A stretch of DNA of 64,000 nucleotides, taken from an uncultured Flavobacteriales bacterium (lineage in GTDB: Bacteria > Bacteroidota > Bacteroidia > Flavobacteriales_G > Salibacteraceae). Under the pieces are notes generated by a model, which saw nothing but the letters and a program-made list of their open reading frames with translations, ran no database searches and was not told the origin of the DNA. Made by a program: the position numbers and the translations under genes. Of this stretch, positions 1-64,000 are shown in pieces (position 1 is the stretch's first letter; each line of letters begins with the position of its first letter). Location of the stretch: the NCBI GenBank assembly GCA_913057205.1, contig CAJXNO010000015.1, positions 1 through 64,000 of the forward strand. Direction: 5' to 3'.

Positions 1-348
1 TACAAACTCTCGAGCACTTACAGTTGGAAGACCTTGGATGGAAAACCTCATAAAGAAGAAGCAGATGCTTTGATCGAGAACTTCCATCAACTCTATCCAG
101 ACGTAGCATTTCGAATTGTAGACCATCGCGCTGCCTTGCGTCCGACCGTTGCCGATCGACGCCCATACCTGGGCCGGCACCCCGAACATCCCCAACTGGC
201 TATTTTTAATGGACTGGGTTCAAAGGGTGTGATGTTAGCTCCCTATTTCTCTAAGCACTTGGTGGATCATTTGATCGATGAAAAAGCCTTGCTGGCCGCA
301 GTCGATATACAACGGCACATCAAGCGCTACCACCGTGTACAGGAGTGA
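1..348 (+). CDS. FAD-dependent oxidoreductase (DAO-like), C-terminal part
   Basis: This is the tail of a gene that starts before the window; the frame is open from base 1 and stops with TGA at 346-348. The visible 115 residues include the late segment FNGLGSKGVMLAPYF, which resembles the C-terminal FAD-contacting glycine segment of D-amino-acid oxidase/glycine oxidase-type flavoproteins (FAD-dependent DAO family). The substrate cannot be told because the Rossmann N-terminus and most of the substrate domain are missing. The next gene, trhO, starts 45 bases downstream with its own promoter-like box. The family call is reasonably firm; no specific enzyme is claimed. Confidence 0.7.
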   Translation, partial: YKLSSTYSWKTLDGKPHKEEADALIENFHQLYPDVAFRIVDHRAALRPTVADRRPYLGRHPEHPQLAIFNGLGSKGVMLAPYFSKHLVDHLIDEKALLAAVDIQRHIKRYHRVQE

Positions 349-380
349 CAACAATCACGTTTCCGAAGGAAAAATCGCTA

Positions 381-388
381 TACTTTTG
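381..388 (+). promoter_or_regulatory. Bacteroidota -7 box (TACTTTTG) for trhO
   Basis: Exact match to the TAnnTTTG consensus. Its last base is 5 nt before the trhO ATG (four bases between), so the transcript would begin at or next to the start codon. Confidence 0.55.
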
Positions 389-392
389 CAGG

Positions 393-1463
393 ATGGCTTT
401 ACACAACAAGATCGACAAGCGGGTATTGAAGGAAATGATCGCCAAGGATCCTACGCATCGCAGGACGGTTTCTTTCTATCGCTACATGAACATCAAGGAT
501 CCATACGCCTATCGCGACCAACTCTACCGCGATTGGGAAGCTATGGGTTGTCTTGGTAGGATCTACCTCGCCAATGAAGGCATCAATGCCCAGATGAACG
601 TGCCGATTCAACGCTGGAACGACTTCTTAGACTACCTCAACGAGGACGAGAAGCTACGCGAAATGCCCTTGAAGATTGCCGTGGAAGACGATGATAAGAG
701 CTTTTACAAACTTAAGATCAAGGTGCGTAAGAAGATCGTGGCCGATGGCCTGGACGACAGTACTTTCAACCCTTGGGATACTGGCAGACACCTTTCTGCC
801 AAGGAATTCAACGAGGCGTTGGAGAACGGCGCTATTGTGATTGATATGCGCAACCACTATGAGAGTGAGGTTGGACATTTCCAAGGAGCAGTTACGCCAG
901 ATGCAGACACCTTCCGCCAAGAATTGAAGATGGTGGAGGAAATGCTCGAAGGCAAAGAAGACCAGAAGATTGTGATGTATTGCACAGGGGGCATCCGCTG
1001 TGAGAAGGCATCTGCTTACTTCAAGCACAAGGGCTTCAAGGATGTGAATCAACTCCGCGGAGGCATTATTGAATATGCACATCAAATTGAAAACGAGGGC
1101 TTAGAGAACAAGTACATCGGAAAGAACTTTGTGTTTGACGAGCGTTTGGGCGAACGCATCTCTGAGGAAGTGATCGCACACTGCCACCAATGTGGCGCGC
1201 CTTGTGATGACCACACCAACTGCGCTAACCTAGAGTGTCACCTACTCTTCATCCAATGCGAGGAATGCGAGAAGAAGTACGACAACTGCTGCTCCGAGGC
1301 ATGCCAAGAAGTGGTGCACCTCCCCGAAGAAGAACAGCGTGAGCGACGCAAAGGAAAACGCCTCCACGGCGACGCACGAAATGTCTTCCGAAAAGGCCGA
1401 TTTACGGAACGGATGAAGCACTTGGGAGCATGCATAGAAGAAAGCGAATCGCTTTCAACATAA
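393..1463 (+). CDS. trhO: tRNA uridine(34) hydroxylase TrhO (rhodanese-like)
   Basis: 356 residues, close to the E. coli YceA/TrhO length (about 350). TrhO is the oxygen-dependent enzyme that hydroxylates U34 of certain tRNAs. An N-terminal ferredoxin-like part is followed by a rhodanese domain with the active-site loop YCTGGIRCEK (first Cys near residue 197). A C-terminal cysteine-rich zinc-type segment follows (HCHQCG, CEECEKKYDNCC, CSEAC). I chose the ATG at 393 over an in-frame GTG at 345: homology begins there and a TAnnTTTG promoter box lies between the two. The GTG would also overlap the preceding stop codon. Confidence 0.93.
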   Translation: MALHNKIDKRVLKEMIAKDPTHRRTVSFYRYMNIKDPYAYRDQLYRDWEAMGCLGRIYLANEGINAQMNVPIQRWNDFLDYLNEDEKLREMPLKIAVEDDDKSFYKLKIKVRKKIVADGLDDSTFNPWDTGRHLSAKEFNEALENGAIVIDMRNHYESEVGHFQGAVTPDADTFRQELKMVEEMLEGKEDQKIVMYCTGGIRCEKASAYFKHKGFKDVNQLRGGIIEYAHQIENEGLENKYIGKNFVFDERLGERISEEVIAHCHQCGAPCDDHTNCANLECHLLFIQCEECEKKYDNCCSEACQEVVHLPEEEQRERRKGKRLHGDARNVFRKGRFTERMKHLGACIEESESLST

Positions 1464-1500
1464 GTGGATAAGTTTTAGTGCTTAGCCGGTTTTGATTCAA

Positions 1501-1508
1501 TAGTTTTG
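1501..1508 (+). promoter_or_regulatory. -7 box (TAGTTTTG) upstream of purH
   Basis: Exact TAnnTTTG. It lies 35 nt before the purH ATG, with T-rich sequence around 1472-1478 as a possible -33 element. It probably drives purH and may also feed the mre genes. Confidence 0.5.
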
Positions 1509-1543
1509 CCGCTTATTCGGCAATTAAACTTCCCGTTTCGTCT

Positions 1544-3043
1544 ATGAAAGAAATTCGCTCAGCGCTGGTCTCTGTTTTTCACAAAGACGGGCTCGATCAA
1601 ATCGCAACTCTACTCAAGAAAAATGAAGTCCACGTTTACTCCACTGGCGGTACTGCCGCTTTTTTAAAAGAACAAGGCCTCGAAGTAACTGAAGTGGAAT
1701 CGATCACCGACTACCCTTCCATCTTGGGTGGACGTGTGAAAACCCTGCACCCGAAGGTATTTGGTGGTATTCTAGGCAGAAGAGACAACGCTTCTGACCG
1801 AGAGGAGCTTAAGCAATTTGAGATCCCCGGCATCGATTTGGTGGTGGTTGATCTTTACCCGTTTGAAGAAACGGTGCAATCAGGAGCATCGGAACAAGAC
1901 ATCATCGAGAAGATCGATATTGGAGGTATTTCCTTGATCCGCGCTGCGGCAAAGAACTTCAACGATGTGGTAATCGTTCCATCCAAGCATCAGTATGCTG
2001 ACTTGGAGCGCATCCTCGCCAATGGTGGAAAGACCGACCTCGAAACCCGAAAAGGTTTGGCATCTAAAGCATTTGAAGTAACCAAACTCTACGATAGCGC
2101 GATCTCTTCCTACTTCCTTGGAGAAGATTGGAGCGATCAACGCAAGACCTTGCGCTATGGCGAGAACCCGCACCAGCAGGGTGCCTTCGTGGGTAACATC
2201 AATGCGTTCATCGAGCAGTTACACGGTAAGGAATTGTCGTATAACAACCTGCTTGACATCGACTCGGCGATCCGTTTGATTCGGGATTTCAAACATGAAG
2301 GTCCATCCTTTGCAGTGATCAAGCACAACAATGCCTGTGGTTTTGCGGTGCGCGAAGATGCGAAGACCGCCTACCTCGATGCACTGGCAGGCGACCCGGT
2401 GAGTGCCTTTGGTGGCATCATCGTTACCAATACCAACATCGATCTACCTTGTGCGGAAGAGATCAACAAGCTTTTCTGCGAAGTGGTCATAGCCCCGTCA
2501 TACGATGCTGAAGCGCTTGAGCTCTTGAAAAGCAAAAAGAACCGTATCATCTTGATCGACAAACAACACGACTTCCCAAGTAAGAGTGTTCGATCCGTAT
2601 TGAACGGGGTGTTGGAACAAGACATCGACGATAAGATTGTGACCGAAACGGAGTTGCGCAACGTAACGAAGCGCACGGCAAATGCCGATGAGGTGGAAGA
2701 CCTCCTGTTTGCCAATAAGTTGGTTAAGCATACGAAGTCAAACACCATCGTAATCGCGAAAAACAAGCAGTTGTTGGCGAGTGGTGTTGGACAAACCTCA
2801 CGCGTCGACGCGTTGCGTCAAGCGATCGCCAAGGCGAAGAGCTTTGGTTTTGATGTGCAAGGAGCAGTGATGGCAAGCGATGCCTTCTTCCCTTTTCCAG
2901 ATTGCGTGGAGATCGGCAGCAGCGAAGGCATCAAATCTGTGATCCAACCAGGAGGCTCCATGCGCGACCAAGAGTCGATCGACTACTGCAACAATCACAA
3001 CATGTCGATGGTGATGACCGGTATCCGTCATTTCCGTCACTAA
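1544..3043 (+). CDS. purH: Bifunctional AICAR formyltransferase / IMP cyclohydrolase
   Basis: 499 residues. PurH catalyses the last two steps of de novo IMP synthesis: formylation of AICAR using 10-formyl-THF, then ring closure. The N-terminal third is the MGS-like IMP cyclohydrolase domain (ALVSVFHKDGLD, then GGRVKTLHPKVFGGIL near residues 62-80). The C-terminal part is the AICARFT domain with RYGENPHQQG near residue 203 and VIKHNNACGFAV near residue 258. It is slightly shorter than the E. coli protein (529) but has both domains. It lies 54 bases upstream of mreB; I recall purH next to mreB from other Bacteroidota genomes. Confidence 0.97.
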   Translation: MKEIRSALVSVFHKDGLDQIATLLKKNEVHVYSTGGTAAFLKEQGLEVTEVESITDYPSILGGRVKTLHPKVFGGILGRRDNASDREELKQFEIPGIDLVVVDLYPFEETVQSGASEQDIIEKIDIGGISLIRAAAKNFNDVVIVPSKHQYADLERILANGGKTDLETRKGLASKAFEVTKLYDSAISSYFLGEDWSDQRKTLRYGENPHQQGAFVGNINAFIEQLHGKELSYNNLLDIDSAIRLIRDFKHEGPSFAVIKHNNACGFAVREDAKTAYLDALAGDPVSAFGGIIVTNTNIDLPCAEEINKLFCEVVIAPSYDAEALELLKSKKNRIILIDKQHDFPSKSVRSVLNGVLEQDIDDKIVTETELRNVTKRTANADEVEDLLFANKLVKHTKSNTIVIAKNKQLLASGVGQTSRVDALRQAIAKAKSFGFDVQGAVMASDAFFPFPDCVEIGSSEGIKSVIQPGGSMRDQESIDYCNNHNMSMVMTGIRHFRH

Positions 3044-3097
3044 CGCAAGAGCAGAATAAAAACTACTTTTAGACCGATAAGAATTCAGGAATAAGCA

Positions 3098-4120
3098 ATG
3101 GGATTGTTCAACATATTCACCGAGGAGATCGCGATCGACCTTGGAACGGCGAATACGATCATCATTCACAATGATAAGGTGGTGGTAGATGAACCATCCA
3201 TCGTGGCAGAGGATCGATCGACCAAAAAGATCATCGCTGTTGGTCGCCAGGCCATGCAGATGCATGGAAAGACCCACGAGAACATCCGAACCATTCGTCC
3301 ATTGAAAGATGGCGTGATCGCCGATTTCTACGCGGCGGAGCAGATGATCCGTGGCATGATCAAGATGATCAACTATGGCAGTCGCCTTTTCACGCCGAGC
3401 TTAAAAATGGTGATCTGTATCCCATCGGGTATTACCGAAGTGGAGAAACGTGCGGTAAAAGACTCAGCAGAGCACGCTGGCGCGAAAGAAGTTTACTTAA
3501 TCCACGAACCGATGGCAGCAGCGATCGGTATCGGAATCGATGTGGAAGAGCCAATGGGTAATATGATCATCGACATCGGTGGGGGTACCAGTGAGATCGC
3601 GGTGATCGCCTTGGGTGGAATCGTTTGTGATAAATCCATCCGCGTTGCGGGTGATGAGTTCACGAGTGACATTGAAGACTACATGCGCCGTCAACACAAC
3701 ATCTTGATAGGTGAGCGCACGGCAGAACGCATCAAGATCGAAGTAGGGGCAGCCATCGCTGAATTGGATGATCCACCCGAGGAGATGGCCGTACACGGGC
3801 GAGACCTGATGACCGGTATCCCGAAGGAGATCACGGTTTCCTACGTAGAGATTGCGCACGCGCTTGATAAGTCCATTTCAAAGATTGAAGAAGCCATCCT
3901 CAGCGCGCTGGAGATGACGCCCCCAGAGCTTTCGGCAGACATCTACCGAACCGGTATTTACCTGGCAGGTGGTGGTTCCATGTTGCGCGGCTTGGATAAG
4001 CGGATCAGCATGAAGACCAAACTTCCGGTGCATGTGGCAGAAGATCCATTGCGTGCAGTGGCACGTGGTACGGGAATTGCTTTGAAGAATGCACACCGAT
4101 TCCCATTCCTGATGCGCTAG
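3098..4120 (+). CDS. mreB: Rod shape-determining protein MreB
   Basis: 340 residues, the normal MreB length. This actin-like ATPase polymerises under the membrane and guides the elongasome. The phosphate 1 motif AIDLGTANT is near residues 12-20, phosphate 2 is MIIDIGGGTSEIAVI, and the C-terminal adenosine motif is GIYLAGGGSMLRGLD. First of five wall-elongation genes with short gaps or overlaps (mreB-mreC-mreD-mrdA-rodA). A weak -7-like sequence (TACTTTTA) around 3064-3071 could give extra transcription. Confidence 0.98.
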   Translation: MGLFNIFTEEIAIDLGTANTIIIHNDKVVVDEPSIVAEDRSTKKIIAVGRQAMQMHGKTHENIRTIRPLKDGVIADFYAAEQMIRGMIKMINYGSRLFTPSLKMVICIPSGITEVEKRAVKDSAEHAGAKEVYLIHEPMAAAIGIGIDVEEPMGNMIIDIGGGTSEIAVIALGGIVCDKSIRVAGDEFTSDIEDYMRRQHNILIGERTAERIKIEVGAAIAELDDPPEEMAVHGRDLMTGIPKEITVSYVEIAHALDKSISKIEEAILSALEMTPPELSADIYRTGIYLAGGGSMLRGLDKRISMKTKLPVHVAEDPLRAVARGTGIALKNAHRFPFLMR

Positions 4121-4162
4121 GTTTCAGGCCCGCATAAGCGGACCAATTGGAGGTGAAAACAA

Positions 4163-4966
4163 ATGAGAAACTTTCTTCAGTTCATCTGGAATAATCAGTT
4201 CACGTTTTTGTTCTTCTTACTGGAGTTCTTGGGCTTCTTATTGCTCACCACCAACAACCCTTACCACAAAAGCAAAGTAGCCTCCACCTCCGTAGCCATC
4301 ACTGGCAACATCGCTGAGGTGAATTACGCCTATGAACAATACCTCGGCCTACGAGAAGAAAATCTAAAGCTCCTCGAAGAGAACGCCCGACTCAAAGAAA
4401 GAGGACTTGAAACCGCAACGCAACAATTCACAAAAGACGGTCGCTTTCAGCTATCAACCGCCCAAGTGATTCAGAGCACCTACAAGCTTGGCAACAACTT
4501 CCTGATCATCAACCGAGGCTTAGAAGACGGCATTGAACCCCAGCAGGGGGTCCTTGGGCCAGAAGGAGCCGTTGGCATTGTCTACAAAGTATCAAACGAG
4601 TACAGCGCCATCATGCCGATCATCCACAGCCAAAGCATGCTGAGTTGTAAACTCGGCACCACTGGTTATTTCGGCATATTGAAGTGGGATGGCAAAGACG
4701 AGCGTTTTGCTGTTCTAGAGGATATTCCGAACCACGTTCGGGTGGCGGAGGGTGAACCTGTGCTGACCCGAGGTGCTTCTGGCGCTTTACCTGCAAATGT
4801 GCTGGTTGGCAAGGCCGTGGCTGCTGAGCGCAATGAGAGTTTGGGTTTTCAAACGGTACGGGTTCAATTGGCCACAGATTTCCAACGCATCGGAAGCGTT
4901 TACATCATTCAAAACGAAACGAAGCCAACCTTGGATAGCTTGAAACTGGAATTGGAAGGTGAATAG
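4163..4966 (+). CDS. mreC: Rod shape-determining protein MreC
   Basis: 267 residues. One N-terminal transmembrane helix (about residues 10-30), a short coiled-coil segment (about 55-85, with REENLKLLEENARLKERG), then the beta-barrel periplasmic MreC domain (QSTYKLGNNFLIINRG, then GPEGAVGIVYKVSNEYS). MreC links MreB to PBP2 across the inner membrane. It sits 42 bases after mreB, and its stop overlaps the mreD start by 8 bases, consistent with coupled translation. Confidence 0.95.
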   Translation: MRNFLQFIWNNQFTFLFFLLEFLGFLLLTTNNPYHKSKVASTSVAITGNIAEVNYAYEQYLGLREENLKLLEENARLKERGLETATQQFTKDGRFQLSTAQVIQSTYKLGNNFLIINRGLEDGIEPQQGVLGPEGAVGIVYKVSNEYSAIMPIIHSQSMLSCKLGTTGYFGILKWDGKDERFAVLEDIPNHVRVAEGEPVLTRGASGALPANVLVGKAVAAERNESLGFQTVRVQLATDFQRIGSVYIIQNETKPTLDSLKLELEGE

Positions 4967-5489
4967 AGACATCCTGACATACGTGGTTCGCTTCGCCTTG
5001 CTGGTGCTGGTGCAGGTCTTCATCCTGAACAACATCCAGTTCTCCGGGCTCATCAACCCCTACCTCTATGTCTACTTTTTGTTGGTGTTCCCGGTCGATT
5101 TCTCGCCCAACGGCGGACTCTTCGTTGGATTTGTTCTGGGCATCACCATCGACCTTTTCTCGCAAACCCTGGGCATGCATACGATTGCCTCGGTGTTCTT
5201 GGCGTATGCTCGGCCCTACGTATTGCGTTACATGGCGCCGCGTGATGGGTATGAATTCTCCCGCACGGTGAGCATCCGGCAGATGGGGTGGCTCTGGTTC
5301 TTAACCTTTTCGGGGATCATGGTGTTGCTGCATCACTTCGTGCTCTTTTTCATCGAGTCTTTCCGCATGAGCGGTTTCTGGTTCACATTGGGAAAGTCGC
5401 TCGGAAGCAGCGCGCTCACCTTGCTGTTGGTTGTACTCGTTCAGCTCCTTTTCACCCGTTCGAATAAGACCGGTTTTGGCTATGATTGA
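4959..5489 (+). CDS. mreD: Rod shape-determining protein MreD
   Basis: 176 residues, very hydrophobic with about five to six predicted transmembrane helices, as expected for MreD, the inner-membrane partner of MreC. The GTG start at 4959 lies inside the last codons of mreC (8-base overlap). The motif VFPVDFSPNGGLFVGFVLGI fits the conserved core. Identity rests on hydrophobicity, length and position between mreC and mrdA more than on sequence motifs, because MreD is poorly conserved. Confidence 0.9.
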   Translation: MNRDILTYVVRFALLVLVQVFILNNIQFSGLINPYLYVYFLLVFPVDFSPNGGLFVGFVLGITIDLFSQTLGMHTIASVFLAYARPYVLRYMAPRDGYEFSRTVSIRQMGWLWFLTFSGIMVLLHHFVLFFIESFRMSGFWFTLGKSLGSSALTLLLVVLVQLLFTRSNKTGFGYD

Positions 5490-7308
5490 TCCAGAGTCAA
5501 GAAAGTTCAGCATCCTCATCCTTTTCGCTACAATCGGATTGATCTTTCTGGCGCGCTTGTTTTACATCCAGGTGGTCGATGATAGCTATGTATCGTCGGC
5601 AGATAACCAAGCCTTGCGCTACGTAACCCGCTATCCCTCTCGTGGAATCATCTACGATCGCCACGGCGATATCCTCGTACAGAATCAAGCAGCCTTTGAT
5701 CTGATGGTGGTTCCAAGGCAAGTAGATGATATCGATACGGCAGCCTTCTGCGAGCTGCTTGACATCGACCGAGCAACGTTCAACAAACGCCTGGAGGAGG
5801 CACGTTCCTACTCGAGTTATCGTGCAAGTATTTTCCAAAAGCAGCTCACGGCGGATGAATATGCCCGGGTAGCAGAAAACCTTTATCGCTTTCCAGGATT
5901 CTACGGTCAAAAACGAAGCCTGCGCATCTATCCCGATAGCGTAGCTGCCCACGTTTTAGGTTACATCGGTGAGGTAAGCGCCCGAGACCTGGAGCGAGAT
6001 ACCTTGTATCGTTCTGGCGACTTCATCGGCATTGGTGGCTTGGAAAGTCAGTACGAAGAGATCCTGCGGGGTGAACGCGGGCGAGAGGTATTGATGGTGG
6101 ATGTTCACAACACCGTACAAGGGAAATACCGTGAGGGCGAATTAGACCTTCCGGCCAAGGCAGGAATCAACCTCATCTCATCGCTTGATCTTGACCTGCA
6201 ACATTACGGTGAGCGACTGATGCAAAACAAAAAAGGCAGCGTGGTAGCCATCGAGCCTAAGACTGGGGAGGTATTGTGCTTGATCTCGAGTCCGACCTAC
6301 GACCCGAACCAGCTCGTGGGTGTGAAACGCGCAAAGAACTACCAGGCCTTGGTGGCTAATGATTCGCTTGACCCGCTCTTCAATCGGGCTTTGATGGCCA
6401 AATACCCCCCTGGATCGATCTTCAAGTTGGTGCAATCGCTGATCGGTTTGAGCGATGGCGTTATTGGCATCAATACAGGCATCGCTTGCAACAAGGCCTT
6501 GGTGGGATGCCATAACCACCCCTCTGCCCGCACCATTCAAGAGGCGATACAGATGTCGTGCAACCCTTACTTCCATCAGGTCTTTAAGCGCCTGATCAAC
6601 AAAGGATACACATCCAACTATTTTGATGATTCGGCACTCGGCTTGGCAGAGTGGAATGAAAAGGTCACCAAGTTTGGTCTCGGACAGCGCTTAAACCTCG
6701 ACCTACCAAGTTTGAAAAGCGGAAGCGTTCCTTCCGTTGCTTTGTACGATCGCATCTACGGCGAACGCCGTTGGGCCTTCAGCACGATCTACTCCGTGAG
6801 CATTGGCCAAGGAGAGGTGGAAGTGGTGCCGATGCAAATGGCGAATCTGGCAGCAACCATCGCGAACCGAGGCTACTACATTGATCCGCATCTGATCAAA
6901 CAACTCGATGGCGACAATGATTCTGTTTTGACCTTCGAGACCCATCACACGGGGATCGATCCAGCGCATTATGAACCGGTGATCGAGGCGATGCAGTGGG
7001 TGGTGGACAAACCCGGTGGCACGGCACGTCGCGCGAAGATCGAAGGCATTGAAGTGTGCGGAAAGACGGGCACTGCAGAAAACCCACATGGTGAAGACCA
7101 CTCGGTATTCATCGCATTTGCCCCCAAGGAGAACCCCCAGATCGCGATAGCCGTGTATGTAGAGAACGCTGGATTCGGTGGTACTTGGGCAGCACCGATC
7201 GCGAGTTTGTTGATGGAACGCTACATCAAAGGAGCGGTAAGTGACTCATTGAAAGAAGCCCGCATTCTGAAAGCAAACCTCCTGAACGTAGAGAAAGATG
7301 AGGACTAA
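5482..7308 (+). CDS. mrdA: Penicillin-binding protein 2 (elongasome transpeptidase)
   Basis: 608 residues. This class B PBP cross-links peptidoglycan during side-wall growth, together with RodA. One N-terminal anchor helix (about 10-30), then the PBP dimerisation domain (RYVTRYPSRGIIYDRHGD), then the transpeptidase domain. The active-site motifs are all present: S312-I-F-K315 (PPGSIFKLVQ), S-C-N near residue 359 and K-T-G near residue 528 (CGKTGTAENP). I chose the ATG at 5482, which overlaps the mreD stop by 8 bases; an upstream TTG at 5431 would add 17 unlikely residues inside mreD. Confidence 0.96.
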   Translation: MIDPESRKFSILILFATIGLIFLARLFYIQVVDDSYVSSADNQALRYVTRYPSRGIIYDRHGDILVQNQAAFDLMVVPRQVDDIDTAAFCELLDIDRATFNKRLEEARSYSSYRASIFQKQLTADEYARVAENLYRFPGFYGQKRSLRIYPDSVAAHVLGYIGEVSARDLERDTLYRSGDFIGIGGLESQYEEILRGERGREVLMVDVHNTVQGKYREGELDLPAKAGINLISSLDLDLQHYGERLMQNKKGSVVAIEPKTGEVLCLISSPTYDPNQLVGVKRAKNYQALVANDSLDPLFNRALMAKYPPGSIFKLVQSLIGLSDGVIGINTGIACNKALVGCHNHPSARTIQEAIQMSCNPYFHQVFKRLINKGYTSNYFDDSALGLAEWNEKVTKFGLGQRLNLDLPSLKSGSVPSVALYDRIYGERRWAFSTIYSVSIGQGEVEVVPMQMANLAATIANRGYYIDPHLIKQLDGDNDSVLTFETHHTGIDPAHYEPVIEAMQWVVDKPGGTARRAKIEGIEVCGKTGTAENPHGEDHSVFIAFAPKENPQIAIAVYVENAGFGGTWAAPIASLLMERYIKGAVSDSLKEARILKANLLNVEKDED

Positions 7309-8599
7309 ACGCAGCATATTCGAAGACATCGACTGGCTGATGGTTGGCCTGTACATCGCCTTGGTCCTGTTCGGTTGGATCAGCATCTATGCTGCCACCT
7401 TTGATGAGGCCCACCCTTCCATTTTTGATCTGGCCAAGAACCACGGCAAGCAAGCCTTGTGGATCGGTCTGGCACTGGTGATCGCTACGGTCTTGCTCTT
7501 CTTTGACCATCGCTTCTTCGAGACCTTTGGGTACATCGTTTATGGCTTCTCCTTGCTGCTGCTGGTGGCGGTGGTGCTCGTGGGTACGGAGATCAAGGGA
7601 GCCCAATCTTGGTTCGTACTGGGCCCGATAAGCTTTCAGCCCAGTGAGATCGCGAAATTCGGAACAGCCTTAGCCCTGGCGAAATACCTGGGTGACCATG
7701 GAGAACGCTTTGACCAGTTCAAGGTTAAACTCTACAGCCTAGGTATCATCTTTTTACCGGCTGCACTCATCATGCTCCAGCCGGATGTGGGCTCAACCCT
7801 TGTGTTTACCTCCCTCTTGATTGTGCTCTATCGACAAGGTCTACCAAGTTGGATCTTCGGACTCGGGTTTGTAGCCGTCTTTCTCTTCATCTTAGCCCTC
7901 TACATGAAGCAATACAGCGTTGAACTGTTCGGTGTCACCTTGGAAGGGAAGTTCATCTTTCTTGGCTTGTTTACCACACTGGCTGGTTTTGTGTGGTACA
8001 ACCTCCGTAAAAAGAAAGGCAGCACCTTGGTGGTTGGTGGCAGCTATTTAGCCATGGTGGGCTATTTCTTTAGCGTCGACTTCCTTTTTGACAACATCCT
8101 TCAGCCCCACCACCAGAACAGGATCAACGAGCTGCTTGGAATCGTTTCCGACCCACTTGGCGCCGGCTACAACGTGCATCAATCGAAGATCGCGATCGGT
8201 TCAGGCGGGTTTAGCGGAAAGGGATTCCTGCAGGGTACGCAAACCAAATTCCACTTCGTGCCAGAGCAAAGTACCGACTTCATTTTTTGCACCGTTGGTG
8301 AGGAGTGGGGCTTTATCGGATCCTTCGTGATGATCGCTTTGTTTGTGACGCTTATGGGCAGGATCGTTTGGCTGGCAGAGAAACAGCGCAGTGCATTCAC
8401 CCGGATCTATGGTTATGGGGTAGCCTCCATCCTGTTCATCCATTTCGCCATCAACGTTGGGATGACGATCGGCCTTGCACCGGTGATCGGGATTCCACTG
8501 CCGTTCTTCAGCTACGGAGGCTCATCGCTCTGGTCTTTCACCCTCCTTCTCTTCACCTTCATCAAACTCGACTCCGAGCGAAAGTTTGTACTTCGCTAG
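7298..8599 (+). CDS. rodA: RodA, SEDS peptidoglycan glycosyltransferase
   Basis: 433 residues with about ten transmembrane helices. RodA polymerises lipid II into glycan strands and pairs with PBP2, encoded just upstream (11-base overlap). SEDS motifs seen: FQPSEIAKFGTALALA, LQPDVGSTLVF, and the late loop GKGFLQGTQTKFHFVPEQST followed by DFIF. It is somewhat longer than E. coli RodA (370) because of an extra hydrophobic stretch around residues 195-270, between the LQPD and HHQNRINELLG segments. Its TAG stop is shared with the opposite-strand gene stop in the palindrome CTAG at 8596-8599. Confidence 0.95.
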   Translation: MRTKRSIFEDIDWLMVGLYIALVLFGWISIYAATFDEAHPSIFDLAKNHGKQALWIGLALVIATVLLFFDHRFFETFGYIVYGFSLLLLVAVVLVGTEIKGAQSWFVLGPISFQPSEIAKFGTALALAKYLGDHGERFDQFKVKLYSLGIIFLPAALIMLQPDVGSTLVFTSLLIVLYRQGLPSWIFGLGFVAVFLFILALYMKQYSVELFGVTLEGKFIFLGLFTTLAGFVWYNLRKKKGSTLVVGGSYLAMVGYFFSVDFLFDNILQPHHQNRINELLGIVSDPLGAGYNVHQSKIAIGSGGFSGKGFLQGTQTKFHFVPEQSTDFIFCTVGEEWGFIGSFVMIALFVTLMGRIVWLAEKQRSAFTRIYGYGVASILFIHFAINVGMTIGLAPVIGIPLPFFSYGGSSLWSFTLLLFTFIKLDSERKFVLR

Positions 8600-9900
8600 C
8601 GCGGTAAAACCAGCTTCTTCGCTCGAGGGTAGCCGTCTTTGATGCGCGCCTGGTAAACACCCACGGGCAAAACTCCAAATGGCAGGATCCATGTTGCGCT
8701 GCTCACGGTTTTCTCCATCACCACTCGTCCCTGAAGGTCTGAGATCACCAGGGTTCGTCCAACCGGTAAGCTTCGGAAGCGGATGAAGTCCGGCGCTTGA
8801 TCGATGGTCCACGCACCCGACGCCATCGGCACAGCTATGGTAGTTGGAATCGTATCGGTATCTACGGGTTCAGGCAGCAAACGCATCTTCAATCGAGCAA
8901 AAACAGGCAAGTGATCGCTCATCTCATACAAAGCAGAGCGCACCGTACTCGGAACGCTGGTATTGGTGCCTTGCAGTAGCGACTGGTTGAAGTGGTTGCC
9001 GTCGTTGCCCACCGTGCGATAACTGCCTTCGATGTAACGCACTGCACCGGTATCTTCCATGATCTGCCCAGAGAGTAGGATAAAGTCGAAACGATCATCC
9101 AATCCACCGCCTGAGAAACATTGTCCCGAGGTATGGGTAGATTGGGTGTGAATGGCGCTGAAATTTGAATTATTGCTCCAATTACCTGGTTCGGCAATGG
9201 GATCAAAGAAGCGGTAATCTCCATTGCTCGATGTGATCAAGTTCTGATAGGCGCCTTCTGATGAGGTCTTCAAGTTGAAGTCTCCCGCGGCGATGAAATA
9301 GCCAGGGGCGTAGTGGGTAGACAATTCATCCATCACCGCCTCGGTAGCCAGGTCGCGTTGGTCTTCATCGCTCGGATCACTTCCCGCCTTCAAGTGCATC
9401 CCCACCAAGTGCAAGAAGGTAGTATCTGCACCCGCCTCCAAGTTCGGATCCTTATAGTAGAAGGTAATCACATCAACAGCACGAACGATGTCGGTATTCA
9501 CCAAGGTCTTGGTGACTTTATCGTGCTTCATCTGTGCAAGCTTGTTCTTGTCGTAGAAGATCCCATTCACAATGCTGCTAAAGCTGTTGTTCTGGATACC
9601 GGCACGTCTGAAACGATCCACCCCATCGGTGTTCAAGACATTATTGATGATGCGGTCTGCGTAGACAACAGAAGCACCCATTTCGTTCACCAAGAGCAGG
9701 TCTGGCTTCAGGTAGTCGGTTACCATTTTCAGGTAGCCATCTTTATCGTTGATGTTGTTGTTGCTGTTGGTACAAAAACTGGTTTGCTCTCCGTAGAAAA
9801 GCAAGTTGTAGCTCATCACCCGAAGGGTATCAAAGCGGTCTTGGGCCTGCCCTTGAATACCGAGCAGCAAAAGAGAGGATAAGAGGAAGAATCTTTGCAT
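8596..9900 (-). CDS. Secreted endonuclease/exonuclease/phosphatase-family protein with T9SS type A sorting domain
   Basis: 434 residues. The signal peptide covers about residues 1-20 (ending GIQGQAQ). The body is an EEP-fold metal-dependent hydrolase: RVMSYNLLFYG at the start, a metal-binding asparagine/glutamate region (LLVNEMG), FIAAGDFNLK as the conserved GDFN motif, and SDHLPVFARL as the terminal SDH motif. The last ~75 residues (GRTLVISDLQGRVVMEKT, then LPVGVYQARI) look like a T9SS type A C-terminal sorting domain, so export through the outer membrane is likely. The substrate may be DNA, RNA or a phosphoester; sequence does not say. An exact -7 box sits 4 bases upstream of the start. Confidence 0.87.
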   Translation of the reverse strand: MQRFFLLSSLLLLGIQGQAQDRFDTLRVMSYNLLFYGEQTSFCTNSNNNINDKDGYLKMVTDYLKPDLLLVNEMGASVVYADRIINNVLNTDGVDRFRRAGIQNNSFSSIVNGIFYDKNKLAQMKHDKVTKTLVNTDIVRAVDVITFYYKDPNLEAGADTTFLHLVGMHLKAGSDPSDEDQRDLATEAVMDELSTHYAPGYFIAAGDFNLKTSSEGAYQNLITSSNGDYRFFDPIAEPGNWSNNSNFSAIHTQSTHTSGQCFSGGGLDDRFDFILLSGQIMEDTGAVRYIEGSYRTVGNDGNHFNQSLLQGTNTSVPSTVRSALYEMSDHLPVFARLKMRLLPEPVDTDTIPTTIAVPMASGAWTIDQAPDFIRFRSLPVGRTLVISDLQGRVVMEKTVSSATWILPFGVLPVGVYQARIKDGYPRAKKLVLPR

Positions 9901-9904
9901 GCTT

Positions 9905-9912
9905 CAAAGGTA
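9905..9912 (-). promoter_or_regulatory. -7 box (TACCTTTG) for the EEP-family gene
   Basis: Read on the minus strand this is an exact TAnnTTTG ending 4 bases before the ATG at 9900, so the mRNA is probably leaderless. Confidence 0.55.
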
Positions 9913-9939
9913 AGCCGCACGCAAAAGCCCAATGATGAC

Positions 9940-11286
9940 CTATGGGTTAAGTTTTATCGGCGGAAGGTCTTTCACCAGCACATTCTTCTCGCTCTCCTTC
10001 AGCGCATCGCGGAGCTGGCTGTAGTGAATGAAGTACTGATTGAAAACATGCGAATCCATCTTTGTGATCTCGGTATACCCCACCTTATCTAAGGCATCAA
10101 TGGCGGCTGCTACGGTAAGCTGGTCAATGTTCCTTGCTGGAAGATATCGGCTCTGATCCTGTGCATTATGCTCCACGACACTCAGTAAATGCGCCTCTTC
10201 CAGAAGGTCTAAAGCTTTGCTTGTAACACCGTACGGGAGGTCGAGTTTATCAACCAATTCCGCTGCGCTCATTGCATCGTCTCCTCTATTGAAGGCCGAT
10301 GCGATCTGTCTCAAAATCAATAACGCGATCACATGCTTCTGCGTGCTGCTCAACTTCTCGCCATCCACCTCATGCTCGATCTCCGTTACGTGCTGATTGG
10401 CATAAGCGATCTCTGCACCGATCAGGGTGATGAGCCAAGAAATATTCACGAACACTAAAAAGAGTGGCAGTGCAGCAAAGCTTCCGTAAATGGCATTGTA
10501 TCGGCTCACGCCCACTTGAAAATGAATGTAGCCCCACTCCACCAACTGAAAGGCAGTACCCGCAATGATGCCTGCGATCAAGGCCGATTTGAAGTTCACC
10601 TTGGTATTCGGGATGACCATGTAAACGAAGGTGAAAAGCAGCCATACCAGGGTGTAGGGGATCATTTTAATGAGGAAGTGGATCGCCGGACCGATGGTTT
10701 GCAGGATGTCGTAACCCGCCACAAGGTTCTCGATTTCTGCGCTGATCACCACCGTAATGGAGCCAGCAAGAATGATCAAGACCGGAGCCAGCAACATGAT
10801 GCTGAAGTACTCGGTGAACTTTCTGATCCAAGACCTTCCTTTTGGCACCTGCCAGATCTCGTTGAACGACAATTCAATGTTCGCTAAGAGACGCATCACC
10901 GTCCACAGGAGGATGACAACACCTACCCCAGCAAGGAGTCCACCTTTGGTATTCTCCAGCATCCGAGAGGCGAACACCATGATCTGTTCTACGACTTCCT
11001 GATGTCCGCTGAGCGACTCCGTGAGCTGTTCTTCCAGGGCATCTTGAAAGCCAAAACCCTTGGATACGGCGAAGGCAAGCGCCACGAGCGGAACAACGGA
11101 AAGCACAGTGTAGAAGGTGAGTCCGGCCGCTTGGAGTTGGAGGTTGTCTTTCGTGTAATTCTTAGTAACGATGAGGATGATGCGCAGCTGCTTGAAGAGA
11201 AAGGCCATCCACGGACTGCGGTCTTCCAAACGCACGTTCCAGATGCGGTCGTTCAGGTATTTTAATACGCCTTTCTGCTGTTTCAT
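9940..11286 (-). CDS. YihY/virulence factor BrkB family membrane protein
   Basis: 448 residues. The N-terminal ~300 residues are the BrkB/YihY domain with about six membrane helices (AAGLTFYTVLSVVPLVALAF is the conserved first helix). The function of this family is not settled. The last ~130 residues are soluble and resemble a winged-helix domain (ALLILRQIASAF, AAELVDKLDLPYGVTSKALD, LLEEAHLLSVV), an appended domain absent from short YihY proteins. I chose the ATG at 11286; frame-open sequence upstream to 11445 overlaps the promoter region of the divergent GH3 gene and looks non-coding. A TATTTTTG box lies 20 bases upstream. Confidence 0.85.
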   Translation of the reverse strand: MKQQKGVLKYLNDRIWNVRLEDRSPWMAFLFKQLRIILIVTKNYTKDNLQLQAAGLTFYTVLSVVPLVALAFAVSKGFGFQDALEEQLTESLSGHQEVVEQIMVFASRMLENTKGGLLAGVGVVILLWTVMRLLANIELSFNEIWQVPKGRSWIRKFTEYFSIMLLAPVLIILAGSITVVISAEIENLVAGYDILQTIGPAIHFLIKMIPYTLVWLLFTFVYMVIPNTKVNFKSALIAGIIAGTAFQLVEWGYIHFQVGVSRYNAIYGSFAALPLFLVFVNISWLITLIGAEIAYANQHVTEIEHEVDGEKLSSTQKHVIALLILRQIASAFNRGDDAMSAAELVDKLDLPYGVTSKALDLLEEAHLLSVVEHNAQDQSRYLPARNIDQLTVAAAIDALDKVGYTEITKMDSHVFNQYFIHYSQLRDALKESEKNVLVKDLPPIKLNP

Positions 11287-11306
11287 GTCATCAAGAAAGC
11301 AAAGTT

Positions 11307-11314
11307 CAAAAATA
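11307..11314 (-). promoter_or_regulatory. -7 box (TATTTTTG) for the BrkB-family gene
   Basis: Exact TAnnTTTG on the minus strand, 20 bases before the start codon at 11286. Confidence 0.45.
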
Positions 11315-11349
11315 ATGGCACGCTTATTACAGCAGGCATGTGATTGAAC

Positions 11350-11357
11350 TAGGTTTG
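11350..11357 (+). promoter_or_regulatory. -7 box (TAGGTTTG) for the GH3 gene
   Basis: Exact TAnnTTTG with five bases between it and the ATG at 11363; a leaderless transcript is likely. Confidence 0.55.
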
Positions 11358-11362
11358 ATAGC

Positions 11363-12460
11363 ATGCAAGTAAAGAATATTCTTTCAATTGGGATGAGCAT
11401 CCTTTTAAGCTCGATGGCGTTGTCTGGGGTTGGACAGGACTTCACCCTACAAGACTTCTATCAAGAAGATGCCGCATTGAACAAGAAAGTAGATGAGGTT
11501 TACAACCGCCTCAATCAAGAGGAACGCATCGCACAGATGATCGTCACTTCTCTAGGCCGACTTGGAAAACCTTACGAAGCCGTAGAGCCGCTGATCAAGG
11601 AGCGTAAGGTTGGTGGGATAATCTTCCTCAGCGGCGATCCGGAACAGTTCAAAGAAGACATCGCATCTATCCAAGCGATGAGCAATGGGTTTCCGTTGCT
11701 CATGAGCATGGATGCAGAACCCAGCTTGTTTAACCGACGCATGCCGGGAACGCCCGAAATGCCCCCTACCAACACCCTTCAAACACCAGAAGCGGTTACT
11801 GATGCAGTGCACACGATCAACGCAACGCTGAAGGAGATCGGATTTCATCAAAACTACGCTCCCGTTGTTGATGTATCGCCCAACAATGAAGCCATTGGCA
11901 ACCGTACGATGGGGAGTGATTCAGCGAGCATCGTTCCATTAGCCAAAACCTTCATCGAGGTAACCCAGCAAGATCAGATCCTGGCCACCGCCAAGCATTT
12001 TCCAGGCCATGGACGGGTTCAAGGTGACACCCACAAGAAACTGGTGTTCATAGATGGTGAGCTCACGGAGAAGAACATCTACCAACCGATGATTGAAGCA
12101 GGCGTGATCTCCATTATGGTCGGACACATTGCGGTTGAAAACAACGAGCGCTATGCCACAGGCGGAATGCCATCCACCTTGAGTCCATTGATCGTGAGCA
12201 AACTATTGAGAGAGGAAATGGGCTTTGACGGTTTGATCATCACCGATGCCATGAACATGGGGGCAGTAGCAGAGATACCGCAGTCTACCCTAAAGGCAGC
12301 GCAAGCAGGTTGCGACATCATCTTGATGCCACCTGATGAGGTAGGAACCCTAGAAGCGATCTTGCTTGAAACAGAGCAAGATGCATTGTTTGCGCAGCAG
12401 ATCGAAGCAAGCGTGAAACGCGTTATTCGGGCGAAGCTCTGCTTGGGAATGCGTTTTTGA
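11363..12460 (+). CDS. Glycoside hydrolase family 3 protein, NagZ-like beta-N-acetylhexosaminidase
   Basis: 365 residues. Signal peptide of about 25 residues (LLSSMALSGVGQ), so periplasmic or surface rather than cytosolic. Single GH3 N-terminal (TIM-barrel) domain: MSMDAEPSLFNRR, then KHFPGHGRVQGDTH near residues 211-224, which is the family His/Asp motif of NagZ-type enzymes, and DGLIITDAMNMGAV carrying the Asp nucleophile (ITDAM). Likely removes N-acetylglucosamine-type sugars, perhaps from peptidoglycan fragments; the substrate is inferred. Many Bacteroidota have a GH3-serine hydrolase fusion; here only the GH3 part is present. Confidence 0.87.
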   Translation: MQVKNILSIGMSILLSSMALSGVGQDFTLQDFYQEDAALNKKVDEVYNRLNQEERIAQMIVTSLGRLGKPYEAVEPLIKERKVGGIIFLSGDPEQFKEDIASIQAMSNGFPLLMSMDAEPSLFNRRMPGTPEMPPTNTLQTPEAVTDAVHTINATLKEIGFHQNYAPVVDVSPNNEAIGNRTMGSDSASIVPLAKTFIEVTQQDQILATAKHFPGHGRVQGDTHKKLVFIDGELTEKNIYQPMIEAGVISIMVGHIAVENNERYATGGMPSTLSPLIVSKLLREEMGFDGLIITDAMNMGAVAEIPQSTLKAAQAGCDIILMPPDEVGTLEAILLETEQDALFAQQIEASVKRVIRAKLCLGMRF

Positions 12461-12466
12461 TGCGCG

Positions 12467-12925
12467 TTACAGGCCCAATGGAATTTCCGTTTCTTCCTCT
12501 ACCGGCACCTTCTTGGTGTAAAAGAAATTTCCGGCCTTCAATTCTCCTTTGATGGTCACCTTAGGCTTCTTGCCGGTAAGCGCCCCAGCCAATCCCATAA
12601 AGCCCCCTGCAAGCGCATTGCTCAGGTTACCAGAAAGCTGAACTGGATAGGTCTTCGAACTGTTGGATTCGATCTTAAACGCCTTGCGAAGGCTTGCCTC
12701 ACCAAGCTTCACGTTTCCTGTGAACAACTCAAAATCAGCGGATTTTACCGTAATTCCGAAACTATTCGGATTGGATAAGACCATGTGGATGGTACCATCG
12801 ATTTGTCCGCCTTGTAAACTTTCCAGATTGATTTCTTCAATGCTTTCTAGCTGAACATCCTTAAATTCACATCCCCAAAGCAAAGGGAGCATCAACAGGA
12901 AAAGGACTCGTATTCGACTTGACAT
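12467..12925 (-). CDS. Small LEA type 2 / WHy-domain lipoprotein
   Basis: 152 residues. A lipoprotein signal is visible (LFLLMLPLLWGC, with Cys near residue 19 as the probable acylation site). The remainder is one LEA-2/WHy-like beta domain: GTIHMVLSNPNSFGITVKSA is the typical hydrophilic start, followed by ELFTGNVKLGEASL. Function unknown; WHy proteins are linked to desiccation or stress in other organisms. Two starts are possible, 12925 and 12931. The 5' ends of this gene and the divergent T9SS gene overlap or nearly so, and a weak -7 box (CATCTTTG) lies around 12969-12976. Confidence 0.75.
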   Translation of the reverse strand: MSSRIRVLFLLMLPLLWGCEFKDVQLESIEEINLESLQGGQIDGTIHMVLSNPNSFGITVKSADFELFTGNVKLGEASLRKAFKIESNSSKTYPVQLSGNLSNALAGGFMGLAGALTGKKPKVTIKGELKAGNFFYTKKVPVEEETEIPLGL

Positions 12926-12974
12926 GATCATACAACGCACGGTGTTAGGGTTTCGCATCAATTGCACCGCAAAG

Positions 12975-15902
12975 ATGCTAAGCCTGATGTTGCTTTCCCT
13001 GATTTTCATGCAGAATTCTTTTGCGCAAACCCAGCGCGCTTTGCGATGGTCGTTCCCCAATGAAAATGGCCTCGACTTTTCGTCAGGCTCACCCCTCGCG
13101 GTTACCGATTCTCTTACAGGAGACCGAGGTACAAGCGGTATATGCGACGAAAACGGTAACTACGTTTTCTACAGCAACGGCGAAACCGTGTGGCAAGCAA
13201 ATGGCTCCATCATGCAAGGAGGATCCAACTTAGTTGGGGATCAAAATGCGGTACAATCGAGCATCATCACGCCTTCCGTGAATAGCAACACGCGCTACTA
13301 TCTATTCGTGGTAGATGAACGAAATGCAGGTAATCCCATTCCACAGGTTCACTACTACGATGTAGAGATGACACTCAACGGAGGCAATGGCGCAGTGATC
13401 GGACCAACACTGCTATTAGACTCTGCCGTAGAGAAGTTGGCCGCTACGCGTCATGCCAACGACCGAGACTATTGGGTGCTCGCGCACAAGATCGATTCTG
13501 ATGAGTTCCAGGCGTTTTTGGTTGATGAGAACGGGGTGAATTTGACTCCGGTAACGAGCTCTATTGGCGCTGTGCATTCGACAATTCTATCTGCCAATCA
13601 CGAAGGCCAGATGAAGATATCTCCGGATGGAAAGTGGGTTGCCACGGCCATTTTTAGCGCTGGCATTGTTCAGTTGTTTCGATTCGATAACGCCACTGGA
13701 GTGGTTTCTGATCCGATCACCTTGGTGAATGGAATTACCACCTTCCCCTACGGATGCGAATTTTCGGCAGACAGCAAGAAATTCTACTACAACCGCTCTG
13801 TTTCAAATGGTGGCAACCCTGTTGGCGTGCACCAATTTGACTTGGACCACGCCTCCATTGATTGTTTGCTTGCGAGTGAGCAGGTCTTTACCAACAACGA
13901 TCCCTTTAAGCTCTACGCAGACATGCAGTTGGCTCCAAACAAGAAGATCTACCTGGCCTACTATGAGCCACCCCCCTTTGATGAAGATTCATTGGGGGTG
14001 ATCAACAACCCAGACGAAATGTTCCCGGGATGTAACTATGAGAACATGGGCTTTGAGCTGAACGATGGAATGGTCTATGGCTTGAGCAACTTCGTTTCGA
14101 GCTTCTTGAGCGATGGCATCACCTATGAATTTGGCACGAATTGCGAAGATCTCTCGACGATCTTCTTTCCTGAAGACACCTTAGCCTTAGACAGTGTGCG
14201 CTGGAATTTTGGAGACCCAAGCAGCGGCAATAATGAGAGCACTTCCCTTCAAGCCAGTCATACTTTTTCAGCACCAGACACCTTTTTGGTCACGCTCTAT
14301 GCCCACCGAATCGGAGGAACAGACACCTTCACCCGAAATGTGATCATTTGGGACCGAAACCTGAGCATTCTCGGAAACGACACTACCCTTTGCAATGGTG
14401 CGCCGGTGACCTTCAATGCAGCTTGGAATGATGCCTGTTTGTTTTGGAGCGATAGCACCACCAACACAACGTACACGACCGCCGAGGAAGGTTGGCATTG
14501 GGTGGATGTGAGTTATCAAAGCTGCGTTTGGCGCGATTCTGTTTTTGTGGAATTGGTCAATGAGGCTCCAGACGTTGATTTGGGCAATGATACCGTGGTT
14601 TGTGGAAGCATTGATTTCACCCTTGATCCTGACCTCGCCAATGCCTTCTACACTTGGCAAGACGGTTCGCATGATACCACCTTCAACGTTACGGCCATCG
14701 GCACCTATTGGTTGCAAGCGAGCAATGCTTGTGGCACATCGTCAGACACCATTATTGTTGAGATCAACAGTGATGCCCAGCCTGTTTTGAATTTTCCAGA
14801 AGATACCACCGTTTGCTCCGTCGATGGTCTTCCGGTTGATGTGAGTTTCAATGGAGCACAGTACACCTGGAGCGATGGCTCTAACTTAGGCATTCGAACA
14901 TTGAATGTACCAGGGACCTACTGGGTAGAGGTTGGCAACAGTTGCGATACCGTGAGTGACACCTTTAACCTTTTCATCGACGAGCCTGTTTTTTCCAGCC
15001 TACCGGATGTTAGTGTGCACTGCGGAGATGGAGATACCCTAAGGCTTCGCGCTACCAGCGATACGAGTTCCGTACTTTGGTCAACAGGCACACAAAGTCC
15101 CATCCTTGCCATACTATCTGCTGGCAGCTATTCCTACGTAGACAGCAACACTTGTGGTACCTATCGTGATACCGTGGAAGTACTTGCATGGGATTCTTCT
15201 TACCGCATCAGCTTGGGTGCAGATACCACGCTTTGTGAAGCGAGTTTCGGCTTCTTGATCGGTGATACAGCAAATCGCTATCCATTTGAATACACCTGGA
15301 GTACAGGTAGCTCAGCAGCTACGATTTTTCCGGAGACCGGCACCTTCATCTTAGATGCAAGTACCCGATGCGGCACGGTGAGTGACACCATCCGCATCGC
15401 GATTGCAGCTTCCGTTGGCATTCGAGATAGCTTGATCGACACGGTACTTTGTCAAGGCGAAGAGCGCACGCTAGAACTCAGCGCCGACAATCTGAGAGAA
15501 GTGAATTGGTCTACCGGAGCAAACTCGGAAAGCATCCTTGTGCAAGCGGCTGGAACGTATACGGTATCGCTAATTGATAGCCTTGGTTGTCCGCATGAGG
15601 ACGAGATCACCTTCAATGATTTTTGCCCTGGAATTGTCAACGCGCCCAACGTTTTCACTCCGAACGGTGACGGGTTGAACGATGCCTACTGCATTGAATT
15701 GACCAACGTGGTCACCTACAAGGTTCACATCTACAACCGCTGGGGAAGTGAGCTTTACTTCACCGCAGACCAAGGCGGTTGTTGGGACGGAAAGATCAGC
15801 GGTGAAGCTGCAGCTGCGGGCACCTACTTCTACTTGGTAGAGGGCATCGACGCCATCGGCGAGGATTTCCAATTCCGAGGCTCCTTCACCTTACTGGAAT
15901 AA
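12975..15902 (+). CDS. Large secreted protein with beta-propeller, PKD-like and repeat modules and T9SS type B sorting domain
   Basis: 975 residues from the ATG at 12975, which gives a clean signal peptide (LMLLSLIFMQNSFAQ). An ATG at 12924 is also in frame but would overlap the divergent gene. Residues ~20-390 look like a WD40-like propeller (VFYSNGETVWQANGS, MKISPDGKWVATAIF). A PKD-like segment follows (VRWNFGDPSSGNN, SHTFSAPDTFLV). Then come about six ~75-residue Ig-like repeats of the pattern D-T-x-x-C ... W-x-x-G-x-x ... G-x-Y-x-V. The end (NVFTPNGDGLNDAYCIE, IYNRWGSELYF) is a T9SS type B/gliding-associated C-terminal domain. Likely a surface adhesin or gliding-related protein. Confidence 0.88.
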   Translation: MLSLMLLSLIFMQNSFAQTQRALRWSFPNENGLDFSSGSPLAVTDSLTGDRGTSGICDENGNYVFYSNGETVWQANGSIMQGGSNLVGDQNAVQSSIITPSVNSNTRYYLFVVDERNAGNPIPQVHYYDVEMTLNGGNGAVIGPTLLLDSAVEKLAATRHANDRDYWVLAHKIDSDEFQAFLVDENGVNLTPVTSSIGAVHSTILSANHEGQMKISPDGKWVATAIFSAGIVQLFRFDNATGVVSDPITLVNGITTFPYGCEFSADSKKFYYNRSVSNGGNPVGVHQFDLDHASIDCLLASEQVFTNNDPFKLYADMQLAPNKKIYLAYYEPPPFDEDSLGVINNPDEMFPGCNYENMGFELNDGMVYGLSNFVSSFLSDGITYEFGTNCEDLSTIFFPEDTLALDSVRWNFGDPSSGNNESTSLQASHTFSAPDTFLVTLYAHRIGGTDTFTRNVIIWDRNLSILGNDTTLCNGAPVTFNAAWNDACLFWSDSTTNTTYTTAEEGWHWVDVSYQSCVWRDSVFVELVNEAPDVDLGNDTVVCGSIDFTLDPDLANAFYTWQDGSHDTTFNVTAIGTYWLQASNACGTSSDTIIVEINSDAQPVLNFPEDTTVCSVDGLPVDVSFNGAQYTWSDGSNLGIRTLNVPGTYWVEVGNSCDTVSDTFNLFIDEPVFSSLPDVSVHCGDGDTLRLRATSDTSSVLWSTGTQSPILAILSAGSYSYVDSNTCGTYRDTVEVLAWDSSYRISLGADTTLCEASFGFLIGDTANRYPFEYTWSTGSSAATIFPETGTFILDASTRCGTVSDTIRIAIAASVGIRDSLIDTVLCQGEERTLELSADNLREVNWSTGANSESILVQAAGTYTVSLIDSLGCPHEDEITFNDFCPGIVNAPNVFTPNGDGLNDAYCIELTNVVTYKVHIYNRWGSELYFTADQGGCWDGKISGEAAAAGTYFYLVEGIDAIGEDFQFRGSFTLLE

Positions 15903-15903
15903 C

Positions 15904-17289
15904 TCAGGCGCTTTGATGCGCTTCCACGAAATGCTTGTAGAAAAGTGGAATGGTTTCAATTCCTTTCAGGTAATTGAACACCCCATAATGCTCATTCGGC
16001 GAATGGATATCGTCTGAATTGAGGCTGAATCCGAGCAGGATGCTCTTCAAACCAAGCACCTCTTCAAACAAGGCAACGATCGGAATACTTCCACCGCTTC
16101 GTTCAGGGATTGGTGTTTTACCAAAGCTTTCTTCCATCGCTTTAGACGCGGCCAGGTAACCTGGGAAATCGGTTGGAATAACGATCGGCTCACCTCCATG
16201 ATGAGGCGTCACCTTCACCTGAACGTAGTCGGGTGCAATTTTCTTGAGGTGACGCTCAAACAGTTCCGTGATCTTCGCTGAGCTTTGAAAAGGCACCAAG
16301 CGCATGGATATCTTGGCGTAGGCTTTGGATGGCAAGACGGTCTTGGCGCCTTCGCCGATGTAACCGCTCCAGATGCCATTCACATCCAAGGTAGGACGAA
16401 TGCTCGTACCTTCCATCGGACTGAAGCCGTTCTCACTTCGCGTTGCACCGATCTTCAGTTCGCGTTTGAAATCTTCTTCGTCAAACGGCGCCTTTGCCAT
16501 CTCTGCACGATCTTCAGCTGAAACCTCTTCAACATCATCATAAAACCCTTCAATGGTGATGCGATCGTCTTCATCTTTAAGCGAAGCGATCAACTCACAT
16601 AAGGTATTGGCCGGATTGGCTACGGCTCCACCATAAACGCCTGAATGCAAGTCGCGGTTGGGACCAGTAACTTCCACCTCAACGTAGGAGAGTCCGCGTA
16701 AACCCACCGTAATCGACGGGGTATCGTTCGCAATGATGGATGTATCCGAAATGAGGATCACATCTGCACTGAGCTTCTCTTTGTTGTTCTTCACCCAAAT
16801 ACCAAGGTTTTCCGAGCCTACTTCCTCCTCTCCTTCAATCATGAACTTTACGTTACAAGGAAGGGTGTTGGTTTTGGTCATGAACTCCAGTGCTTTCACG
16901 TGCATGTACGCCTGACCCTTATCATCGGCTGCACCTCTTGCGTAGATTTTCCCGTCTTTGATCACCGGCTCAAACGGAGGCGAATCCCAGAGTTCAACAG
17001 GGTCTGCAGGCTGCACATCATAGTGCCCATAGACCAAGACCGTTGGCAATGAAGGGTCGATGATCTTCTCAGCATACACAATGGGATGACCTGCGGTTGA
17101 ATGAATCTCCGCCATGGCTGCTCCCGACTCTAACAACCGGTCTTTCACCACCTCAGCACAGCGCTGCACATCAGCTTTGTACGCTGGATCTGCACTCACA
17201 GAAGGAATGCGCAATAGGTCGTTCAACTCTTCTAAGAAGCGGTCTTTATTCGCTTCGATGTAACTAAGGATATCGTCTCTTTGGATCAT
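15904..17289 (-). CDS. M20-family dipeptidase (CNDP-like)
   Basis: 461 residues, the usual length for M20 dipeptidases of the carnosinase/CNDP type. Metal-binding pattern visible: VYGHYDVQPAD (His, then Asp), GAADDKGQ (bridging Asp), MIEGEEEVGSEN (catalytic Glu pair), LISDTS and the terminal DIHSPNEHYG. The lid domain carries HSGVYGGAVANP. A cytoplasmic di-zinc peptidase acting on dipeptides is the family expectation; no signal peptide is seen. Its stop lies one base from the stop of the convergent T9SS gene. Promoter TATATTTG at 17329-17336 leaves a 39-base leader. Confidence 0.92.
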   Translation of the reverse strand: MIQRDDILSYIEANKDRFLEELNDLLRIPSVSADPAYKADVQRCAEVVKDRLLESGAAMAEIHSTAGHPIVYAEKIIDPSLPTVLVYGHYDVQPADPVELWDSPPFEPVIKDGKIYARGAADDKGQAYMHVKALEFMTKTNTLPCNVKFMIEGEEEVGSENLGIWVKNNKEKLSADVILISDTSIIANDTPSITVGLRGLSYVEVEVTGPNRDLHSGVYGGAVANPANTLCELIASLKDEDDRITIEGFYDDVEEVSAEDRAEMAKAPFDEEDFKRELKIGATRSENGFSPMEGTSIRPTLDVNGIWSGYIGEGAKTVLPSKAYAKISMRLVPFQSSAKITELFERHLKKIAPDYVQVKVTPHHGGEPIVIPTDFPGYLAASKAMEESFGKTPIPERSGGSIPIVALFEEVLGLKSILLGFSLNSDDIHSPNEHYGVFNYLKGIETIPLFYKHFVEAHQSA

Positions 17290-17328
17290 CTAATTCGGGG
17301 TTTCAATTTCATGCGTTAACAACACCGG

Positions 17329-17336
17329 CAAATATA
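17329..17336 (-). promoter_or_regulatory. -7 box (TATATTTG) for the M20 dipeptidase
   Basis: Exact TAnnTTTG on the minus strand, 39 bases upstream of the ATG at 17289. Confidence 0.5.
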
Positions 17337-17463
17337 AGTTTCCATTCAAGGCAGCCTATTCCACCTCAATACGTCTAATGCATCGACGAACTGCCTTTTT
17401 ACGGCAATTAAGTGAAAGACTTTTGCTAAAATTGTAGGTAAACCGTTGTGTGATTCTTTGGGT

Positions 17464-18996
17464 ATGAAACAATTAATGAGCATAATGATCTTGCTCGCTG
17501 TGAGCGTTGCGGCTACAGCGCAAGATGGGGATCCCACTCCTCCTGAAATTCGAAGTGTTGGGGATGACCAAAGTATCAACTGTTTGTCGGACCCCGTAAC
17601 CCTAGCCATCATGATTGATGGTTGGCAAGAAGGATTTCAATATGCATGGAGTACAGGATCTAGCGATTCCAGCATCTCAGTAAAGCCGAACACCTCCGCG
17701 GTGTATTCGGTCACCGTGAGCCATCTAGACTTGGGCATCTCGGTAGTTCGAAATTTCAATGTGGATGTGGATAATGCCCCAATTACAACAGAAAACAGAG
17801 CCATCCTCGTAGACAAGCTGACCTGTCCCGGAGCAGACCTCACGATTAGTGCGGAAGCAAGCGGCGGACATGGCGATTTACGTTACCAATGGTCGTTCGG
17901 GTCCATTGATCCAACACCTACCGTGCAACCTGAAGCGTCAACACGCTACGATGTTGTTATCACAGATGCCTGCGGAACTACGGCCACGGCGCACGTAGAC
18001 GTCACATTAGAAGAACACGATCCGATTGAGGTCACCAATGCTATCACCATTGATTACTCCTGCGGCGAAAAAACCATTGATCTTCACCCAGAGCTCAATG
18101 GCGTTTCTGGAGGTGTTGGTCATGGGTATCAGTATGCCTTCGCCGGTAATGCTGTTGGAACACCTATAACGGTTGTGCCTGACGATGCAAAAAAAGATGC
18201 CTTCATCGCAAAGATCACGGATGCATGTGGTCTGCAGTTTGCAGAACAGACCATTCAACTGGAATTTCACGAACTTGATGTAAAAGATGCACCCGCACTC
18301 TACGCCTGCAGCAATGAGCCTATCGAGCTCGTATCTGAAGGAGATGGATTCTATTTCTGGGATGGTGATGCTATGCATGCATCCTATGAGGTCAACGCAA
18401 AGAGAAGCAAGACCTATGAGCTGCGATACATAGACGCTTGCGGAATGGAGCAAGTCACTGAGCGAAAGGTGGAGGTTGAGCGAATGAATATGGATGTGCA
18501 GTGGAACATTGAGCACCTAGGTCGCAAGATTTACGCTTTCGCAAATGGAGCATCTACTTTGAGCAAGTATGCTTGGTACCTGAACGGAGAACTGGTTTCT
18601 ACTGACGAACAAGTTGAATTGGAAGACGTTACATTAGATGAAAACGAATTAACCTTTGAGGCCACAAGCGATCTAGGTTGCCGCTATCAAGAGCGAGGAT
18701 CGATCGTTTTCCAAGACGGTGTTCAGATCCCTTTGGCCATCTCACCGAATGGAGACGGGTTAAATGAAAGTTTCAGGGTTCGCTTTGAGGAGGAGCTGGA
18801 ATCCTTTCAGGTAACAATCTTCGACCGCTGGGGACAAGAGGTCTTCCAATCATTGGACCAGCATTTTGAATGGAGTCCGAGCGACGCTCAAGTGATCGGT
18901 CCAATCGGTACATTTGCCTACGTTCTTGAAGCACAAACCAAAGGCGGAAAAACAATCGAAAAAACAGGAGTATTAACTACCATCCATGCGAAGTAA
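17464..18996 (+). CDS. Secreted repeat protein with T9SS type B sorting domain
   Basis: 510 residues from the ATG at 17464 (a TTG/GTG-type upstream start at 17446 would spoil the signal peptide). The signal peptide covers about 1-20 (MILLAVSVAATAQ). Four to five ~80-residue Ig-like repeats follow, of the type C-x(n)-W-S-T-G-S-x-D-S-x-I ... Y-x-V-x-V-x-D-A-C-G-x-x-x. The C-terminus (LAISPNGDGLNESFRVR, IFDRWGQEVFQ) is a T9SS type B sorting domain. It overlaps the next gene by 11 bases, and both share repeat style, so they are probably co-translated surface proteins. A TAAAATTG sequence at 17426-17433 is a possible weak -7 box. No enzymatic motif seen. Confidence 0.85.
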   Translation: MKQLMSIMILLAVSVAATAQDGDPTPPEIRSVGDDQSINCLSDPVTLAIMIDGWQEGFQYAWSTGSSDSSISVKPNTSAVYSVTVSHLDLGISVVRNFNVDVDNAPITTENRAILVDKLTCPGADLTISAEASGGHGDLRYQWSFGSIDPTPTVQPEASTRYDVVITDACGTTATAHVDVTLEEHDPIEVTNAITIDYSCGEKTIDLHPELNGVSGGVGHGYQYAFAGNAVGTPITVVPDDAKKDAFIAKITDACGLQFAEQTIQLEFHELDVKDAPALYACSNEPIELVSEGDGFYFWDGDAMHASYEVNAKRSKTYELRYIDACGMEQVTERKVEVERMNMDVQWNIEHLGRKIYAFANGASTLSKYAWYLNGELVSTDEQVELEDVTLDENELTFEATSDLGCRYQERGSIVFQDGVQIPLAISPNGDGLNESFRVRFEEELESFQVTIFDRWGQEVFQSLDQHFEWSPSDAQVIGPIGTFAYVLEAQTKGGKTIEKTGVLTTIHAK

Positions 18997-21973
18997 GTTC
19001 ACATTCATATTACTGCTCATTGTTGTTTTGTTGAGTTCACATTCCAGTCACGCGCAACTGACAACTACGTCGGCTGTACCATATAACACAGCTACCCATT
19101 TGGTGAATAACGTCCTCATGGGTAACGGGGTGCAGGGCTATAATATCTCCTCATACGGGGCGGTGTTTCAGCGCGGCTTTTTTGACAATGGATTAACTGC
19201 AATCGGTTTAGACAGTGGGTTGGTGATGTCTTCAGGAAGCATCGCCAACATTCCAACTTCTAGTGGACTTGGAGCCTCAACTGCAGTGCTAAATGGAGCC
19301 ACCCAAGGTGGTGGCGATGCTGATCTTTTGGCGGTAGCTCAAAGCGTTCCTGGACTGATCGGACAAACGTTTAGTGTCAACAGCACATGGGATGCATGCT
19401 TGATCGACTTTGACTTTGTTCCACTGAGCGATACGGTTGAATTTGATTATGTATTCGGTTCGGAAGAGTACCTCACATGGATCAACTCGCCGTACAATGA
19501 CGTCTTTGGATTTTTTCTCTCTGGTCCTGGCATTACGGGTACTTACTCAAACAGTGCTATTAACGTTGCCAACGTCCCAAATACTACACCGCCGCTCCCA
19601 ATTACGATCAGCACTATTCACCCAACGTTAAATGGAACGTATTACAATTCAGGAAATATCAACCTAGCCTATAATGGATACACCGATGTAATGACCGCTG
19701 TACTGGAAGTGCAGGCTTGTGACACGTTCCACATGAAGCTTGGTGTTGCCGATGGCTCTGATAAGATCCTTGATACAGGCGTTTTTCTTGAAGGAGGAAG
19801 TTTCGAGGCGGTAGGCATCATCGTTGAACCATCTCCATCGTACAATCCATTCGGAAACGACACGGCGCTCTTTGAAGGTTGTGGAGATGTTACGATCTAC
19901 TTCACCAGAAATGACTCTGTGCTTTTAGCCGATTCCCTCAGCTATGAGGTTTGGGGTGATGCTACCATGTCGCAATTCAACACAACCAACGGCGACTACT
20001 CACATATTGTGAATACGGCAGGCGCGCCTTGTGTTTGGAACGCAACCACGCAGCACTGGATGTGTGAGCTGTATTTTGCTGCAGGTGAAGAGACCGACTC
20101 CATCACCTTCGATGTGTTTTATGACAATATAAATGAAGGGTTTGAGAGTTTGATCATCGCGATCACCGATAGCGTTGAATTGGGTTGTACGGATGGTGAT
20201 ACCATAGAATTGAACATCATTGACCAGCCCAACCTTACGATCAATGCCTTTGGTGATGTTACCCTGGACTGTGCAGACGACTCTGCACTTATTGGGGTGA
20301 ATGTGCTCGATGGACTCCCACCATTTACCTACACTTGGGACAATGGTCATGATGATAGTACCCAAAACGTACTGCCGCCATTTACTACGTCTTATGTGGT
20401 AACGGTGGAAGACGCATGCGGGCAACAACAAGAAACCGACTTCGTGAACATCAGCGTCTTCAACGTGCCCTGGTCGTCTGTGAAGATCGGTAACAACCAG
20501 ACCATTTCGTGTATATCGCCACCGGTGGATATTGGCGTTGGCGTTGTGTTCAACGACGGCATCTGGCACGGCGACATAAGCTACGAGTGGAGCACGGGCG
20601 AAACAGATTCAATGATCTCGGTATACTCTACCGTTGATACGACCTATACCGTTACCATTACACGAAACTGTACTGGCGAAGAGGTGGTGCACAATTTCAA
20701 CCTGTACACCTACAACGATCCGGTGATCACTTCCACCAAGGATGTGCCTGAAAGCTTCTTTGATTGCCCGGAAGACACCACCACCATCAAGGTGAGCACC
20801 TCTGGTGGTTACCCCCCGTATACCTTCAATTGGTCTACAGGTTCCGTTGACTCTACTACCTTGGTTGGACCTGAGCTAACCACCACCTTCTTTGTTACGG
20901 TGAATGACGTTTGCGGCTTGGTAGACTACGTAGACTCTGTTGTGGTTGAAATGCCCGTTGCAGAACCATTGGAGATCTTGAACATCAAGAACGATACGGT
21001 TCCTTGTGAGAACGTTTATGTCACCTTCGGTCCGGCCTACCCGAAAGGCGGTTTTGGATGGGGCTATGCCTTCAGCTGGAATAACTTCGAGACCTTTGAT
21101 GATACCTACCGACAGATCCTATTCGAAACCGACACCTTCACCATTTGGTTAACCGATGGGTGTAGAAACGACACGGTGAGCAAGGACGTTTATGGGGTGG
21201 TTTCTGATAAAAACAAACTTGATTTATCCGTCTCCAACGATACCCTGGTTTGCTTCGGCGACGAGATCATCTTGAAAGCACAGGCAGTTGAAGGAGTCAA
21301 AGAATACTTCTATGAGTGGGAGCATGGGCCTCGCAATCCGCACGTCCTTGTTCGCCCAGAAAAAGCGACAACCTACACTGTTCGGGTAACCGACCAGTGT
21401 GATACCACGAGAACAGCTTCTGTTTTTGTTGACGTTGCCAAAGTAGAAGCTGACTTTGATTGGGAGTACATCAATGACTACGAAGTTGCGTTGACCAACA
21501 AGACTACAAGCAACAAGACCATCGAGGGTTACGTTTGGGAATCCAGAGAAGCCGGCATTGTTTCTTACGAGACCGACCCGGTGATTCCAATGCCTGATGG
21601 AAATCCATACATGGTGCAGTTGACAGCAACCGATGAATACGGATGCTCCGACTTCGATACGGTGGTGGTTTCACCTACACACCATTTGTACATCCCTACC
21701 GGTTTCACGCCGAACAATGACGGTAAGAACGATACCTGGTCCGTGAAAGGACTCGGCATCCGAGACATCCGTGTGGAGATCTACAACCGCTGGGGCGAAA
21801 CGCTGTACTACACCGATGATAAGAACTTTGAGTGGGACGGCCGTGTGAATGGCAAGCGCCTTCCAATGGGTGCCTACAGCTACCGATTGGTACTGATTAC
21901 CGATGGCGGTGAGTTCGTTGAGCGACGTGGAGTGGTGAACCTCCTGAATGATTTCACGGAACGCGACGAATAG
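18986..21973 (+). CDS. Choice-of-anchor L domain protein with Ig-like repeats and T9SS type B sorting domain
   Basis: 995 residues. Signal peptide about 1-23 (LLIVVLLSSHSSHAQ). Residues ~70-230 match the choice-of-anchor L domain: GDADLLAVAQSVPG, then FDFVPLSDTVEFDYVFGSEE and FGFFLSGPGI. A Calx-beta-like stretch (VTIYFTRNDS, SITFDVFYDNINEGFESL) follows, then about five repeats of the W-S-T-G ... T-x-x-V-T-V-x-D-x-C type. The end (IPTGFTPNNDGKNDTWSVKG, EIYNRWGETLYY) is a T9SS type B sorting domain. Predicted to be secreted and held at the cell surface; role in adhesion or gliding is inferred. Starts 11 bases inside the previous gene. Confidence 0.9.
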   Translation: MRSKFTFILLLIVVLLSSHSSHAQLTTTSAVPYNTATHLVNNVLMGNGVQGYNISSYGAVFQRGFFDNGLTAIGLDSGLVMSSGSIANIPTSSGLGASTAVLNGATQGGGDADLLAVAQSVPGLIGQTFSVNSTWDACLIDFDFVPLSDTVEFDYVFGSEEYLTWINSPYNDVFGFFLSGPGITGTYSNSAINVANVPNTTPPLPITISTIHPTLNGTYYNSGNINLAYNGYTDVMTAVLEVQACDTFHMKLGVADGSDKILDTGVFLEGGSFEAVGIIVEPSPSYNPFGNDTALFEGCGDVTIYFTRNDSVLLADSLSYEVWGDATMSQFNTTNGDYSHIVNTAGAPCVWNATTQHWMCELYFAAGEETDSITFDVFYDNINEGFESLIIAITDSVELGCTDGDTIELNIIDQPNLTINAFGDVTLDCADDSALIGVNVLDGLPPFTYTWDNGHDDSTQNVLPPFTTSYVVTVEDACGQQQETDFVNISVFNVPWSSVKIGNNQTISCISPPVDIGVGVVFNDGIWHGDISYEWSTGETDSMISVYSTVDTTYTVTITRNCTGEEVVHNFNLYTYNDPVITSTKDVPESFFDCPEDTTTIKVSTSGGYPPYTFNWSTGSVDSTTLVGPELTTTFFVTVNDVCGLVDYVDSVVVEMPVAEPLEILNIKNDTVPCENVYVTFGPAYPKGGFGWGYAFSWNNFETFDDTYRQILFETDTFTIWLTDGCRNDTVSKDVYGVVSDKNKLDLSVSNDTLVCFGDEIILKAQAVEGVKEYFYEWEHGPRNPHVLVRPEKATTYTVRVTDQCDTTRTASVFVDVAKVEADFDWEYINDYEVALTNKTTSNKTIEGYVWESREAGIVSYETDPVIPMPDGNPYMVQLTATDEYGCSDFDTVVVSPTHHLYIPTGFTPNNDGKNDTWSVKGLGIRDIRVEIYNRWGETLYYTDDKNFEWDGRVNGKRLPMGAYSYRLVLITDGGEFVERRGVVNLLNDFTERDE

Positions 21974-21997
21974 CAAAACAATCTACATCAATACGAA

Positions 21998-22026
21998 GAA
22001 GGGTGGTCGAGCGACTACCCTTTTTT
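21998..22026. terminator. Bidirectional hairpin terminator
   Basis: A 10-bp stem (AAGGGTGGTC / GACTACCCTT, one G-T pair) with a GAGC loop is followed by a T run. On the minus strand a shorter A/T-rich tail follows. It ends the T9SS gene and overlaps the last codons of the convergent ABC ATPase gene. Confidence 0.75.
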
Positions 22027-22761
22027 GTTGGTCAAGAATCCACTGGCATCCACAAAGCTTAGCAGTTCCTTGTTATCGGTTTTAAGGATCTCATGCTGTG
22101 TTCCTTCCCACCAGAGTTCCCCTTTATGGATGAAGAAGATCTGCTCACCAATCTCGATCACACTGTTCATGTCATGCGTGATCACCAAGGTGGTAATGTC
22201 ATTCTCATGCGTGATCTCCTGAATAAGGGAATCGATCACTATGGAGGTCTGCGGATCCAAGCCAGAGTTCGGCTCATCGCAAAAAAGATAGCGTGGCTTT
22301 GGTGAGATGGCACGGGCAATTCCGACGCGCTTCTTCATACCCCCACTCAGCTCCGACGGATGTAATTTGTGCGCATGACTCAATTCCACTCGTTCGAGCA
22401 CAAAGGCTACGCGATTATCCTTCTCTTTCTTGGACATGTTGGTCAGCATATCCAAAGGAAAACGAACATTCTCCTCTACCGTCATGAAGTCGAACAGCGC
22501 ACTGTGCTGGAAAAGAAAACCGATCTCTTTGCGTATTCTCTTCCGTTCCTTGGTCCCCATCAGCAAGAAGTCACGTCCGTCATACAGCACATGACCTTCA
22601 TTCGGATCGATCAACCCAACCAAGCAACGCGTAAGGGTACTCTTTCCGCTTCCACTTGCACCGATGATGAGGCTCGTCTTACCCGTCTCAAAGCGCGCAT
22701 TGATGTCTTTCAAGACCTCTTTATCGCCAAACGACTTGTATAAACCATGCACCTCGATCAT
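22015..22761 (-). CDS. MlaF-like ABC transporter ATP-binding protein
   Basis: 248 residues. Walker A is IIGASGSGKST near residue 35, signature LSGGMKKRVGIARAI, Walker B RYLFCDEPNSGLD, and the H-loop VITHDM. The arrangement LSGGMKKR plus a MlaE-type permease immediately upstream (4-base overlap) marks it as the ATPase of a phospholipid/ABC-type lipid transporter (Mla/Ttg2 family). The matching substrate-binding MCE protein (MlaD) is not adjacent in this window, so the system may use one encoded elsewhere. The C-terminal codons form part of a hairpin terminator. Confidence 0.9.
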   Translation of the reverse strand: MIEVHGLYKSFGDKEVLKDINARFETGKTSLIIGASGSGKSTLTRCLVGLIDPNEGHVLYDGRDFLLMGTKERKRIRKEIGFLFQHSALFDFMTVEENVRFPLDMLTNMSKKEKDNRVAFVLERVELSHAHKLHPSELSGGMKKRVGIARAISPKPRYLFCDEPNSGLDPQTSIVIDSLIQEITHENDITTLVITHDMNSVIEIGEQIFFIHKGELWWEGTQHEILKTDNKELLSFVDASGFLTNKKG

Positions 22762-23501
22762 ATCAGGAAGAGTTGGGTGATGATGTAATTCGCCACGAGG
22801 ATGATGATGGAGCTTTGCACCACACCACGGGTGCTCGCCTTCCCCACTTCTAAGGCACTTCCTGACGCATAGTAACCTTGATAGGCAGGAACGGACGTAA
22901 GGATGAAAGCAAAGACCGCTGATTTCGAGAGGGCATAGACCACGTGGTAGAACCGGAAGTCGAGCTGAATCCCGTAAACGTAATCAGCAATGGTAACGAT
23001 GTCAGAAAACATGGCGATGAGGTAACCTCCTCCAATGGAAACGAACATCGAGATCACCACCAAAAAAGGGTTGATCAACACCGCCGCCACCACCTTTGGA
23101 AGGATCAGAAAGGCCCGCGAATTCACGCCCATGATCTCCAAGGCATCGATTTGCTCCGTGACGCGCATCAATCCGATCTCTGAGGCAATGTTGGAACCGA
23201 TCTTACCTGCTAGGATCAGGGCCATGATGGTAGGACTGAACTCCAATATGGTAGATTGGCGTGTGGTAAATCCGATCGTATAGGTTGGGATGAAGGCGCT
23301 GTCGATGTTCGCCGCCGTTTGAATGGTGATGACCGCGCCCATGAAAACCGAGATTACCATGATGATCCCCAAGGAATCAATTCCGAGCGACACCATCTCA
23401 TCGAACAAGCGCTTGCGATAGATCGAGAGCTTCTCGGGACGGCTAAAAACGCGCCACATGAGGATCATGTACCTACCGAGATGGAAGAGGAATGCCGCCA
23501 T
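22758..23501 (-). CDS. MlaE-family ABC transporter permease
   Basis: 247 residues with about five to six membrane helices. The MlaE signature is visible: MGAVITIQTAANI near the first helices, then LEFSPTIMALILAGKIGSNIASE (quoted in parts: ILEFSPTIMALILAGKIGS) and ITEQIDALEIMGV-like TEQIDALEIMGVNSRAFL. The family moves phospholipids between the inner and outer membranes together with MlaF. It precedes the ATPase with a 4-base overlap. An exact -7 box TACATTTG ends five bases upstream of the ATG. Confidence 0.92.
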   Translation of the reverse strand: MAAFLFHLGRYMILMWRVFSRPEKLSIYRKRLFDEMVSLGIDSLGIIMVISVFMGAVITIQTAANIDSAFIPTYTIGFTTRQSTILEFSPTIMALILAGKIGSNIASEIGLMRVTEQIDALEIMGVNSRAFLILPKVVAAVLINPFLVVISMFVSIGGGYLIAMFSDIVTIADYVYGIQLDFRFYHVVYALSKSAVFAFILTSVPAYQGYYASGSALEVGKASTRGVVQSSIIILVANYIITQLFLI

Positions 23502-23506
23502 ATCGA

Positions 23507-23514
23507 CAAATGTA
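23507..23514 (-). promoter_or_regulatory. -7 box (TACATTTG) for the MlaE-MlaF pair
   Basis: Exact TAnnTTTG on the minus strand with five bases to the ATG at 23501; leaderless transcript likely. Confidence 0.55.
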
Positions 23515-23550
23515 ATGCTAATTCCACGCCTACTTCAAGCGCTATTTTGG

Positions 23551-23558
23551 TAGCTTTG
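23551..23558 (+). promoter_or_regulatory. -7 box (TAGCTTTG) for the small lipoprotein-sprT pair
   Basis: Exact TAnnTTTG with four bases to the ATG at 23563. It supports the small gene as a real start of transcription and translation. Confidence 0.55.
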
Positions 23559-23562
23559 AACG

Positions 23563-23721
23563 ATGCGCTTCGCAAAAGTTTTTACCGCCGTTTTGATCTG
23601 TAGCCTCTGCGCTTCGTGCAGCATCTTCAAAAAGAAGGACTGCGATTGCCCTTCTTGGGGACACGCGTATGAGCGTCCCGCAGCACAAGACCTAGCGATG
23701 GCTCCGGGTGACCATGAGTAA
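23563..23721 (+). CDS. Small (52-residue) lipoprotein, uncharacterised
   Basis: Short gene with the start MRFAKVFTAVLICSLCASCS, a typical lipoprotein signal with lipobox LCASC and a probable acylated Cys at residue 19. The mature part is only about 34 residues, charged, with a C-x-C motif (KKKDCDCPSWG). It has its own exact -7 box and overlaps the SprT-like gene start by 8 bases, so the two are likely translated together. I do not recognise the family. Function unknown; the reality of the gene is supported by promoter, signal sequence and coupling. Confidence 0.7.
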   Translation: MRFAKVFTAVLICSLCASCSIFKKKDCDCPSWGHAYERPAAQDLAMAPGDHE

Positions 23722-24337
23722 GGAACAATTCCGAACATCATTGCAACGCTACCTTCCAGAGGCCTCTTTGGACCTGGTTTATGAATGGTTGCATCCATAC
23801 CCCATTAAACTCAAGATCGCCAAACCGCGAACCAGCAAGCTGGGCGACTTCAAAGTGATCAACAAAAAAGGGCCTTATTTCATTTCCGTCAATGGCGATC
23901 TAAATCCCTACGCCTTCTTGATCACGCTCACGCATGAGGTTGCACACATGTACGACTTCATTGAACGAAAGACGCTCCGCGAGGCCCATGGTGCTGCTTG
24001 GAAGAAGCAGTACATCACCTTACTGCATCAGTTGATCGAACAGGAGGCTTTTCCATCTGACTTGCTACCCGCGTTACGTAAACATATCGCACGTCCCAAA
24101 GCCGCATCCTGTAGCGACCCTAACCTCCTCAATGCTTTGCGGGGCTTTGATGAGGCTCCAAGCATGCGGATCAAAGACCTTCCTCCTGGGAGTCGTTTCA
24201 CGTTAACCAACGGTCGGCAGTTTGAGCTGGGTGAATTGAGACGGACCCGATTCAAGTGCTTCGATCCAGCGCGGAAGAAATGGTACCTCGTGCATGGGGA
24301 AGCCACGGTGGCCAGCTGGGAGGCTACTAAAAGCTAA
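23714..24337 (+). CDS. SprT-like zinc metalloprotease-domain protein
   Basis: 207 residues. The zinc site H74-E-V-A-H78 (THEVAHMYDF) is followed by the third ligand region EAHGAAWKKQY, the SprT arrangement. SprT proteins are related to Spartan/SPRTN; the bacterial members are mostly uncharacterised. The C-terminal zinc-ribbon of classical SprT is not obvious; instead there is a small beta-rich end (FTLTNGRQFELGELRRTRFK). I chose the ATG at 23714; a GTG two codons upstream is possible. Translationally coupled to the lipoprotein gene before it. Confidence 0.83.
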   Translation: MSKEQFRTSLQRYLPEASLDLVYEWLHPYPIKLKIAKPRTSKLGDFKVINKKGPYFISVNGDLNPYAFLITLTHEVAHMYDFIERKTLREAHGAAWKKQYITLLHQLIEQEAFPSDLLPALRKHIARPKAASCSDPNLLNALRGFDEAPSMRIKDLPPGSRFTLTNGRQFELGELRRTRFKCFDPARKKWYLVHGEATVASWEATKS

Positions 24338-24370
24338 CCTTAGCTTCAAATACACTCACATTCAGAAATG

Positions 24371-24378
24371 TACCTTCG
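24371..24378 (+). promoter_or_regulatory. Variant -7 box (TACCTTCG) for the mannose-1-P guanylyltransferase gene
   Basis: One mismatch to TAnnTTTG, 11 bases before the ATG at 24390. Confidence 0.35.
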
Positions 24379-24389
24379 CGCCCTATTTA

Positions 24390-25481
24390 ATGAACATGAC
24401 AGAGACTTATTGCATCATCATGGCAGGCGGCATCGGTAGCCGCTTTTGGCCGATGAGTAGACAAAACCGTCCGAAGCAGTTTTTGGACATCATGGGAACA
24501 GGTTCATCCCTGATTCAACTCACCTACGACCGCTTTAAGCACTTTTCCTCTCCAGATCAATTCATGATCGTAACTTCAGACGAGTACGTGGAGTTGACCA
24601 AAACACACCTTCCCGAGCTCAATGAAGCCCAGATCCTGGCGGAACCATCGCGAAAGAACACCGCGCCTTGCATCGCTTTTGCAGCGTACAAGCTCTACAA
24701 GCAGAATCCAGACGCCGTAATGGTGATCTCACCGGCAGACCACGTGATCTTGAAAGAGAACGCCTTTAACGAAACCCTTTCACAGGCCATAGACCACGCC
24801 GCCGAAACGGGCAACTTGGTAACGATCGGGATCAAGCCGAGTAGACCTGATACTGGATACGGCTACATTCAATTCCACCATGACAGTGCTTACGATCAAG
24901 CAGACGTAAGGAAGGTGAAGACCTTCACCGAAAAACCCAATGTGGAGTTGGCCCTTCAGTTCTTACAAAGCGGTGACTTCTATTGGAACAGCGGTATGTT
25001 CGTTTGGAAGGTATCTTCCATCATTGCTGCCTTTGAACAACTCATGCCGGAGCTGAGCGAGTTGTTTGAAGAGCAATTGGATTCCCTGAACGGTCCTAAC
25101 GAAGAGACTGCGATCAAAAACATCTACGGCCAATGCCCGAACATCTCGATCGATTACGGCATCATGGAAAAGGCAAGCAACGTAGATGTGGTACTCGGTG
25201 ACTTCGGATGGTCAGATCTCGGCACCTTCGGTTCTTTGTATGACCAATTGGCGAAGAAAGAAGCCGAAAACGTTGTGCTTTCAGGCTCGGTAAAAGCATA
25301 CCAGACCAATCACTCCATCGTGAAGCTTCCAAAAGATAAGCTGGCGGTGATCCAAGGACTAACCAACTACATTGTGATCGATACAGAGGATGTACTGCTC
25401 ATCTGTCAAAAGGATGAGGAGCAGAAGATCAAGCAATTTGTGAATGACCTCAAAGACGAGGAGCGCTTAGAGGTTCTTTGA
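24390..25481 (+). CDS. manC: Mannose-1-phosphate guanylyltransferase (GDP-mannose pyrophosphorylase)
   Basis: 363 residues from the ATG at 24390 (a second ATG at 24396 is equally possible). It makes GDP-mannose from mannose-1-phosphate and GTP for surface glycans. The nucleotidyltransferase signature IMAGGIGSRFWPMSR..RPKQF is at the N-terminus; later come ISPADHVI, FTEKPN and NSGMFVWK, the classic ManC core. The C-terminal cupin isomerase domain of long bifunctional ManC/AlgA proteins is absent, so this is the short form. Ends at a strong bidirectional hairpin. Confidence 0.93.
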   Translation: MNMTETYCIIMAGGIGSRFWPMSRQNRPKQFLDIMGTGSSLIQLTYDRFKHFSSPDQFMIVTSDEYVELTKTHLPELNEAQILAEPSRKNTAPCIAFAAYKLYKQNPDAVMVISPADHVILKENAFNETLSQAIDHAAETGNLVTIGIKPSRPDTGYGYIQFHHDSAYDQADVRKVKTFTEKPNVELALQFLQSGDFYWNSGMFVWKVSSIIAAFEQLMPELSELFEEQLDSLNGPNEETAIKNIYGQCPNISIDYGIMEKASNVDVVLGDFGWSDLGTFGSLYDQLAKKEAENVVLSGSVKAYQTNHSIVKLPKDKLAVIQGLTNYIVIDTEDVLLICQKDEEQKIKQFVNDLKDEERLEVL

Positions 25482-25504
25482 GCTGTAGAGAACATTTGAA
25501 ATGA

Positions 25505-25530
25505 AAAAGCCCCGAGTGCTCGGGGCTTTT
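25505..25530. terminator. Strong bidirectional terminator between manC and fumC
   Basis: A 12-bp perfect stem (AAAAGCCCCGAG / CTCGGGGCTTTT) around a 2-base TG loop, with A and T tracts on both sides. It serves both convergent genes. Confidence 0.9.
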
Positions 25531-25552
25531 CTTTTGTCCAATAAACCGATGA

Positions 25553-26947
25553 TCACAGGCTGCCGATCATCTTTGATGGATCAACCCATTCATCGAATTC
25601 ATCTGCGGTAAGGTAACCCAAGTTCACCGCCTCTTCTTTCAATGTGGTGCCGTTCTCGTGCGCGGTCTTCGCGATCTTGGCTGCTTTCTCGTAGCCAATC
25701 TTCGTGTTGAGCGCCGTGACGAGCATCAAGGAGTTATCCAAATTCTGCTTGATGCGTGCGTGATTCGGCTCGATGCCTACCGCACAGTGGTCGTTGAATG
25801 AAACGCAAGCATCACCGATCAAACGGGCACTGCTCAGGAGGTTATAGGCCATCATTGGTTTGAACACGTTGAGTTCGAAATGACCGGTGGCTCCTCCCGT
25901 AGAAACCGCCACATCATTGCCAATAACCTGCGCGCACACCATGGTAAGCGCTTCTGCTTGGGTTGGATTCACCTTACCCGGCATGATGCTTGACCCTGGC
26001 TCATTGGCCGGTATGATCAATTCACCGATGCCACAACGCGGACCGCTGGCCAATAACCGAATGTCGTTTCCGATCTTCATCAAGCTCACTGCCAATTGCT
26101 TCAAGGCTCCGTGGGTTTCAACGATGGAATCGTGTGCTGCTAGGGCCTCAAACTTATTCGCTGCCGACTTGAATGGGTGTCCGGTGAACTCCGCGATCTT
26201 CTCGGCTACCAATTCGGAATAACCTTTCGGGGTGTTGATTCCTGTTCCAACCGCTGTACCTCCTAAAGCGATCTCAGAAAGGTGATCCAAGGTATTGTTC
26301 AGGGCTTTGATGCCATGATCCAATTGAGAGACGTATCCGCTCAGCTCTTGTCCTACCGTGAGTGGCGTTGCATCCATCAGGTGGGTTCTACCGATCTTCA
26401 CCACGTTCATGAACTCCTTTGACTTCGCCGCTAAGGTGTCGCGTAGTTTTTGAACCCCCGGAATCGTGGTTTCCACCACCATCTCATAAGCCGCAATGTG
26501 CATTCCCGTTGGAAAGGTGTCGTTTGAGCTTTGGGATTTGTTTACATCATCGTTCGGGTGGATCTTTCGTTCACCTTTTCCGAGTGTTCCGCCATCGATC
26601 ACATGCGCGCGGTTGGCTACTACCTCATTCACGTTCATGTTCGACTGCGTGCCCGAACCCGTTTGCCAGATCACCAATGGGAACTGGTCATTGTGCTTGC
26701 CTTCCAGGATTTCATCACACACCTTCGAGATCAAATCTCGCTTCTCTTCAGAAAGCACTCCGAGCTGGCAGTTCGCGTGGGCCGCGGCCTTCTTCAAGTA
26801 GGCAAAGCCGTGAACCACCTCCAGCGGCATGCTTGCCTCTGGCCCGATCTTGAAGTTGTTTCTGGATCTTTCCGTTTGTGCGCCCCAGTACTTGTCTGCA
26901 GGTACCTGCACTTCTCCCATCGTATCTTTCTCGATTCTGTAGCTCAT
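25553..26947 (-). CDS. fumC: Class II fumarate hydratase
   Basis: 464 residues, the standard FumC size. It catalyses fumarate to malate in the TCA cycle. Superfamily signature [15 protein letters not shown] is present, along with [18 protein letters not shown] and the catalytic His region [15 protein letters not shown]. The N-terminus [24 protein letters not shown] (start only) is typical. The minus-strand sequence upstream has GAATTTTG at 26979-26986, a weak -7 box. No frameshift or truncation is apparent. Confidence 0.97.
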
Positions 26948-27023
26948 GCTCTTCGTGTTTTTCGGTTATGTTCTTGATCAAAATTCTTGCGTGCAATGCA
27001 TTCATCAAATGCAAGCTATGCTT

Positions 27024-27031
27024 TATATTCG
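27024..27031 (+). promoter_or_regulatory. Variant -7 box (TATATTCG) for the 57-residue membrane protein
   Basis: One mismatch to TAnnTTTG, 19 bases before the ATG at 27051. Confidence 0.35.
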
Positions 27032-27050
27032 CCATCAAATGTAAAATGCC

Positions 27051-27224
27051 ATGGGCGAATATTTCGGCTTCTTCCTCTTTCTTTTGATCTTTTTGATGGC
27101 TTTTTGGGTACTGATCTTCTTGGTCGGATTTCTAGGCTATTGGTCGATCATGGGCGGTTTGAACAGCCTTATGCCAGGCCTCTTCAACAAAGAAGAAGAG
27201 CAAGCAGAAGAAACACAGTCTTAA
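27051..27224 (+). CDS. Small (57-residue) membrane protein, uncharacterised
   Basis: The first ~33 residues are strongly hydrophobic (MGEYFGFFLFLLIFLMAFWV, then LIFLVGFLGYW), enough for one long or two short membrane helices. The tail is short, glycine-rich then acidic (KEEEQAEETQS). It occupies the only space between fumC and prfB and is preceded by a promoter-like box. I do not recognise a family. The amino-acid layout (hydrophobic core, acidic tail) and lack of a competing gene make it credible; function unknown. Confidence 0.6.
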   Translation: MGEYFGFFLFLLIFLMAFWVLIFLVGFLGYWSIMGGLNSLMPGLFNKEEEQAEETQS

Positions 27225-27236
27225 TCAGGCTGACTC

Positions 27237-28343
27237 CTACTCCGTTTCCGTTTCCAGCTTACCCGCGTTCCACATCAGGAATGCTTCCATGAATTGATCG
27301 ATATCGCCGTTCAGCACGCCGTCTGCGTCTGAGGTCTCCACATTCGTTCGAACGTCTTTTACCATCTTATACGGGTGCAGTACGTAATTCCGCACCTGGC
27401 TTCCCCACTCGATCTTCTTCTTATTGGCTTCGATCTCCGCCTGCTTGGCGCGCTTCTCTTCCAGCTCAATCTCATACAAGCGCGACTTCAATAACTGGAT
27501 CGCCTTCTCACGGTTCTGAAGCTGTGAACGCGTTTCGGTGTTCTCAATGACGATGCCGGAAGGCTTGTGGCGCAAGCGCACCCCGGTTTCTACTTTGTTC
27601 ACGTTCTGTCCGCCCGCACCGCTTGAACGGAAGGTATCCCATTCGATATCAGATGGGTTCACCTCGATCTCAATGGAGTCGTCTACCAGCGGATACACGT
27701 AAACAGAGGCAAAGGAAGTATGCCGTTTCGCGTTGCTATCAAAGGGTGAAATACGCACCAATCGATGCACACCATTCTCTCCCTTCAGGTATCCAAAGGC
27801 GAACTCGCCATTGAATTGCAGGGTAACGGTTTTCACACCAGCCACATCACCGGCTTGAAAGTTGAGTTCTGTGACCTTGTATCCGTTCTTCTCACCCCAC
27901 ATGATGTACATCCGCATCAGCATAGAAGCCCAATCGCATGATTCTGTACCACCTGCACCAGCCGTAATCTGCAATACCGCTTCAAGCGCATCTTCTTCGG
28001 CGCCGAGCATGTTTTTCATCTCAAGATCATCCAGCAACTTCTCCAACTTTTTGTACTGCTGGTTCACGTCGCTTTCTTCGGCCTCGCCTTCTTTATAGAA
28101 TTCGTAGAGAACCTTCAGATCCTCCTGTGCGGTAATCAATTCATCAAAAGCCTTGGTCCAAACCTTCTTCTTGTTGATCTGCTTGAGGATCCCTTCGGCT
28201 TTCTTCGGATCATCCCAGAAATTGGGGTCATGGGTCTGCTGCTCCTCATCCGCGATCAATGCCTTCTTATGGTCGATGTCAAGGTAGTCCTTCAACGCCT
28301 CGAGCCGCTCATCAATTGCCTTGATATCATCCGTTGTAATCAT
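27237..28343 (-). CDS. prfB: Peptide chain release factor 2 (no programmed frameshift)
   Basis: 368 residues, read in a single uninterrupted frame. RF2 ends translation at UGA and UAA. The stop-recognition tripeptide SPF is present in [15 protein letters not shown], and the peptidyl-hydrolysis motif GGQ in [13 protein letters not shown]. In many bacteria prfB carries an in-frame TGA near codon 26 (CUU-UGA-C) read by +1 frameshifting. Here the corresponding place is continuous Leu21-Asp22 (CTTGAC, minus strand 28283-28278), so that autoregulation is absent. Probably co-transcribed with recX, 31 bases upstream. Confidence 0.96.
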
Positions 28344-28374
28344 GCCTCAAATGTACTTCAAACGCTTGGTTCTC

Positions 28375-28854
28375 TCAACGACCGGCACCGGGCTTCTGGT
28401 CTAAACGTGCTTTCACGTCGCTGTAGTCATATCCCTTTTGCACCAAATAGTTCATCACCTTGGTGCGGCGTTCCAATGCAGCGCCCTCTTTCAACAAGCC
28501 CATCTTCTTTTCAATGAGTCGATCGATGGTCTTCACGTAGTCTTCCTCATCGATCTCCTTCATAGCGATCTGTATGAGTCGGTCGTGGATCTGCTTTTGG
28601 CGAAGGGCATAGGTGATCTTCCGTTTCCCCCATTGCTTCGTGGAGAAGTAGCCTCTCACAAAGCTCCTTGCGTATCGTTCTTCATTCAACAGGTTCTCAT
28701 CCATGAGCTGCAGCATGATGGCTTCAACGTCGCGCTTCCATAAGCCCATTTTGTAGAGCTTGTCGCGAACCTCTTGGTGGCATCGGTCGCGGTAATTGCA
28801 GAACGTCCGCGCCTTGATCAATGCTTCTTCCTTATCGGGTTTCTTTCGCTGCAT
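28375..28854 (-). CDS. recX: RecX-family regulatory protein
   Basis: 159 residues from the ATG at 28854. RecX modulates RecA filaments. The three-helix RecX repeats are visible: CNYRDRCHQEVRDKLYKMG, then LLNEERYARSFVRGYFSTK with KQWGKRKITYALRQK, then RTKVMNYLVQKGYDYSDVK. An in-frame ATG 14 codons further upstream lies within the rng terminator region and is less likely. recA is not in this window. prfB follows 31 bases later on the same strand. Confidence 0.88.
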   Translation of the reverse strand: MQRKKPDKEEALIKARTFCNYRDRCHQEVRDKLYKMGLWKRDVEAIMLQLMDENLLNEERYARSFVRGYFSTKQWGKRKITYALRQKQIHDRLIQIAMKEIDEEDYVKTIDRLIEKKMGLLKEGAALERRTKVMNYLVQKGYDYSDVKARLDQKPGAGR

Positions 28855-28873
28855 GGTTGGAAGCTGAAAGTAG

Positions 28874-28912
28874 TAAAACAAAACAACCGAACCCATTGCT
28901 GAATTCGGTTGT
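28874..28912 (-). terminator. Hairpin terminator after rng (minus strand)
   Basis: A 9-bp perfect stem, ACAACCGAA with TTCGGTTGT and a 12-base loop, followed on the minus strand by a T-rich tail (GTTTTGTTTTAC). It ends the hup-TPR-rng transcript and lies just before recX. Confidence 0.7.
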
Positions 28913-28932
28913 CGTTTACTTTAGGGTCGATT

Positions 28933-30501
28933 CTAGAACAGGATCTCGTTCCCTTCTTTGTCTAGGAACTCGTAGTCTAACATGGTGAGGGCGTTCTTGC
29001 CTTCTACCGGGATCCATTTCTTGAACTCCTTGAACCACTTTCGCTGGTAGCCATACATGTTCTTCTGCAGGTAGGCAGAAACGAACGGGTGCGTGGCAAG
29101 CTTGATGGTTTTGTCTGACTTACCGTTCTTGTCTTCGAACAAAGCGCGCAAGTTATTCTCGATCTCATCGATGATGGTGATCGCTGCTTGCACTTCACCC
29201 GTTCCATGACAGGTAGGACAAACCTCTGCGGTCTTGATGGCCATTTCTGGACGGACACGCTGGCGGGTAATCTCTACCAATCCAAATCTACTGACAGGAA
29301 GCACTTGGTGTTTTGCGCGGTCTACGCTCATGAAGTTCCGAAGCTCTTTCAAGAGCGTCTTTCGGTTCTCCGAGTTGCGCATATCGATGAAGTCGATCAC
29401 TACCAATCCACCCATGTCTCGCAAGCGCAGCTGCCGAGCGATCTCTTGTGCTGCCTCAATGTTCACCTTGATGGCGTTGGATTCTTGGTTGGCTTCGCCT
29501 TTGGCCGTGTTGCCACTGTTCACGTCGATCACGTGCATTGCCTCTGTATGCTCGATTACCAGATAGGCGCCACTTTTCATGGTAACGTGCTTACCAAAGA
29601 GCGACTTGATCTGCTTTTCGATACCAAAATGCTCCATGATATCGGTCTTCGCCCGATGCAGCTTGACGATCTTCTCCTTCTCCGGAGAGATGGTCTTGAT
29701 GTAGTTACAGATGTCGGCATGCAGCGCCGGGTCGTCGGTGACGATCTGGTTGAACGATGGACTCAACAGGTCGCGCAGCAACACATTGGTACGATCGATC
29801 TCGCTCAATACTTTCTTAGGCGGCTTGGTAGAAGTGAAATTCTGGAAAGCTTCTTCCCAGCGGGCTACCAAGTTGCGCAGGTCTGCGTCGAGCTCAGCCA
29901 CTTTCTGGCCTTCTGCTACGGTACGCACAATCACGCCGAAGTTCTTCGGCTTGATGCTTGAGATCAGTCTCCTGAGACGGTCTCGCTCTTCTCGCTTTTT
30001 GATCTTTTGCGATACAGAAACATTGTTCATGAAGGGAACCAATACGATGTATCGGCCTGCAATGCTGATCTCACAGGTCAAACGAGGACCCTTCGTTGAG
30101 ATCGGTTCTTTTGCGATCTGAACAAGCAGGTAGCGGTTCGGCTTTAACACCTGATCCATCTTACCATTCTTGTCGATGTCTGGAAGGATCTTAAAGTCCT
30201 TCAGATCACCTGAATCGCGTTTTCCAGTAATCCCTTCAGAGATGTACTTCTGTAACGATGCGGCCTTTGGCCCCATGTCATGGTAGTGCAGGAATGCGTC
30301 TTTCTCGTATCCTACATCTACGAAGGCGGCATTCAATCCTGGCACGATCCGTTTGATCCTGCCCAGAAAGAGGTCACCAACATTAAAACCCTTGTCGAGT
30401 TTTTCATTGTTGTATTCGACCAGCCCCTTGTCTTCGAGAAGAGCAATATTTACTTCACCATCCCCGGAGCGAATGATCAATTCTTTGCTTTTATCATCCA
30501 C
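28933..30501 (-). CDS. rng: Ribonuclease E/G family endoribonuclease
   Basis: 522 residues, the RNase G length without the RNase E scaffold tail. It cleaves single-stranded RNA in rRNA maturation and mRNA decay. The S1 RNA-binding domain is near residues 35-130 (GDLFLGRIKRIVPGLNAAFVD start). The catalytic DNase I-like domain has VIDVNSGNTAKG and VVIDFIDM with metal-binding Asp residues. The zinc link is CPTCHGTG, the C-x-x-C motif that joins two subunits. Last gene of a minus-strand set (hup, TPR protein, 30-residue protein, rng), ending at a hairpin. Confidence 0.95.
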   Translation of the reverse strand: MDDKSKELIIRSGDGEVNIALLEDKGLVEYNNEKLDKGFNVGDLFLGRIKRIVPGLNAAFVDVGYEKDAFLHYHDMGPKAASLQKYISEGITGKRDSGDLKDFKILPDIDKNGKMDQVLKPNRYLLVQIAKEPISTKGPRLTCEISIAGRYIVLVPFMNNVSVSQKIKKREERDRLRRLISSIKPKNFGVIVRTVAEGQKVAELDADLRNLVARWEEAFQNFTSTKPPKKVLSEIDRTNVLLRDLLSPSFNQIVTDDPALHADICNYIKTISPEKEKIVKLHRAKTDIMEHFGIEKQIKSLFGKHVTMKSGAYLVIEHTEAMHVIDVNSGNTAKGEANQESNAIKVNIEAAQEIARQLRLRDMGGLVVIDFIDMRNSENRKTLLKELRNFMSVDRAKHQVLPVSRFGLVEITRQRVRPEMAIKTAEVCPTCHGTGEVQAAITIIDEIENNLRALFEDKNGKSDKTIKLATHPFVSAYLQKNMYGYQRKWFKEFKKWIPVEGKNALTMLDYEFLDKEGNEILF

Positions 30502-30546
30502 TTTATTTCAGATTAATTGAAACCGGGGTCACATGTGAAGGAGAAA

Positions 30547-30639
30547 TTACTTCTTCTTCTTGTGACGATTTTTTCTCAAACGCTTCTTGCGCTTGTGAGT
30601 CGCCATCTTGTGTCTTTTTCTTTTCTTACCGCTTGGCAT
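30547..30639 (-). CDS. 30-residue basic protein (AURKAIP1/COX24-domain type)
   Basis: Only 30 codons; composition is about two thirds Lys, Arg and His. It begins MPSGKKRKRHKMATHKRKKR and ends RKNRHKKKK. I recognise this as the tiny protein found in many Bacteroidota and annotated AURKAIP1/COX24 domain, the domain of the mitochondrial small-subunit ribosomal protein mS38. A role on the ribosome is therefore plausible but is inference. Four bases separate it from the TPR gene and 45 from rng, so it is probably in the same transcript. Confidence 0.8.
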   Translation of the reverse strand: MPSGKKRKRHKMATHKRKKRLRKNRHKKKK

Positions 30640-30643
30640 CTCT

Positions 30644-31138
30644 TTATTGTATTTGATTCAACATTTTCCGAGCTTCTTCAATGAGCTCTTCATTACTTCT
30701 TTCTTGCTCTAAGAACGCCTCTAAGTGCGCCTTTGCTTCAAAATCTTTGTCCAAATTGATCTTCGCCATACCGAGCCAATAGTTCGCCTCAGCAAACTCT
30801 GGATCGATCTTCTGAACCTGCTCGAAACGCTCCACCACTTTGTCCCACTGCGCTGTTTGCGCCGAGAAACGTCCGAGGTTGTACTGCGCCCTGAAATTCT
30901 CAGGGTGCTCTTCTGCGATCTGTCTAAGGAGAAGGATTCCCTGCATGGGTGTTTCACCTGCAATGATCGCAAGCGCTGAATCGATCTGATTCTCTACCGT
31001 TGGCGGCTCGTTATCCGAAACCGCTTCACTGGCATCAGCTACCACATCACCGGAGTGGCGTGGCGCAAAAATCAAAAGAACAACTAGGCCAATCGACAGG
31101 ACGATCGCGATGATCTGCTTTGTTCCTATTCCTGCCAT
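30644..31138 (-). CDS. Membrane-anchored TPR protein
   Basis: 164 residues. One N-terminal helix (residues ~7-25, IIAIVLSIGLVVLLIFAPR), an acidic linker, then two to three tetratricopeptide repeats (NFRAQYNLGRFSAQTAQWDK, FAEANYWLGMAKINLDKDFE). Periplasmic or cytosolic face undetermined. TPR proteins mediate protein contacts; no specific partner is known. It lies 10 bases downstream of hup. Similar TPR proteins next to HU and RNase G are, to my knowledge, common in Flavobacteriia, but the function is not established. Confidence 0.83.
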   Translation of the reverse strand: MAGIGTKQIIAIVLSIGLVVLLIFAPRHSGDVVADASEAVSDNEPPTVENQIDSALAIIAGETPMQGILLLRQIAEEHPENFRAQYNLGRFSAQTAQWDKVVERFEQVQKIDPEFAEANYWLGMAKINLDKDFEAKAHLEAFLEQERSNEELIEEARKMLNQIQ

Positions 31139-31148
31139 TCAGCCCGTT

Positions 31149-31439
31149 TTACTTAACCTTAACGTTCTTCTTTACCTTGTCCACAAACGTCTTCGCTGGC
31201 TTGAATGCCGGGATGTTGTGAGCAGGAATGATGATCGTTGTATTCTTAGAAATGTTACGTCCGGTCTTCTCCGCACGCTCCTTGACAATAAAACTTCCGA
31301 AACCACGCAGGTAAACGTTCTCACCACGCGCAAGTGAATTCTTCACACTGTTCATGAACGCCTCTACGGTAGTCAAAACTTCAACTTTGTCTACTCCAGT
31401 CTTTTCCGCAATTTCCGTTACAATTTCTGCCTTCGTCAT
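31149..31439 (-). CDS. HU-family DNA-binding protein
   Basis: 96 residues, the standard HU length. N-terminal helices (MTKAEIVTEIAEKTGVDKVE), then the DNA-binding arm region: VYLRGFGSFIVKERAEKTGR and the conserved Asn-Pro equivalent region NISKNTTIIIPAHN, where the usual GRNPxTG is replaced by GRNISKNT as in many Bacteroidota HUs. Bends and compacts DNA as a dimer. An exact TATCTTTG box lies 61 bases upstream, shared with the divergent mutY intergenic region. Confidence 0.93.
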   Translation of the reverse strand: MTKAEIVTEIAEKTGVDKVEVLTTVEAFMNSVKNSLARGENVYLRGFGSFIVKERAEKTGRNISKNTTIIIPAHNIPAFKPAKTFVDKVKKNVKVK

Positions 31440-31500
31440 TTTTCAGCTCTTTATAAACTTTTGATATTCAGAGATTTTACTAGTCTCAAAAAACGGGGTG

Positions 31501-31508
31501 CAAAGATA
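31501..31508 (-). promoter_or_regulatory. -7 box (TATCTTTG) for hup
   Basis: Exact TAnnTTTG on the minus strand; it gives a leader of about 55-60 bases, much longer than most in this window. Confidence 0.5.
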
Positions 31509-31543
31509 GAAGCATTTTAATACCTTGAAAGCCAAGCGACAAG

Positions 31544-31551
31544 TATTTTCG
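31544..31551 (+). promoter_or_regulatory. Variant -7 box (TATTTTCG) for mutY
   Basis: One mismatch to TAnnTTTG, six bases before the ATG at 31558. Identical to the box upstream of uvrC. Confidence 0.4.
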
Positions 31552-31557
31552 CGCTCA

Positions 31558-32631
31558 ATGAACGATTCTTCACTCGGAACCCACGTCATCAGCAGGCTTT
31601 TGATCGATTGGTACAAAGCGAACAAACGCGAACTGCCTTGGCGCACGGAAGTTTCCGCCTATCGCACCTGGCTCTCTGAGATCATCTTACAACAAACTCG
31701 GGTAGAACAAGGACTGCCTTACTTCGGCCGATTCATCGAGGCATTTCCGACCATTGAAGACTTGGCCACAGCTCCGGAAGACCGTGTGCTTAAACTATGG
31801 CAAGGACTCGGCTACTACAGCCGAGCGAGGAACCTGCACAAAGCGGCAAAAATGGTGGTCGATACTTACGGAGGCCAATTTCCTTCGAGCTATGAGGAAA
31901 TCATTGGATTACCCGGTGTGGGCCCTTACACCGCTGCTGCGATTGCCTCGATCGTCTTCGGTGAGGAAAAAGCGGTGGTGGACGGCAATGTGATCCGCGT
32001 CATCAGCAGGGTTTTCGGCATTACGGAACCGGTAGACCAAACCGCTACCCGCAAGCAAATCGAAGCGCTTTCGGCGTTGCTTATTGCAGGTCAAGACCCC
32101 TCTGATTTCAACCAAGGCATCATGGAGTTTGGTGCACTTCAGTGTACTCCAAAGCAGGCAGACTGTTCAAGCTGCCCAATCCAGAACCACTGCTGGGCCT
32201 ACGCCAACGATGCGGTATACGACATCCCTTTAAAGTCAAAAAAAGTAAAGCGCCGTTCACGCTACCTTCACTTCATTGTGGCGAATGATGGGAAGAACTT
32301 CCTCTTGGAACAACGCGGCGATGACGACATCTGGCGCGGATTGTATCAATTCCCACTCATCGAGACCGACGGTGATGTTGAACTGGCAATAGACGAAGTC
32401 TTTAGTAGCTTAAAGCTTGATGGAAAAGTTCTTCGCGTCAACAAAAGCAGCAAACACGTGCTGAGCCACCAAGATCTTTTCGCCCGCTTTTATCACGTGG
32501 AAAGCGGAGCGCTGACCGCAGAGAAATATCTGTTGGTAAGCGGTGCAGAACTTCATACGTTTGCCCTCCCGCGATTGATCGATCGATATCTTGAAAACTA
32601 CGATCTCCGAACGGGCAAGAAGCGACATTAA
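31558..32631 (+). CDS. mutY: A/G-specific adenine glycosylase MutY
   Basis: 357 residues from the ATG at 31558; a TTG at 31525 is in frame but overlaps the promoter. MutY removes adenine mispaired with 8-oxoguanine. The N-terminal catalytic domain has RELPWR, then LQQTRVEQGLPYF with the catalytic Glu, and the helix-hairpin-helix LPGVGPYTAAAIASI followed by the conserved Asp (AVVDGNV). The iron-sulfur cluster cysteines are in CTPKQADCSSCPIQNHC. The C-terminal Nudix-like OG-recognition domain (IWRGLYQFPLIE) follows. First gene of mutY-ssb-gldE-gldD. Confidence 0.96.
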   Translation: MNDSSLGTHVISRLLIDWYKANKRELPWRTEVSAYRTWLSEIILQQTRVEQGLPYFGRFIEAFPTIEDLATAPEDRVLKLWQGLGYYSRARNLHKAAKMVVDTYGGQFPSSYEEIIGLPGVGPYTAAAIASIVFGEEKAVVDGNVIRVISRVFGITEPVDQTATRKQIEALSALLIAGQDPSDFNQGIMEFGALQCTPKQADCSSCPIQNHCWAYANDAVYDIPLKSKKVKRRSRYLHFIVANDGKNFLLEQRGDDDIWRGLYQFPLIETDGDVELAIDEVFSSLKLDGKVLRVNKSSKHVLSHQDLFARFYHVESGALTAEKYLLVSGAELHTFALPRLIDRYLENYDLRTGKKRH

Positions 32632-32635
32632 TTTT

Positions 32636-32643
32636 TAAGTTTG
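32636..32643 (+). promoter_or_regulatory. -7 box (TAAGTTTG) for ssb
   Basis: Exact TAnnTTTG, 17 bases before the ssb ATG and directly after the mutY stop. Confidence 0.5.
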
Positions 32644-32660
32644 TTTGAAACGATATTTCT

Positions 32661-33116
32661 ATGGCTGGTAGCGTAAACAAAGTGATTCTCGTAGGTAATT
32701 TAGGTGCTGATCCTGAGGTAAGAACCCTCACAAGTGGCACCAAGGTGGCACGCATCCGCATCGCCACTTCAGAGACCTATAAGAACCGTGAAGGTGAGCG
32801 CATCACCAATACCGAATGGCACAGTGTGAACCTCTGGAGAGGTTTGGCCGATGTTGCGGAGCGCTTCTTGAAAAAAGGAAGTTCCGTATACGTTGAAGGC
32901 AAGCTACGTACACGCAGCTACGACGATAAAGAAGGCGTAACGAAATACGTCACGGAGATCGAAGCAGATCAAATGACCATGCTCGGAGGAAGGAATGACG
33001 GTGGTAGCAGCGACTACAACTCGAATGAAGCTCCAAGACAGCAATCGGAGTCGCCGAGCACAGCCGCACCGCAAGACGCGTCTTCCGATAACATGGATGA
33101 CGACCTACCGTTTTAA
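32661..33116 (+). CDS. ssb: Single-stranded DNA-binding protein
   Basis: 151 residues. OB-fold domain over residues 1-110 (MAGSVNKVILVGNLGADPEV start, WHSVNLWRGLADVAERFLKKG), a low-complexity Ser/Gln/Ala linker and the conserved acidic tip DDDLPF, which binds partner repair proteins. Its size and layout are canonical. It lies between mutY and gldE, an arrangement I recall from other Flavobacteriia. Confidence 0.97.
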   Translation: MAGSVNKVILVGNLGADPEVRTLTSGTKVARIRIATSETYKNREGERITNTEWHSVNLWRGLADVAERFLKKGSSVYVEGKLRTRSYDDKEGVTKYVTEIEADQMTMLGGRNDGGSSDYNSNEAPRQQSESPSTAAPQDASSDNMDDDLPF

Positions 33117-33130
33117 CCAAAATCGACCGC

Positions 33131-34468
33131 GTGGACCCTGGTGAACCGTACTCGAGTCTCTTACTAAGCATCTTTCAACCTTGGGACATCTCCGTCTTCA
33201 TCGGACTGGGATTCATGATCATTCTTTTGATCATCTCCGCCCTGATCAGCGGATCGGAAGTGGCCTATTTCTCCCTTTCTCCGCAAGACAAGGAACAGCT
33301 CTTGGAAGCGCATGACGGTGGATCGAAAGCCGCTGCTGAGCTGCTCAAGAAACCCAACACGCTACTCGCTACCATCTTGATCGGTAACAACCTCGTGAAT
33401 GTTGCCATCATCGTTCTATCGTCTTTCCTGATGGAAATGATGTTTGATTTTCAAGGACGAGAACTGCTCGCCTTCTTGATCCAAGTGGTGGTGGTAACGC
33501 TCATCATTTTGCTCGTCGGCGAGATCTCTCCCAAAGTATACGCATCTAAAAAAGCCTTGACCCTATCCACCATCATGTCGAGACCGCTCCTCTTCATGCG
33601 TCGACTCTTCGGTCCATTGGCAAGCTTCATGGTGAAGAGCACACGGAGCATCGACCGAAAGGCACGGGAATCTGAGCATTCAGGTGGCATTACGGCAGAT
33701 GAGTTGAGCCACGCCTTGGAACTCACCACCGACGCAAGCACCGGAGAAGAAGAGCGACGGATCCTCAGTGGAATTGTCAAATTCGGCAGCATCGAGGTTC
33801 GACAGGTGATGACACCACGCGTTGATGTAATCGCCTTCGACAAGGAGATGACCTACACCGAACTCCAAGCGCAGATCATCGAGCATGGCTATTCACGTAT
33901 ACCCGTGTATGAAGATAGCTTTGATAAGATCATCGGGGTCTTGTATGTGAAAGACCTGCTCAACCACTTGAACGAGGCAAAAGACTTCGATTGGTTGAGC
34001 TTGCTGCGTCAACCAACGTTCGTAACAGAGAACAAGAAACTCGACGACCTTTTGCGCGAATTTCAAGACCAGAAGAACCACATGGCTGTAGTGGTAGATG
34101 AATACGGCGGAAGCTCCGGAATCATCACGTTAGAAGATGTGATCGAAGAGATCGTGGGCGAGATCAGCGATGAATTCGATGATGAGGAATTGATCTACAC
34201 CAAGATCGATGAACACAACTACGTTTTTGAAGGCAAGGCGGCACTGATCGATATGTACCGCGTCTTGGACATCGACGGACAACAATTTGAGCAAGCAAAG
34301 GGCGATAGCGATAGCCTTGCTGGTTTCGTTTTAGAGCTCTCGGGTAAGATTCCTCTGAAGAACGAACGCGTTCGGTTCGCAAACTACCTCTTCACGGTTG
34401 AAGCCGCAGATAAGCGAAGGATCAAACAGATCAAAGTAACCATACTTCAAGAAGGGGAGGAAGGATGA
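33131..34468 (+). CDS. gldE: Gliding motility-associated protein GldE (CNNM/CBS-domain membrane protein)
   Basis: 445 residues starting with GTG (VDPGEPYSS...). N-terminal CNNM transmembrane domain with about four helices (LISALISGSEVAYFSLSP), two CBS domains (VRQVMTPRVDVIAFDKE, IPVYEDSFDKIIGVLYVKD, VVDEYGGSSGIITLEDVIEE) and a CorC/HlyC C-terminal domain. General hemolysin/CorC-like relatives exist, but the position directly before gldD identifies the gene as GldE, which supports gliding and T9SS function in Flavobacterium by an unresolved mechanism. Its stop overlaps the gldD start by 4 bases. Confidence 0.92.
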   Translation: MDPGEPYSSLLLSIFQPWDISVFIGLGFMIILLIISALISGSEVAYFSLSPQDKEQLLEAHDGGSKAAAELLKKPNTLLATILIGNNLVNVAIIVLSSFLMEMMFDFQGRELLAFLIQVVVVTLIILLVGEISPKVYASKKALTLSTIMSRPLLFMRRLFGPLASFMVKSTRSIDRKARESEHSGGITADELSHALELTTDASTGEEERRILSGIVKFGSIEVRQVMTPRVDVIAFDKEMTYTELQAQIIEHGYSRIPVYEDSFDKIIGVLYVKDLLNHLNEAKDFDWLSLLRQPTFVTENKKLDDLLREFQDQKNHMAVVVDEYGGSSGIITLEDVIEEIVGEISDEFDDEELIYTKIDEHNYVFEGKAALIDMYRVLDIDGQQFEQAKGDSDSLAGFVLELSGKIPLKNERVRFANYLFTVEAADKRRIKQIKVTILQEGEEG

Positions 34469-35052
34469 AGCGACTCGCGACACAGCTCACGATCTTGTTG
34501 ATAGCTGGTTTAGGGCTGATCGGTTGCGAGGAAGACTATACGCCAAAACCCAAGGCCTATCCCCGTGTGAACCTCCCAGAGCCGGAGTACCTGAGTACAA
34601 ATAAACCCGTATGGGCATGTCCATACGCCTTTGAATACTCCAGAGAAAGCGTCATCACCGTTGATCCGAGGTATCGCGACAGCACCTGTTGGTATAACCT
34701 GTACTATCCTGAGCATCGTGCCACCGTTCACCTGACCTATACCGCCTTGAACGGTGATCTTTCGAAGCACATCGAGGAGAGCAGAAAACTGGCCATGAAG
34801 CACATTGGCAAGGCCTCCAAGATCGATGAGTTGCTGATTGAGCGTCCGTCCGACCGTGTTTATGGTATCCTGTATGACTTTCAAGGAGAAACCGCTTCTG
34901 ACTTTCAGTTCTTCCTGACCGACAGCACAGAACACTTCCTGCGTGGAGCGCTTTACTTCAACGTTTCACCAAACAAAGACAGCTTAGCTCCGGTGATCGA
35001 ATATGTGGAGCGAGACATCAAACACCTCGTGGGCGCACTTACGTGGCGGTAG
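34465..35052 (+). CDS. gldD: Gliding motility lipoprotein GldD
   Basis: 195 residues. Lipoprotein signal (LTILLIAGLGLIGCEEDY, Cys about residue 21). The body has the GldD core: KPKAYPRVNLPEPEY, WACPYAFEYSRES, CWYNLYYPEHRATVHLTY. GldD is needed for gliding and T9SS function in F. johnsoniae; its biochemical role is not known. ATGA overlap with gldE points to coupled translation. Its 3' end overlaps the convergent ctaA gene by 14 bases. Confidence 0.93.
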   Translation: MKRLATQLTILLIAGLGLIGCEEDYTPKPKAYPRVNLPEPEYLSTNKPVWACPYAFEYSRESVITVDPRYRDSTCWYNLYYPEHRATVHLTYTALNGDLSKHIEESRKLAMKHIGKASKIDELLIERPSDRVYGILYDFQGETASDFQFFLTDSTEHFLRGALYFNVSPNKDSLAPVIEYVERDIKHLVGALTWR

Positions 35053-36067
35053 TGAGGTATCGGGTGCGGTAATGCAAGTGGATCACAGAGAGCAGCAGCA
35101 CCAAGGCAAACACCTGATGAATCACCCCCATAGCGATGGGAACTTGCAGTAAGAGGGTGATCACCCCGAGGAGGAATTGCAAAAAGGTGAATCCAGCTGT
35201 GATGTAAATCGCGTTTCTGATCTCCGTTCGGTACTTCGTTGCCTTCACCACCAAGAAGAATGCATAGGCCAAAACCAACAGACCTATGGTTCGGTGGATG
35301 AACTGCACGCCCGATCTCCCTTCAAAGAAATTCTTCCAAAGCGGCTCCAAAGCCGTCACCGCAGGCGCAATAAAGCTCCCATCCATCAACGGCCAGGTAT
35401 TGTGCACCCAGCCCGCTCTGAGTCCGGCTACAAACGCCCCAAAAATGATCTGTAACAAAAGCAAGCCTCCGAACTTCGCGCCGAGGTAAGGGTCAACCCC
35501 GTGGTCGCGACGTTCGGTATGGTAGTTCTGGTAGTGCAAGGCCACCCAGAAAATGTAGCTACAAGCGATGAAAGCTGTGGTCAAGTGTGCGGCCAAGCGA
35601 TAATGAGAGACCCTTGGAACATCTACCAATCCACTCATCACCATGAACCATCCCAACAACGCCTGAAATGCACCCAGCCCGAGGATAGCGAAGAAGTGCT
35701 TCCGCATATCAGCAGGGATCCAACGTTTCCACAGGAAGAAGACAAAAGGCACGATGAAGATCACCCCGATCATCCTACCGAACATGCGGTGGATATATTC
35801 CCACCAGTAGATCGACTTAAACTCTTCGATCCCGAAGTGACTGTGTACCTCCTTAAACTCTGGTGAGGCTTGGTAGCGTGTAAACTCCGCCTCCCAAGCT
35901 GCATCTGTAGTTGGCGGAAGCGAGCCTGCAAAGCTCCAGTGCACCATCGATAATCCGGAATTGGTCAAGCGCGTCATCCCACCGATCACCACCATGGTCA
36001 ACACCAAGGCTATACCGAGGTAGAGCCACCACGTAACTGCTCTTCGTGGACGAAAATCCTGTTTCAT
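35039..36067 (-). CDS. ctaA: Heme A synthase (COX15/CtaA family)
   Basis: 342 residues with about eight membrane helices. It converts heme O to heme A for aa3-type cytochrome oxidase. Family features: VVIGGMTRLTNSGLSMVHW near the N-terminus, paired conserved His residues in YIHRMFGRMIGV, SHYRLAAHLTTAF, FIHRTIGLLVLAY and HQVFALVLLL. The longer N-terminal region with WWEYIHR is the COX15-type (type 2) form. A degenerate -7 box (TAATATTTG) ends four bases upstream. It overlaps gldD tail to tail by 14 bases. Confidence 0.95.
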   Translation of the reverse strand: MKQDFRPRRAVTWWLYLGIALVLTMVVIGGMTRLTNSGLSMVHWSFAGSLPPTTDAAWEAEFTRYQASPEFKEVHSHFGIEEFKSIYWWEYIHRMFGRMIGVIFIVPFVFFLWKRWIPADMRKHFFAILGLGAFQALLGWFMVMSGLVDVPRVSHYRLAAHLTTAFIACSYIFWVALHYQNYHTERRDHGVDPYLGAKFGGLLLLQIIFGAFVAGLRAGWVHNTWPLMDGSFIAPAVTALEPLWKNFFEGRSGVQFIHRTIGLLVLAYAFFLVVKATKYRTEIRNAIYITAGFTFLQFLLGVITLLLQVPIAMGVIHQVFALVLLLSVIHLHYRTRYLTTAT

Positions 36068-36118
36068 GCTGCAAATATTAGTCCTGCAGAGATGGAAACA
36101 AGCGAGAAATCAAAATGC

Positions 36119-36364
36119 TTAAAAAATGAGTCCCAAAGCGTCAAAAACATTGGGAAAGCGGAAAGATGGCTGATCATCGGCCTTTTCAGGCTGCTTTGAC
36201 AGCTTACTTTCATCCATCATCAGGACACTGTTGTTTGCGTCTGTGCCAACAAATTCATTCACCTCCCCTGCTTTCACAACCGATGAGCGGTCGCCTTGCA
36301 GTCCGGAGAGCAAGAGTACGCCGAGGGCGGCGACTAGGATGAATTTGGATGTAAACGTTCTCAT
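36119..36364 (-). CDS. Small secreted or periplasmic protein, uncharacterised
   Basis: 81 residues. Signal peptide-like start MRTFTSKFILVAALGVLLLS, then a polar mature part with no recognised domain (FVGTDANNSVLMMDESKLSK, ending FRFPNVFDALGLIF). The ATG at 36364 fits the signal peptide better than the in-frame start at 36403. A variant -7 box TATCTTCG lies at 36374-36381, nine bases upstream. It is divergent from tatC. I do not recognise the family; a real gene is likely because of signal peptide and promoter. Confidence 0.62.
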   Translation of the reverse strand: MRTFTSKFILVAALGVLLLSGLQGDRSSVVKAGEVNEFVGTDANNSVLMMDESKLSKQPEKADDQPSFRFPNVFDALGLIF

Positions 36365-36373
36365 TTCCAGTTG

Positions 36374-36381
36374 CGAAGATA
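36374..36381 (-). promoter_or_regulatory. Variant -7 box (TATCTTCG) for the 81-residue secreted protein
   Basis: Minus strand; one mismatch to TAnnTTTG, nine bases before the ATG at 36364. Confidence 0.35.
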
Positions 36382-36430
36382 ACGTAAATGATGAAATGTA
36401 CACTCAGCAAAAATTGATCTTTCATGCCGT

Positions 36431-36438
36431 TATCTTTG
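36431..36438 (+). promoter_or_regulatory. -7 box (TATCTTTG) for tatC
   Basis: Exact TAnnTTTG, seven bases between it and the ATG at 36446; the transcript is nearly leaderless. Confidence 0.5.
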
Positions 36439-36445
36439 CCGGCTC

Positions 36446-37285
36446 ATGGAACAGCAACAAATCGGCCCACAACAAGAAGAAGAGGAGATGTCATTCCTCG
36501 ATCACCTGGAGATCCTCCGGTGGCATTTGATTCGGTCGATCACCGCGGTTCTTTTGGCAGCCATTGGGGCGTTTATCTTCAAAGGTTTTGTATTCGACAC
36601 CCTGATCTTCGGTCCGAAGAAACCCGACTTCATCACCTACCGTGCACTGTGCAAAGCCTCTGAACGCATGAGCGATTGGTTACCGGGTCTTTTTCCGTCT
36701 GGTGCCATCTGTATTGGGCAAGACCTGCCTGAGCTCGTGAACCTCACCATGGCCGGACAATTCTCTGCGCACATCCTAACATCGTTGGTCGCAGGTATCA
36801 TCTTTGCTTTTCCTTATTTGGTTTGGGAGGTATGGCGCTTTATCAAACCAGGGCTGCGCAAGCAAGAACGCAAGATGGTGCGTGGGTTTGTTTTCTCGGC
36901 ATCCATCCTCTTCTTCGCCGGTGTGCTCTTTGGCTACTTCGTGATCTCTCCGCTTTCGATCAACTTCTTTTTGAACTATCAAGTGAGTTCCGAAGTCTTG
37001 AATAACCCCACCCTATCCACCTACATTTCGCTGATCACCAGTGTATTGATCGCATGTGGGGCCGTATTTGAATTGCCGATCTTAATCTTCTTCCTGACCA
37101 AGGCTGGCATTGTGACGCCCAAGGTGCTGAAGGCCTTTAGAAAGCATGCCTTGGTAGCAGCGTTGATCCTCTCTGCGGTGATCACCCCACCTGACGTTTT
37201 TAGTCAAATCCTCGTCTCCATTCCTATACTGATCTTGTACGAGTTGAGCATTTGGATCTCGCGGATGGTAACTAAGCGCGGATAA
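36446..37285 (+). CDS. tatC: Twin-arginine translocase subunit TatC
   Basis: 279 residues with six predicted helices. TatC recognises twin-arginine signal peptides of folded exported proteins. Family motifs: MSFLDHLEILRWHLIRSI at the N-terminus, FPYLVWEVWRFIKPGLRKQE, and SAVITPPDVFSQILVSIPI near the C-terminus. An insertion of ~40 residues with several Cys (YRALCKASERMSDWLPGLFP) lies between helices 1 and 2. I recall such an insertion in Bacteroidota TatC, but this was not checked. No tatA or tatB gene is adjacent. Confidence 0.95.
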   Translation: MEQQQIGPQQEEEEMSFLDHLEILRWHLIRSITAVLLAAIGAFIFKGFVFDTLIFGPKKPDFITYRALCKASERMSDWLPGLFPSGAICIGQDLPELVNLTMAGQFSAHILTSLVAGIIFAFPYLVWEVWRFIKPGLRKQERKMVRGFVFSASILFFAGVLFGYFVISPLSINFFLNYQVSSEVLNNPTLSTYISLITSVLIACGAVFELPILIFFLTKAGIVTPKVLKAFRKHALVAALILSAVITPPDVFSQILVSIPILILYELSIWISRMVTKRG

Positions 37286-37314
37286 GCTTACTTTGTACAG
37301 CTCAACCTACGCTT

Positions 37315-39789
37315 TTGAAACGTCACCTGCTTAGAACACTCCTCTTTGTCACGTGTGCGTTGTGGTACTCGGCCGATGTCATCGCTCAGAAAACGGTGGT
37401 TACGGGCAGGATATCAGACGCCACTTCGGGTGAGATCATGCCTTTTGTGAACGTCTTTTTCAAAGGCAGTAAGATCGGAACCACCACCGATGAGAAAGGC
37501 AACTACCGCATGGAAACCTACTACGCTACCGACTCCTTGGTGGCATCCATGGTGGGCTATCGCAGGGTAGCCAAAGCGGTGAAAGCAGACGCGGCGCAGG
37601 TGATCGATTTTGAGCTTACCCCTACTGGCATTGCATTGCATGAGGTCACGATTGTTGCCGACAAAAAGGAGAAGGATCCAGCGGTGGAGATCATGAAGAA
37701 GGTGGTGCGCAACAAAGCCGCCAACAACCGTGAAAAGCTCGACGCATACGAATACGATGTGTACAACAAGATCGAGTTCGATATGAACAACATCAATGAG
37801 TCGTTCAAAAACCAACGGGTGATGCGTCCATTTGAATTCGTATTCGAGAACATCGACTCGACCAGTGAGGAGAAACCCTTTCTACCGATCTTTCTTACCG
37901 AGAGCGTCTCCCGTTATTATTACCGAAGAGACCCGAAAAAGAGCCGTGAGGTGATTGAAGCTACCAAAGTAGCGGGCGTGAAGAACGAAAGCGTGAGCCA
38001 ATTCTTGGGCGACATGTACCAAAGCACCAATGTGTATGACAATTACGTCTCGGCATTTGGGAAGAGCTTTTTAAGTCCGGCAGCAGATTTCGGGAGTGTC
38101 TCCTATAAGTATTACCTTCTGGATAGCGCGGTGTTAGATGGCAAGTACAAGTGCTTCAAGATTGCCTTTGTTCCGAGGAGAAAGGGTGAACTGGTGTTTG
38201 AAGGGGAAATGTGGGTACATGACACCACCTTCGCCATCAAGCAGATCGAAGCCACGATCAGGGAAGACGCCAACATCAATTGGATCAATGGATTTACGGT
38301 GTACCATGAGTACGATCAGGTGCAGCCGGAAGTCTGGATGCTGACCAAGGAAAAAGTGGTGGTAGACTTTAATCTGACCGACAAATCCGTTGGATTTTAT
38401 GGTCGGAAGACCACGCTCTACAGCGATTTTACCATCAATGAACCGCGTGAACCCGACTTCTTCAGCCGGGTCAATAACATCGATGTGCTGGATGGTGCAA
38501 ATGACAAGGATGATGTCTATTGGGAAGAGCAGCGTCCAGAGCACCTGAGCGCAAATGAACTACGGGTCTATGATATGGTGGATACGATCCAAGAGATCCC
38601 AGCCTTCAAGACCTATGTAGACATCGTTACCCTTTTCGTTACCGGATACAAGGAAATGAAGTACGTAGACCTAGGTCCGTATTTCACCTTCTTCAGCTTC
38701 AACCCCATTGAAGGAGTTCGCCTGCGCTTGGGCGGACGCACCAACGCGGACTTCAGCACCAAGGTAGAGTTAAGCGGTTATGCGGCTTATGGCTTCAGGG
38801 ATGAACAGATCAAGTATGAAGGCGCTACACGCTTGTTCTTGTCGGATAGTCCACGACAGATCTTGAATGCTTCCCACAGAAAGGACTTGGAACAGCTCGG
38901 ACAAAGTGCCAATGCCTGGCGTACGGACAACATCCTCTCATCCGTTTTCAGGCGCACGCCGAACAACCAGTTGAATGCCTTTGAGGAGTATAAGCTCGGT
39001 TATGAGATCGAATACTTTCCGGGTTTGAGTTCGAAGTTGGAGTTCAATCGAAGAGATATCTGGTCTGTTGGTGCCATTCCATTTCAGCGAGAGTTAGCTG
39101 GCGGAACGCAGAACGTGAACCGCATCAGCACGGCAGAATTGCGTTTCACCACACGCATTGCGATCGATGAGAAATTCATCAGCGGCGACCTTGACCGAGT
39201 GAGCCTTGGAACGAAGAATCCAGTGATCCGTGCAGAGGCGGCTTTTGGCATCAAAGGTTTCCTCGGCGGAGATTATGAGTATCAACGCGTTTCGATCAAC
39301 ATCCAAGACCGCATCGCATTTAATCCAATCGGACAGAGTGACATCACCTTCGAGGTCGGGAAGATCTGGGGCAGGCTACCGTTTCCACTGCTGCAGCTTT
39401 ACAGCGGCAACGAGACCTATTTCTATGATGCGTACGCATTTAACCTGATGAACTTCTACGAGTTTGTGGGCGATGAATGGGCGACGCTGTTTTGGGTGCA
39501 CCACTTCAATGGCCTACTCTTCAACAAGGTGCCGCTCTTCAGAAAGCTGAAATGGCGAGAAGTAGCTTCACTCCGAGGTGCTATCGGCAACCTCTCTGAC
39601 CGGCATAGAGGCGAGATGGTATTTCCAGAAGGACTGTACAGTTTAAGCAGACCGTATTTTGAGGGTGGCGTTGGCGTTGAGAATATTTTAAAGATTTTTA
39701 GGGTGGATGCCTTGTGGAGATTGTCATATTTGAACCATCCAGACGTTGTACCATTTGGTGTGAGGGTTACCTTTCAAATCGAATTCTAA
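37315..39789 (+). CDS. DUF5686 outer-membrane protein with carboxypeptidase-regulatory-like N-terminus
   Basis: 824 residues from a TTG start at 37315, chosen because it gives a proper signal peptide ([21 protein letters not shown], in part) and no ATG lies nearby. Residues ~26-110 form a CarboxypepD_reg-like beta domain ([20 protein letters not shown]). The rest is the DUF5686 region, with many amphipathic strands expected of an outer-membrane barrel and a terminal aromatic strand (VTFQIEF). Such proteins are common in Bacteroidota with no settled function. It follows tatC by 29 bases with a weak box (TTACTTTG) between, and lptB follows after 4 bases. Confidence 0.85.
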
Positions 39790-39793
39790 AGGG

Positions 39794-40579
39794 ATGAAAT
39801 TAAGAGCAGAAGATCTGATCAAGAAGTACAAAAGCCGAACAGTGGTGAACGAAGTTTCGGTGGAGGTTGAGCAAGGGGAGATCGTAGGTCTGCTCGGACC
39901 GAATGGCGCTGGAAAAACTACGACGTTTTATATGATCGTTGGCTTGATCAAACCCAACGAGGGCAGGATCTTCTTGGATGGAAAAGACATTACGGGCTTG
40001 CCCATGTTCAAACGTTCGCAGCAAGGCGTTGGCTACCTGCCGCAAGAAGCCTCGGTGTTCAGAAAACTGAGCGTAGAAGACAACCTCAAGGCCGTTTTGG
40101 AAATGCGGAAAGACCTCAACAAGTCAGAGCAAAACCAAAAGCTGGAGGCCTTGCTGGATGAATTCGGTTTACAACATGTTCGAAAGAACCGTGGCGACCT
40201 GCTTTCTGGTGGAGAACGACGACGAACAGAGATCGCTCGTGCCTTGGCGTCTGATCCGAAATTCATTCTATTGGATGAGCCCTTTGCTGGGGTGGATCCG
40301 ATCGCGGTGGAAGACATCCAGAGCATCGTAGCCACTTTGAAGAGGAAGAACATCGGCATCCTCATCACCGACCACAACGTACAAGAGACGCTATCGATCA
40401 CCGATCGGGCGTACCTATTGTTTGAAGGAAGTATTCTTAAGGCTGGCACGGCAGAGGACCTGGCCAGTGACCCACAAGTCAGGAAGGTATACTTAGGCCA
40501 GAACTTCGAGCTTAAACGCTCTGTTCACCGGCAAGCTGCTGATCAAGCTGATTCAAGCTCGAACAAATTGAAGGAGTAA
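39794..40579 (+). CDS. lptB: LPS export ABC transporter ATP-binding protein LptB
   Basis: 261 residues. Walker [13 protein letters not shown] near residue 38, the Q-loop region [18 protein letters not shown], signature [16 protein letters not shown], Walker [17 protein letters not shown] and H-loop [22 protein letters not shown] is characteristic of LptB, which powers lipopolysaccharide transport to the outer membrane with LptF/G (not in this window). The C-terminus is ~20 residues longer than E. coli LptB. Its last 37 bases overlap the convergent purS gene. Confidence 0.94.
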
Positions 40580-40803
40580 GACTCCATGATCATGTTGCAC
40601 AAGATTTGCTTGCACGCCTGATCCACTTTTTCACGGGCAGTAGCTTCATCCGCGGCCTCGATCTCCAGATGAATGTGCTTGCCGATGCGAACATTGGAGA
40701 TCTCATTCAATCCAAGGTTTCCCATCGTAGAAGTAACCGCCTTCCCTTGAGGATCCAAGAGGTTGTCATGCGGCATGATATCAATTTCAGCTTTGAACTT
40801 CAT
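40543..40803 (-). CDS. purS: Phosphoribosylformylglycinamidine synthase subunit PurS
   Basis: 86 residues, normal for PurS, the small subunit of the PurSLQ complex that makes FGAM in purine synthesis. Family features: [20 protein letters not shown] and [20 protein letters not shown]. An ATG at 40803 is chosen; frame-open sequence further upstream is within pssA. It overlaps the end of pssA by 17 bases and the end of lptB by 37 bases. purL and purQ are not in this window, so the stand-alone purS is noteworthy if the genome uses a long PurL. Confidence 0.88.
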
Positions 40804-41671
40804 CTGTCGTCTGTTTTGCGGCTCCAAAAGTCGCATAAATGAATGAAAGAAGGAAATACCCGAGCATGAATATTGGCAAGATCAAATAGTCGATCAGTCC
40901 ATATGAAAAAGGCAGGCTCCAGAGGTAAGGAATGATAAAGATGATGTAGCATACGGCCACCCAGATCAAGATGGCGTAGCGCCATTTGTTCTTTTGCCAA
41001 GCCAAGCCCTCAAATTTCAAGGATAACATCGGCACGTTGCTGACCATGAGCAAGGCCATCGCAACCGATACGATCAGATAGGTAGTGGGATCAAACATCA
41101 CCCCTACCAACCAAATGTCAGAGGCGTCCCACCGCCGCACTTCCCCGAGCATCTGGATGAAATCAGCACTCAGCGGATGGTAGAAATTCAGGTGGTAATT
41201 GGATTCCAGCAAGAGGGGAATACTCACTATGAACATCGTCATGGCCGGCGTTGGCAGCCCCTTGAAATGCGGCAGCTTTTCAGTGATCACATTGAACTTC
41301 GCCAACCGATAGATCGCAGCCAGTGGGATCAATCCGGCCACCGAGGCCTTGGCCATCAACCAAAACGGCCATTGGGTGATGTCTACGAAATAGTAGCCTT
41401 CGGAAATGATGATCATTTGAAAGACCATCAGTCCAGGAACCACTCCGAAGGTAATGGCATCGGCAAGGCTATCCAATTGAACACCGATCTCGCTTTGCGC
41501 GTTCAATAGACGGGCCACAAATCCATCGAAGAAATCGAGGACCAAGGCAATTGCGATGCAAACAACGGCTGAGACCATCTGCTCACGCGCGATGAATACA
41601 ATGGCCCAGACGCCCATCAAGGCGTTGCCTAGGGTAAGCAAGTTGGGAATGAAACGAATGATCCCGTTCAT
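40787..41671 (-). CDS. pssA: CDP-diacylglycerol-serine O-phosphatidyltransferase
   Basis: 294 residues, multi-pass membrane enzyme making phosphatidylserine, the precursor of phosphatidylethanolamine. The CDP-alcohol phosphatidyltransferase motif D-G-x-x-A-R-x(8)-G-x-x-x-D-x-x-x-D is seen in FDGFVARLLNAQSEIGVQLD followed by SLAD. Roughly eight hydrophobic segments. An exact -7 box (TATCTTTG at 41676-41683) ends four bases before the ATG, so the mRNA is probably leaderless. Co-transcribed with purS. Confidence 0.94.
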   Translation of the reverse strand: MNGIIRFIPNLLTLGNALMGVWAIVFIAREQMVSAVVCIAIALVLDFFDGFVARLLNAQSEIGVQLDSLADAITFGVVPGLMVFQMIIISEGYYFVDITQWPFWLMAKASVAGLIPLAAIYRLAKFNVITEKLPHFKGLPTPAMTMFIVSIPLLLESNYHLNFYHPLSADFIQMLGEVRRWDASDIWLVGVMFDPTTYLIVSVAMALLMVSNVPMLSLKFEGLAWQKNKWRYAILIWVAVCYIIFIIPYLWSLPFSYGLIDYLILPIFMLGYFLLSFIYATFGAAKQTTDEVQS

Positions 41672-41675
41672 GCGT

Positions 41676-41683
41676 CAAAGATA
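41676..41683 (-). promoter_or_regulatory. -7 box (TATCTTTG) for pssA-purS
   Basis: Exact TAnnTTTG on the minus strand; four bases to the start codon. Confidence 0.55.
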
Positions 41684-41762
41684 TTTTTTAACCCGTGCAC
41701 TGCGGGCAATGAAAGCCGCGAACTTGAGTTATAGTAGTCGAACTAAAAAAATCATTAACTCG

Positions 41763-41770
41763 TACATTTG
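41763..41770 (+). promoter_or_regulatory. -7 box (TACATTTG) for the PorV-like gene
   Basis: Exact TAnnTTTG; five bases to the ATG at 41776. Confidence 0.55.
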
Positions 41771-41775
41771 TTAGC

Positions 41776-42867
41776 ATGAGTAAGTATGCTCTTTATATCG
41801 TAATGCTGTTCATGGGATTGTTCGGGCTACAAGCCGTTCAAGCACAAGCTCCGAAGTACAGCAACGAATTCCTCAGCATTGGTGTGGGTGCCCGTGGTTT
41901 AGCCATGAGCAAAGCACAAGTGGCATCCGTCAATGACGTAACCTCTGCCTACTGGAATCCAGCCGGATTGGTGGGCATCGAACAAGACCTGCAAGTGGCT
42001 GCACAACACGCGGAGTACTTCGCGGGGATCGCGAAGTATGATTACGGAGCCGTGGCCTTCAAGACCGACAGCAACAGCGCCTTGGCCTTCAGCGCGATCC
42101 GTTTTGGGGTAGATGATATTCCGAACACCACTGACCTGATCGACCAAAACGGCCGAGTGAACTATGACCGCATCACCTCCTTCACGGCGGCTGACTACGC
42201 CTTCTTGGTATCCTATGCAAAACGTTTGGCGGTACCTGGATTGAGCGTTGGAGGTAATGCCAAGGTGATCTACCGACAGATCGGCGACATGGCGCAAGCC
42301 TGGGGTTTTGGTGTAGACCTAGGCGCTCAATATGCCTTAAACCAATGGCGTTTTGGGGCTACTGCGCGCGATGTTACTTCCACCTTCAATGCTTGGAGTT
42401 TCTCGCTTGACGATCGTACCAAGGAAGTTTTTGAAGCCACCAACAACGAGATCCCACAAAATGGATTGGAGTTAACGCTTCCCAAGCTGAGTCTGGGAGC
42501 TGCCCGCATGTTCAAAGTGCATGAATACGTAGACGTGCTGGCAGAGTTCAACATGGACATCACCACTGATGGTAGACGAAACGTACTCATCAGCGGGGAT
42601 CCCTTCAGCATCGATCCGAACCTTGGTTTGGAGGTAGATGTGATGGACATATTCTACGTGCGTGCTGGCATTGGCAACATGCAACAAGTGAAGGCTGAGG
42701 TGGGTAATTACACCGAATATACCTTCCAGCCAAATATTGGTGTAGGCGTGAACATCAAGAATACCGTAGCCATTGATTACGCGTTGACCGACATTGGCGA
42801 TCAAAGTGTGGCGCTCTACTCCAACGTATTCAGCTTGCGCGTAGCGATCAATAAGAAACCGATGTGA
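41776..42867 (+). CDS. PorV/PorQ-family outer-membrane protein (T9SS-associated)
   Basis: 363 residues, signal peptide ~1-23 (LFMGLFGLQAVQAQ), then a FadL/PorV-like barrel: EFLSIGVGARGLAMSKAQVA and ASVNDVTSAYWNPAGLVGIE are characteristic of the PorV/PorQ family. PorV shuttles T9SS cargo from the translocon to the PorU sortase. This copy directly precedes a decayed PorU2-like sortase gene with a GTGA-type overlap, so it is probably the partner of that lost sortase rather than the main PorV. Intact reading frame. Confidence 0.87.
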   Translation: MSKYALYIVMLFMGLFGLQAVQAQAPKYSNEFLSIGVGARGLAMSKAQVASVNDVTSAYWNPAGLVGIEQDLQVAAQHAEYFAGIAKYDYGAVAFKTDSNSALAFSAIRFGVDDIPNTTDLIDQNGRVNYDRITSFTAADYAFLVSYAKRLAVPGLSVGGNAKVIYRQIGDMAQAWGFGVDLGAQYALNQWRFGATARDVTSTFNAWSFSLDDRTKEVFEATNNEIPQNGLELTLPKLSLGAARMFKVHEYVDVLAEFNMDITTDGRRNVLISGDPFSIDPNLGLEVDVMDIFYVRAGIGNMQQVKAEVGNYTEYTFQPNIGVGVNIKNTVAIDYALTDIGDQSVALYSNVFSLRVAINKKPM

Positions 42868-45800
42868 AAACCTATGCGTGGATAGCACTCTTTTTGTTTT
42901 GGGCCGTTGCTTCCAGCGCACAGCCGCTCGCTAACGACTGGATCGACTAACGTGCTGATCAACGCTACCTTAAATTCAATGTAACCCAAGATGGGCTGCA
43001 CAGGATTGACTATAATGCACTGAACTTCGCGCTGCAACAAATCAGTGAAGACATTGCCGACATCAATCCGCAAACCATTTAGATTTGGGGCCGCGGAGAA
43101 GAGTTGGCCGTACACGTGGAAGGCGAGGCCGATGGAAGCTTTGATCCAAACTACGCTGTGGTCTTCTTCGCTGAGTCGAATGACGGCTGGGCGGACGAAG
43201 TGATGTATGGCGGCAATGCAGAACACACCGACCCCTATTACAGTCTATACAGCGATACCGCAACTTATTTCTTGACGTGGGACCCTGAAGACATAGCAGC
43301 CGGATTACGATTCGCTCCGGTTAGCTTTAACACACCTGCAAGCACGCCCGTGCCCTACCTCTGGCAGGAGCAAGTGCGAATCTATAATGACAGCTATCAA
43401 AAAGGTGAAGACCTCGGGGGTGGAAAACCGACCACCTCCTATGCCGGCGGTAAAGGCTGGATGAGCGGACTCATCGGCTACAACAATGGCTCCACCAGAA
43501 CCCTAGGAGACATGAACTTCTGCACCCCGCAAGCGCAGAATGGAGCCGGATTCCCTTCACCAAGTGTTGAGGTGGCGTTGGCCGGCATGAACTTTGGCGC
43601 AGGAGGGGTTCAGGCGCATCATGCCCAAGTTCAAGTAAACAACGGGAGCGGATTCAGTGCGGTGTCTGATGTCTTTTACGGAAGCTATGAATATACCCGC
43701 GACCTCTCCAATATCAATGCATCCTTAGGCAATACCACAACGATTCGTATCGCGGTAAACACCACGGTTTCTCCCTTGAATACTGCTTCTGACTATTCCG
43801 CCTGTGCGTTTGTGCGCTTAGTTTATCCGCGCGGCTTGAACATGTCAGGACAGGCATCCTTCTACGGAGAGGTTCCTCAAAGCGCGTCGAACACCTACCT
43901 CTCTGTAAGCAACTCTGGTAGCCAGGCCATTACGAACGTTTATGACCTTGGTCAGAACAAACGCTATGTGACCACTGCCAACAGCGGAAACTTTCAGTGC
44001 AACATCGACCCCGGTAACCGACGCCATTTGGTATAGTCATCGAATTCGGCCATGATAGAAGTTGGATCAAACAACCTTCGTCCCGTAAGCGACAATAGTC
44101 GATTCAGCGATCCATCTACCTGGGAGGCGGAGAATGCCTTTGTGATCATCAGTCACCGAAAGATTTGGACCGAAGCAGAGCGCTATCGAAACTACCGAAA
44201 CACACGATTCAACACGGTCTTGGTAGACATCGAAGTGCTGTACGATCAATTCTCCTATGGTATTCGCAAGCACCCGTTGGCAATCAGAAATTTTGCTGAT
44301 TACATGCTGACCGCGTGGACGTCTGACCCCTCCCACCTTTTCTTACTTGGAAAGTCGATCGAAGAGCCCAGGGTGAGAAAGAGCAGCAGTTTAAAAGCAG
44401 CGAACTTGATTCCATGTGTGGGCTTTCCTGTTTCTGACATCATGCTCACCGCTGGTTTGAACGGAGATAAGAGTCATGTCCCCGCCATTCCCACCGGCAG
44501 ACTGGCCGCACGGATGAATGAAGAAATCGCCATCTACCTCGATAAAGTGCGTGAGTTTGAGAACGCCCACAACATCCAGATCACACCATACACCATCAAC
44601 AACCGGCAGTGGCAAAAGCACATCCTACATTTCGCCGGCGGAGATAACGCAACTGAAAATGCATGCTTCCGCGGATACTTGGCAGGATACCAAGAACAAG
44701 CCGAGGACAGCCTATTTGGGGGCAAGGTCTTCTTATTCAGCAAGACCAGTGGAAACGTGATCGAAGAATTGAATACAGACAGCGTACGTTTACTTCTTCA
44801 GAAAGGTCCGGCTGTGATGACCTTCTTTGGACATGTTTATGGCAATACCTTCGACCTCAGTGTGGACGATCCGAGCCTTTGGAACAACCGGGGCAAGTAT
44901 CCCTTTGTGATCGCCAATAGCTGTTTTTCTGGTAACATTCACCTCCCGGTTGAGTCTATTCCGAGTATCTCTGAGCAATACCTCTTCACCCTAGCGAAGG
45001 AGCCATTGCCTTCATCGCTACACCCGATCAGTTATGAGAACTACCTGAACAAGTATACCACGGAGCTGTACCGGCAGTTCTCACGGAAGAACTACGGCGA
45101 AAGCTTCAGCAAACAGATGCAAGCTACCTGTGACCGCATGCCAAATGACGAACGTAACAAGGGTGTATCCTTGGAGATGACCATGCACGGTGACCCGAGT
45201 CTAATGCTTTACCCACATGACAAGACCGAGATCAGCATCAATGATCCTCAATCGGGTGCAGACATTCGTTACATCCCATCTAACATCACCACCGATCGCG
45301 ATTCCTTTGCCGTGGAGGTGACCCTCTCTAACCTTGGCAAGTCTACCAGCAAGAGCTTTAACCTACCTGCAACTTTCCCAATGGAGCCGACCCGGTGATC
45401 ATTACCAAGCAGGTGAATGGCATCGACTATGAAAAAACGATCCGCTTTTCCTTTCCAGTAGACGGGGAGAATGGCATCGGAGAGAACACCCTTCGCATAG
45501 AAGCCGACCTTCCCTTGAGCGTTGTTGAAGAGAAGATAGATAACACGAACAACCTCATCGATCAGTCGAGCTTTTTCATCGGCAGCTCTGAGATCTTCCC
45601 GATTGTACCCTACGACTTTGCTGTGGTTCCGGACCTTTACGTTCGGCTGAAAGCAAATACCGGTTATCCATTCCTCCAAAGTGCCCGCTATTTGATGGAG
45701 CTGGATACCACGGATACCTATGACAGTCCGTTCAAAAAGCAAACAACCATTCAACAAGCTACTGCAGTGATCGAGTGGGACCCGCAACTAAGCACATCGG

Positions 45801-46682
45801 GCTTACCCGACAGCACGGTCTTCTTTTGGCGCGTTACCCCTGAAAACGAACCCGATAAATGGCGAGAGTTTAGTTTTCAATACATCGCTGATGAGGTAGG
45901 CTGGGGACAGGATCATTTCTTCCAATACAAGAACAACCGCTTTGACTTGCTCGACTATAATCGTGCACAACGGGTGTTCAACTTTCCAGAAGCCTCCCGT
46001 GAACTCTTTGTTCAAGTATTTGGCAATCCCGCTGTTGCTGAGCTTGACGACAGCTACTACACCTTGGATGGACAAATTGCTCCGCTGGGTGAGTATGGTA
46101 TCGCATCGATCCGTCCTGGTTTTGCCGTAGTGGTCATCGACTCTACAGAGCTCAAACCATGGGGCACGTATGGCGTTGGACCGAATGGCACCTTCATCAA
46201 TGAAGACCGTCGTTATGGAAACAACAACGATGGTACTGCCCATCGCACACGGGTGGAATACTTTTTCACCTTCGACACGTCTGATGTACAGATGGCGAGC
46301 ATGCGCGATATGATTGAGCAGCACGTGGATGACGGTCATTACCTTTTGTTCTATACCTAGCGTTGGGGATACTTTGAAGCGCCATCGGTTTGGACGGAGA
46401 GCATGTTGGATTTCTTGGAGTCGCTCGGGGCTGATTCCATCCGCTTAGTTCCAGATAGAAATCCCTACATCTTCTTCGTGAAGAAGGGTGATCCGTCTAC
46501 TGCTCGACAGGTGATCGGTGAAGACGAGAAAAGCGTTATCCGACTGAATACGAAAGTCTTCTCGAATTTCCCGCTTGGGAAGCATGGAAGGACCTGATAT
46601 TGGACCAGGAATGGCTTGGGATCGATTTGTATTCAAGCAGCGGGCGCAAGAGAGCAGCACCAATGATATCGTGCAGGGTTGA
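42864..46682 (+). pseudogene. Decayed PorU2-like T9SS sortase (C25 cysteine protease)
   Basis: A GTG at 42864 overlaps the preceding stop and gives a signal peptide (LFLFWAVASSAQ). The coding similarity then runs on through in-frame stops at 42948 (TAA), 43080 (TAG), 44034 (TAG) and 46358 (TAG), plus frameshifts near 44998 and 45031 (a compensating pair), 45375 and 46578. The C25 core is still readable: AVMTFFGHVYGNTFDL with the catalytic His (44832-44834) and FVIANSCFSGNIH with the catalytic Cys (44922-44924). Earlier WGRGEELAVHVEGEADGSF and PYYSLYSDTATYFLTWD fit PorU-family N-terminal domains. The remnant stops near 46671, where sequence of a truncated opposite-strand ABC gene begins. At about 1270 codons, the C-terminal part is missing. 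Not a functional gene. Confidence 0.85.
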
Positions 46683-47022
46683 GTGCGCGCATGCTTTCTT
46701 GGAAGATCATGGTCATGTCTTTACCCCTGATCTGTTCTATGGTACGCGATGATGCGGTGAGCAAATCTACCACCTCTCCGCTGGGCTTGCTGAGTTCCAA
46801 TTGCCCGGAAGTATGAATGTTCAAATGTGCCGGCAACAAGCGCATGATCGCCTTAGCCGTAACCGATTTGCCGCTGCCTGATTCACCAACCAAGGCTACC
46901 ACCTCATCTGGAAAGACATCAAACCTGACATCATTGATCACCATATAGAACCCATCTCCAGAAGAAAAGTCGACCGTCAACCCCTTCACCCGCAGCAATG
47001 GGTTATGAGGGGCATTACTCAA
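46672..47022 (-). pseudogene. Truncated dipeptide/oligopeptide-type ABC ATPase (N-terminal fragment)
   Basis: Starts normally (LLRVKGLTVDFSSGDGFYMV) with Walker A LVGESGSGKSVTAKAIMRLL and a Q-loop MIFQESMRALNPA, then breaks off. A full DppD/OppD protein has ~330 residues; only about 117 native codons remain, followed by 12 unrelated residues read from the PorU2 remnant to a stop at 46633. The signature and Walker B motifs are lost, so it cannot be an active ATPase. Its ATG overlaps the exonuclease gene upstream by 8 bases: it was the last gene of that operon. Confidence 0.85.
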
Positions 47023-47725
47023 AACTGGCGATCTCGGATTCCTTGAGGATAGGAAGCTGGGTCATCTTTAGATACACTTGTACAAGGGTCACTACGTCCT
47101 TCTCGCAATAGGTAACGATGCGTTCCAGGTTCTTCTCTTGCCAATAAACGCCGGCAACCTGACTGCCATCAATATCATCTTTGGGAGTGGGAAGCCCGAA
47201 TACATGTGCCAAGAGTTTCAATGAAGTGAAGTGCTTGTAGTCGCCGAATTTCCACATCTGCATGGTATCCAAATGCTTGACCTCCCAAGGTTTCTTACCT
47301 GCGGTGTCTAAGATCTTAGGTACCGGAACACCTTGAATGAGCATCCGACGTGCGATGTAGGGAAAATCGAACTCCTTGCCGTTGTGTCCGCACAGCAGGT
47401 GTTGATCGCCACTGAAAAACCGGTCGAGCATCGTGGCGAAGGAACTCAACAATTCAAGTTCATCGTCACCGGCAAATGACTTGATCCTAAGCTCACGTTC
47501 CCCACCACGCTGGTTGATCATACCTACCGAGATGCAGACGATCTTACCGAACTCGGCATAAATCCCCGCTCGCTCAAACACACTTGCGGCCGTATCCTCC
47601 TCGTTCTTCAACAGGAAACGGGCCTTTTCCTCCCACAACTTCTGGTAGGTTTCCTCTGCTTGTTCAAAGCCTTCGCACTGTGGTACGGTCTCGATATCAA
47701 GAAAAAGGATGTTGCTCAGATCCAT
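47015..47725 (-). CDS. DEDD-type 3'-5' exonuclease (PolB-like exonuclease family 2)
   Basis: 236 residues. DEDDy metal-binding motifs: ILFLDIETVP (Exo I, near residue 10), LCGHNGKEFDFPYIARRM (Exo II) and IVTYCEKDVVTLVQVYL (Exo III with Tyr). This matches the predicted PolB-like 3'-5' exonuclease family of Bacteroidota. It probably trims DNA or RNA 3' ends; the substrate is not known. Part of a minus-strand operon: sugar isomerase, serine hydrolase, hypothetical, exonuclease, then the truncated ABC gene. Confidence 0.9.
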   Translation of the reverse strand: MDLSNILFLDIETVPQCEGFEQAEETYQKLWEEKARFLLKNEEDTAASVFERAGIYAEFGKIVCISVGMINQRGGERELRIKSFAGDDELELLSSFATMLDRFFSGDQHLLCGHNGKEFDFPYIARRMLIQGVPVPKILDTAGKKPWEVKHLDTMQMWKFGDYKHFTSLKLLAHVFGLPTPKDDIDGSQVAGVYWQEKNLERIVTYCEKDVVTLVQVYLKMTQLPILKESEIASFE

Positions 47726-47728
47726 GGC

Positions 47729-48130
47729 TTAAATGATTAGGATCCCTTTCTGCTTCAATACGGGCAATTCTCTCATATTGTCTTCGATCAAGGAATCAGG
47801 AAGAAAAATAAACTTCTTATCGAAAAGCTTTCCATTGTGGTAGTAGCTGACCCAAAATTGGTTATTCAGCCCTTCCAGATCTTGGGGAACGATCTCCACT
47901 TGACGAGCATCCATGGCGCCTACCTCTTCAAAATAGTGCCGAAGCTCAGAGGTCTTGACGTCTTCGTTGTTCTTCTTGCCATATCCTCGGGTAGAGACCA
48001 AGACATTACTGATGGTATCAGGCAACATGTTCAGGACATGCACTACCCACGCCTGCATACCTTCCTTTTCGTCTGGCACGGCGCACACGCCTACCTTATC
48101 CACCTTCGGGAAATCTATATCCTCTTTCAT
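47729..48130 (-). CDS. Conserved hypothetical protein
   Basis: 133 residues, no signal peptide, no membrane helix. Mixed alpha/beta composition; recognisable segments are VSTRGYGKKNNEDVKTSELR and FFLPDSLIEDNM-like IFLPDSLIEDNMRELPVL. I believe related proteins occur in other Bacteroidota without an assigned role. It overlaps the serine hydrolase gene start/stop by 4 bases and lies 3 bases before the exonuclease gene, so co-transcription is likely. Function not known. Confidence 0.75.
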   Translation of the reverse strand: MKEDIDFPKVDKVGVCAVPDEKEGMQAWVVHVLNMLPDTISNVLVSTRGYGKKNNEDVKTSELRHYFEEVGAMDARQVEIVPQDLEGLNNQFWVSYYHNGKLFDKKFIFLPDSLIEDNMRELPVLKQKGILII

Positions 48131-49290
48131 TCGATCATGCTTAATCCCATTTCCAAGTAACGGTGCACGTCTTCAGGTGCCGGATGGGTATTGCCAAAGA
48201 ACCGCTTCCGCCCCAGCCGCACCACGATCAGATCTTTACTTGGCATCACCAAAACATACTGTCCCTTGATGCCACGCATGTAGAAAACATACTCCCCGTC
48301 ATGTTCGGCAATCCACCAGGAATAGCCGTAGGTAGTACATGGTTCACCTTCTTGGTTCATCAGTGGAGCTGGTTGAATGGTCTTCGCGATGTAGGCGCTA
48401 TCTACCACCTGCTGAGCAGCCCACTTGCCATTTTGAAGGTAGAGTTTCCCGATGCGTGCAAAATCCTGTGCGCGCGCATTGATGCAGCAAAAGGCCTTCT
48501 CCACTCCGTCTTCGTGATCAAGCGACCAGATGGCGTCCGCTTCGGCGCCTAAGGGTTTCCAAACCCACTCTTGGGTCATTTCTGAAAGCGACATGCGTGT
48601 TGCTGCCGTGAGTAGCATTCCCAAGACCTGTGTTGTACCGCTTTGGTAGTTGAAGACCTGCCCTGGTGTTTCCGTGACTTCATAGTTCCTCAACAAGCCT
48701 TCGAGGTCATCACCATAGTTGGCACGAGCCGGAAATGCAAAGGGGTTGAGGTAATGTTCGTCAAAGTTGATGCCGGAGCTCATGGAAAGGAGGTGCCAAA
48801 TCTTCAGCTCCTTGCCCAATTCGGTTTCGTACTGTGGCAGGTAGTGGTAGACTGGATCGTCAACGCTTTTGAGGTAGCCCTTGTCAATGGCAATACCCGT
48901 GAGCAAGGAAACCACCGACTTCGCCATGGAAAAGCTGTTGCTGATGGAGGCATCATCAAAGCCATCCCAATACTTTTCAAAGAGGATGCTGTCTCGATGA
49001 ACAACCAGAAAGGATACAGATTCATATGCTTCGTGAAAGGCTTCCGCATCCGAGCCTAGGCTACCAGAATTGTAATTCTGTGCCTTGGGCCAAGCAGCGC
49101 CGGGGTCATGCGCTATTACCCGTTTCGGAAGTTCCTCATACTCTTGAATCCCTGGCCCTAGCTGCCCCTTGAAAACCGTCATCTTCAAGGTTTGGTAGAG
49201 GTAATGATGTCCGGTTACCTCAATGATCAAATGCAAGAGCAAAAGCGCAAAGAGGAAGTAGCCGAGCTTTCTGAGCAATAGACTTCTCAT
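48127..49290 (-). CDS. Serine hydrolase, class C beta-lactamase-like
   Basis: 387 residues. N-terminal membrane anchor or signal (YFLFALLLLHLIIEV). The penicillin-binding-like fold has S-x-x-K in NSFSMAKSVVSLLTG (nucleophile Ser about residue 125) and Y-x-S in VFNYQSGTTQVLGML. The third motif (KTG/HxG type) is not obvious at the C-terminus. The family includes esterases, peptidases and beta-lactamases; resistance is not implied. Eight bases downstream of the sugar isomerase gene. Confidence 0.87.
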   Translation of the reverse strand: MRSLLLRKLGYFLFALLLLHLIIEVTGHHYLYQTLKMTVFKGQLGPGIQEYEELPKRVIAHDPGAAWPKAQNYNSGSLGSDAEAFHEAYESVSFLVVHRDSILFEKYWDGFDDASISNSFSMAKSVVSLLTGIAIDKGYLKSVDDPVYHYLPQYETELGKELKIWHLLSMSSGINFDEHYLNPFAFPARANYGDDLEGLLRNYEVTETPGQVFNYQSGTTQVLGMLLTAATRMSLSEMTQEWVWKPLGAEADAIWSLDHEDGVEKAFCCINARAQDFARIGKLYLQNGKWAAQQVVDSAYIAKTIQPAPLMNQEGEPCTTYGYSWWIAEHDGEYVFYMRGIKGQYVLVMPSKDLIVVRLGRKRFFGNTHPAPEDVHRYLEMGLSMIE

Positions 49291-49298
49291 AGGCCGTA

Positions 49299-50291
49299 TC
49301 AGAACTTAGCGAGTTCTCCTTTCAGCCAATCGATCACCTCGATCTCGATGTCATCAACTCCCTTGAATGCTGCGAGGTGAACAGTCATCCAATCGCCGAG
49401 GTGGATCAGGTAGAGCGCTTGTTCCAGCGGGGAATCTCCTTTCGCCTTGTAATGATGGATGTGCGGGGTATGCTTGCGAATGATGGTTTCGCTCAGTTCC
49501 ATGCGTCGAGCAACCCGTGGATGGTCACGGTAACTTAGCAAGAAGATGACTGCAAGGTCCTTGGTTCCGCTCGCCCATCCCACCAACTCATTGTGGTTCA
49601 TCTCTGGGTAAACGTTCTTCCAAGACAGGCACTTGCTGTTCTCACCTACTTGTTGGGTCCAACGTGTTGCAACTCCCTCTAACCAAGGCGAAGAATAGAT
49701 CACCGGAAGCTTGTGTTGGATGCTTTCGGCCAACTGTCGAGCAGCGGCTTGAATGTTTTCCTCTTCTCGATCGAGCAAAGCGATCGCTTTTTCTAGTTCT
49801 TGATTCCAGTTAGAAGAGGTCAACCCAAACACCTCTGCCATGCGAAGCAGTTCTACCATAGCAAAACCGAAGGCCGCACGGGGAGGGTCACCACCGGGAA
49901 CGGTGATCAAGGGCCAATTATTCTTGGTCGCCATGTCGCTCAAAGCACCGCCAGAACTTATGCATGCGATTTGCGCATCGCGCTCCACTGCCTGACCCAC
50001 GGCTTCAAGGGTTTCTTCTGTATTACCGGAATATGAACAAGCGATCACCAAGGTGCGATCACCCACATACCCGGGAATGGTATATCCTTTAACGCTTTGA
50101 ATAGGAACCGGGCAATGCTCTGAAAGCAACTGTCCGAGGATGGTACCACCGATCCCTGAACCGCCCAAACCACAGATCACCACATTTGCGATCTCCACAT
50201 CTGCTTCCCACTGGAAGTCATCCGCTATACGCTTTGCCTGGCGGAGATGGTCGGTGAACTCCGCTACGTATTGACTCATTGTTTTTTGCAT
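49299..50291 (-). CDS. Bifunctional phosphoglucose/phosphomannose isomerase
   Basis: 330 residues. The N-terminal SIS domain has VVICGLGGSGIGGTILGQLL, and the second SIS domain has VIACSYSGNTEETLEAV. The C-terminal region includes NHNELVGWASGTKDLAVIF-like MNHNELVGWASG, diagnostic for the archaeal/bacterial PGI-PMI bifunctional family. It links fructose-6-phosphate with glucose-6-phosphate and mannose-6-phosphate. The exact -7 box TATCTTTG at 50297-50304 ends five bases before ATG 50291, which supports that start; a second ATG at 50279 remains possible. Confidence 0.92.
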   Translation of the reverse strand: MQKTMSQYVAEFTDHLRQAKRIADDFQWEADVEIANVVICGLGGSGIGGTILGQLLSEHCPVPIQSVKGYTIPGYVGDRTLVIACSYSGNTEETLEAVGQAVERDAQIACISSGGALSDMATKNNWPLITVPGGDPPRAAFGFAMVELLRMAEVFGLTSSNWNQELEKAIALLDREEENIQAAARQLAESIQHKLPVIYSSPWLEGVATRWTQQVGENSKCLSWKNVYPEMNHNELVGWASGTKDLAVIFLLSYRDHPRVARRMELSETIIRKHTPHIHHYKAKGDSPLEQALYLIHLGDWMTVHLAAFKGVDDIEIEVIDWLKGELAKF

Positions 50292-50296
50292 GGTGA

Positions 50297-50304
50297 CAAA
50301 GATA
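50297..50304 (-). promoter_or_regulatory. -7 box (TATCTTTG) for the sugar-isomerase operon
   Basis: Exact TAnnTTTG on the minus strand; five bases to the start codon. Confidence 0.55.
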
Positions 50305-50426
50305 ATCGGCGGGTCGATTCTTGAAGGGATGACAACGCTAGGATTTCAGCCACAGCTCGATCGCATACCGAACCATTAAATCCACGAATTCTATTCATCT
50401 TTGCAGGCCAATTTAAAGCAGAGCAG

Positions 50427-51947
50427 ATGTCTAAGGAATTGAACGACCAAGAGCGCGAACGCCGCGAAGCATTGAACCAACTCCGAGAGCTGGGAATCGA
50501 CCCGTATCCAGCGGATCTTTATCCTGTGAATTCCACCGCAGTGGAGATTAAACAGGACTTTGATCCGGAGAAAGGAAACTTCCAAGAAGTGTGCATTGCA
50601 GGCCGATTGATGAGCAGACGCATCATGGGAAAGGCGTCGTTCGGCGAGATCATGGACCACAGTGGTCGCATTCAAGCCTATTTCAATCGGGATGAGATCT
50701 GTGCGGGTGAAGACAAGAGCCTGTACAACACGGTCTTCAAAAAGGCCCTAGACATCGGTGACTTCATCGGGGTGAAAGGTTTTGTATTCAAGACCCAAGT
50801 TGGAGAAACGTCTATTCACGTGAAAGAGTTGGTGGTATTGAGCAAGACCTTACGTCCACTGCCTATCGTGAAGACAGATGCAGAAGGCAACGTACACGAT
50901 GGCTTTGCAGACAAGGAGCAACGTTACCGCATGCGCTACGTGGATTTGGTGGTGAACCCAGAGGTAAAGGATGTCTTTTTGAAGCGCACGAAGATCATCA
51001 ACTCCATGCGGGAGTTCTTCAACAGCAAGGGATACCTGGAGGTGGATACGCCAATTCTACAGCCCATCCCCGGCGGTGCAGCGGCGCGTCCGTTCATCAC
51101 GCATCACAATACCTTGGATCAGGACATGTACCTGCGTATTGCGAATGAGTTGTACTTGAAGCGACTGATCGTAGGAGGTTTCGAAGGTGTTTACGAGTTT
51201 GCGCGCAACTTCAGAAATGAAGGCATGGACCGTACCCACAATCCAGAGTTCACGGTGATGGAAATTTACGTAGCCTACAAAGACTACGAGTGGATGATGA
51301 ACTTCACCGAGGAGATGGTAGAGAAGGCAGTACTCGATTTGCATGGAAAAACCAACATTCCGATCGGAGAGAACGAGGTAGACTTCAAGCGCCCATTCAA
51401 TCGGGTGACCTTCTTAGGTGCGATCGAGCAGTATACCGGAACGGATGTTTCTGATTTTGATGAAGCGCAACTGCGCGCATTCTGCAAGCAGCAAGGCATC
51501 GAAACCGACGAGACGATGGGACGAGGAAAGCTACTGGACGAGATCTTTGGAGAGAAGTGTGAGCCAAACTTTATTCAACCCACCTTCGTGATGGACTACC
51601 CGATCGAGATGAGTCCGTTGTGCAAGAAGCACCGTGAAAACCCACGTTTAACGGAGCGTTTTGAGCTGATGATCAACGGCAAGGAAGTGGCCAACGCCTA
51701 TTCCGAGTTGAACGACCCGATCGATCAGCGCGAGCGTTTTGAGGAGCAATTGAAACTGAGCGAGAAAGGCGACGACGAAGCGATGTTCATCGATCAAGAC
51801 TTCTTGCGCGCATTGGAATACGGCATGCCACCAACCTCAGGTATGGGCATCGGTATAGACCGTTTCGTGATGATGCTAACGAACCAACCCTCCATCCAAG
51901 ACGTCCTCTTCTTCCCTCAAATGAGACCTGAAAGGTCTTATTCATGA
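50427..51947 (+). CDS. lysS: Lysyl-tRNA synthetase, class II
   Basis: 506 residues. N-terminal OB-fold anticodon-binding domain, then the class II core: motif 1 region [19 protein letters not shown], motif 2 [18 protein letters not shown] and motif 3 [13 protein letters not shown]. It charges tRNA-Lys with lysine. The protein ends [12 protein letters not shown]; its last codons (from 51921) are the first copy of a tandem repeat array that continues past the stop. A leader of ~23 bases follows a weak -7 box (CATCTTTG) at 50396-50403. Confidence 0.97.
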
Positions 51948-52135
51948 GCACCAAAAAAAACAACAGACTGCGAGCCTAAATGAGACCTGAAAGGACCCAT
52001 TCATGAGCACCCGAGAAAAACAACAGACCGCGCACCTAAATGCGTCCGGAACGGACGAATCCATGAGCACCGATAAAACACATTGTCTCGCGAACCTGAA
52101 TGAGACCTAAAGGTCTTTTCATAAGCACCATGCTT
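51921..52135. repeat. Tandem array of four ~60-bp repeats with a central palindrome
   Basis: Copies begin with ATG at 51921, 51980, 52040 and 52100 (periods 59, 60, 60; the fourth copy is partial). Each contains a palindrome followed by a conserved (T/C)CAT(G/A)AGCACC block. Palindromes: AGACCT-GAA-AGGTCT (51924-51938); AGACCT-GAA-AGGACC, broken (51983-51997); CGTCCG-GAA-CGGACG (52043-52057); AGACCT-AA-AGGTCT (52103-52116). The first copy is also the end of lysS. The array fills the gap between lysS and the convergent PrsW-family gene. Confidence 0.85.
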
Positions 52136-53337
52136 TACTCCGCACCCCATGTCTTTTGATCGGGTACCGGTTCGGTTGGAATGACCGCGTCAAATGCTTT
52201 CTGTCCGGCATTGAGCATCCTCGGTGCGATCTTGAACCTGCTGAAGCTGAAGCTGAGGTAGTAGATCAAAAACCCGAAGGCAAGCAACTGCCCTTGGAGA
52301 TAGGCGTTGGCGGTATTTCTGCCGTGAAAGAGTCCAACGATGACCACTGATGTCATCAGCAAGGCGGTGAGCCAGAAGATCAGAAAGTAGCGTAGCTTGT
52401 CGTTGATGAGCTTGCGGTATGGATCGAAGAAACGCGAGGCATTGATCGTTTTGTTCTTCATGGTGAACCAGAAGTGGGTGGTGAGCAAGAAGAATAACAG
52501 CGTTAACCCATCCAAGCGCTTTGCCATGGGGTTGATCAACCAGAAATCATAGAACCCATGCATGGCTGAGCTTAAAAGGAAGGCGCCAACAAAATACAAC
52601 CACGAAGATTGAGACCTTTTGTATTGGGCGATCATGAGTCCATAACCAATAACCGATGAAAAGGTCATGTGGGCCACGGTTGCCATGAGTGCCCTACCGT
52701 TGATTGAGTAGAAGTTTGATTGGATGATGAACAGTGCATTCTCTACAAAAGCGAAGCCCAAGGCAGCAACACTCGCATAGAGCAAAAAGTCATAGGGTTC
52801 ACGAACGATGTTCTTGGAGCGAGCCATCACAAGCAGCGGTAGAAACTTGACGAACTCCTCTACCATACCAATGCTGATGATGCAGTACATCAGGTCATTC
52901 AACACGCCTCCGTTCAGCTCAAAGCCTTGTTCATTGATGAAGTCTGAGATCGGAAAAACCAGCCACACGGTAATGCTTCCTGCCAAGAAGACCAGAAAGA
53001 CGTTCCTCCAACGTTCCGGATCAAAGAGGTCTAAGCGGCGCAGATAAACGGCCCAAAGAATGGAGATTCCGGCAGAAACAGCTATACCTATTACCGTATT
53101 GATCGATGTCCAAGACCGCTCAATGGTCAATAGGGCCTCCGTTGGTAAAAGCACCTCAACGATGAGCAAAGCTCCAAGCAGAAAGCCTCCGACGGTAATG
53201 ACGTATTTATGGCGCTGATAGGTCCAATAACTCGATGGATCGTCAAGGGATTGATACAGTTTCCACTTATCCCATAGGAAACGCAGCAGCAGCAATACGC
53301 CGATGATATTGAACACGGTATTCAGCAATTGCCACAT
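52135..53337 (-). CDS. PrsW-family intramembrane metalloprotease-like protein
   Basis: 400 residues, about ten to eleven hydrophobic helices. PrsW motifs are present: GMVEEFVKFLPLLV (paired Glu), GFAFVENALFI (Glu, Asn), VAHMTFSSVIGYGLM (His) and SSAMHGFYDFWL (His, Asp). In B. subtilis PrsW performs site-1 cleavage of an anti-sigma factor; the substrate here is unknown and no anti-sigma gene is adjacent. It has a degenerate -7 box (GAGCTTTG, 53342-53349) four bases upstream and is divergent from gpsA. Confidence 0.87.
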   Translation of the reverse strand: MWQLLNTVFNIIGVLLLLRFLWDKWKLYQSLDDPSSYWTYQRHKYVITVGGFLLGALLIVEVLLPTEALLTIERSWTSINTVIGIAVSAGISILWAVYLRRLDLFDPERWRNVFLVFLAGSITVWLVFPISDFINEQGFELNGGVLNDLMYCIISIGMVEEFVKFLPLLVMARSKNIVREPYDFLLYASVAALGFAFVENALFIIQSNFYSINGRALMATVAHMTFSSVIGYGLMIAQYKRSQSSWLYFVGAFLLSSAMHGFYDFWLINPMAKRLDGLTLLFFLLTTHFWFTMKNKTINASRFFDPYRKLINDKLRYFLIFWLTALLMTSVVIVGLFHGRNTANAYLQGQLLAFGFLIYYLSFSFSRFKIAPRMLNAGQKAFDAVIPTEPVPDQKTWGAE

Positions 53338-53397
53338 GGCTCAAAGCTCGAAAAAACTTCGATGCGTATTATTGCGAGCCAAGGCATTTTGAATTCC

Positions 53398-53405
53398 TAA
53401 TTTTG
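53398..53405 (+). promoter_or_regulatory. -7 box (TAATTTTG) for gpsA
   Basis: Exact TAnnTTTG; five bases to the ATG at 53411. A TTG at 53372-53374 could be the -33 element. Confidence 0.55.
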
Positions 53406-53410
53406 ACAGA

Positions 53411-54403
53411 ATGAGTACACGATTTGGAGTTATAGGAGGAGGTAGCTGGGCTACTGCCATTGCAAAGATGTTGAGCAACAACTCCGACCAGGTGCATTGG
53501 TGGCTGCGCCATGAAGAGAGCGTAGCACACGTCAAGAAATTCCGACACAACGACCGCTACCTACAATCGGTAGAGTTTGACCTAAACCGCATCCATCCTA
53601 GCAGCGATCTAGAGGCCGTAGTGAAACAAAGCGACGTTTTGGTGATTGCTATTCCGAGTGCGTTCGTGTACGAGGTATTCAACGGCTTTCATGTAGATGG
53701 ACTCGAAGACAAGATCTTGTTCAGTGCGATCAAGGGCATCGTGCCTCAATATCACTCTATCCCCGCGCGCTTTTTTCACAAGGAGTTTGACATCCCCTAT
53801 GAAAGGATTGGTATCATCTCAGGTCCGTGCCATGCGGAGGAGATCGCCTTAGAGCGTTTGAGCTACCTTACCTTGGCTTGTCCAGATCAAAAGATCGCTC
53901 AAATGATGGCGGATGCACTTGCCTATCGTTATGTAAAGACCTCCACGTCTGAAGATATCTTCGGTACGGAGATCAGCGCGGTGATGAAGAACATCATGGC
54001 CATAGCAGCGGGTATTTGTCACGGACTGGGCTACGGAGACAACTTTCAAGCGGTATTGATCAGTAATGCCATTCAAGAGATCGAGAATTTTGTAGATGCC
54101 GTGAGCCCTGTGCACCGGGATGTCAACTCCTCTGCTTATTTAGGGGACCTGCTTGTTACTGCCTATTCTAAATTTAGTCGCAACCGAACCTTTGGGTTAA
54201 TGATTGGAAAGGGCTACAGCGTGAAAGCGGCACAATTGGAGATGAGCATGGTTGCCGAGGGCTACTATGCCGTAAACTCGATCATGGAAATGAACAAAAA
54301 GTTTGAAGTAGACCTTCCCATCACCCGGGCAGTATATCATATCCTTTACGAGAAGATCAGTCCGGTCATCGAGATCAATCTCCTCAAAGACAAGCTTGAT
54401 TAA
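53411..54403 (+). CDS. gpsA: Glycerol-3-phosphate dehydrogenase [NAD(P)+]
   Basis: 330 residues. Rossmann start FGVIGGGSWATAIAKML (GxGxxA type), DVLVIAIPSAFV, the lysine motif FSAIKGIVPQYH, the conserved GPCHAEEIA (in place of GPSFAxE) and catalytic-domain segments VMKNIMAIAAGICHGLGYGD and SSAYLGDLLVTAYSKFSRN. It makes sn-glycerol-3-phosphate for phospholipid synthesis. Its TAA stop shares the palindrome TTAA with the stop of the convergent histidine kinase gene. Confidence 0.95.
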   Translation: MSTRFGVIGGGSWATAIAKMLSNNSDQVHWWLRHEESVAHVKKFRHNDRYLQSVEFDLNRIHPSSDLEAVVKQSDVLVIAIPSAFVYEVFNGFHVDGLEDKILFSAIKGIVPQYHSIPARFFHKEFDIPYERIGIISGPCHAEEIALERLSYLTLACPDQKIAQMMADALAYRYVKTSTSEDIFGTEISAVMKNIMAIAAGICHGLGYGDNFQAVLISNAIQEIENFVDAVSPVHRDVNSSAYLGDLLVTAYSKFSRNRTFGLMIGKGYSVKAAQLEMSMVAEGYYAVNSIMEMNKKFEVDLPITRAVYHILYEKISPVIEINLLKDKLD

Positions 54404-56862
54404 GCCCCAGCTCTTTGAATCGGCGGCAGGTTGAGCGTGAATGTGGTGCCCTTCCCTTCTTCGCTTTCCACCTCGATTGTACCACTGAGGTTCTTGACCG
54501 ACTCCTTTAGAATGTAAAGTCCAAGTCCAGAACCCGATACTTCACTGTTCCCCCGGAAGAAGATATCCCAGATCTGTTCCTTAAACTCATCGCTAATGCC
54601 GAGTCCATTATCAGAAACCACAAAGGTGAGCTTCCCTTCTTTGAAGGTTGACCGAACACTGAGAAAACTCTTTTCCTTTGACGGGTCTCGGTATTTTATA
54701 GCATTAGAGAACAGATTGCTCAGGATGATTTGCATCCGAACGCGATCGGTAGTGATGAGGGTTGATTCAGGAACTTCAACAAAATACTCCAAGCGGTTAT
54801 AGTCTGCGAGGTAATCCAATCCTTTCAAGCTGGCCCACACCATGTCATGCAGGTTTACCTCTTCTGGAGTGAGGTCCATTCGCTTATTGCGCGCATAATC
54901 GATAACATCTCTGATGTACTGATCCAATCGGTCCAAGGCCTCACGTTGCATATCCAGAATTCCTTGCAGTTCCTCATCGTCTTGACATTCTTCGGCGAGG
55001 GCGTTCAAGCCTAAAACGGAAGCGATGGGCGCACGAAGGTCATGCGAAATGCTGTATACGAAGCGATCCAGTTCCTTGTTCAAAACCGTGAGCTCGTCGT
55101 TCTTCTGTTCTAGACGGAACTGGGCATTCTTGATGTCATTGATATCAAACGAGTACCCGATCAGAAAACGCTTGGTCTGTTTACCAAATGTGAGGTTGAT
55201 CGGAACCACATTCCTGAGGTGGTAAGAAATCCTGCCATCAGGAGTTGTCATCTTCTCTTCCCAGCGCACGGTGAGATCAGCATCGAAAGCCTTTTGCCAT
55301 TGTCGGTCACGATCCTCTCCAAACGATTCGGGTAAGCCTCGGTATTCTGCATATTCCTTGTTGGTTTTCCCGATCAACCAGCTACGCAACTTCTCGTCCA
55401 TGATCGCATTCTGACTGATGTAGAAATACTTCAAGTCTTCATCAATCAACACCGTTTCTACGGGAATAGCGGTAAGGATGTTTTGATAGAATTCCCTGGT
55501 GGAGATCAATTCCAGCTCTTGGTTCTTCAGCTCCGTATTATCTTGAACCGTTCCGTACCAAACCCGACGCTTCTGTTCGTACTCTACCTTACAGATGTAG
55601 TTCAAGAATTTCTCCTCACCGCTTGGTGTTTGATACCAGGCCCCAAACTCATAGTCTACGTTCATCGCCTCACAGCGCTTGATCTGTGATTCCAACTCTT
55701 CCCGCGAGACCCCCTCCAAACGCTGGATCCATTCCGTTAGTGGATCTTCATAATCGTTCGGTAAAAACCCGTGTATGTGCGCTCCTTCTGCAGACCATTC
55801 GACCAAGCCTAAGTCTGGTACCATTCGCCAGTTACCAAGCTTAGCTAAACGCTGGGCATCTCGTAAGCGTCGCTCACTTTGTTTGAGGAGTTCGATTTGT
55901 TCTTGTTGACCAGTAACATCTACGATGGTTCCGACCAATACAATGTCATCTTGCTCAAAGAGCCGCTGGCAGTTGAGTCGACCCCAGAAATAGGAACCGT
56001 CCTTTTTGCGGTATTGCATCAACTCATTAGAGACCCTTCCCTCTTCCCAGATTCTGGCCAAGAGCGATTCACGCTCCACCTTTGACACATAAAGGTTTAC
56101 AGGATGGGTAGCCAAAATATCCTCCTTACCTGCATAGCCAAACATGTTTGCGAACGCTTCATTCACAAATAGGAAGCCTCTACTCATGGATGACTTGAAG
56201 ATCGCTTCCTCCATCGAGTCAGAGATCGACTGTAGAATAACCGCATCTTTCTGAGAGGCCTGGAGGGTTTCTTTCGTTCTCTTCGATCTACGCCGGGTGC
56301 TGGAGCTCAAGATTACCCCCATGAGCACCGAGAGTCCGACCGACATAGAGAAGGCCACCACCCGCAGGGTCTCAATAACCAACATCGAAGGATCAGCCAA
56401 ATGAATATCAAAGGCGAATGCCACGCTTACGCCGGCCACAACGGAAACCAAATAGACCGCAAGCAAGGCAGGCTCATTGGAACGCACTCCTCGGAAAAGG
56501 AAGACGAACAGCATAAAGCAGAGCAGTCCGATGTAATGCAGGTTGCTCTCTACCCCGAAGTAGAACGTGAGTAGTAGAACCAGCAATGCAGGATCGAGCA
56601 CGAAGATCCACTTACTGATGTCATATGCCTTTGCTGCATTGAACGACAAGACCGCAATCGCACTAACAACGTGAATACCCAGCAACAAGGCGATAAACCC
56701 AGCAAATTCTGGTAAAAAGAAAGCCGTGGTAACCCCACCCGTCAAAATCAGTATAGCGCCTTGAATCTTGATCGAGTTGATCACCTTGACCTCATCCACC
56801 AAATCGCTTGGTGTGTTGTCATCGATCCCTTGATGGATCAGTCTATGGAATAGGGTCTTCAC
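54400..56862 (-). CDS. PAS-domain sensor histidine kinase
   Basis: 820 residues. The N-terminal ~200 residues have about six membrane helices (a 5TM/6TM-type sensor, no periplasmic domain). Then come three PAS/PAC-like domains (approximately 215-335 with FLFVNEAFANMFGYAGKED; 345-450; 460-585 with KYFYISQNAIMDEK). The HisKA phospho-acceptor is in YSISHDLRAPIASVLGLNAL. The HATPase domain has N-box ILSNLFSNAIKYRD, G1 VVSDNGLGI and G2 GSGLGLYILKESV. No response regulator gene is adjacent, so its partner is encoded elsewhere. The signal is unknown. It overlaps uvrC upstream by 4 bases. Confidence 0.9.
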   Translation of the reverse strand: MKTLFHRLIHQGIDDNTPSDLVDEVKVINSIKIQGAILILTGGVTTAFFLPEFAGFIALLLGIHVVSAIAVLSFNAAKAYDISKWIFVLDPALLVLLLTFYFGVESNLHYIGLLCFMLFVFLFRGVRSNEPALLAVYLVSVVAGVSVAFAFDIHLADPSMLVIETLRVVAFSMSVGLSVLMGVILSSSTRRRSKRTKETLQASQKDAVILQSISDSMEEAIFKSSMSRGFLFVNEAFANMFGYAGKEDILATHPVNLYVSKVERESLLARIWEEGRVSNELMQYRKKDGSYFWGRLNCQRLFEQDDIVLVGTIVDVTGQQEQIELLKQSERRLRDAQRLAKLGNWRMVPDLGLVEWSAEGAHIHGFLPNDYEDPLTEWIQRLEGVSREELESQIKRCEAMNVDYEFGAWYQTPSGEEKFLNYICKVEYEQKRRVWYGTVQDNTELKNQELELISTREFYQNILTAIPVETVLIDEDLKYFYISQNAIMDEKLRSWLIGKTNKEYAEYRGLPESFGEDRDRQWQKAFDADLTVRWEEKMTTPDGRISYHLRNVVPINLTFGKQTKRFLIGYSFDINDIKNAQFRLEQKNDELTVLNKELDRFVYSISHDLRAPIASVLGLNALAEECQDDEELQGILDMQREALDRLDQYIRDVIDYARNKRMDLTPEEVNLHDMVWASLKGLDYLADYNRLEYFVEVPESTLITTDRVRMQIILSNLFSNAIKYRDPSKEKSFLSVRSTFKEGKLTFVVSDNGLGISDEFKEQIWDIFFRGNSEVSGSGLGLYILKESVKNLSGTIEVESEEGKGTTFTLNLPPIQRAGA

Positions 56863-58664
56863 TTTTCGGAGGCAAAATATAGAACAATCGCCTGGGCTTG
56901 GGCCTTGGAGACCACCTTGGTCAATTCTTCTTCTGAAAGCTGTTTGATCCGATCCAGGCTGTAGAAGTTTCGCAGGAGCTCCTTTGCGGTCTTCTCTCCA
57001 ATTCCTTCGATCTCCAAGAGTTCACTTTGAAAGGCATGCTTACTCCGTTTATTGCGGTGGTGGGTAATGCCAAAACGGTGTGCCTCATTGCGCAGCCGTT
57101 GGATCAACTTCAACGATTCAGATCGCTTGTCGATATACAATGGAACAGAGTCGCCCGGAAAGTAGATCTCCTCCAATTTCTTGGCGATGCCGATGATGGT
57201 GATCTTACCGCGCAAGCCGAGCTTATCCAAGCTCTTCACCGCTGAACTCAATTGCCCTTTACCTCCATCGATGATGATGAGCTGGGGTAAGGATTGATTC
57301 TCATCACTCAATCGCTTATACCTTCGATAAACCACCTCCTCCATGGACGCGAAGTCATCGGGTCCTTCTACGGTCTTTATGTTGAAATGCCGGTAATCCT
57401 GCTTGCTGGGCTTGGCATTCTTGAACACCACGCACGCTGCAACGGGGTAGGAACCATGAAAATTGGAATTATCAAAGCATTCAATGTGCTCCGGCAACTG
57501 CTGCATGCGTAGATCCTCTTGTAAGGTCTTCAGCACCCGGTTAGCATGGCGATTCGGATCAATCTTCTCTTGCGCCTTGTGGCGCTCCAGCATGTAGAAT
57601 CGTAGGTTACGCAAAGAGAAGTCGATGAGTGACTTCTTATCTCCGCGTTGAGGGTGGTGAAACTGGGTATGGTCCCACTCGGCTTCTACAGGAATGGAGG
57701 TCAACACTTCCGAGGCTGAACTTTGAAACAACGCTCGCATCTCAGCAATGGCACTTAGCAAGATATCGTCTGCTGCTTCGTCAAGCTTCTTCTTAAACTC
57801 AACGCTGTGCGACTGAATAACGGCCCCATTGACAACACGCATGTAGTTCACATAAGCAAACTTATCGTCGTCTACAATGCTTGCCACATCTACGTCTTTT
57901 ATGCTTGGATTAACCACCACGCTCTTGCTTTGGTATTCTTCAAGCACATCATTATTGGCTTTCAATCGAGCCGCTTCTTCAAACTCGAGGTTCTCGGCTG
58001 CTTCCGCCATCCGAACCTTATTCTCTCTAATAACGTGATCAACATCCCCCTTGATCACTCGGCGGATCTCGTCAATGCTCTTGTTATAGGATGCCTCACT
58101 TTGCTTCCCTTCACATGGACCAAGGCAATTGCCAATGTGATACTCCAAGCATACCTTGAACTTACCGGCTTGGATGTTCTCCTCTGACAGGTTGTAATTG
58201 CAATTCCTGACCTTGTGCAGCTTTGTGACCAGACCGAGTACTGCTTTCATTCGCTTTACAGAGGCGTAGGGACCATAGTATTCAGATCCATCTTTCACCA
58301 CGTTACGGGTTGGAAACACCCTTGGGAAGCGTTCATTCTTGATGCAGATCCAAGGATAGGTCTTATCGTCGCGCAGTTGAATATTGAACTTCGGCTGATG
58401 CTCCTTGATCATGGAGTTCTCCAGCAACAAGGCATCGAATTCGTTGGATACCAAGATAAAGGCGATCCGAGTGATCTTCCGAACCAGCAGCCTGGTCTTT
58501 CCACTATCATAGCGATCACGGTTGAAGTAGGATGAAACGCGTTTCTTCAAATCCTTTGCTTTACCAACATAAATGATGATGTCTGCATCATCAAAGAACT
58601 GATAGACCCCCGGTTTATGGGGCAGTTGTTGGAGTTGGGATTTTATCGCTTCGTTGACTTCCAT
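56859..58664 (-). CDS. uvrC: Excinuclease ABC subunit C
   Basis: 601 residues. UvrC makes both incisions in nucleotide excision repair. The N-terminal GIY-YIG nuclease domain is clear (KPGVYQFFDDADIIIYVGKA), with LGPCEGKQSEASY around the central Cys motif, a UVR/UvrB-binding helix (MAEAAENLEFEEAARLKAN), the RNase H-like 3'-incision domain (ECFDNSNFHGSYPVAACVVF, IIDGGKGQLSSAVK), and C-terminal helix-hairpin-helix (LLEIEGIGEKTAKELL). Promoter TATTTTCG lies 8 bases upstream. Confidence 0.96.
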   Translation of the reverse strand: MEVNEAIKSQLQQLPHKPGVYQFFDDADIIIYVGKAKDLKKRVSSYFNRDRYDSGKTRLLVRKITRIAFILVSNEFDALLLENSMIKEHQPKFNIQLRDDKTYPWICIKNERFPRVFPTRNVVKDGSEYYGPYASVKRMKAVLGLVTKLHKVRNCNYNLSEENIQAGKFKVCLEYHIGNCLGPCEGKQSEASYNKSIDEIRRVIKGDVDHVIRENKVRMAEAAENLEFEEAARLKANNDVLEEYQSKSVVVNPSIKDVDVASIVDDDKFAYVNYMRVVNGAVIQSHSVEFKKKLDEAADDILLSAIAEMRALFQSSASEVLTSIPVEAEWDHTQFHHPQRGDKKSLIDFSLRNLRFYMLERHKAQEKIDPNRHANRVLKTLQEDLRMQQLPEHIECFDNSNFHGSYPVAACVVFKNAKPSKQDYRHFNIKTVEGPDDFASMEEVVYRRYKRLSDENQSLPQLIIIDGGKGQLSSAVKSLDKLGLRGKITIIGIAKKLEEIYFPGDSVPLYIDKRSESLKLIQRLRNEAHRFGITHHRNKRSKHAFQSELLEIEGIGEKTAKELLRNFYSLDRIKQLSEEELTKVVSKAQAQAIVLYFASEK

Positions 58665-58672
58665 GAACCTCG

Positions 58673-58680
58673 CGAAAATA
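58673..58680 (-). promoter_or_regulatory. Variant -7 box (TATTTTCG) for uvrC
   Basis: Minus strand; one mismatch to TAnnTTTG, eight bases to the start codon. Same octamer as upstream of mutY. Confidence 0.4.
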
Positions 58681-58744
58681 CAATCCGCGGTTGCTTCTAT
58701 TTTCTGCTCTGATCTGCGAAAATTTCTGTTTAACGATATTTACT

Positions 58745-58752
58745 TAATTTCG
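58745..58752 (+). promoter_or_regulatory. Variant -7 box (TAATTTCG) for the MerR/B12 regulator
   Basis: One mismatch to TAnnTTTG, ~41 bases before the ATG at 58794. Confidence 0.35.
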
Positions 58753-58793
58753 AACACTTTCAACCGCCCCCTTGTTATTGACTCATAATAATC

Positions 58794-59678
58794 ATGGGAG
58801 CTTACTCGATAAAAGACTTAGAACAGTTATCCGGCATTAAGGCGCATACCATTCGCATGTGGGAGCAGCGCTATGGTGTAGTGGAACCGCGGCGTACAGA
58901 AACGAATATTCGATTCTACGACGATACGCAGCTCAAACACCTTTTAAACATCGCGTTGCTGTCTAAGCACGGTTACAAAATCTCGAAGATTTCGAAGTTA
59001 TCACCATCGGAATTCACCAGTGCAATTGAGCAATTGTATGAGCAGACGCTCTTGCATGAAACCAACGTAGAACTTGATCTCGATGCAAACGACTTGATGG
59101 TCTCTATGATTGATATGGACGAGGATAAGTTCCACCGAATCTATGAGAACTCCGTCAAGAACAATGGTTTTGAGAAGACGATTACCGGACTGGTTTATCC
59201 TTTCTTAGAGAAGGTTGGTATCCTTTGGACCATCGGACAGATCAATCCGGCTCAGGAGCACTTCATGAGTTGCTTAATTCGCCAGAAGATCATCGCAGGC
59301 ATTGATCGGCTACCTACCTCCAAGGATGGCAAGAAATTCTTACTGTTTTTGCCCGAAGGAGAGCACCACGAGATCGGTCTGCTCATGGCTAATTATCTAC
59401 TCAAGAAAAAGGGAGCGCGCGTTTACTTCATGGGGCAGAACTTGCCGAGCAAAGACATTAAGATGTGTATTGAAACGGTAAAGCCCGCAGCCGTTTTGAC
59501 CTTCTTTGTAGATCCAGCTGTAACGAACAATGCGCAGCACGTGATTGAAGGTTTCAAGGTAGAGGGAGCAGACTGCGATTATCTGATTGCAACACGTCCA
59601 AGCCCCGATCTTGAGGAGATGAAAGACCCCCGTGTTCACCTCCTACATGGCATCAAGGAGCTGGACAACTTCATCTAA
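58794..59678 (+). CDS. MerR-family regulator with B12-binding domain (CarH/LitR-like)
   Basis: 294 residues. The N-terminal MerR winged helix (SIKDLEQLSGIKAHTIRMWE, RYGVVEPRRTETNIRFY) is followed by a helical cap with the W-x9-E-H pattern (W145, E155-H156 in WTIGQINPAQEH) and a cobalamin-binding Rossmann domain with E-x-H-x-x-G (EHHEIG; H192 is the likely lower axial ligand). These are the hallmarks of CarH/LitR photoreceptors, which use adenosylcobalamin: in the dark they repress, and light releases them from DNA. The carotenoid genes immediately downstream strengthen this. Light response itself is inference. Confidence 0.92.
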   Translation: MGAYSIKDLEQLSGIKAHTIRMWEQRYGVVEPRRTETNIRFYDDTQLKHLLNIALLSKHGYKISKISKLSPSEFTSAIEQLYEQTLLHETNVELDLDANDLMVSMIDMDEDKFHRIYENSVKNNGFEKTITGLVYPFLEKVGILWTIGQINPAQEHFMSCLIRQKIIAGIDRLPTSKDGKKFLLFLPEGEHHEIGLLMANYLLKKKGARVYFMGQNLPSKDIKMCIETVKPAAVLTFFVDPAVTNNAQHVIEGFKVEGADCDYLIATRPSPDLEEMKDPRVHLLHGIKELDNFI

Positions 59679-59699
59679 GACCCACCAAAAGAAACAGTT

Positions 59700-59726
59700 A
59701 AGCAGCCTTTGAGCTGCTTTTTTTTC
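59700..59726 (+). terminator. Terminator after the MerR/B12 gene
   Basis: A 7-bp stem (AAGCAGC / GCTGCTT) with a CTTTGA loop and an eight-T tail. It separates the regulator transcript from the sigma-crt operon. Confidence 0.8.
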
Positions 59727-59741
59727 GCATAAGCTTTGTTT

Positions 59742-59835
59742 TGTTTAATCTTTTCGCGTTTTAATTAAACATTTCCTTGCGCGGAAAAATGTAACCACAT
59801 ATATTTGTTGAACATTAATCACAAATAGTTAAACA
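59742..59835 (+). promoter_or_regulatory. Candidate operator half-sites upstream of the carotenoid sigma factor
   Basis: Four related octamers: TGTTTAAT (59742-59749), its inverse ATTAAACA (59764-59771), GTTGAACA (59807-59814) and GTTAAACA (59828-59835). The forward ones fit nnTnnACA, like CarH-type half-sites. Start-to-start distances are 22, 43 and 21 bases, about two or four helical turns. They flank and overlap the promoter. A proposed binding region for the adjacent MerR regulator. Confidence 0.4.
59800..59807 (+). promoter_or_regulatory. -7 box (TATATTTG) for the sigma-crt operon
   Basis: Exact TAnnTTTG, 29 bases before the sigma factor ATG; a TTG at 59777-59779 could be the -33 element, about 20 bases upstream. 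Confidence 0.55.
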
Positions 59836-59836
59836 A

Positions 59837-60346
59837 ATGTCCACTGTAGAATTTAACCAGCAGATCCTATCATTCAGGAAGCCTCTTGAATATTTCGCCT
59901 ACAGCCTAACCCAGAACGAAGAAGATGCGAAAGATCTTCTTCAGGACACCTACATGAAGGCCGTTGCCTACAAGGACAAGTTCCGCGAGGCGACCAACCT
60001 CAAAGCATGGTTGTATACCATCATGAAGAACACCTTCATCAACAACTATCGCAGACAAGTGAAGTCAAGAACGATCATCGATCAGTCTGAGGATCTTTAT
60101 TACTTGAACAATGCGCCAGATGCACGTGACAAGAATCCATCAAGCATCTACAATGTTTCGGAGCTAACGAATAGCGTGAATGACCTACAAGATGAGTATC
60201 GTATTCCGTTCAAGATGCACAACGAAGGATACAAATACAAGGAGATTGCAGATTATTTGAAACTCCCAATTGGAACCGTTAAAAGCCGTATCTTCTTGGC
60301 AAGGAAAAAACTGATGGATGTATTGAGCGATTACAACCCGAACTAA
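59837..60346 (+). CDS. ECF-type RNA polymerase sigma factor
   Basis: 169 residues. Sigma region 2: YSLTQNEEDAKDLLQDTYMK and NLKAWLYTIMKNTFINNYRR. Sigma region 4: FKMHNEGYKYKEIADYLKLP with the helix-turn-helix IGTVKSRIFLARKKL. An ECF sigma factor between a B12-type MerR regulator and the carotenoid genes resembles LitR/LitS arrangements, suggesting that it activates crt genes and perhaps photoprotection genes elsewhere. No anti-sigma gene is adjacent. crtI follows after 9 bases. Confidence 0.93.
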   Translation: MSTVEFNQQILSFRKPLEYFAYSLTQNEEDAKDLLQDTYMKAVAYKDKFREATNLKAWLYTIMKNTFINNYRRQVKSRTIIDQSEDLYYLNNAPDARDKNPSSIYNVSELTNSVNDLQDEYRIPFKMHNEGYKYKEIADYLKLPIGTVKSRIFLARKKLMDVLSDYNPN

Positions 60347-60355
60347 TTAGAAACC

Positions 60356-61825
60356 ATGCCTTCAACTGCCACCATTATAGGCTCTGGTTTCTCTTCTCTC
60401 TCCGCTGCAACCGCACTTGCTGATAAGGGAGTTGACGTAACCGTAGTAGAAAAGAACGAACATTTGGGCGGAAGAGCCCGAAAGTTCGAAGCGAACGGAT
60501 TTACCTTTGATATGGGTCCGAGCTGGTATTGGATGCCAGACGTATTCGACTCCTATTTCGCCCGCTTTGGAAAAAAGGTTTCCGATTATTACGATCTGGT
60601 TCGCTTAGACCCGTCATACCGAGTTTTCTTTAAAGACGAGTACATTGATATGCCCGCCTCAATGGAAGCTTTGGAAGCGTTCTTTGAGTCGAGAGAAAAG
60701 GGTTCAGGGATGAAACTGAGATCCTTCTTGAAAGATGCCTCTGTGAAGTACGACGCTGGCATCAATGATTTGGTCCAAAAACCCAGTTTATCCATTTTCG
60801 AATTCGCCAAGTGGAAGGTGGTAAAAGGTCTTTTTCAATTGGATCTCTTTGGCAACTTCAAGGATTTCGCTCGAAAGTATTTTTCAGACCCGAAGCTGCT
60901 CAGCATTATTGAGTTTCCTGTACTCTTCCTTGGCGCAATGCCAGCAGAAACACCAGCACTTTACAGTTTGATGAACTATGCAGACCTTCAGTTAGGTACA
61001 TGGTACCCGATGGGCGGAATGCATAAGATCGTTGAAGGTATGGTGAGCCTGGCTGAAGAAAAGGGCGTGAAGTTCAAAACTTCCGAGCCAGCTAACCGCA
61101 TCTATCAAAACGGACAAATGCGCGTAAGCACGAGCAACACAGAGTATAAGAGTGATGTCGTGATAGGCGGCGCAGACTATGCGCATATCGAGTCTCAATT
61201 GTTGAACGAAGGCAGTCGCCAGTATTCCGATGCCTATTGGGAGAAGCGAATCATGGCTCCATCGTGTCTACTGTATTACGTAGGAGTCAACCGACGCGTG
61301 AAAAACCTTGAGCACCATAACCTTTTCTTCGATGCAGATTTTGGAAAGCATGCAGAAGAGATCTACAAGAGCAAGAAGTGGCCAGATGACCCCCTTTTCT
61401 ATGTCTGCGCCCCTTCCAAGACGGATCCTAGCGTTGCACCAGAAGGTCAAGAAAATCTTTTCATCCTCATTCCTATAGCTACGGGCATTAAAGGAGATGA
61501 TGAAGCCTTGCGCGATCGCTACTTTGATGTAGTACTCGAGCGCCTCAAAGAACGCACCGGTGAAGACATATCGAACGATATCGTATACAAGCGAAGCTAT
61601 TCTGTGAAGGAATTCGTTCAAGATTACAACGCATTCAAGGGTAACGCCTATGGATTAGCGAATACCTTGCTTCAAACCGCATTCCTCAAACCACGGATGC
61701 GTCATAAAAAACTACCCAATCTTTACTATACTGGACAGCTTACGGTACCGGGTCCAGGTGTTCCGCCCTCTCTCATTAGCGGACAAGTAGTAGCAGATTA
61801 CATCCTCAAACAAAAAACCAAGTAA
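60356..61825 (+). CDS. crtI: Phytoene desaturase (CrtI family)
   Basis: 489 residues. FAD-binding N-terminus IIGSGFSSLSAATALADKG with the following VVEKNEHLGGRARKFE, and DMGPSWYWMPDVFDSYF; the C-terminus has LYYTGQLTVPGPGVPPSLIS, the CrtI dinucleotide-binding motif. It desaturates phytoene toward lycopene. Related carotenoid oxidoreductases (CrtD, CrtN) share these motifs, but position next to crtB makes CrtI the best call. Second gene of the sigma-crtI-crtB operon. Confidence 0.93.
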   Translation: MPSTATIIGSGFSSLSAATALADKGVDVTVVEKNEHLGGRARKFEANGFTFDMGPSWYWMPDVFDSYFARFGKKVSDYYDLVRLDPSYRVFFKDEYIDMPASMEALEAFFESREKGSGMKLRSFLKDASVKYDAGINDLVQKPSLSIFEFAKWKVVKGLFQLDLFGNFKDFARKYFSDPKLLSIIEFPVLFLGAMPAETPALYSLMNYADLQLGTWYPMGGMHKIVEGMVSLAEEKGVKFKTSEPANRIYQNGQMRVSTSNTEYKSDVVIGGADYAHIESQLLNEGSRQYSDAYWEKRIMAPSCLLYYVGVNRRVKNLEHHNLFFDADFGKHAEEIYKSKKWPDDPLFYVCAPSKTDPSVAPEGQENLFILIPIATGIKGDDEALRDRYFDVVLERLKERTGEDISNDIVYKRSYSVKEFVQDYNAFKGNAYGLANTLLQTAFLKPRMRHKKLPNLYYTGQLTVPGPGVPPSLISGQVVADYILKQKTK

Positions 61826-61826
61826 T

Positions 61827-62663
61827 ATGAAAGCACTCTTTGATCAGGTTAGCCTGAAGGCCAGTAAGATTACCACGCGATCGTACAGCACGTCTTTCTC
61901 CCTTGGAACCCGCTTATTGAGTCCATCCGTACGCGATGCGATCTATGCGATCTACGGATTTGTTCGCTTTGCGGATGAGATCGTAGACACCTTTCATGAA
62001 TATGACAAGGATCGACTACTTAGAAAATTCAAAGCCGATACGTATGAAGCAATCGAAGATGGGATATCGTTGAACCCAATCCTCAATAGCTTTCAGCACG
62101 CGGTTAGGGAATACAACATCGATCGTGAATTGATCGACACCTTCCTGGAGAGCATGGAGATGGACCTTTCTAAGAAGGACTACACTCGGAAAGGATATGA
62201 ACAATACATCCTGGGCAGTGCCGAGGTGGTTGGGCTCATGTGTTTGAAGGTGTTTGTTCAGAACGATCAGGAGCTATACAAGCGTCTGGAATATCCTGCT
62301 ATGCGCCTAGGGGCTGCCTTCCAGAAGATCAACTTTTTAAGAGATCTGAAGGCAGATTTTCAGGAGATGGGCAGAACCTATTTCCCTGGTTTGGACATGA
62401 CCACTTTTGATGAGCAGGAGAAGAAGCGCATCGAGAAAGAAATCGAAGCAGATTTTGCGGAAGGATACGCTGGCATTTTACAGCTTCCTAAGAATTCTCG
62501 ATTCGGGGTATACATGGCGTATGTCTATTTCTATCAGCTCTTCAAAAAGATCGAGCGTACGAATGCTAAACAGATCATGCAAGCGCGTATTCGCATCCCC
62601 AACAAGCGTAAGTACGCCCTCTTCGTAGAGAGCTATGTAAAGCACAGCCTGAACCTGCTCTGA
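61827..62663 (+). CDS. crtB: Phytoene/squalene synthase family protein, phytoene synthase
   Basis: 278 residues. The first Asp-rich motif is in YGFVRFADEIVDTFHEY (DExxD) and the second in NFLRDLKADFQEMGRTYFP (DxxxD). YCRKSAGSVG-like region reads YILGSAEVVGLMCLKVF. It condenses two geranylgeranyl diphosphates to phytoene. It starts 1 base after crtI and shares TGATG with the next gene. Confidence 0.94.
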   Translation: MKALFDQVSLKASKITTRSYSTSFSLGTRLLSPSVRDAIYAIYGFVRFADEIVDTFHEYDKDRLLRKFKADTYEAIEDGISLNPILNSFQHAVREYNIDRELIDTFLESMEMDLSKKDYTRKGYEQYILGSAEVVGLMCLKVFVQNDQELYKRLEYPAMRLGAAFQKINFLRDLKADFQEMGRTYFPGLDMTTFDEQEKKRIEKEIEADFAEGYAGILQLPKNSRFGVYMAYVYFYQLFKKIERTNAKQIMQARIRIPNKRKYALFVESYVKHSLNLL

Positions 62664-63166
62664 TGCGTATCATACTGAGCATATTATTCATGTCCTTGTT
62701 CGCAGGGACCAGCTACGCTACGCACCCAGAACTCGTGCAGATCCGGTCGACATTTGTAGCCGCAACACAAGACCTGAGCGTACGTGAAGCCCTGGTTGAG
62801 GAAGTGGCCGAAGCAGAAATAGAGGAGCTGTATCGGATGGCTTATTTAGGTGCTTCAAAGACCCTGCTTGCTGAATGCGGTTATAGTCCATGGACCAAGT
62901 GGAGTCACTTCCATGACGGCAAAGACATGATTGAAGAAGCCATTTCTAAAGCACCTGAAAACGCTGAGTTCCGCTATTTAAGGTTTCTGATTCAATTTAA
63001 CGCACCAAGCTTCTTAGATTACGACGATGACCTAATCGAGGATTACCTGTTCGTGAAGAAGCATTTGAAATCAAGCACAAGCGACGAAGAATGGACCACC
63101 TATTTTGAATCGTTTTGTCAAAAAAACGCGGACGCAATTGAGAACCGCATAATCGCCAAAATTTAA
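62663..63166 (+). CDS. Hypothetical secreted protein of the carotenoid operon
   Basis: 167 residues. Signal peptide about 1-19 (ILSILFMSLFAGTSYA). The mature part is alpha-helical and acidic (VREALVEEVAEAEIEELYRM, LLAECGYSPWTKWSHFHDGK) and contains residues reminiscent of helical repeat segments (ENAEFRYLRFLIQFNAPSF), but no catalytic motif that I know. I recall proteins of this type in other flavobacterial crt clusters, without an assigned function. The TGATG overlap with crtB implies translational coupling. Confidence 0.75.
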   Translation: MRIILSILFMSLFAGTSYATHPELVQIRSTFVAATQDLSVREALVEEVAEAEIEELYRMAYLGASKTLLAECGYSPWTKWSHFHDGKDMIEEAISKAPENAEFRYLRFLIQFNAPSFLDYDDDLIEDYLFVKKHLKSSTSDEEWTTYFESFCQKNADAIENRIIAKI

Positions 63167-63169
63167 GTG

Positions 63170-63691
63170 ATGGAACATGTAATACTTGTTGACGAAAGAG
63201 ACAACCCAATCGGCACCATGGAGAAGATGGAAGCGCATGAGAAGGGTTTATTGCACCGGGCATTTTCCGTGTTCATCTTCAATGAGCGAGGAGAGATGCT
63301 CATTCACCAGCGGGCAGAGGAGAAATACCACTCCGGAGGCTTGTGGACCAACGCGTGTTGTTCTCATCCAAGAGAAGGTGAAACCACCGAGGAAGCCGCT
63401 CGCAGAAGATTGATGGAAGAGATGGGGTTCGACTGCGACGTTCAAGAACAGTTTGACTTCATCTACCGAGCTGATCTAGACCAGGGCCTTACCGAACATG
63501 AATTGGATCATGTATTCTTTGGCACCTTCAATGGAATTCCGCAGGTGAACCCTGACGAGGTGATGGCTTGGAAATATATTCCGCTAACCGCACTGCACCA
63601 CGATGTGCAATCGAACCCTGAGCGCTACACAGAATGGTTCAAGATCGCCTTGAAAAAGATCCAAGAGAAACAATTAGCAATAGCCGTATAA
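63170..63691 (+). CDS. idi: Isopentenyl-diphosphate delta-isomerase, type 1
   Basis: 173 residues. Nudix-type IPP isomerase: VDERDNPIGTMEKMEAHEKG, then LHRAFSVFIFNERGEMLI, the catalytic Cys in WTNACCSHPREGE and the Glu-rich RRLMEEMGFDC; acid/base Glu in ADLDQGLTEHELDHVFFG. It balances IPP and DMAPP, supplying isoprenoid precursors for the carotenoids. ATG at 63170 preferred; a GTG one codon earlier is possible. Confidence 0.95.
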   Translation: MEHVILVDERDNPIGTMEKMEAHEKGLLHRAFSVFIFNERGEMLIHQRAEEKYHSGGLWTNACCSHPREGETTEEAARRRLMEEMGFDCDVQEQFDFIYRADLDQGLTEHELDHVFFGTFNGIPQVNPDEVMAWKYIPLTALHHDVQSNPERYTEWFKIALKKIQEKQLAIAV

Positions 63692-63697
63692 AACGTT

Positions 63698-64000
63698 TTG
63701 AAAGTAAAAGTTAGCAGAAAAGCGCACTTCAATGCTGCGCACCGACTGCACAACCCAGCGTTGAGTGATTCTGAGAATGAGGAACTCTTTGGGAAGTGCA
63801 ACAACCCCAATTGGCATGGCCACAACTACGACGTAATCGCCACTGTGAAGGGAACGATCGACCCGAAGACCGGGTATGTGATCGATATGAAAGTTTTAAA
63901 AGACATTATGAACGAAGAGGTGATCGATCGATTTGACCACCGCAACCTGAACTTGGATGTTGATGATTTCCAAGCGATGAACCCTACCGCGGAAAACATT
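63698..64000 (+). CDS. 6-pyruvoyl-tetrahydropterin synthase / QueD family protein (partial, 3' end off window)
   Basis: 101 codons are visible to the window end. A TTG start at 63698, six bases after the idi stop, gives KVKVSRKAHFNAAHRLHNPA. Zinc-binding His residues are in HFNAAH and WHGHNYDV; CNNPNWHGHNY carries the catalytic Cys. The family makes 6-pyruvoyl-tetrahydropterin or 6-carboxy-tetrahydropterin (the queuosine pathway); which one cannot be told here. No ATG start lies closer that keeps the first His, so TTG is likely. Confidence 0.87.
   Translation, partial: MKVKVSRKAHFNAAHRLHNPALSDSENEELFGKCNNPNWHGHNYDVIATVKGTIDPKTGYVIDMKVLKDIMNEEVIDRFDHRNLNLDVDDFQAMNPTAENI

Follow-up and report, generated by a model that had tools for sequence, protein, structure and literature searches.

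Recurrent inactivation of the putative T9SS sortase gene porU2 beside a retained porV2 in a genus of Flavobacteriales

Described relatives of PorU2 and PorV2

The T9SS exports cargo proteins that are processed by sortases. According to two papers (PMC4560394, PMC8545088), the sortase PorU cuts the C-terminal signal of its cargo and attaches the cargo to anionic LPS. PorU2 is a predicted second T9SS sortase of the C25 type, and homology suggests that it acts similarly to PorU. The family name itself carries the word putative. Our literature search found no paper that uses the name PorU2.

We discuss PorU2 in a genus where the gene is mostly broken, and take the intact copy of that genus as the basis for comparison with described families. 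This copy matches the PorU2 family (NF052324) at 691 bits and shares its features: an N-terminal region, a C25 domain, a long C-terminal half, and a position following porV2. With PorU (NF033707; Porphyromonas gingivalis PorU, PDB 6za2) it shares a C25 domain with aligned catalytic His and Cys, and 6za2 ranks first in a profile search (E 5.8e-13). It differs from PorU in length, at about 1700 aa against about 1300 aa, and its score against NF033707 (230 bits) falls below the cut-off of 420. The predicted structure of its C25 region (mean pLDDT 86.5) matches PorU and the gingipains RgpB and Kgp (peptidase C25), with Foldseek E-values of about 1e-15 to 1cvr and 4ief. The gingipains, in contrast, are secreted proteases; to our knowledge, neither is encoded beside a PorV2.

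The locus that led to this comparison lies in a window of 64,000 nucleotides (positions 1 to 64,000 of contig CAJXNO010000015.1) from an uncultured bacterium of the Salibacteraceae. The host genome comprises 2.83 Mb in 68 contigs and is 99.9% complete.

The porV2–porU2 locus in the window

In the window, porU2 is a pseudogene that follows an intact porV2 and runs into the remnant of a convergent gene. Lesions were mapped by frame-aware alignment to the intact PorU2 of the same genus (1698 aa). The features are as follows.

41776..42867, + strand: porV2, intact, 363 aa, from the ORF list; NF052325 500 bits, cut-off 325
42864..46670, + strand: porU2 pseudogene (NF052324), covering reference residues about 1-1271 of 1698 (frame-aware alignment)
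42948..42950, + strand: in-frame TAA; 7 of the 8 other copies in the genus have Tyr here
43080..43082, + strand: in-frame TAG; the other copies in the genus have Gln here
44034..44036, + strand: in-frame TAG (frame-aware alignment)
44052..45398, + strand: longest open remnant, which includes the peptidase C25 domain and its catalytic His and Cys; PF01364 148.9 bits
44991..45029, + strand: short out-of-frame stretch, a shift followed by a return (frame-aware alignment)
45387..45388, + strand: frame change (frame-aware alignment)
46358..46360, + strand: in-frame TAG (frame-aware alignment)
46571, + strand: frame change (frame-aware alignment)
46670..46672, no strand: deletion junction joining porU2 (after about residue 1271) to an ABC ATPase (after about residue 114); similarity to PorU2 is lost at 46670
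46672..47022, - strand: truncated OppD/YejF-type ABC transporter ATPase, N-terminal residues to about 114 only, convergent to porU2

The stop codon of porV2 overlaps the GTG start of porU2. At 500 bits with an open frame of 363 aa, the upstream gene is a clear member of the PorV2 family and bears out the intact PorV-like partner named in the initial annotation. It is an outer-membrane barrel of the PorV/PorQ family, distinct from the PorV shuttle family proper (NF033710: 35.9 bits, cut-off 250); here it persists without PorU2.

The downstream gene reaches 611 bits against NF052324 when its stops are read through (cut-off 450), yet a full-length PorU2 ORF of about 1650-1750 aa is absent: four stops and four frame disturbances (out at 44991 and back at 45029, then 45387 and 46571) interrupt it, and the last quarter is deleted, so that it ends at about residue 1271. 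The initial annotation had described a recently decayed PorU2-like gene with stops at 42948, 43080, 44034, and 46358, several frame changes, and a retained C25 His–Cys pair. The alignment places all four stops at those positions and recovers the frame changes, and the equivalents of reference residues H656 and C686 are present. The gene is a real and recent pseudogene, and the assembly error considered as an alternative has left no sign in this genome. We found no second PorU2 copy in the genome, and no missing PorU2 C-terminus on the window's contig with the PorZ profile, which detects that C-terminus in relatives. Amino-acid change on the window PorU2 branch is not clearly accelerated relative to PorU or PorV2.

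The truncated end described earlier is also real, but the reading had missed the convergent ABC ATPase: the deletion enters a second gene. This ATPase is full length (577-591 aa) in three relatives (G003, G008, and G015). The simplest reading is that one deletion took the 3' ends of both porU2 and the ATPase gene. Comparable junctions, each distinct from that of the window, are present in G006, where PorU2 extends to residue 788 and the ATPase to 122, and in G011, where PorU2 is absent and the ATPase extends to 185.

A main PorU had been proposed to lie elsewhere; we find it intact (1303 aa), separate from the porU2 locus, together with intact SprA (2465 aa) and PorZ (779 aa). As to the several expressed T9SS cargo proteins of the initial annotation, DNA speaks to genes rather than to expression, and two type B cargo genes are recognised in the window:

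12924..15902, + strand: T9SS type B cargo with a TIGR04131 C-terminal domain (profile match)
18986..21973, + strand: T9SS type B cargo with choice-of-anchor L and TIGR04131 domains; also used as an accessory-gene control

A 516-aa gene at 17446-18996 resembles the C-terminal half of the adjoining cargo at 18986-21973, with about 30% identity, and most members of the genus have the same two genes in tandem.

PorU2 lesions across the genus

The window genome is one case among many. We searched 13 genomes of the genus, each the single assembly for its species; those with record titles are MAGs. Twelve are assessable, and G002, where the gene ends at a contig edge, was left out. Only one of the 12 carries an undamaged PorU2 (G007, 1698 aa). 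The gene is inactivated by nonsense or deletion in eight, and in three it carries only a frameshift, one of them doubtful (G004). The damaged copies are as follows.

G003: TAA at residue 557, otherwise full length
G008: TAG at 81 and 604, otherwise full length
G010: TAA at 129, otherwise full length
G005: frameshift at 649, the only lesion
G009: frameshift at 74, the only lesion
G004: frameshift only, discounted as an unreliable assembly
G006: TAA at 393 and a 3' deletion
G000 (the window genome): multiple lesions and a deletion
G001: C-terminal remnant only
G012: C-terminal remnant with three stops and one frameshift
G011: gone

In G001 (L075, 4994-5422), the last 143 or so PorU2 residues form an open, well conserved frame after PorV2, with the rest deleted.

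The lesions are private: no two genomes have one in common, not even the close pairs G003/G006 and G007/G009, which rules out a shared ancestral stop or frameshift. They are many independent inactivations across the genus, an observation new relative to the first reading, which had placed the loss in one lineage; this is true of the window taken alone, but almost every species has its own lesion. The damage is also concentrated in this part of the tree. In 80 PorU2 loci from named genomes, the gene is intact in 69 of 72 outside the genus but in only 1 of 8 within it (Fisher P 3e-7); an intact copy is found, for example, in Niastella caeni HX-16-21 (L155). In a class-wide sample, in-frame PorU2 stops occur only in the family of the window genome.

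Could the single-lesion copies reflect assembly or consensus errors, with real loss confined to the window genome and to the copies with deletions? We consider this improbable. It draws on the fact that the named genus genomes are MAGs and on PorZ of G004, where two frameshifts in A-runs (L175, G004:C4:263300-266200) are most likely MAG indel errors; for this reason we treat G004 as unreliable and do not count its PorU2 frameshift. Against it stand the control genes: PorU, SprA, PorV2, PorZ, one type B cargo, and one 824-aa outer-membrane protein, which carry no lesion in any genus genome except G004. Apparent stops in the type B cargo control fall outside the genes on frame-aware alignment. 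With G000 and G004 set aside, 7 PorU2 lesions fall within about 10,900 codons, while about 72,900 control codons of the same genomes are free of lesions (P ~6e-7). Nonsense substitutions, moreover, are not typical of assembly error, and the lesions lie outside long homopolymers. The frameshifts of G005 and G009 are weaker evidence than the nonsense cases, and the single-lesion copies, each seen in one assembly per species, are compatible with fixation, polymorphism, and consensus error alike.

Other readings of the lesions fare no better. Slipped-strand phase variation is ruled out, with no lesion in a run longer than 5 bases, and a change of genetic code is ruled out by the intact SprA and PorU. 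Recoding or read-through that tolerates stops and frameshifts, such that PorU2 is still made, is barely credible. Most of the nonsense codons do stand in for Tyr or Gln codons, which near-cognate read-through could restore; this excess is weak, however, with 24-28% Tyr expected, and we do not use the Tyr-derived stops as evidence. The positions differ between species, frameshifts and deletions are also present, and SprA, PorU, and PorZ contain no in-frame stops. Nor does the context suit leakage, which classically calls for a following C: six of nine stops inspected have T or A next, and two have C.

The reliable lesions in otherwise full-length copies all lie before the catalytic His (6 of 6 before residue 656 of 1698; P ~0.003 for this post hoc comparison). 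Such a placement would be expected if truncated proteins with the catalytic domain still present were selected against.

Age of the losses and persistence of PorV2

Synonymous sites are mostly saturated between species of the genus. Since each neutral percent of divergence is expected to bring about 1.9 stops into a gene such as PorU2, the single-lesion copies must be very young relative to their species. PorU2 dN/dS between G007 and G009 is 0.061, although the G009 copy is broken, which indicates purifying selection on PorU2. Trees of PorU2, PorU, and PorV2 are broadly concordant, which suggests vertical inheritance and gives no sign of interspecies transfer replacing PorU2. Synonymous divergence between G007 and G009 is 1.09 for PorU and 0.44-0.50 for PorU2 and PorV2; allele exchange between close species at the porV2–porU2 locus could account for the lower values.

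One explanation is relaxed selection, in which PorU2 has become dispensable to the genus and is being lost neutrally and irreversibly in every lineage. The copies do span every stage of decay, between a single lesion and deletion of the whole gene, and neighbouring genera are wholly without PorU2. We nevertheless judge this explanation unlikely. There are too many first-stage copies: constant-rate irreversible loss, even at its best-fitting rate, is rejected at P 1e-5 to 1e-3 with the three nonsense cases counted as fresh, and at P 1e-6 or less with five cases. Neutral loss would then require a recent shift that struck all lineages simultaneously. The other option is that null alleles come and go, and we lean toward the latter.

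Purifying selection probably kept PorU2 through most of the history of the genus, and null alleles then arose separately in nearly every sampled lineage. For their recurrence, our leading inference is fluctuating selection on transient nulls: they may be transient or polymorphic, favoured at times (by phage or changing surface needs, for example) but eventually eliminated or superseded. This would account for the small number of lesions, one or two, in most full-length copies. We found nothing direct on phage resistance and T9SS sortases in the literature. That the nulls are a recurring selected state of natural populations rather than a one-way loss, with surface processing by PorU2 repeatedly turned off through mutation, functional alleles prevailing over the long term and PorV2 independent of them, is a tentative proposal, somewhat short of an even bet.

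PorV2 follows a different course. Of 35 genomes in the family, 32 have a PorV2 above the cut-off; two of the others have contig-edge fragments and one (G021) is without PorV2. The gene is also present in five genera in which we found no PorU2 (g2, g5, g8, g11, and g13). In the class sample (Bacteroidia), PorU2 occurs in 79 of 99 genomes (about 80%) and adjoins PorV2 in 62 of those 79; by hand count, 77 genomes have both genes, 10 PorV2 only, and 2 PorU2 only. In the initial annotation, this lineage has lost a specialised sortase yet still carries its partner, which would make PorV2 a mere leftover. Such a view holds for the window alone and is very improbable overall: loss extends through the genus, and PorV2 persists throughout the family, including genomes that have lost PorU2 completely, and hence is not a leftover. 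PorV2 probably serves a function of its own, separate from PorU2. Its scores, 435-463 bits in genomes long without PorU2 versus 489 or more in all others tested, suggest that it drifts once PorU2 is gone; this is a hint, as the genera without PorU2 may be one clade.

Taken jointly, the most probable account, in which we place reasonable confidence, is that the window porU2 is a genuine PorU2 gene killed recently, in one of many independent inactivations, and that PorV2 has been kept for a role without PorU2. As a barrel of the PorV/PorQ family, PorV2 probably escorts cargo to the main PorU/PorZ complex or keeps cargo on the barrel.

The pseudogene is an ordinary object, and the pattern around it is moderately interesting. 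A genus in which PorU2 breaks repeatedly and PorV2 is retained offers a natural experiment: it indicates that PorV2 has a function separate from PorU2 and that the main PorU is independent of PorU2. Cargo compared between intact and broken strains could reveal PorU2 substrates. The pattern is also a warning that collections with one genome per species can hide null alleles.

The neighbouring genes show two further changes. In G011, the C-terminus of PorV2 is altered where a deletion fuses it to the ABC ATPase remnant (L084, about 4350-4409). Across the genus loci (L075-L085), the ATPase gene by porU2 remains complete in G003, G008, and G015, is cut short in G000, G006, and G011, and is missing from most others: erosion at this spot affects a second gene as well.
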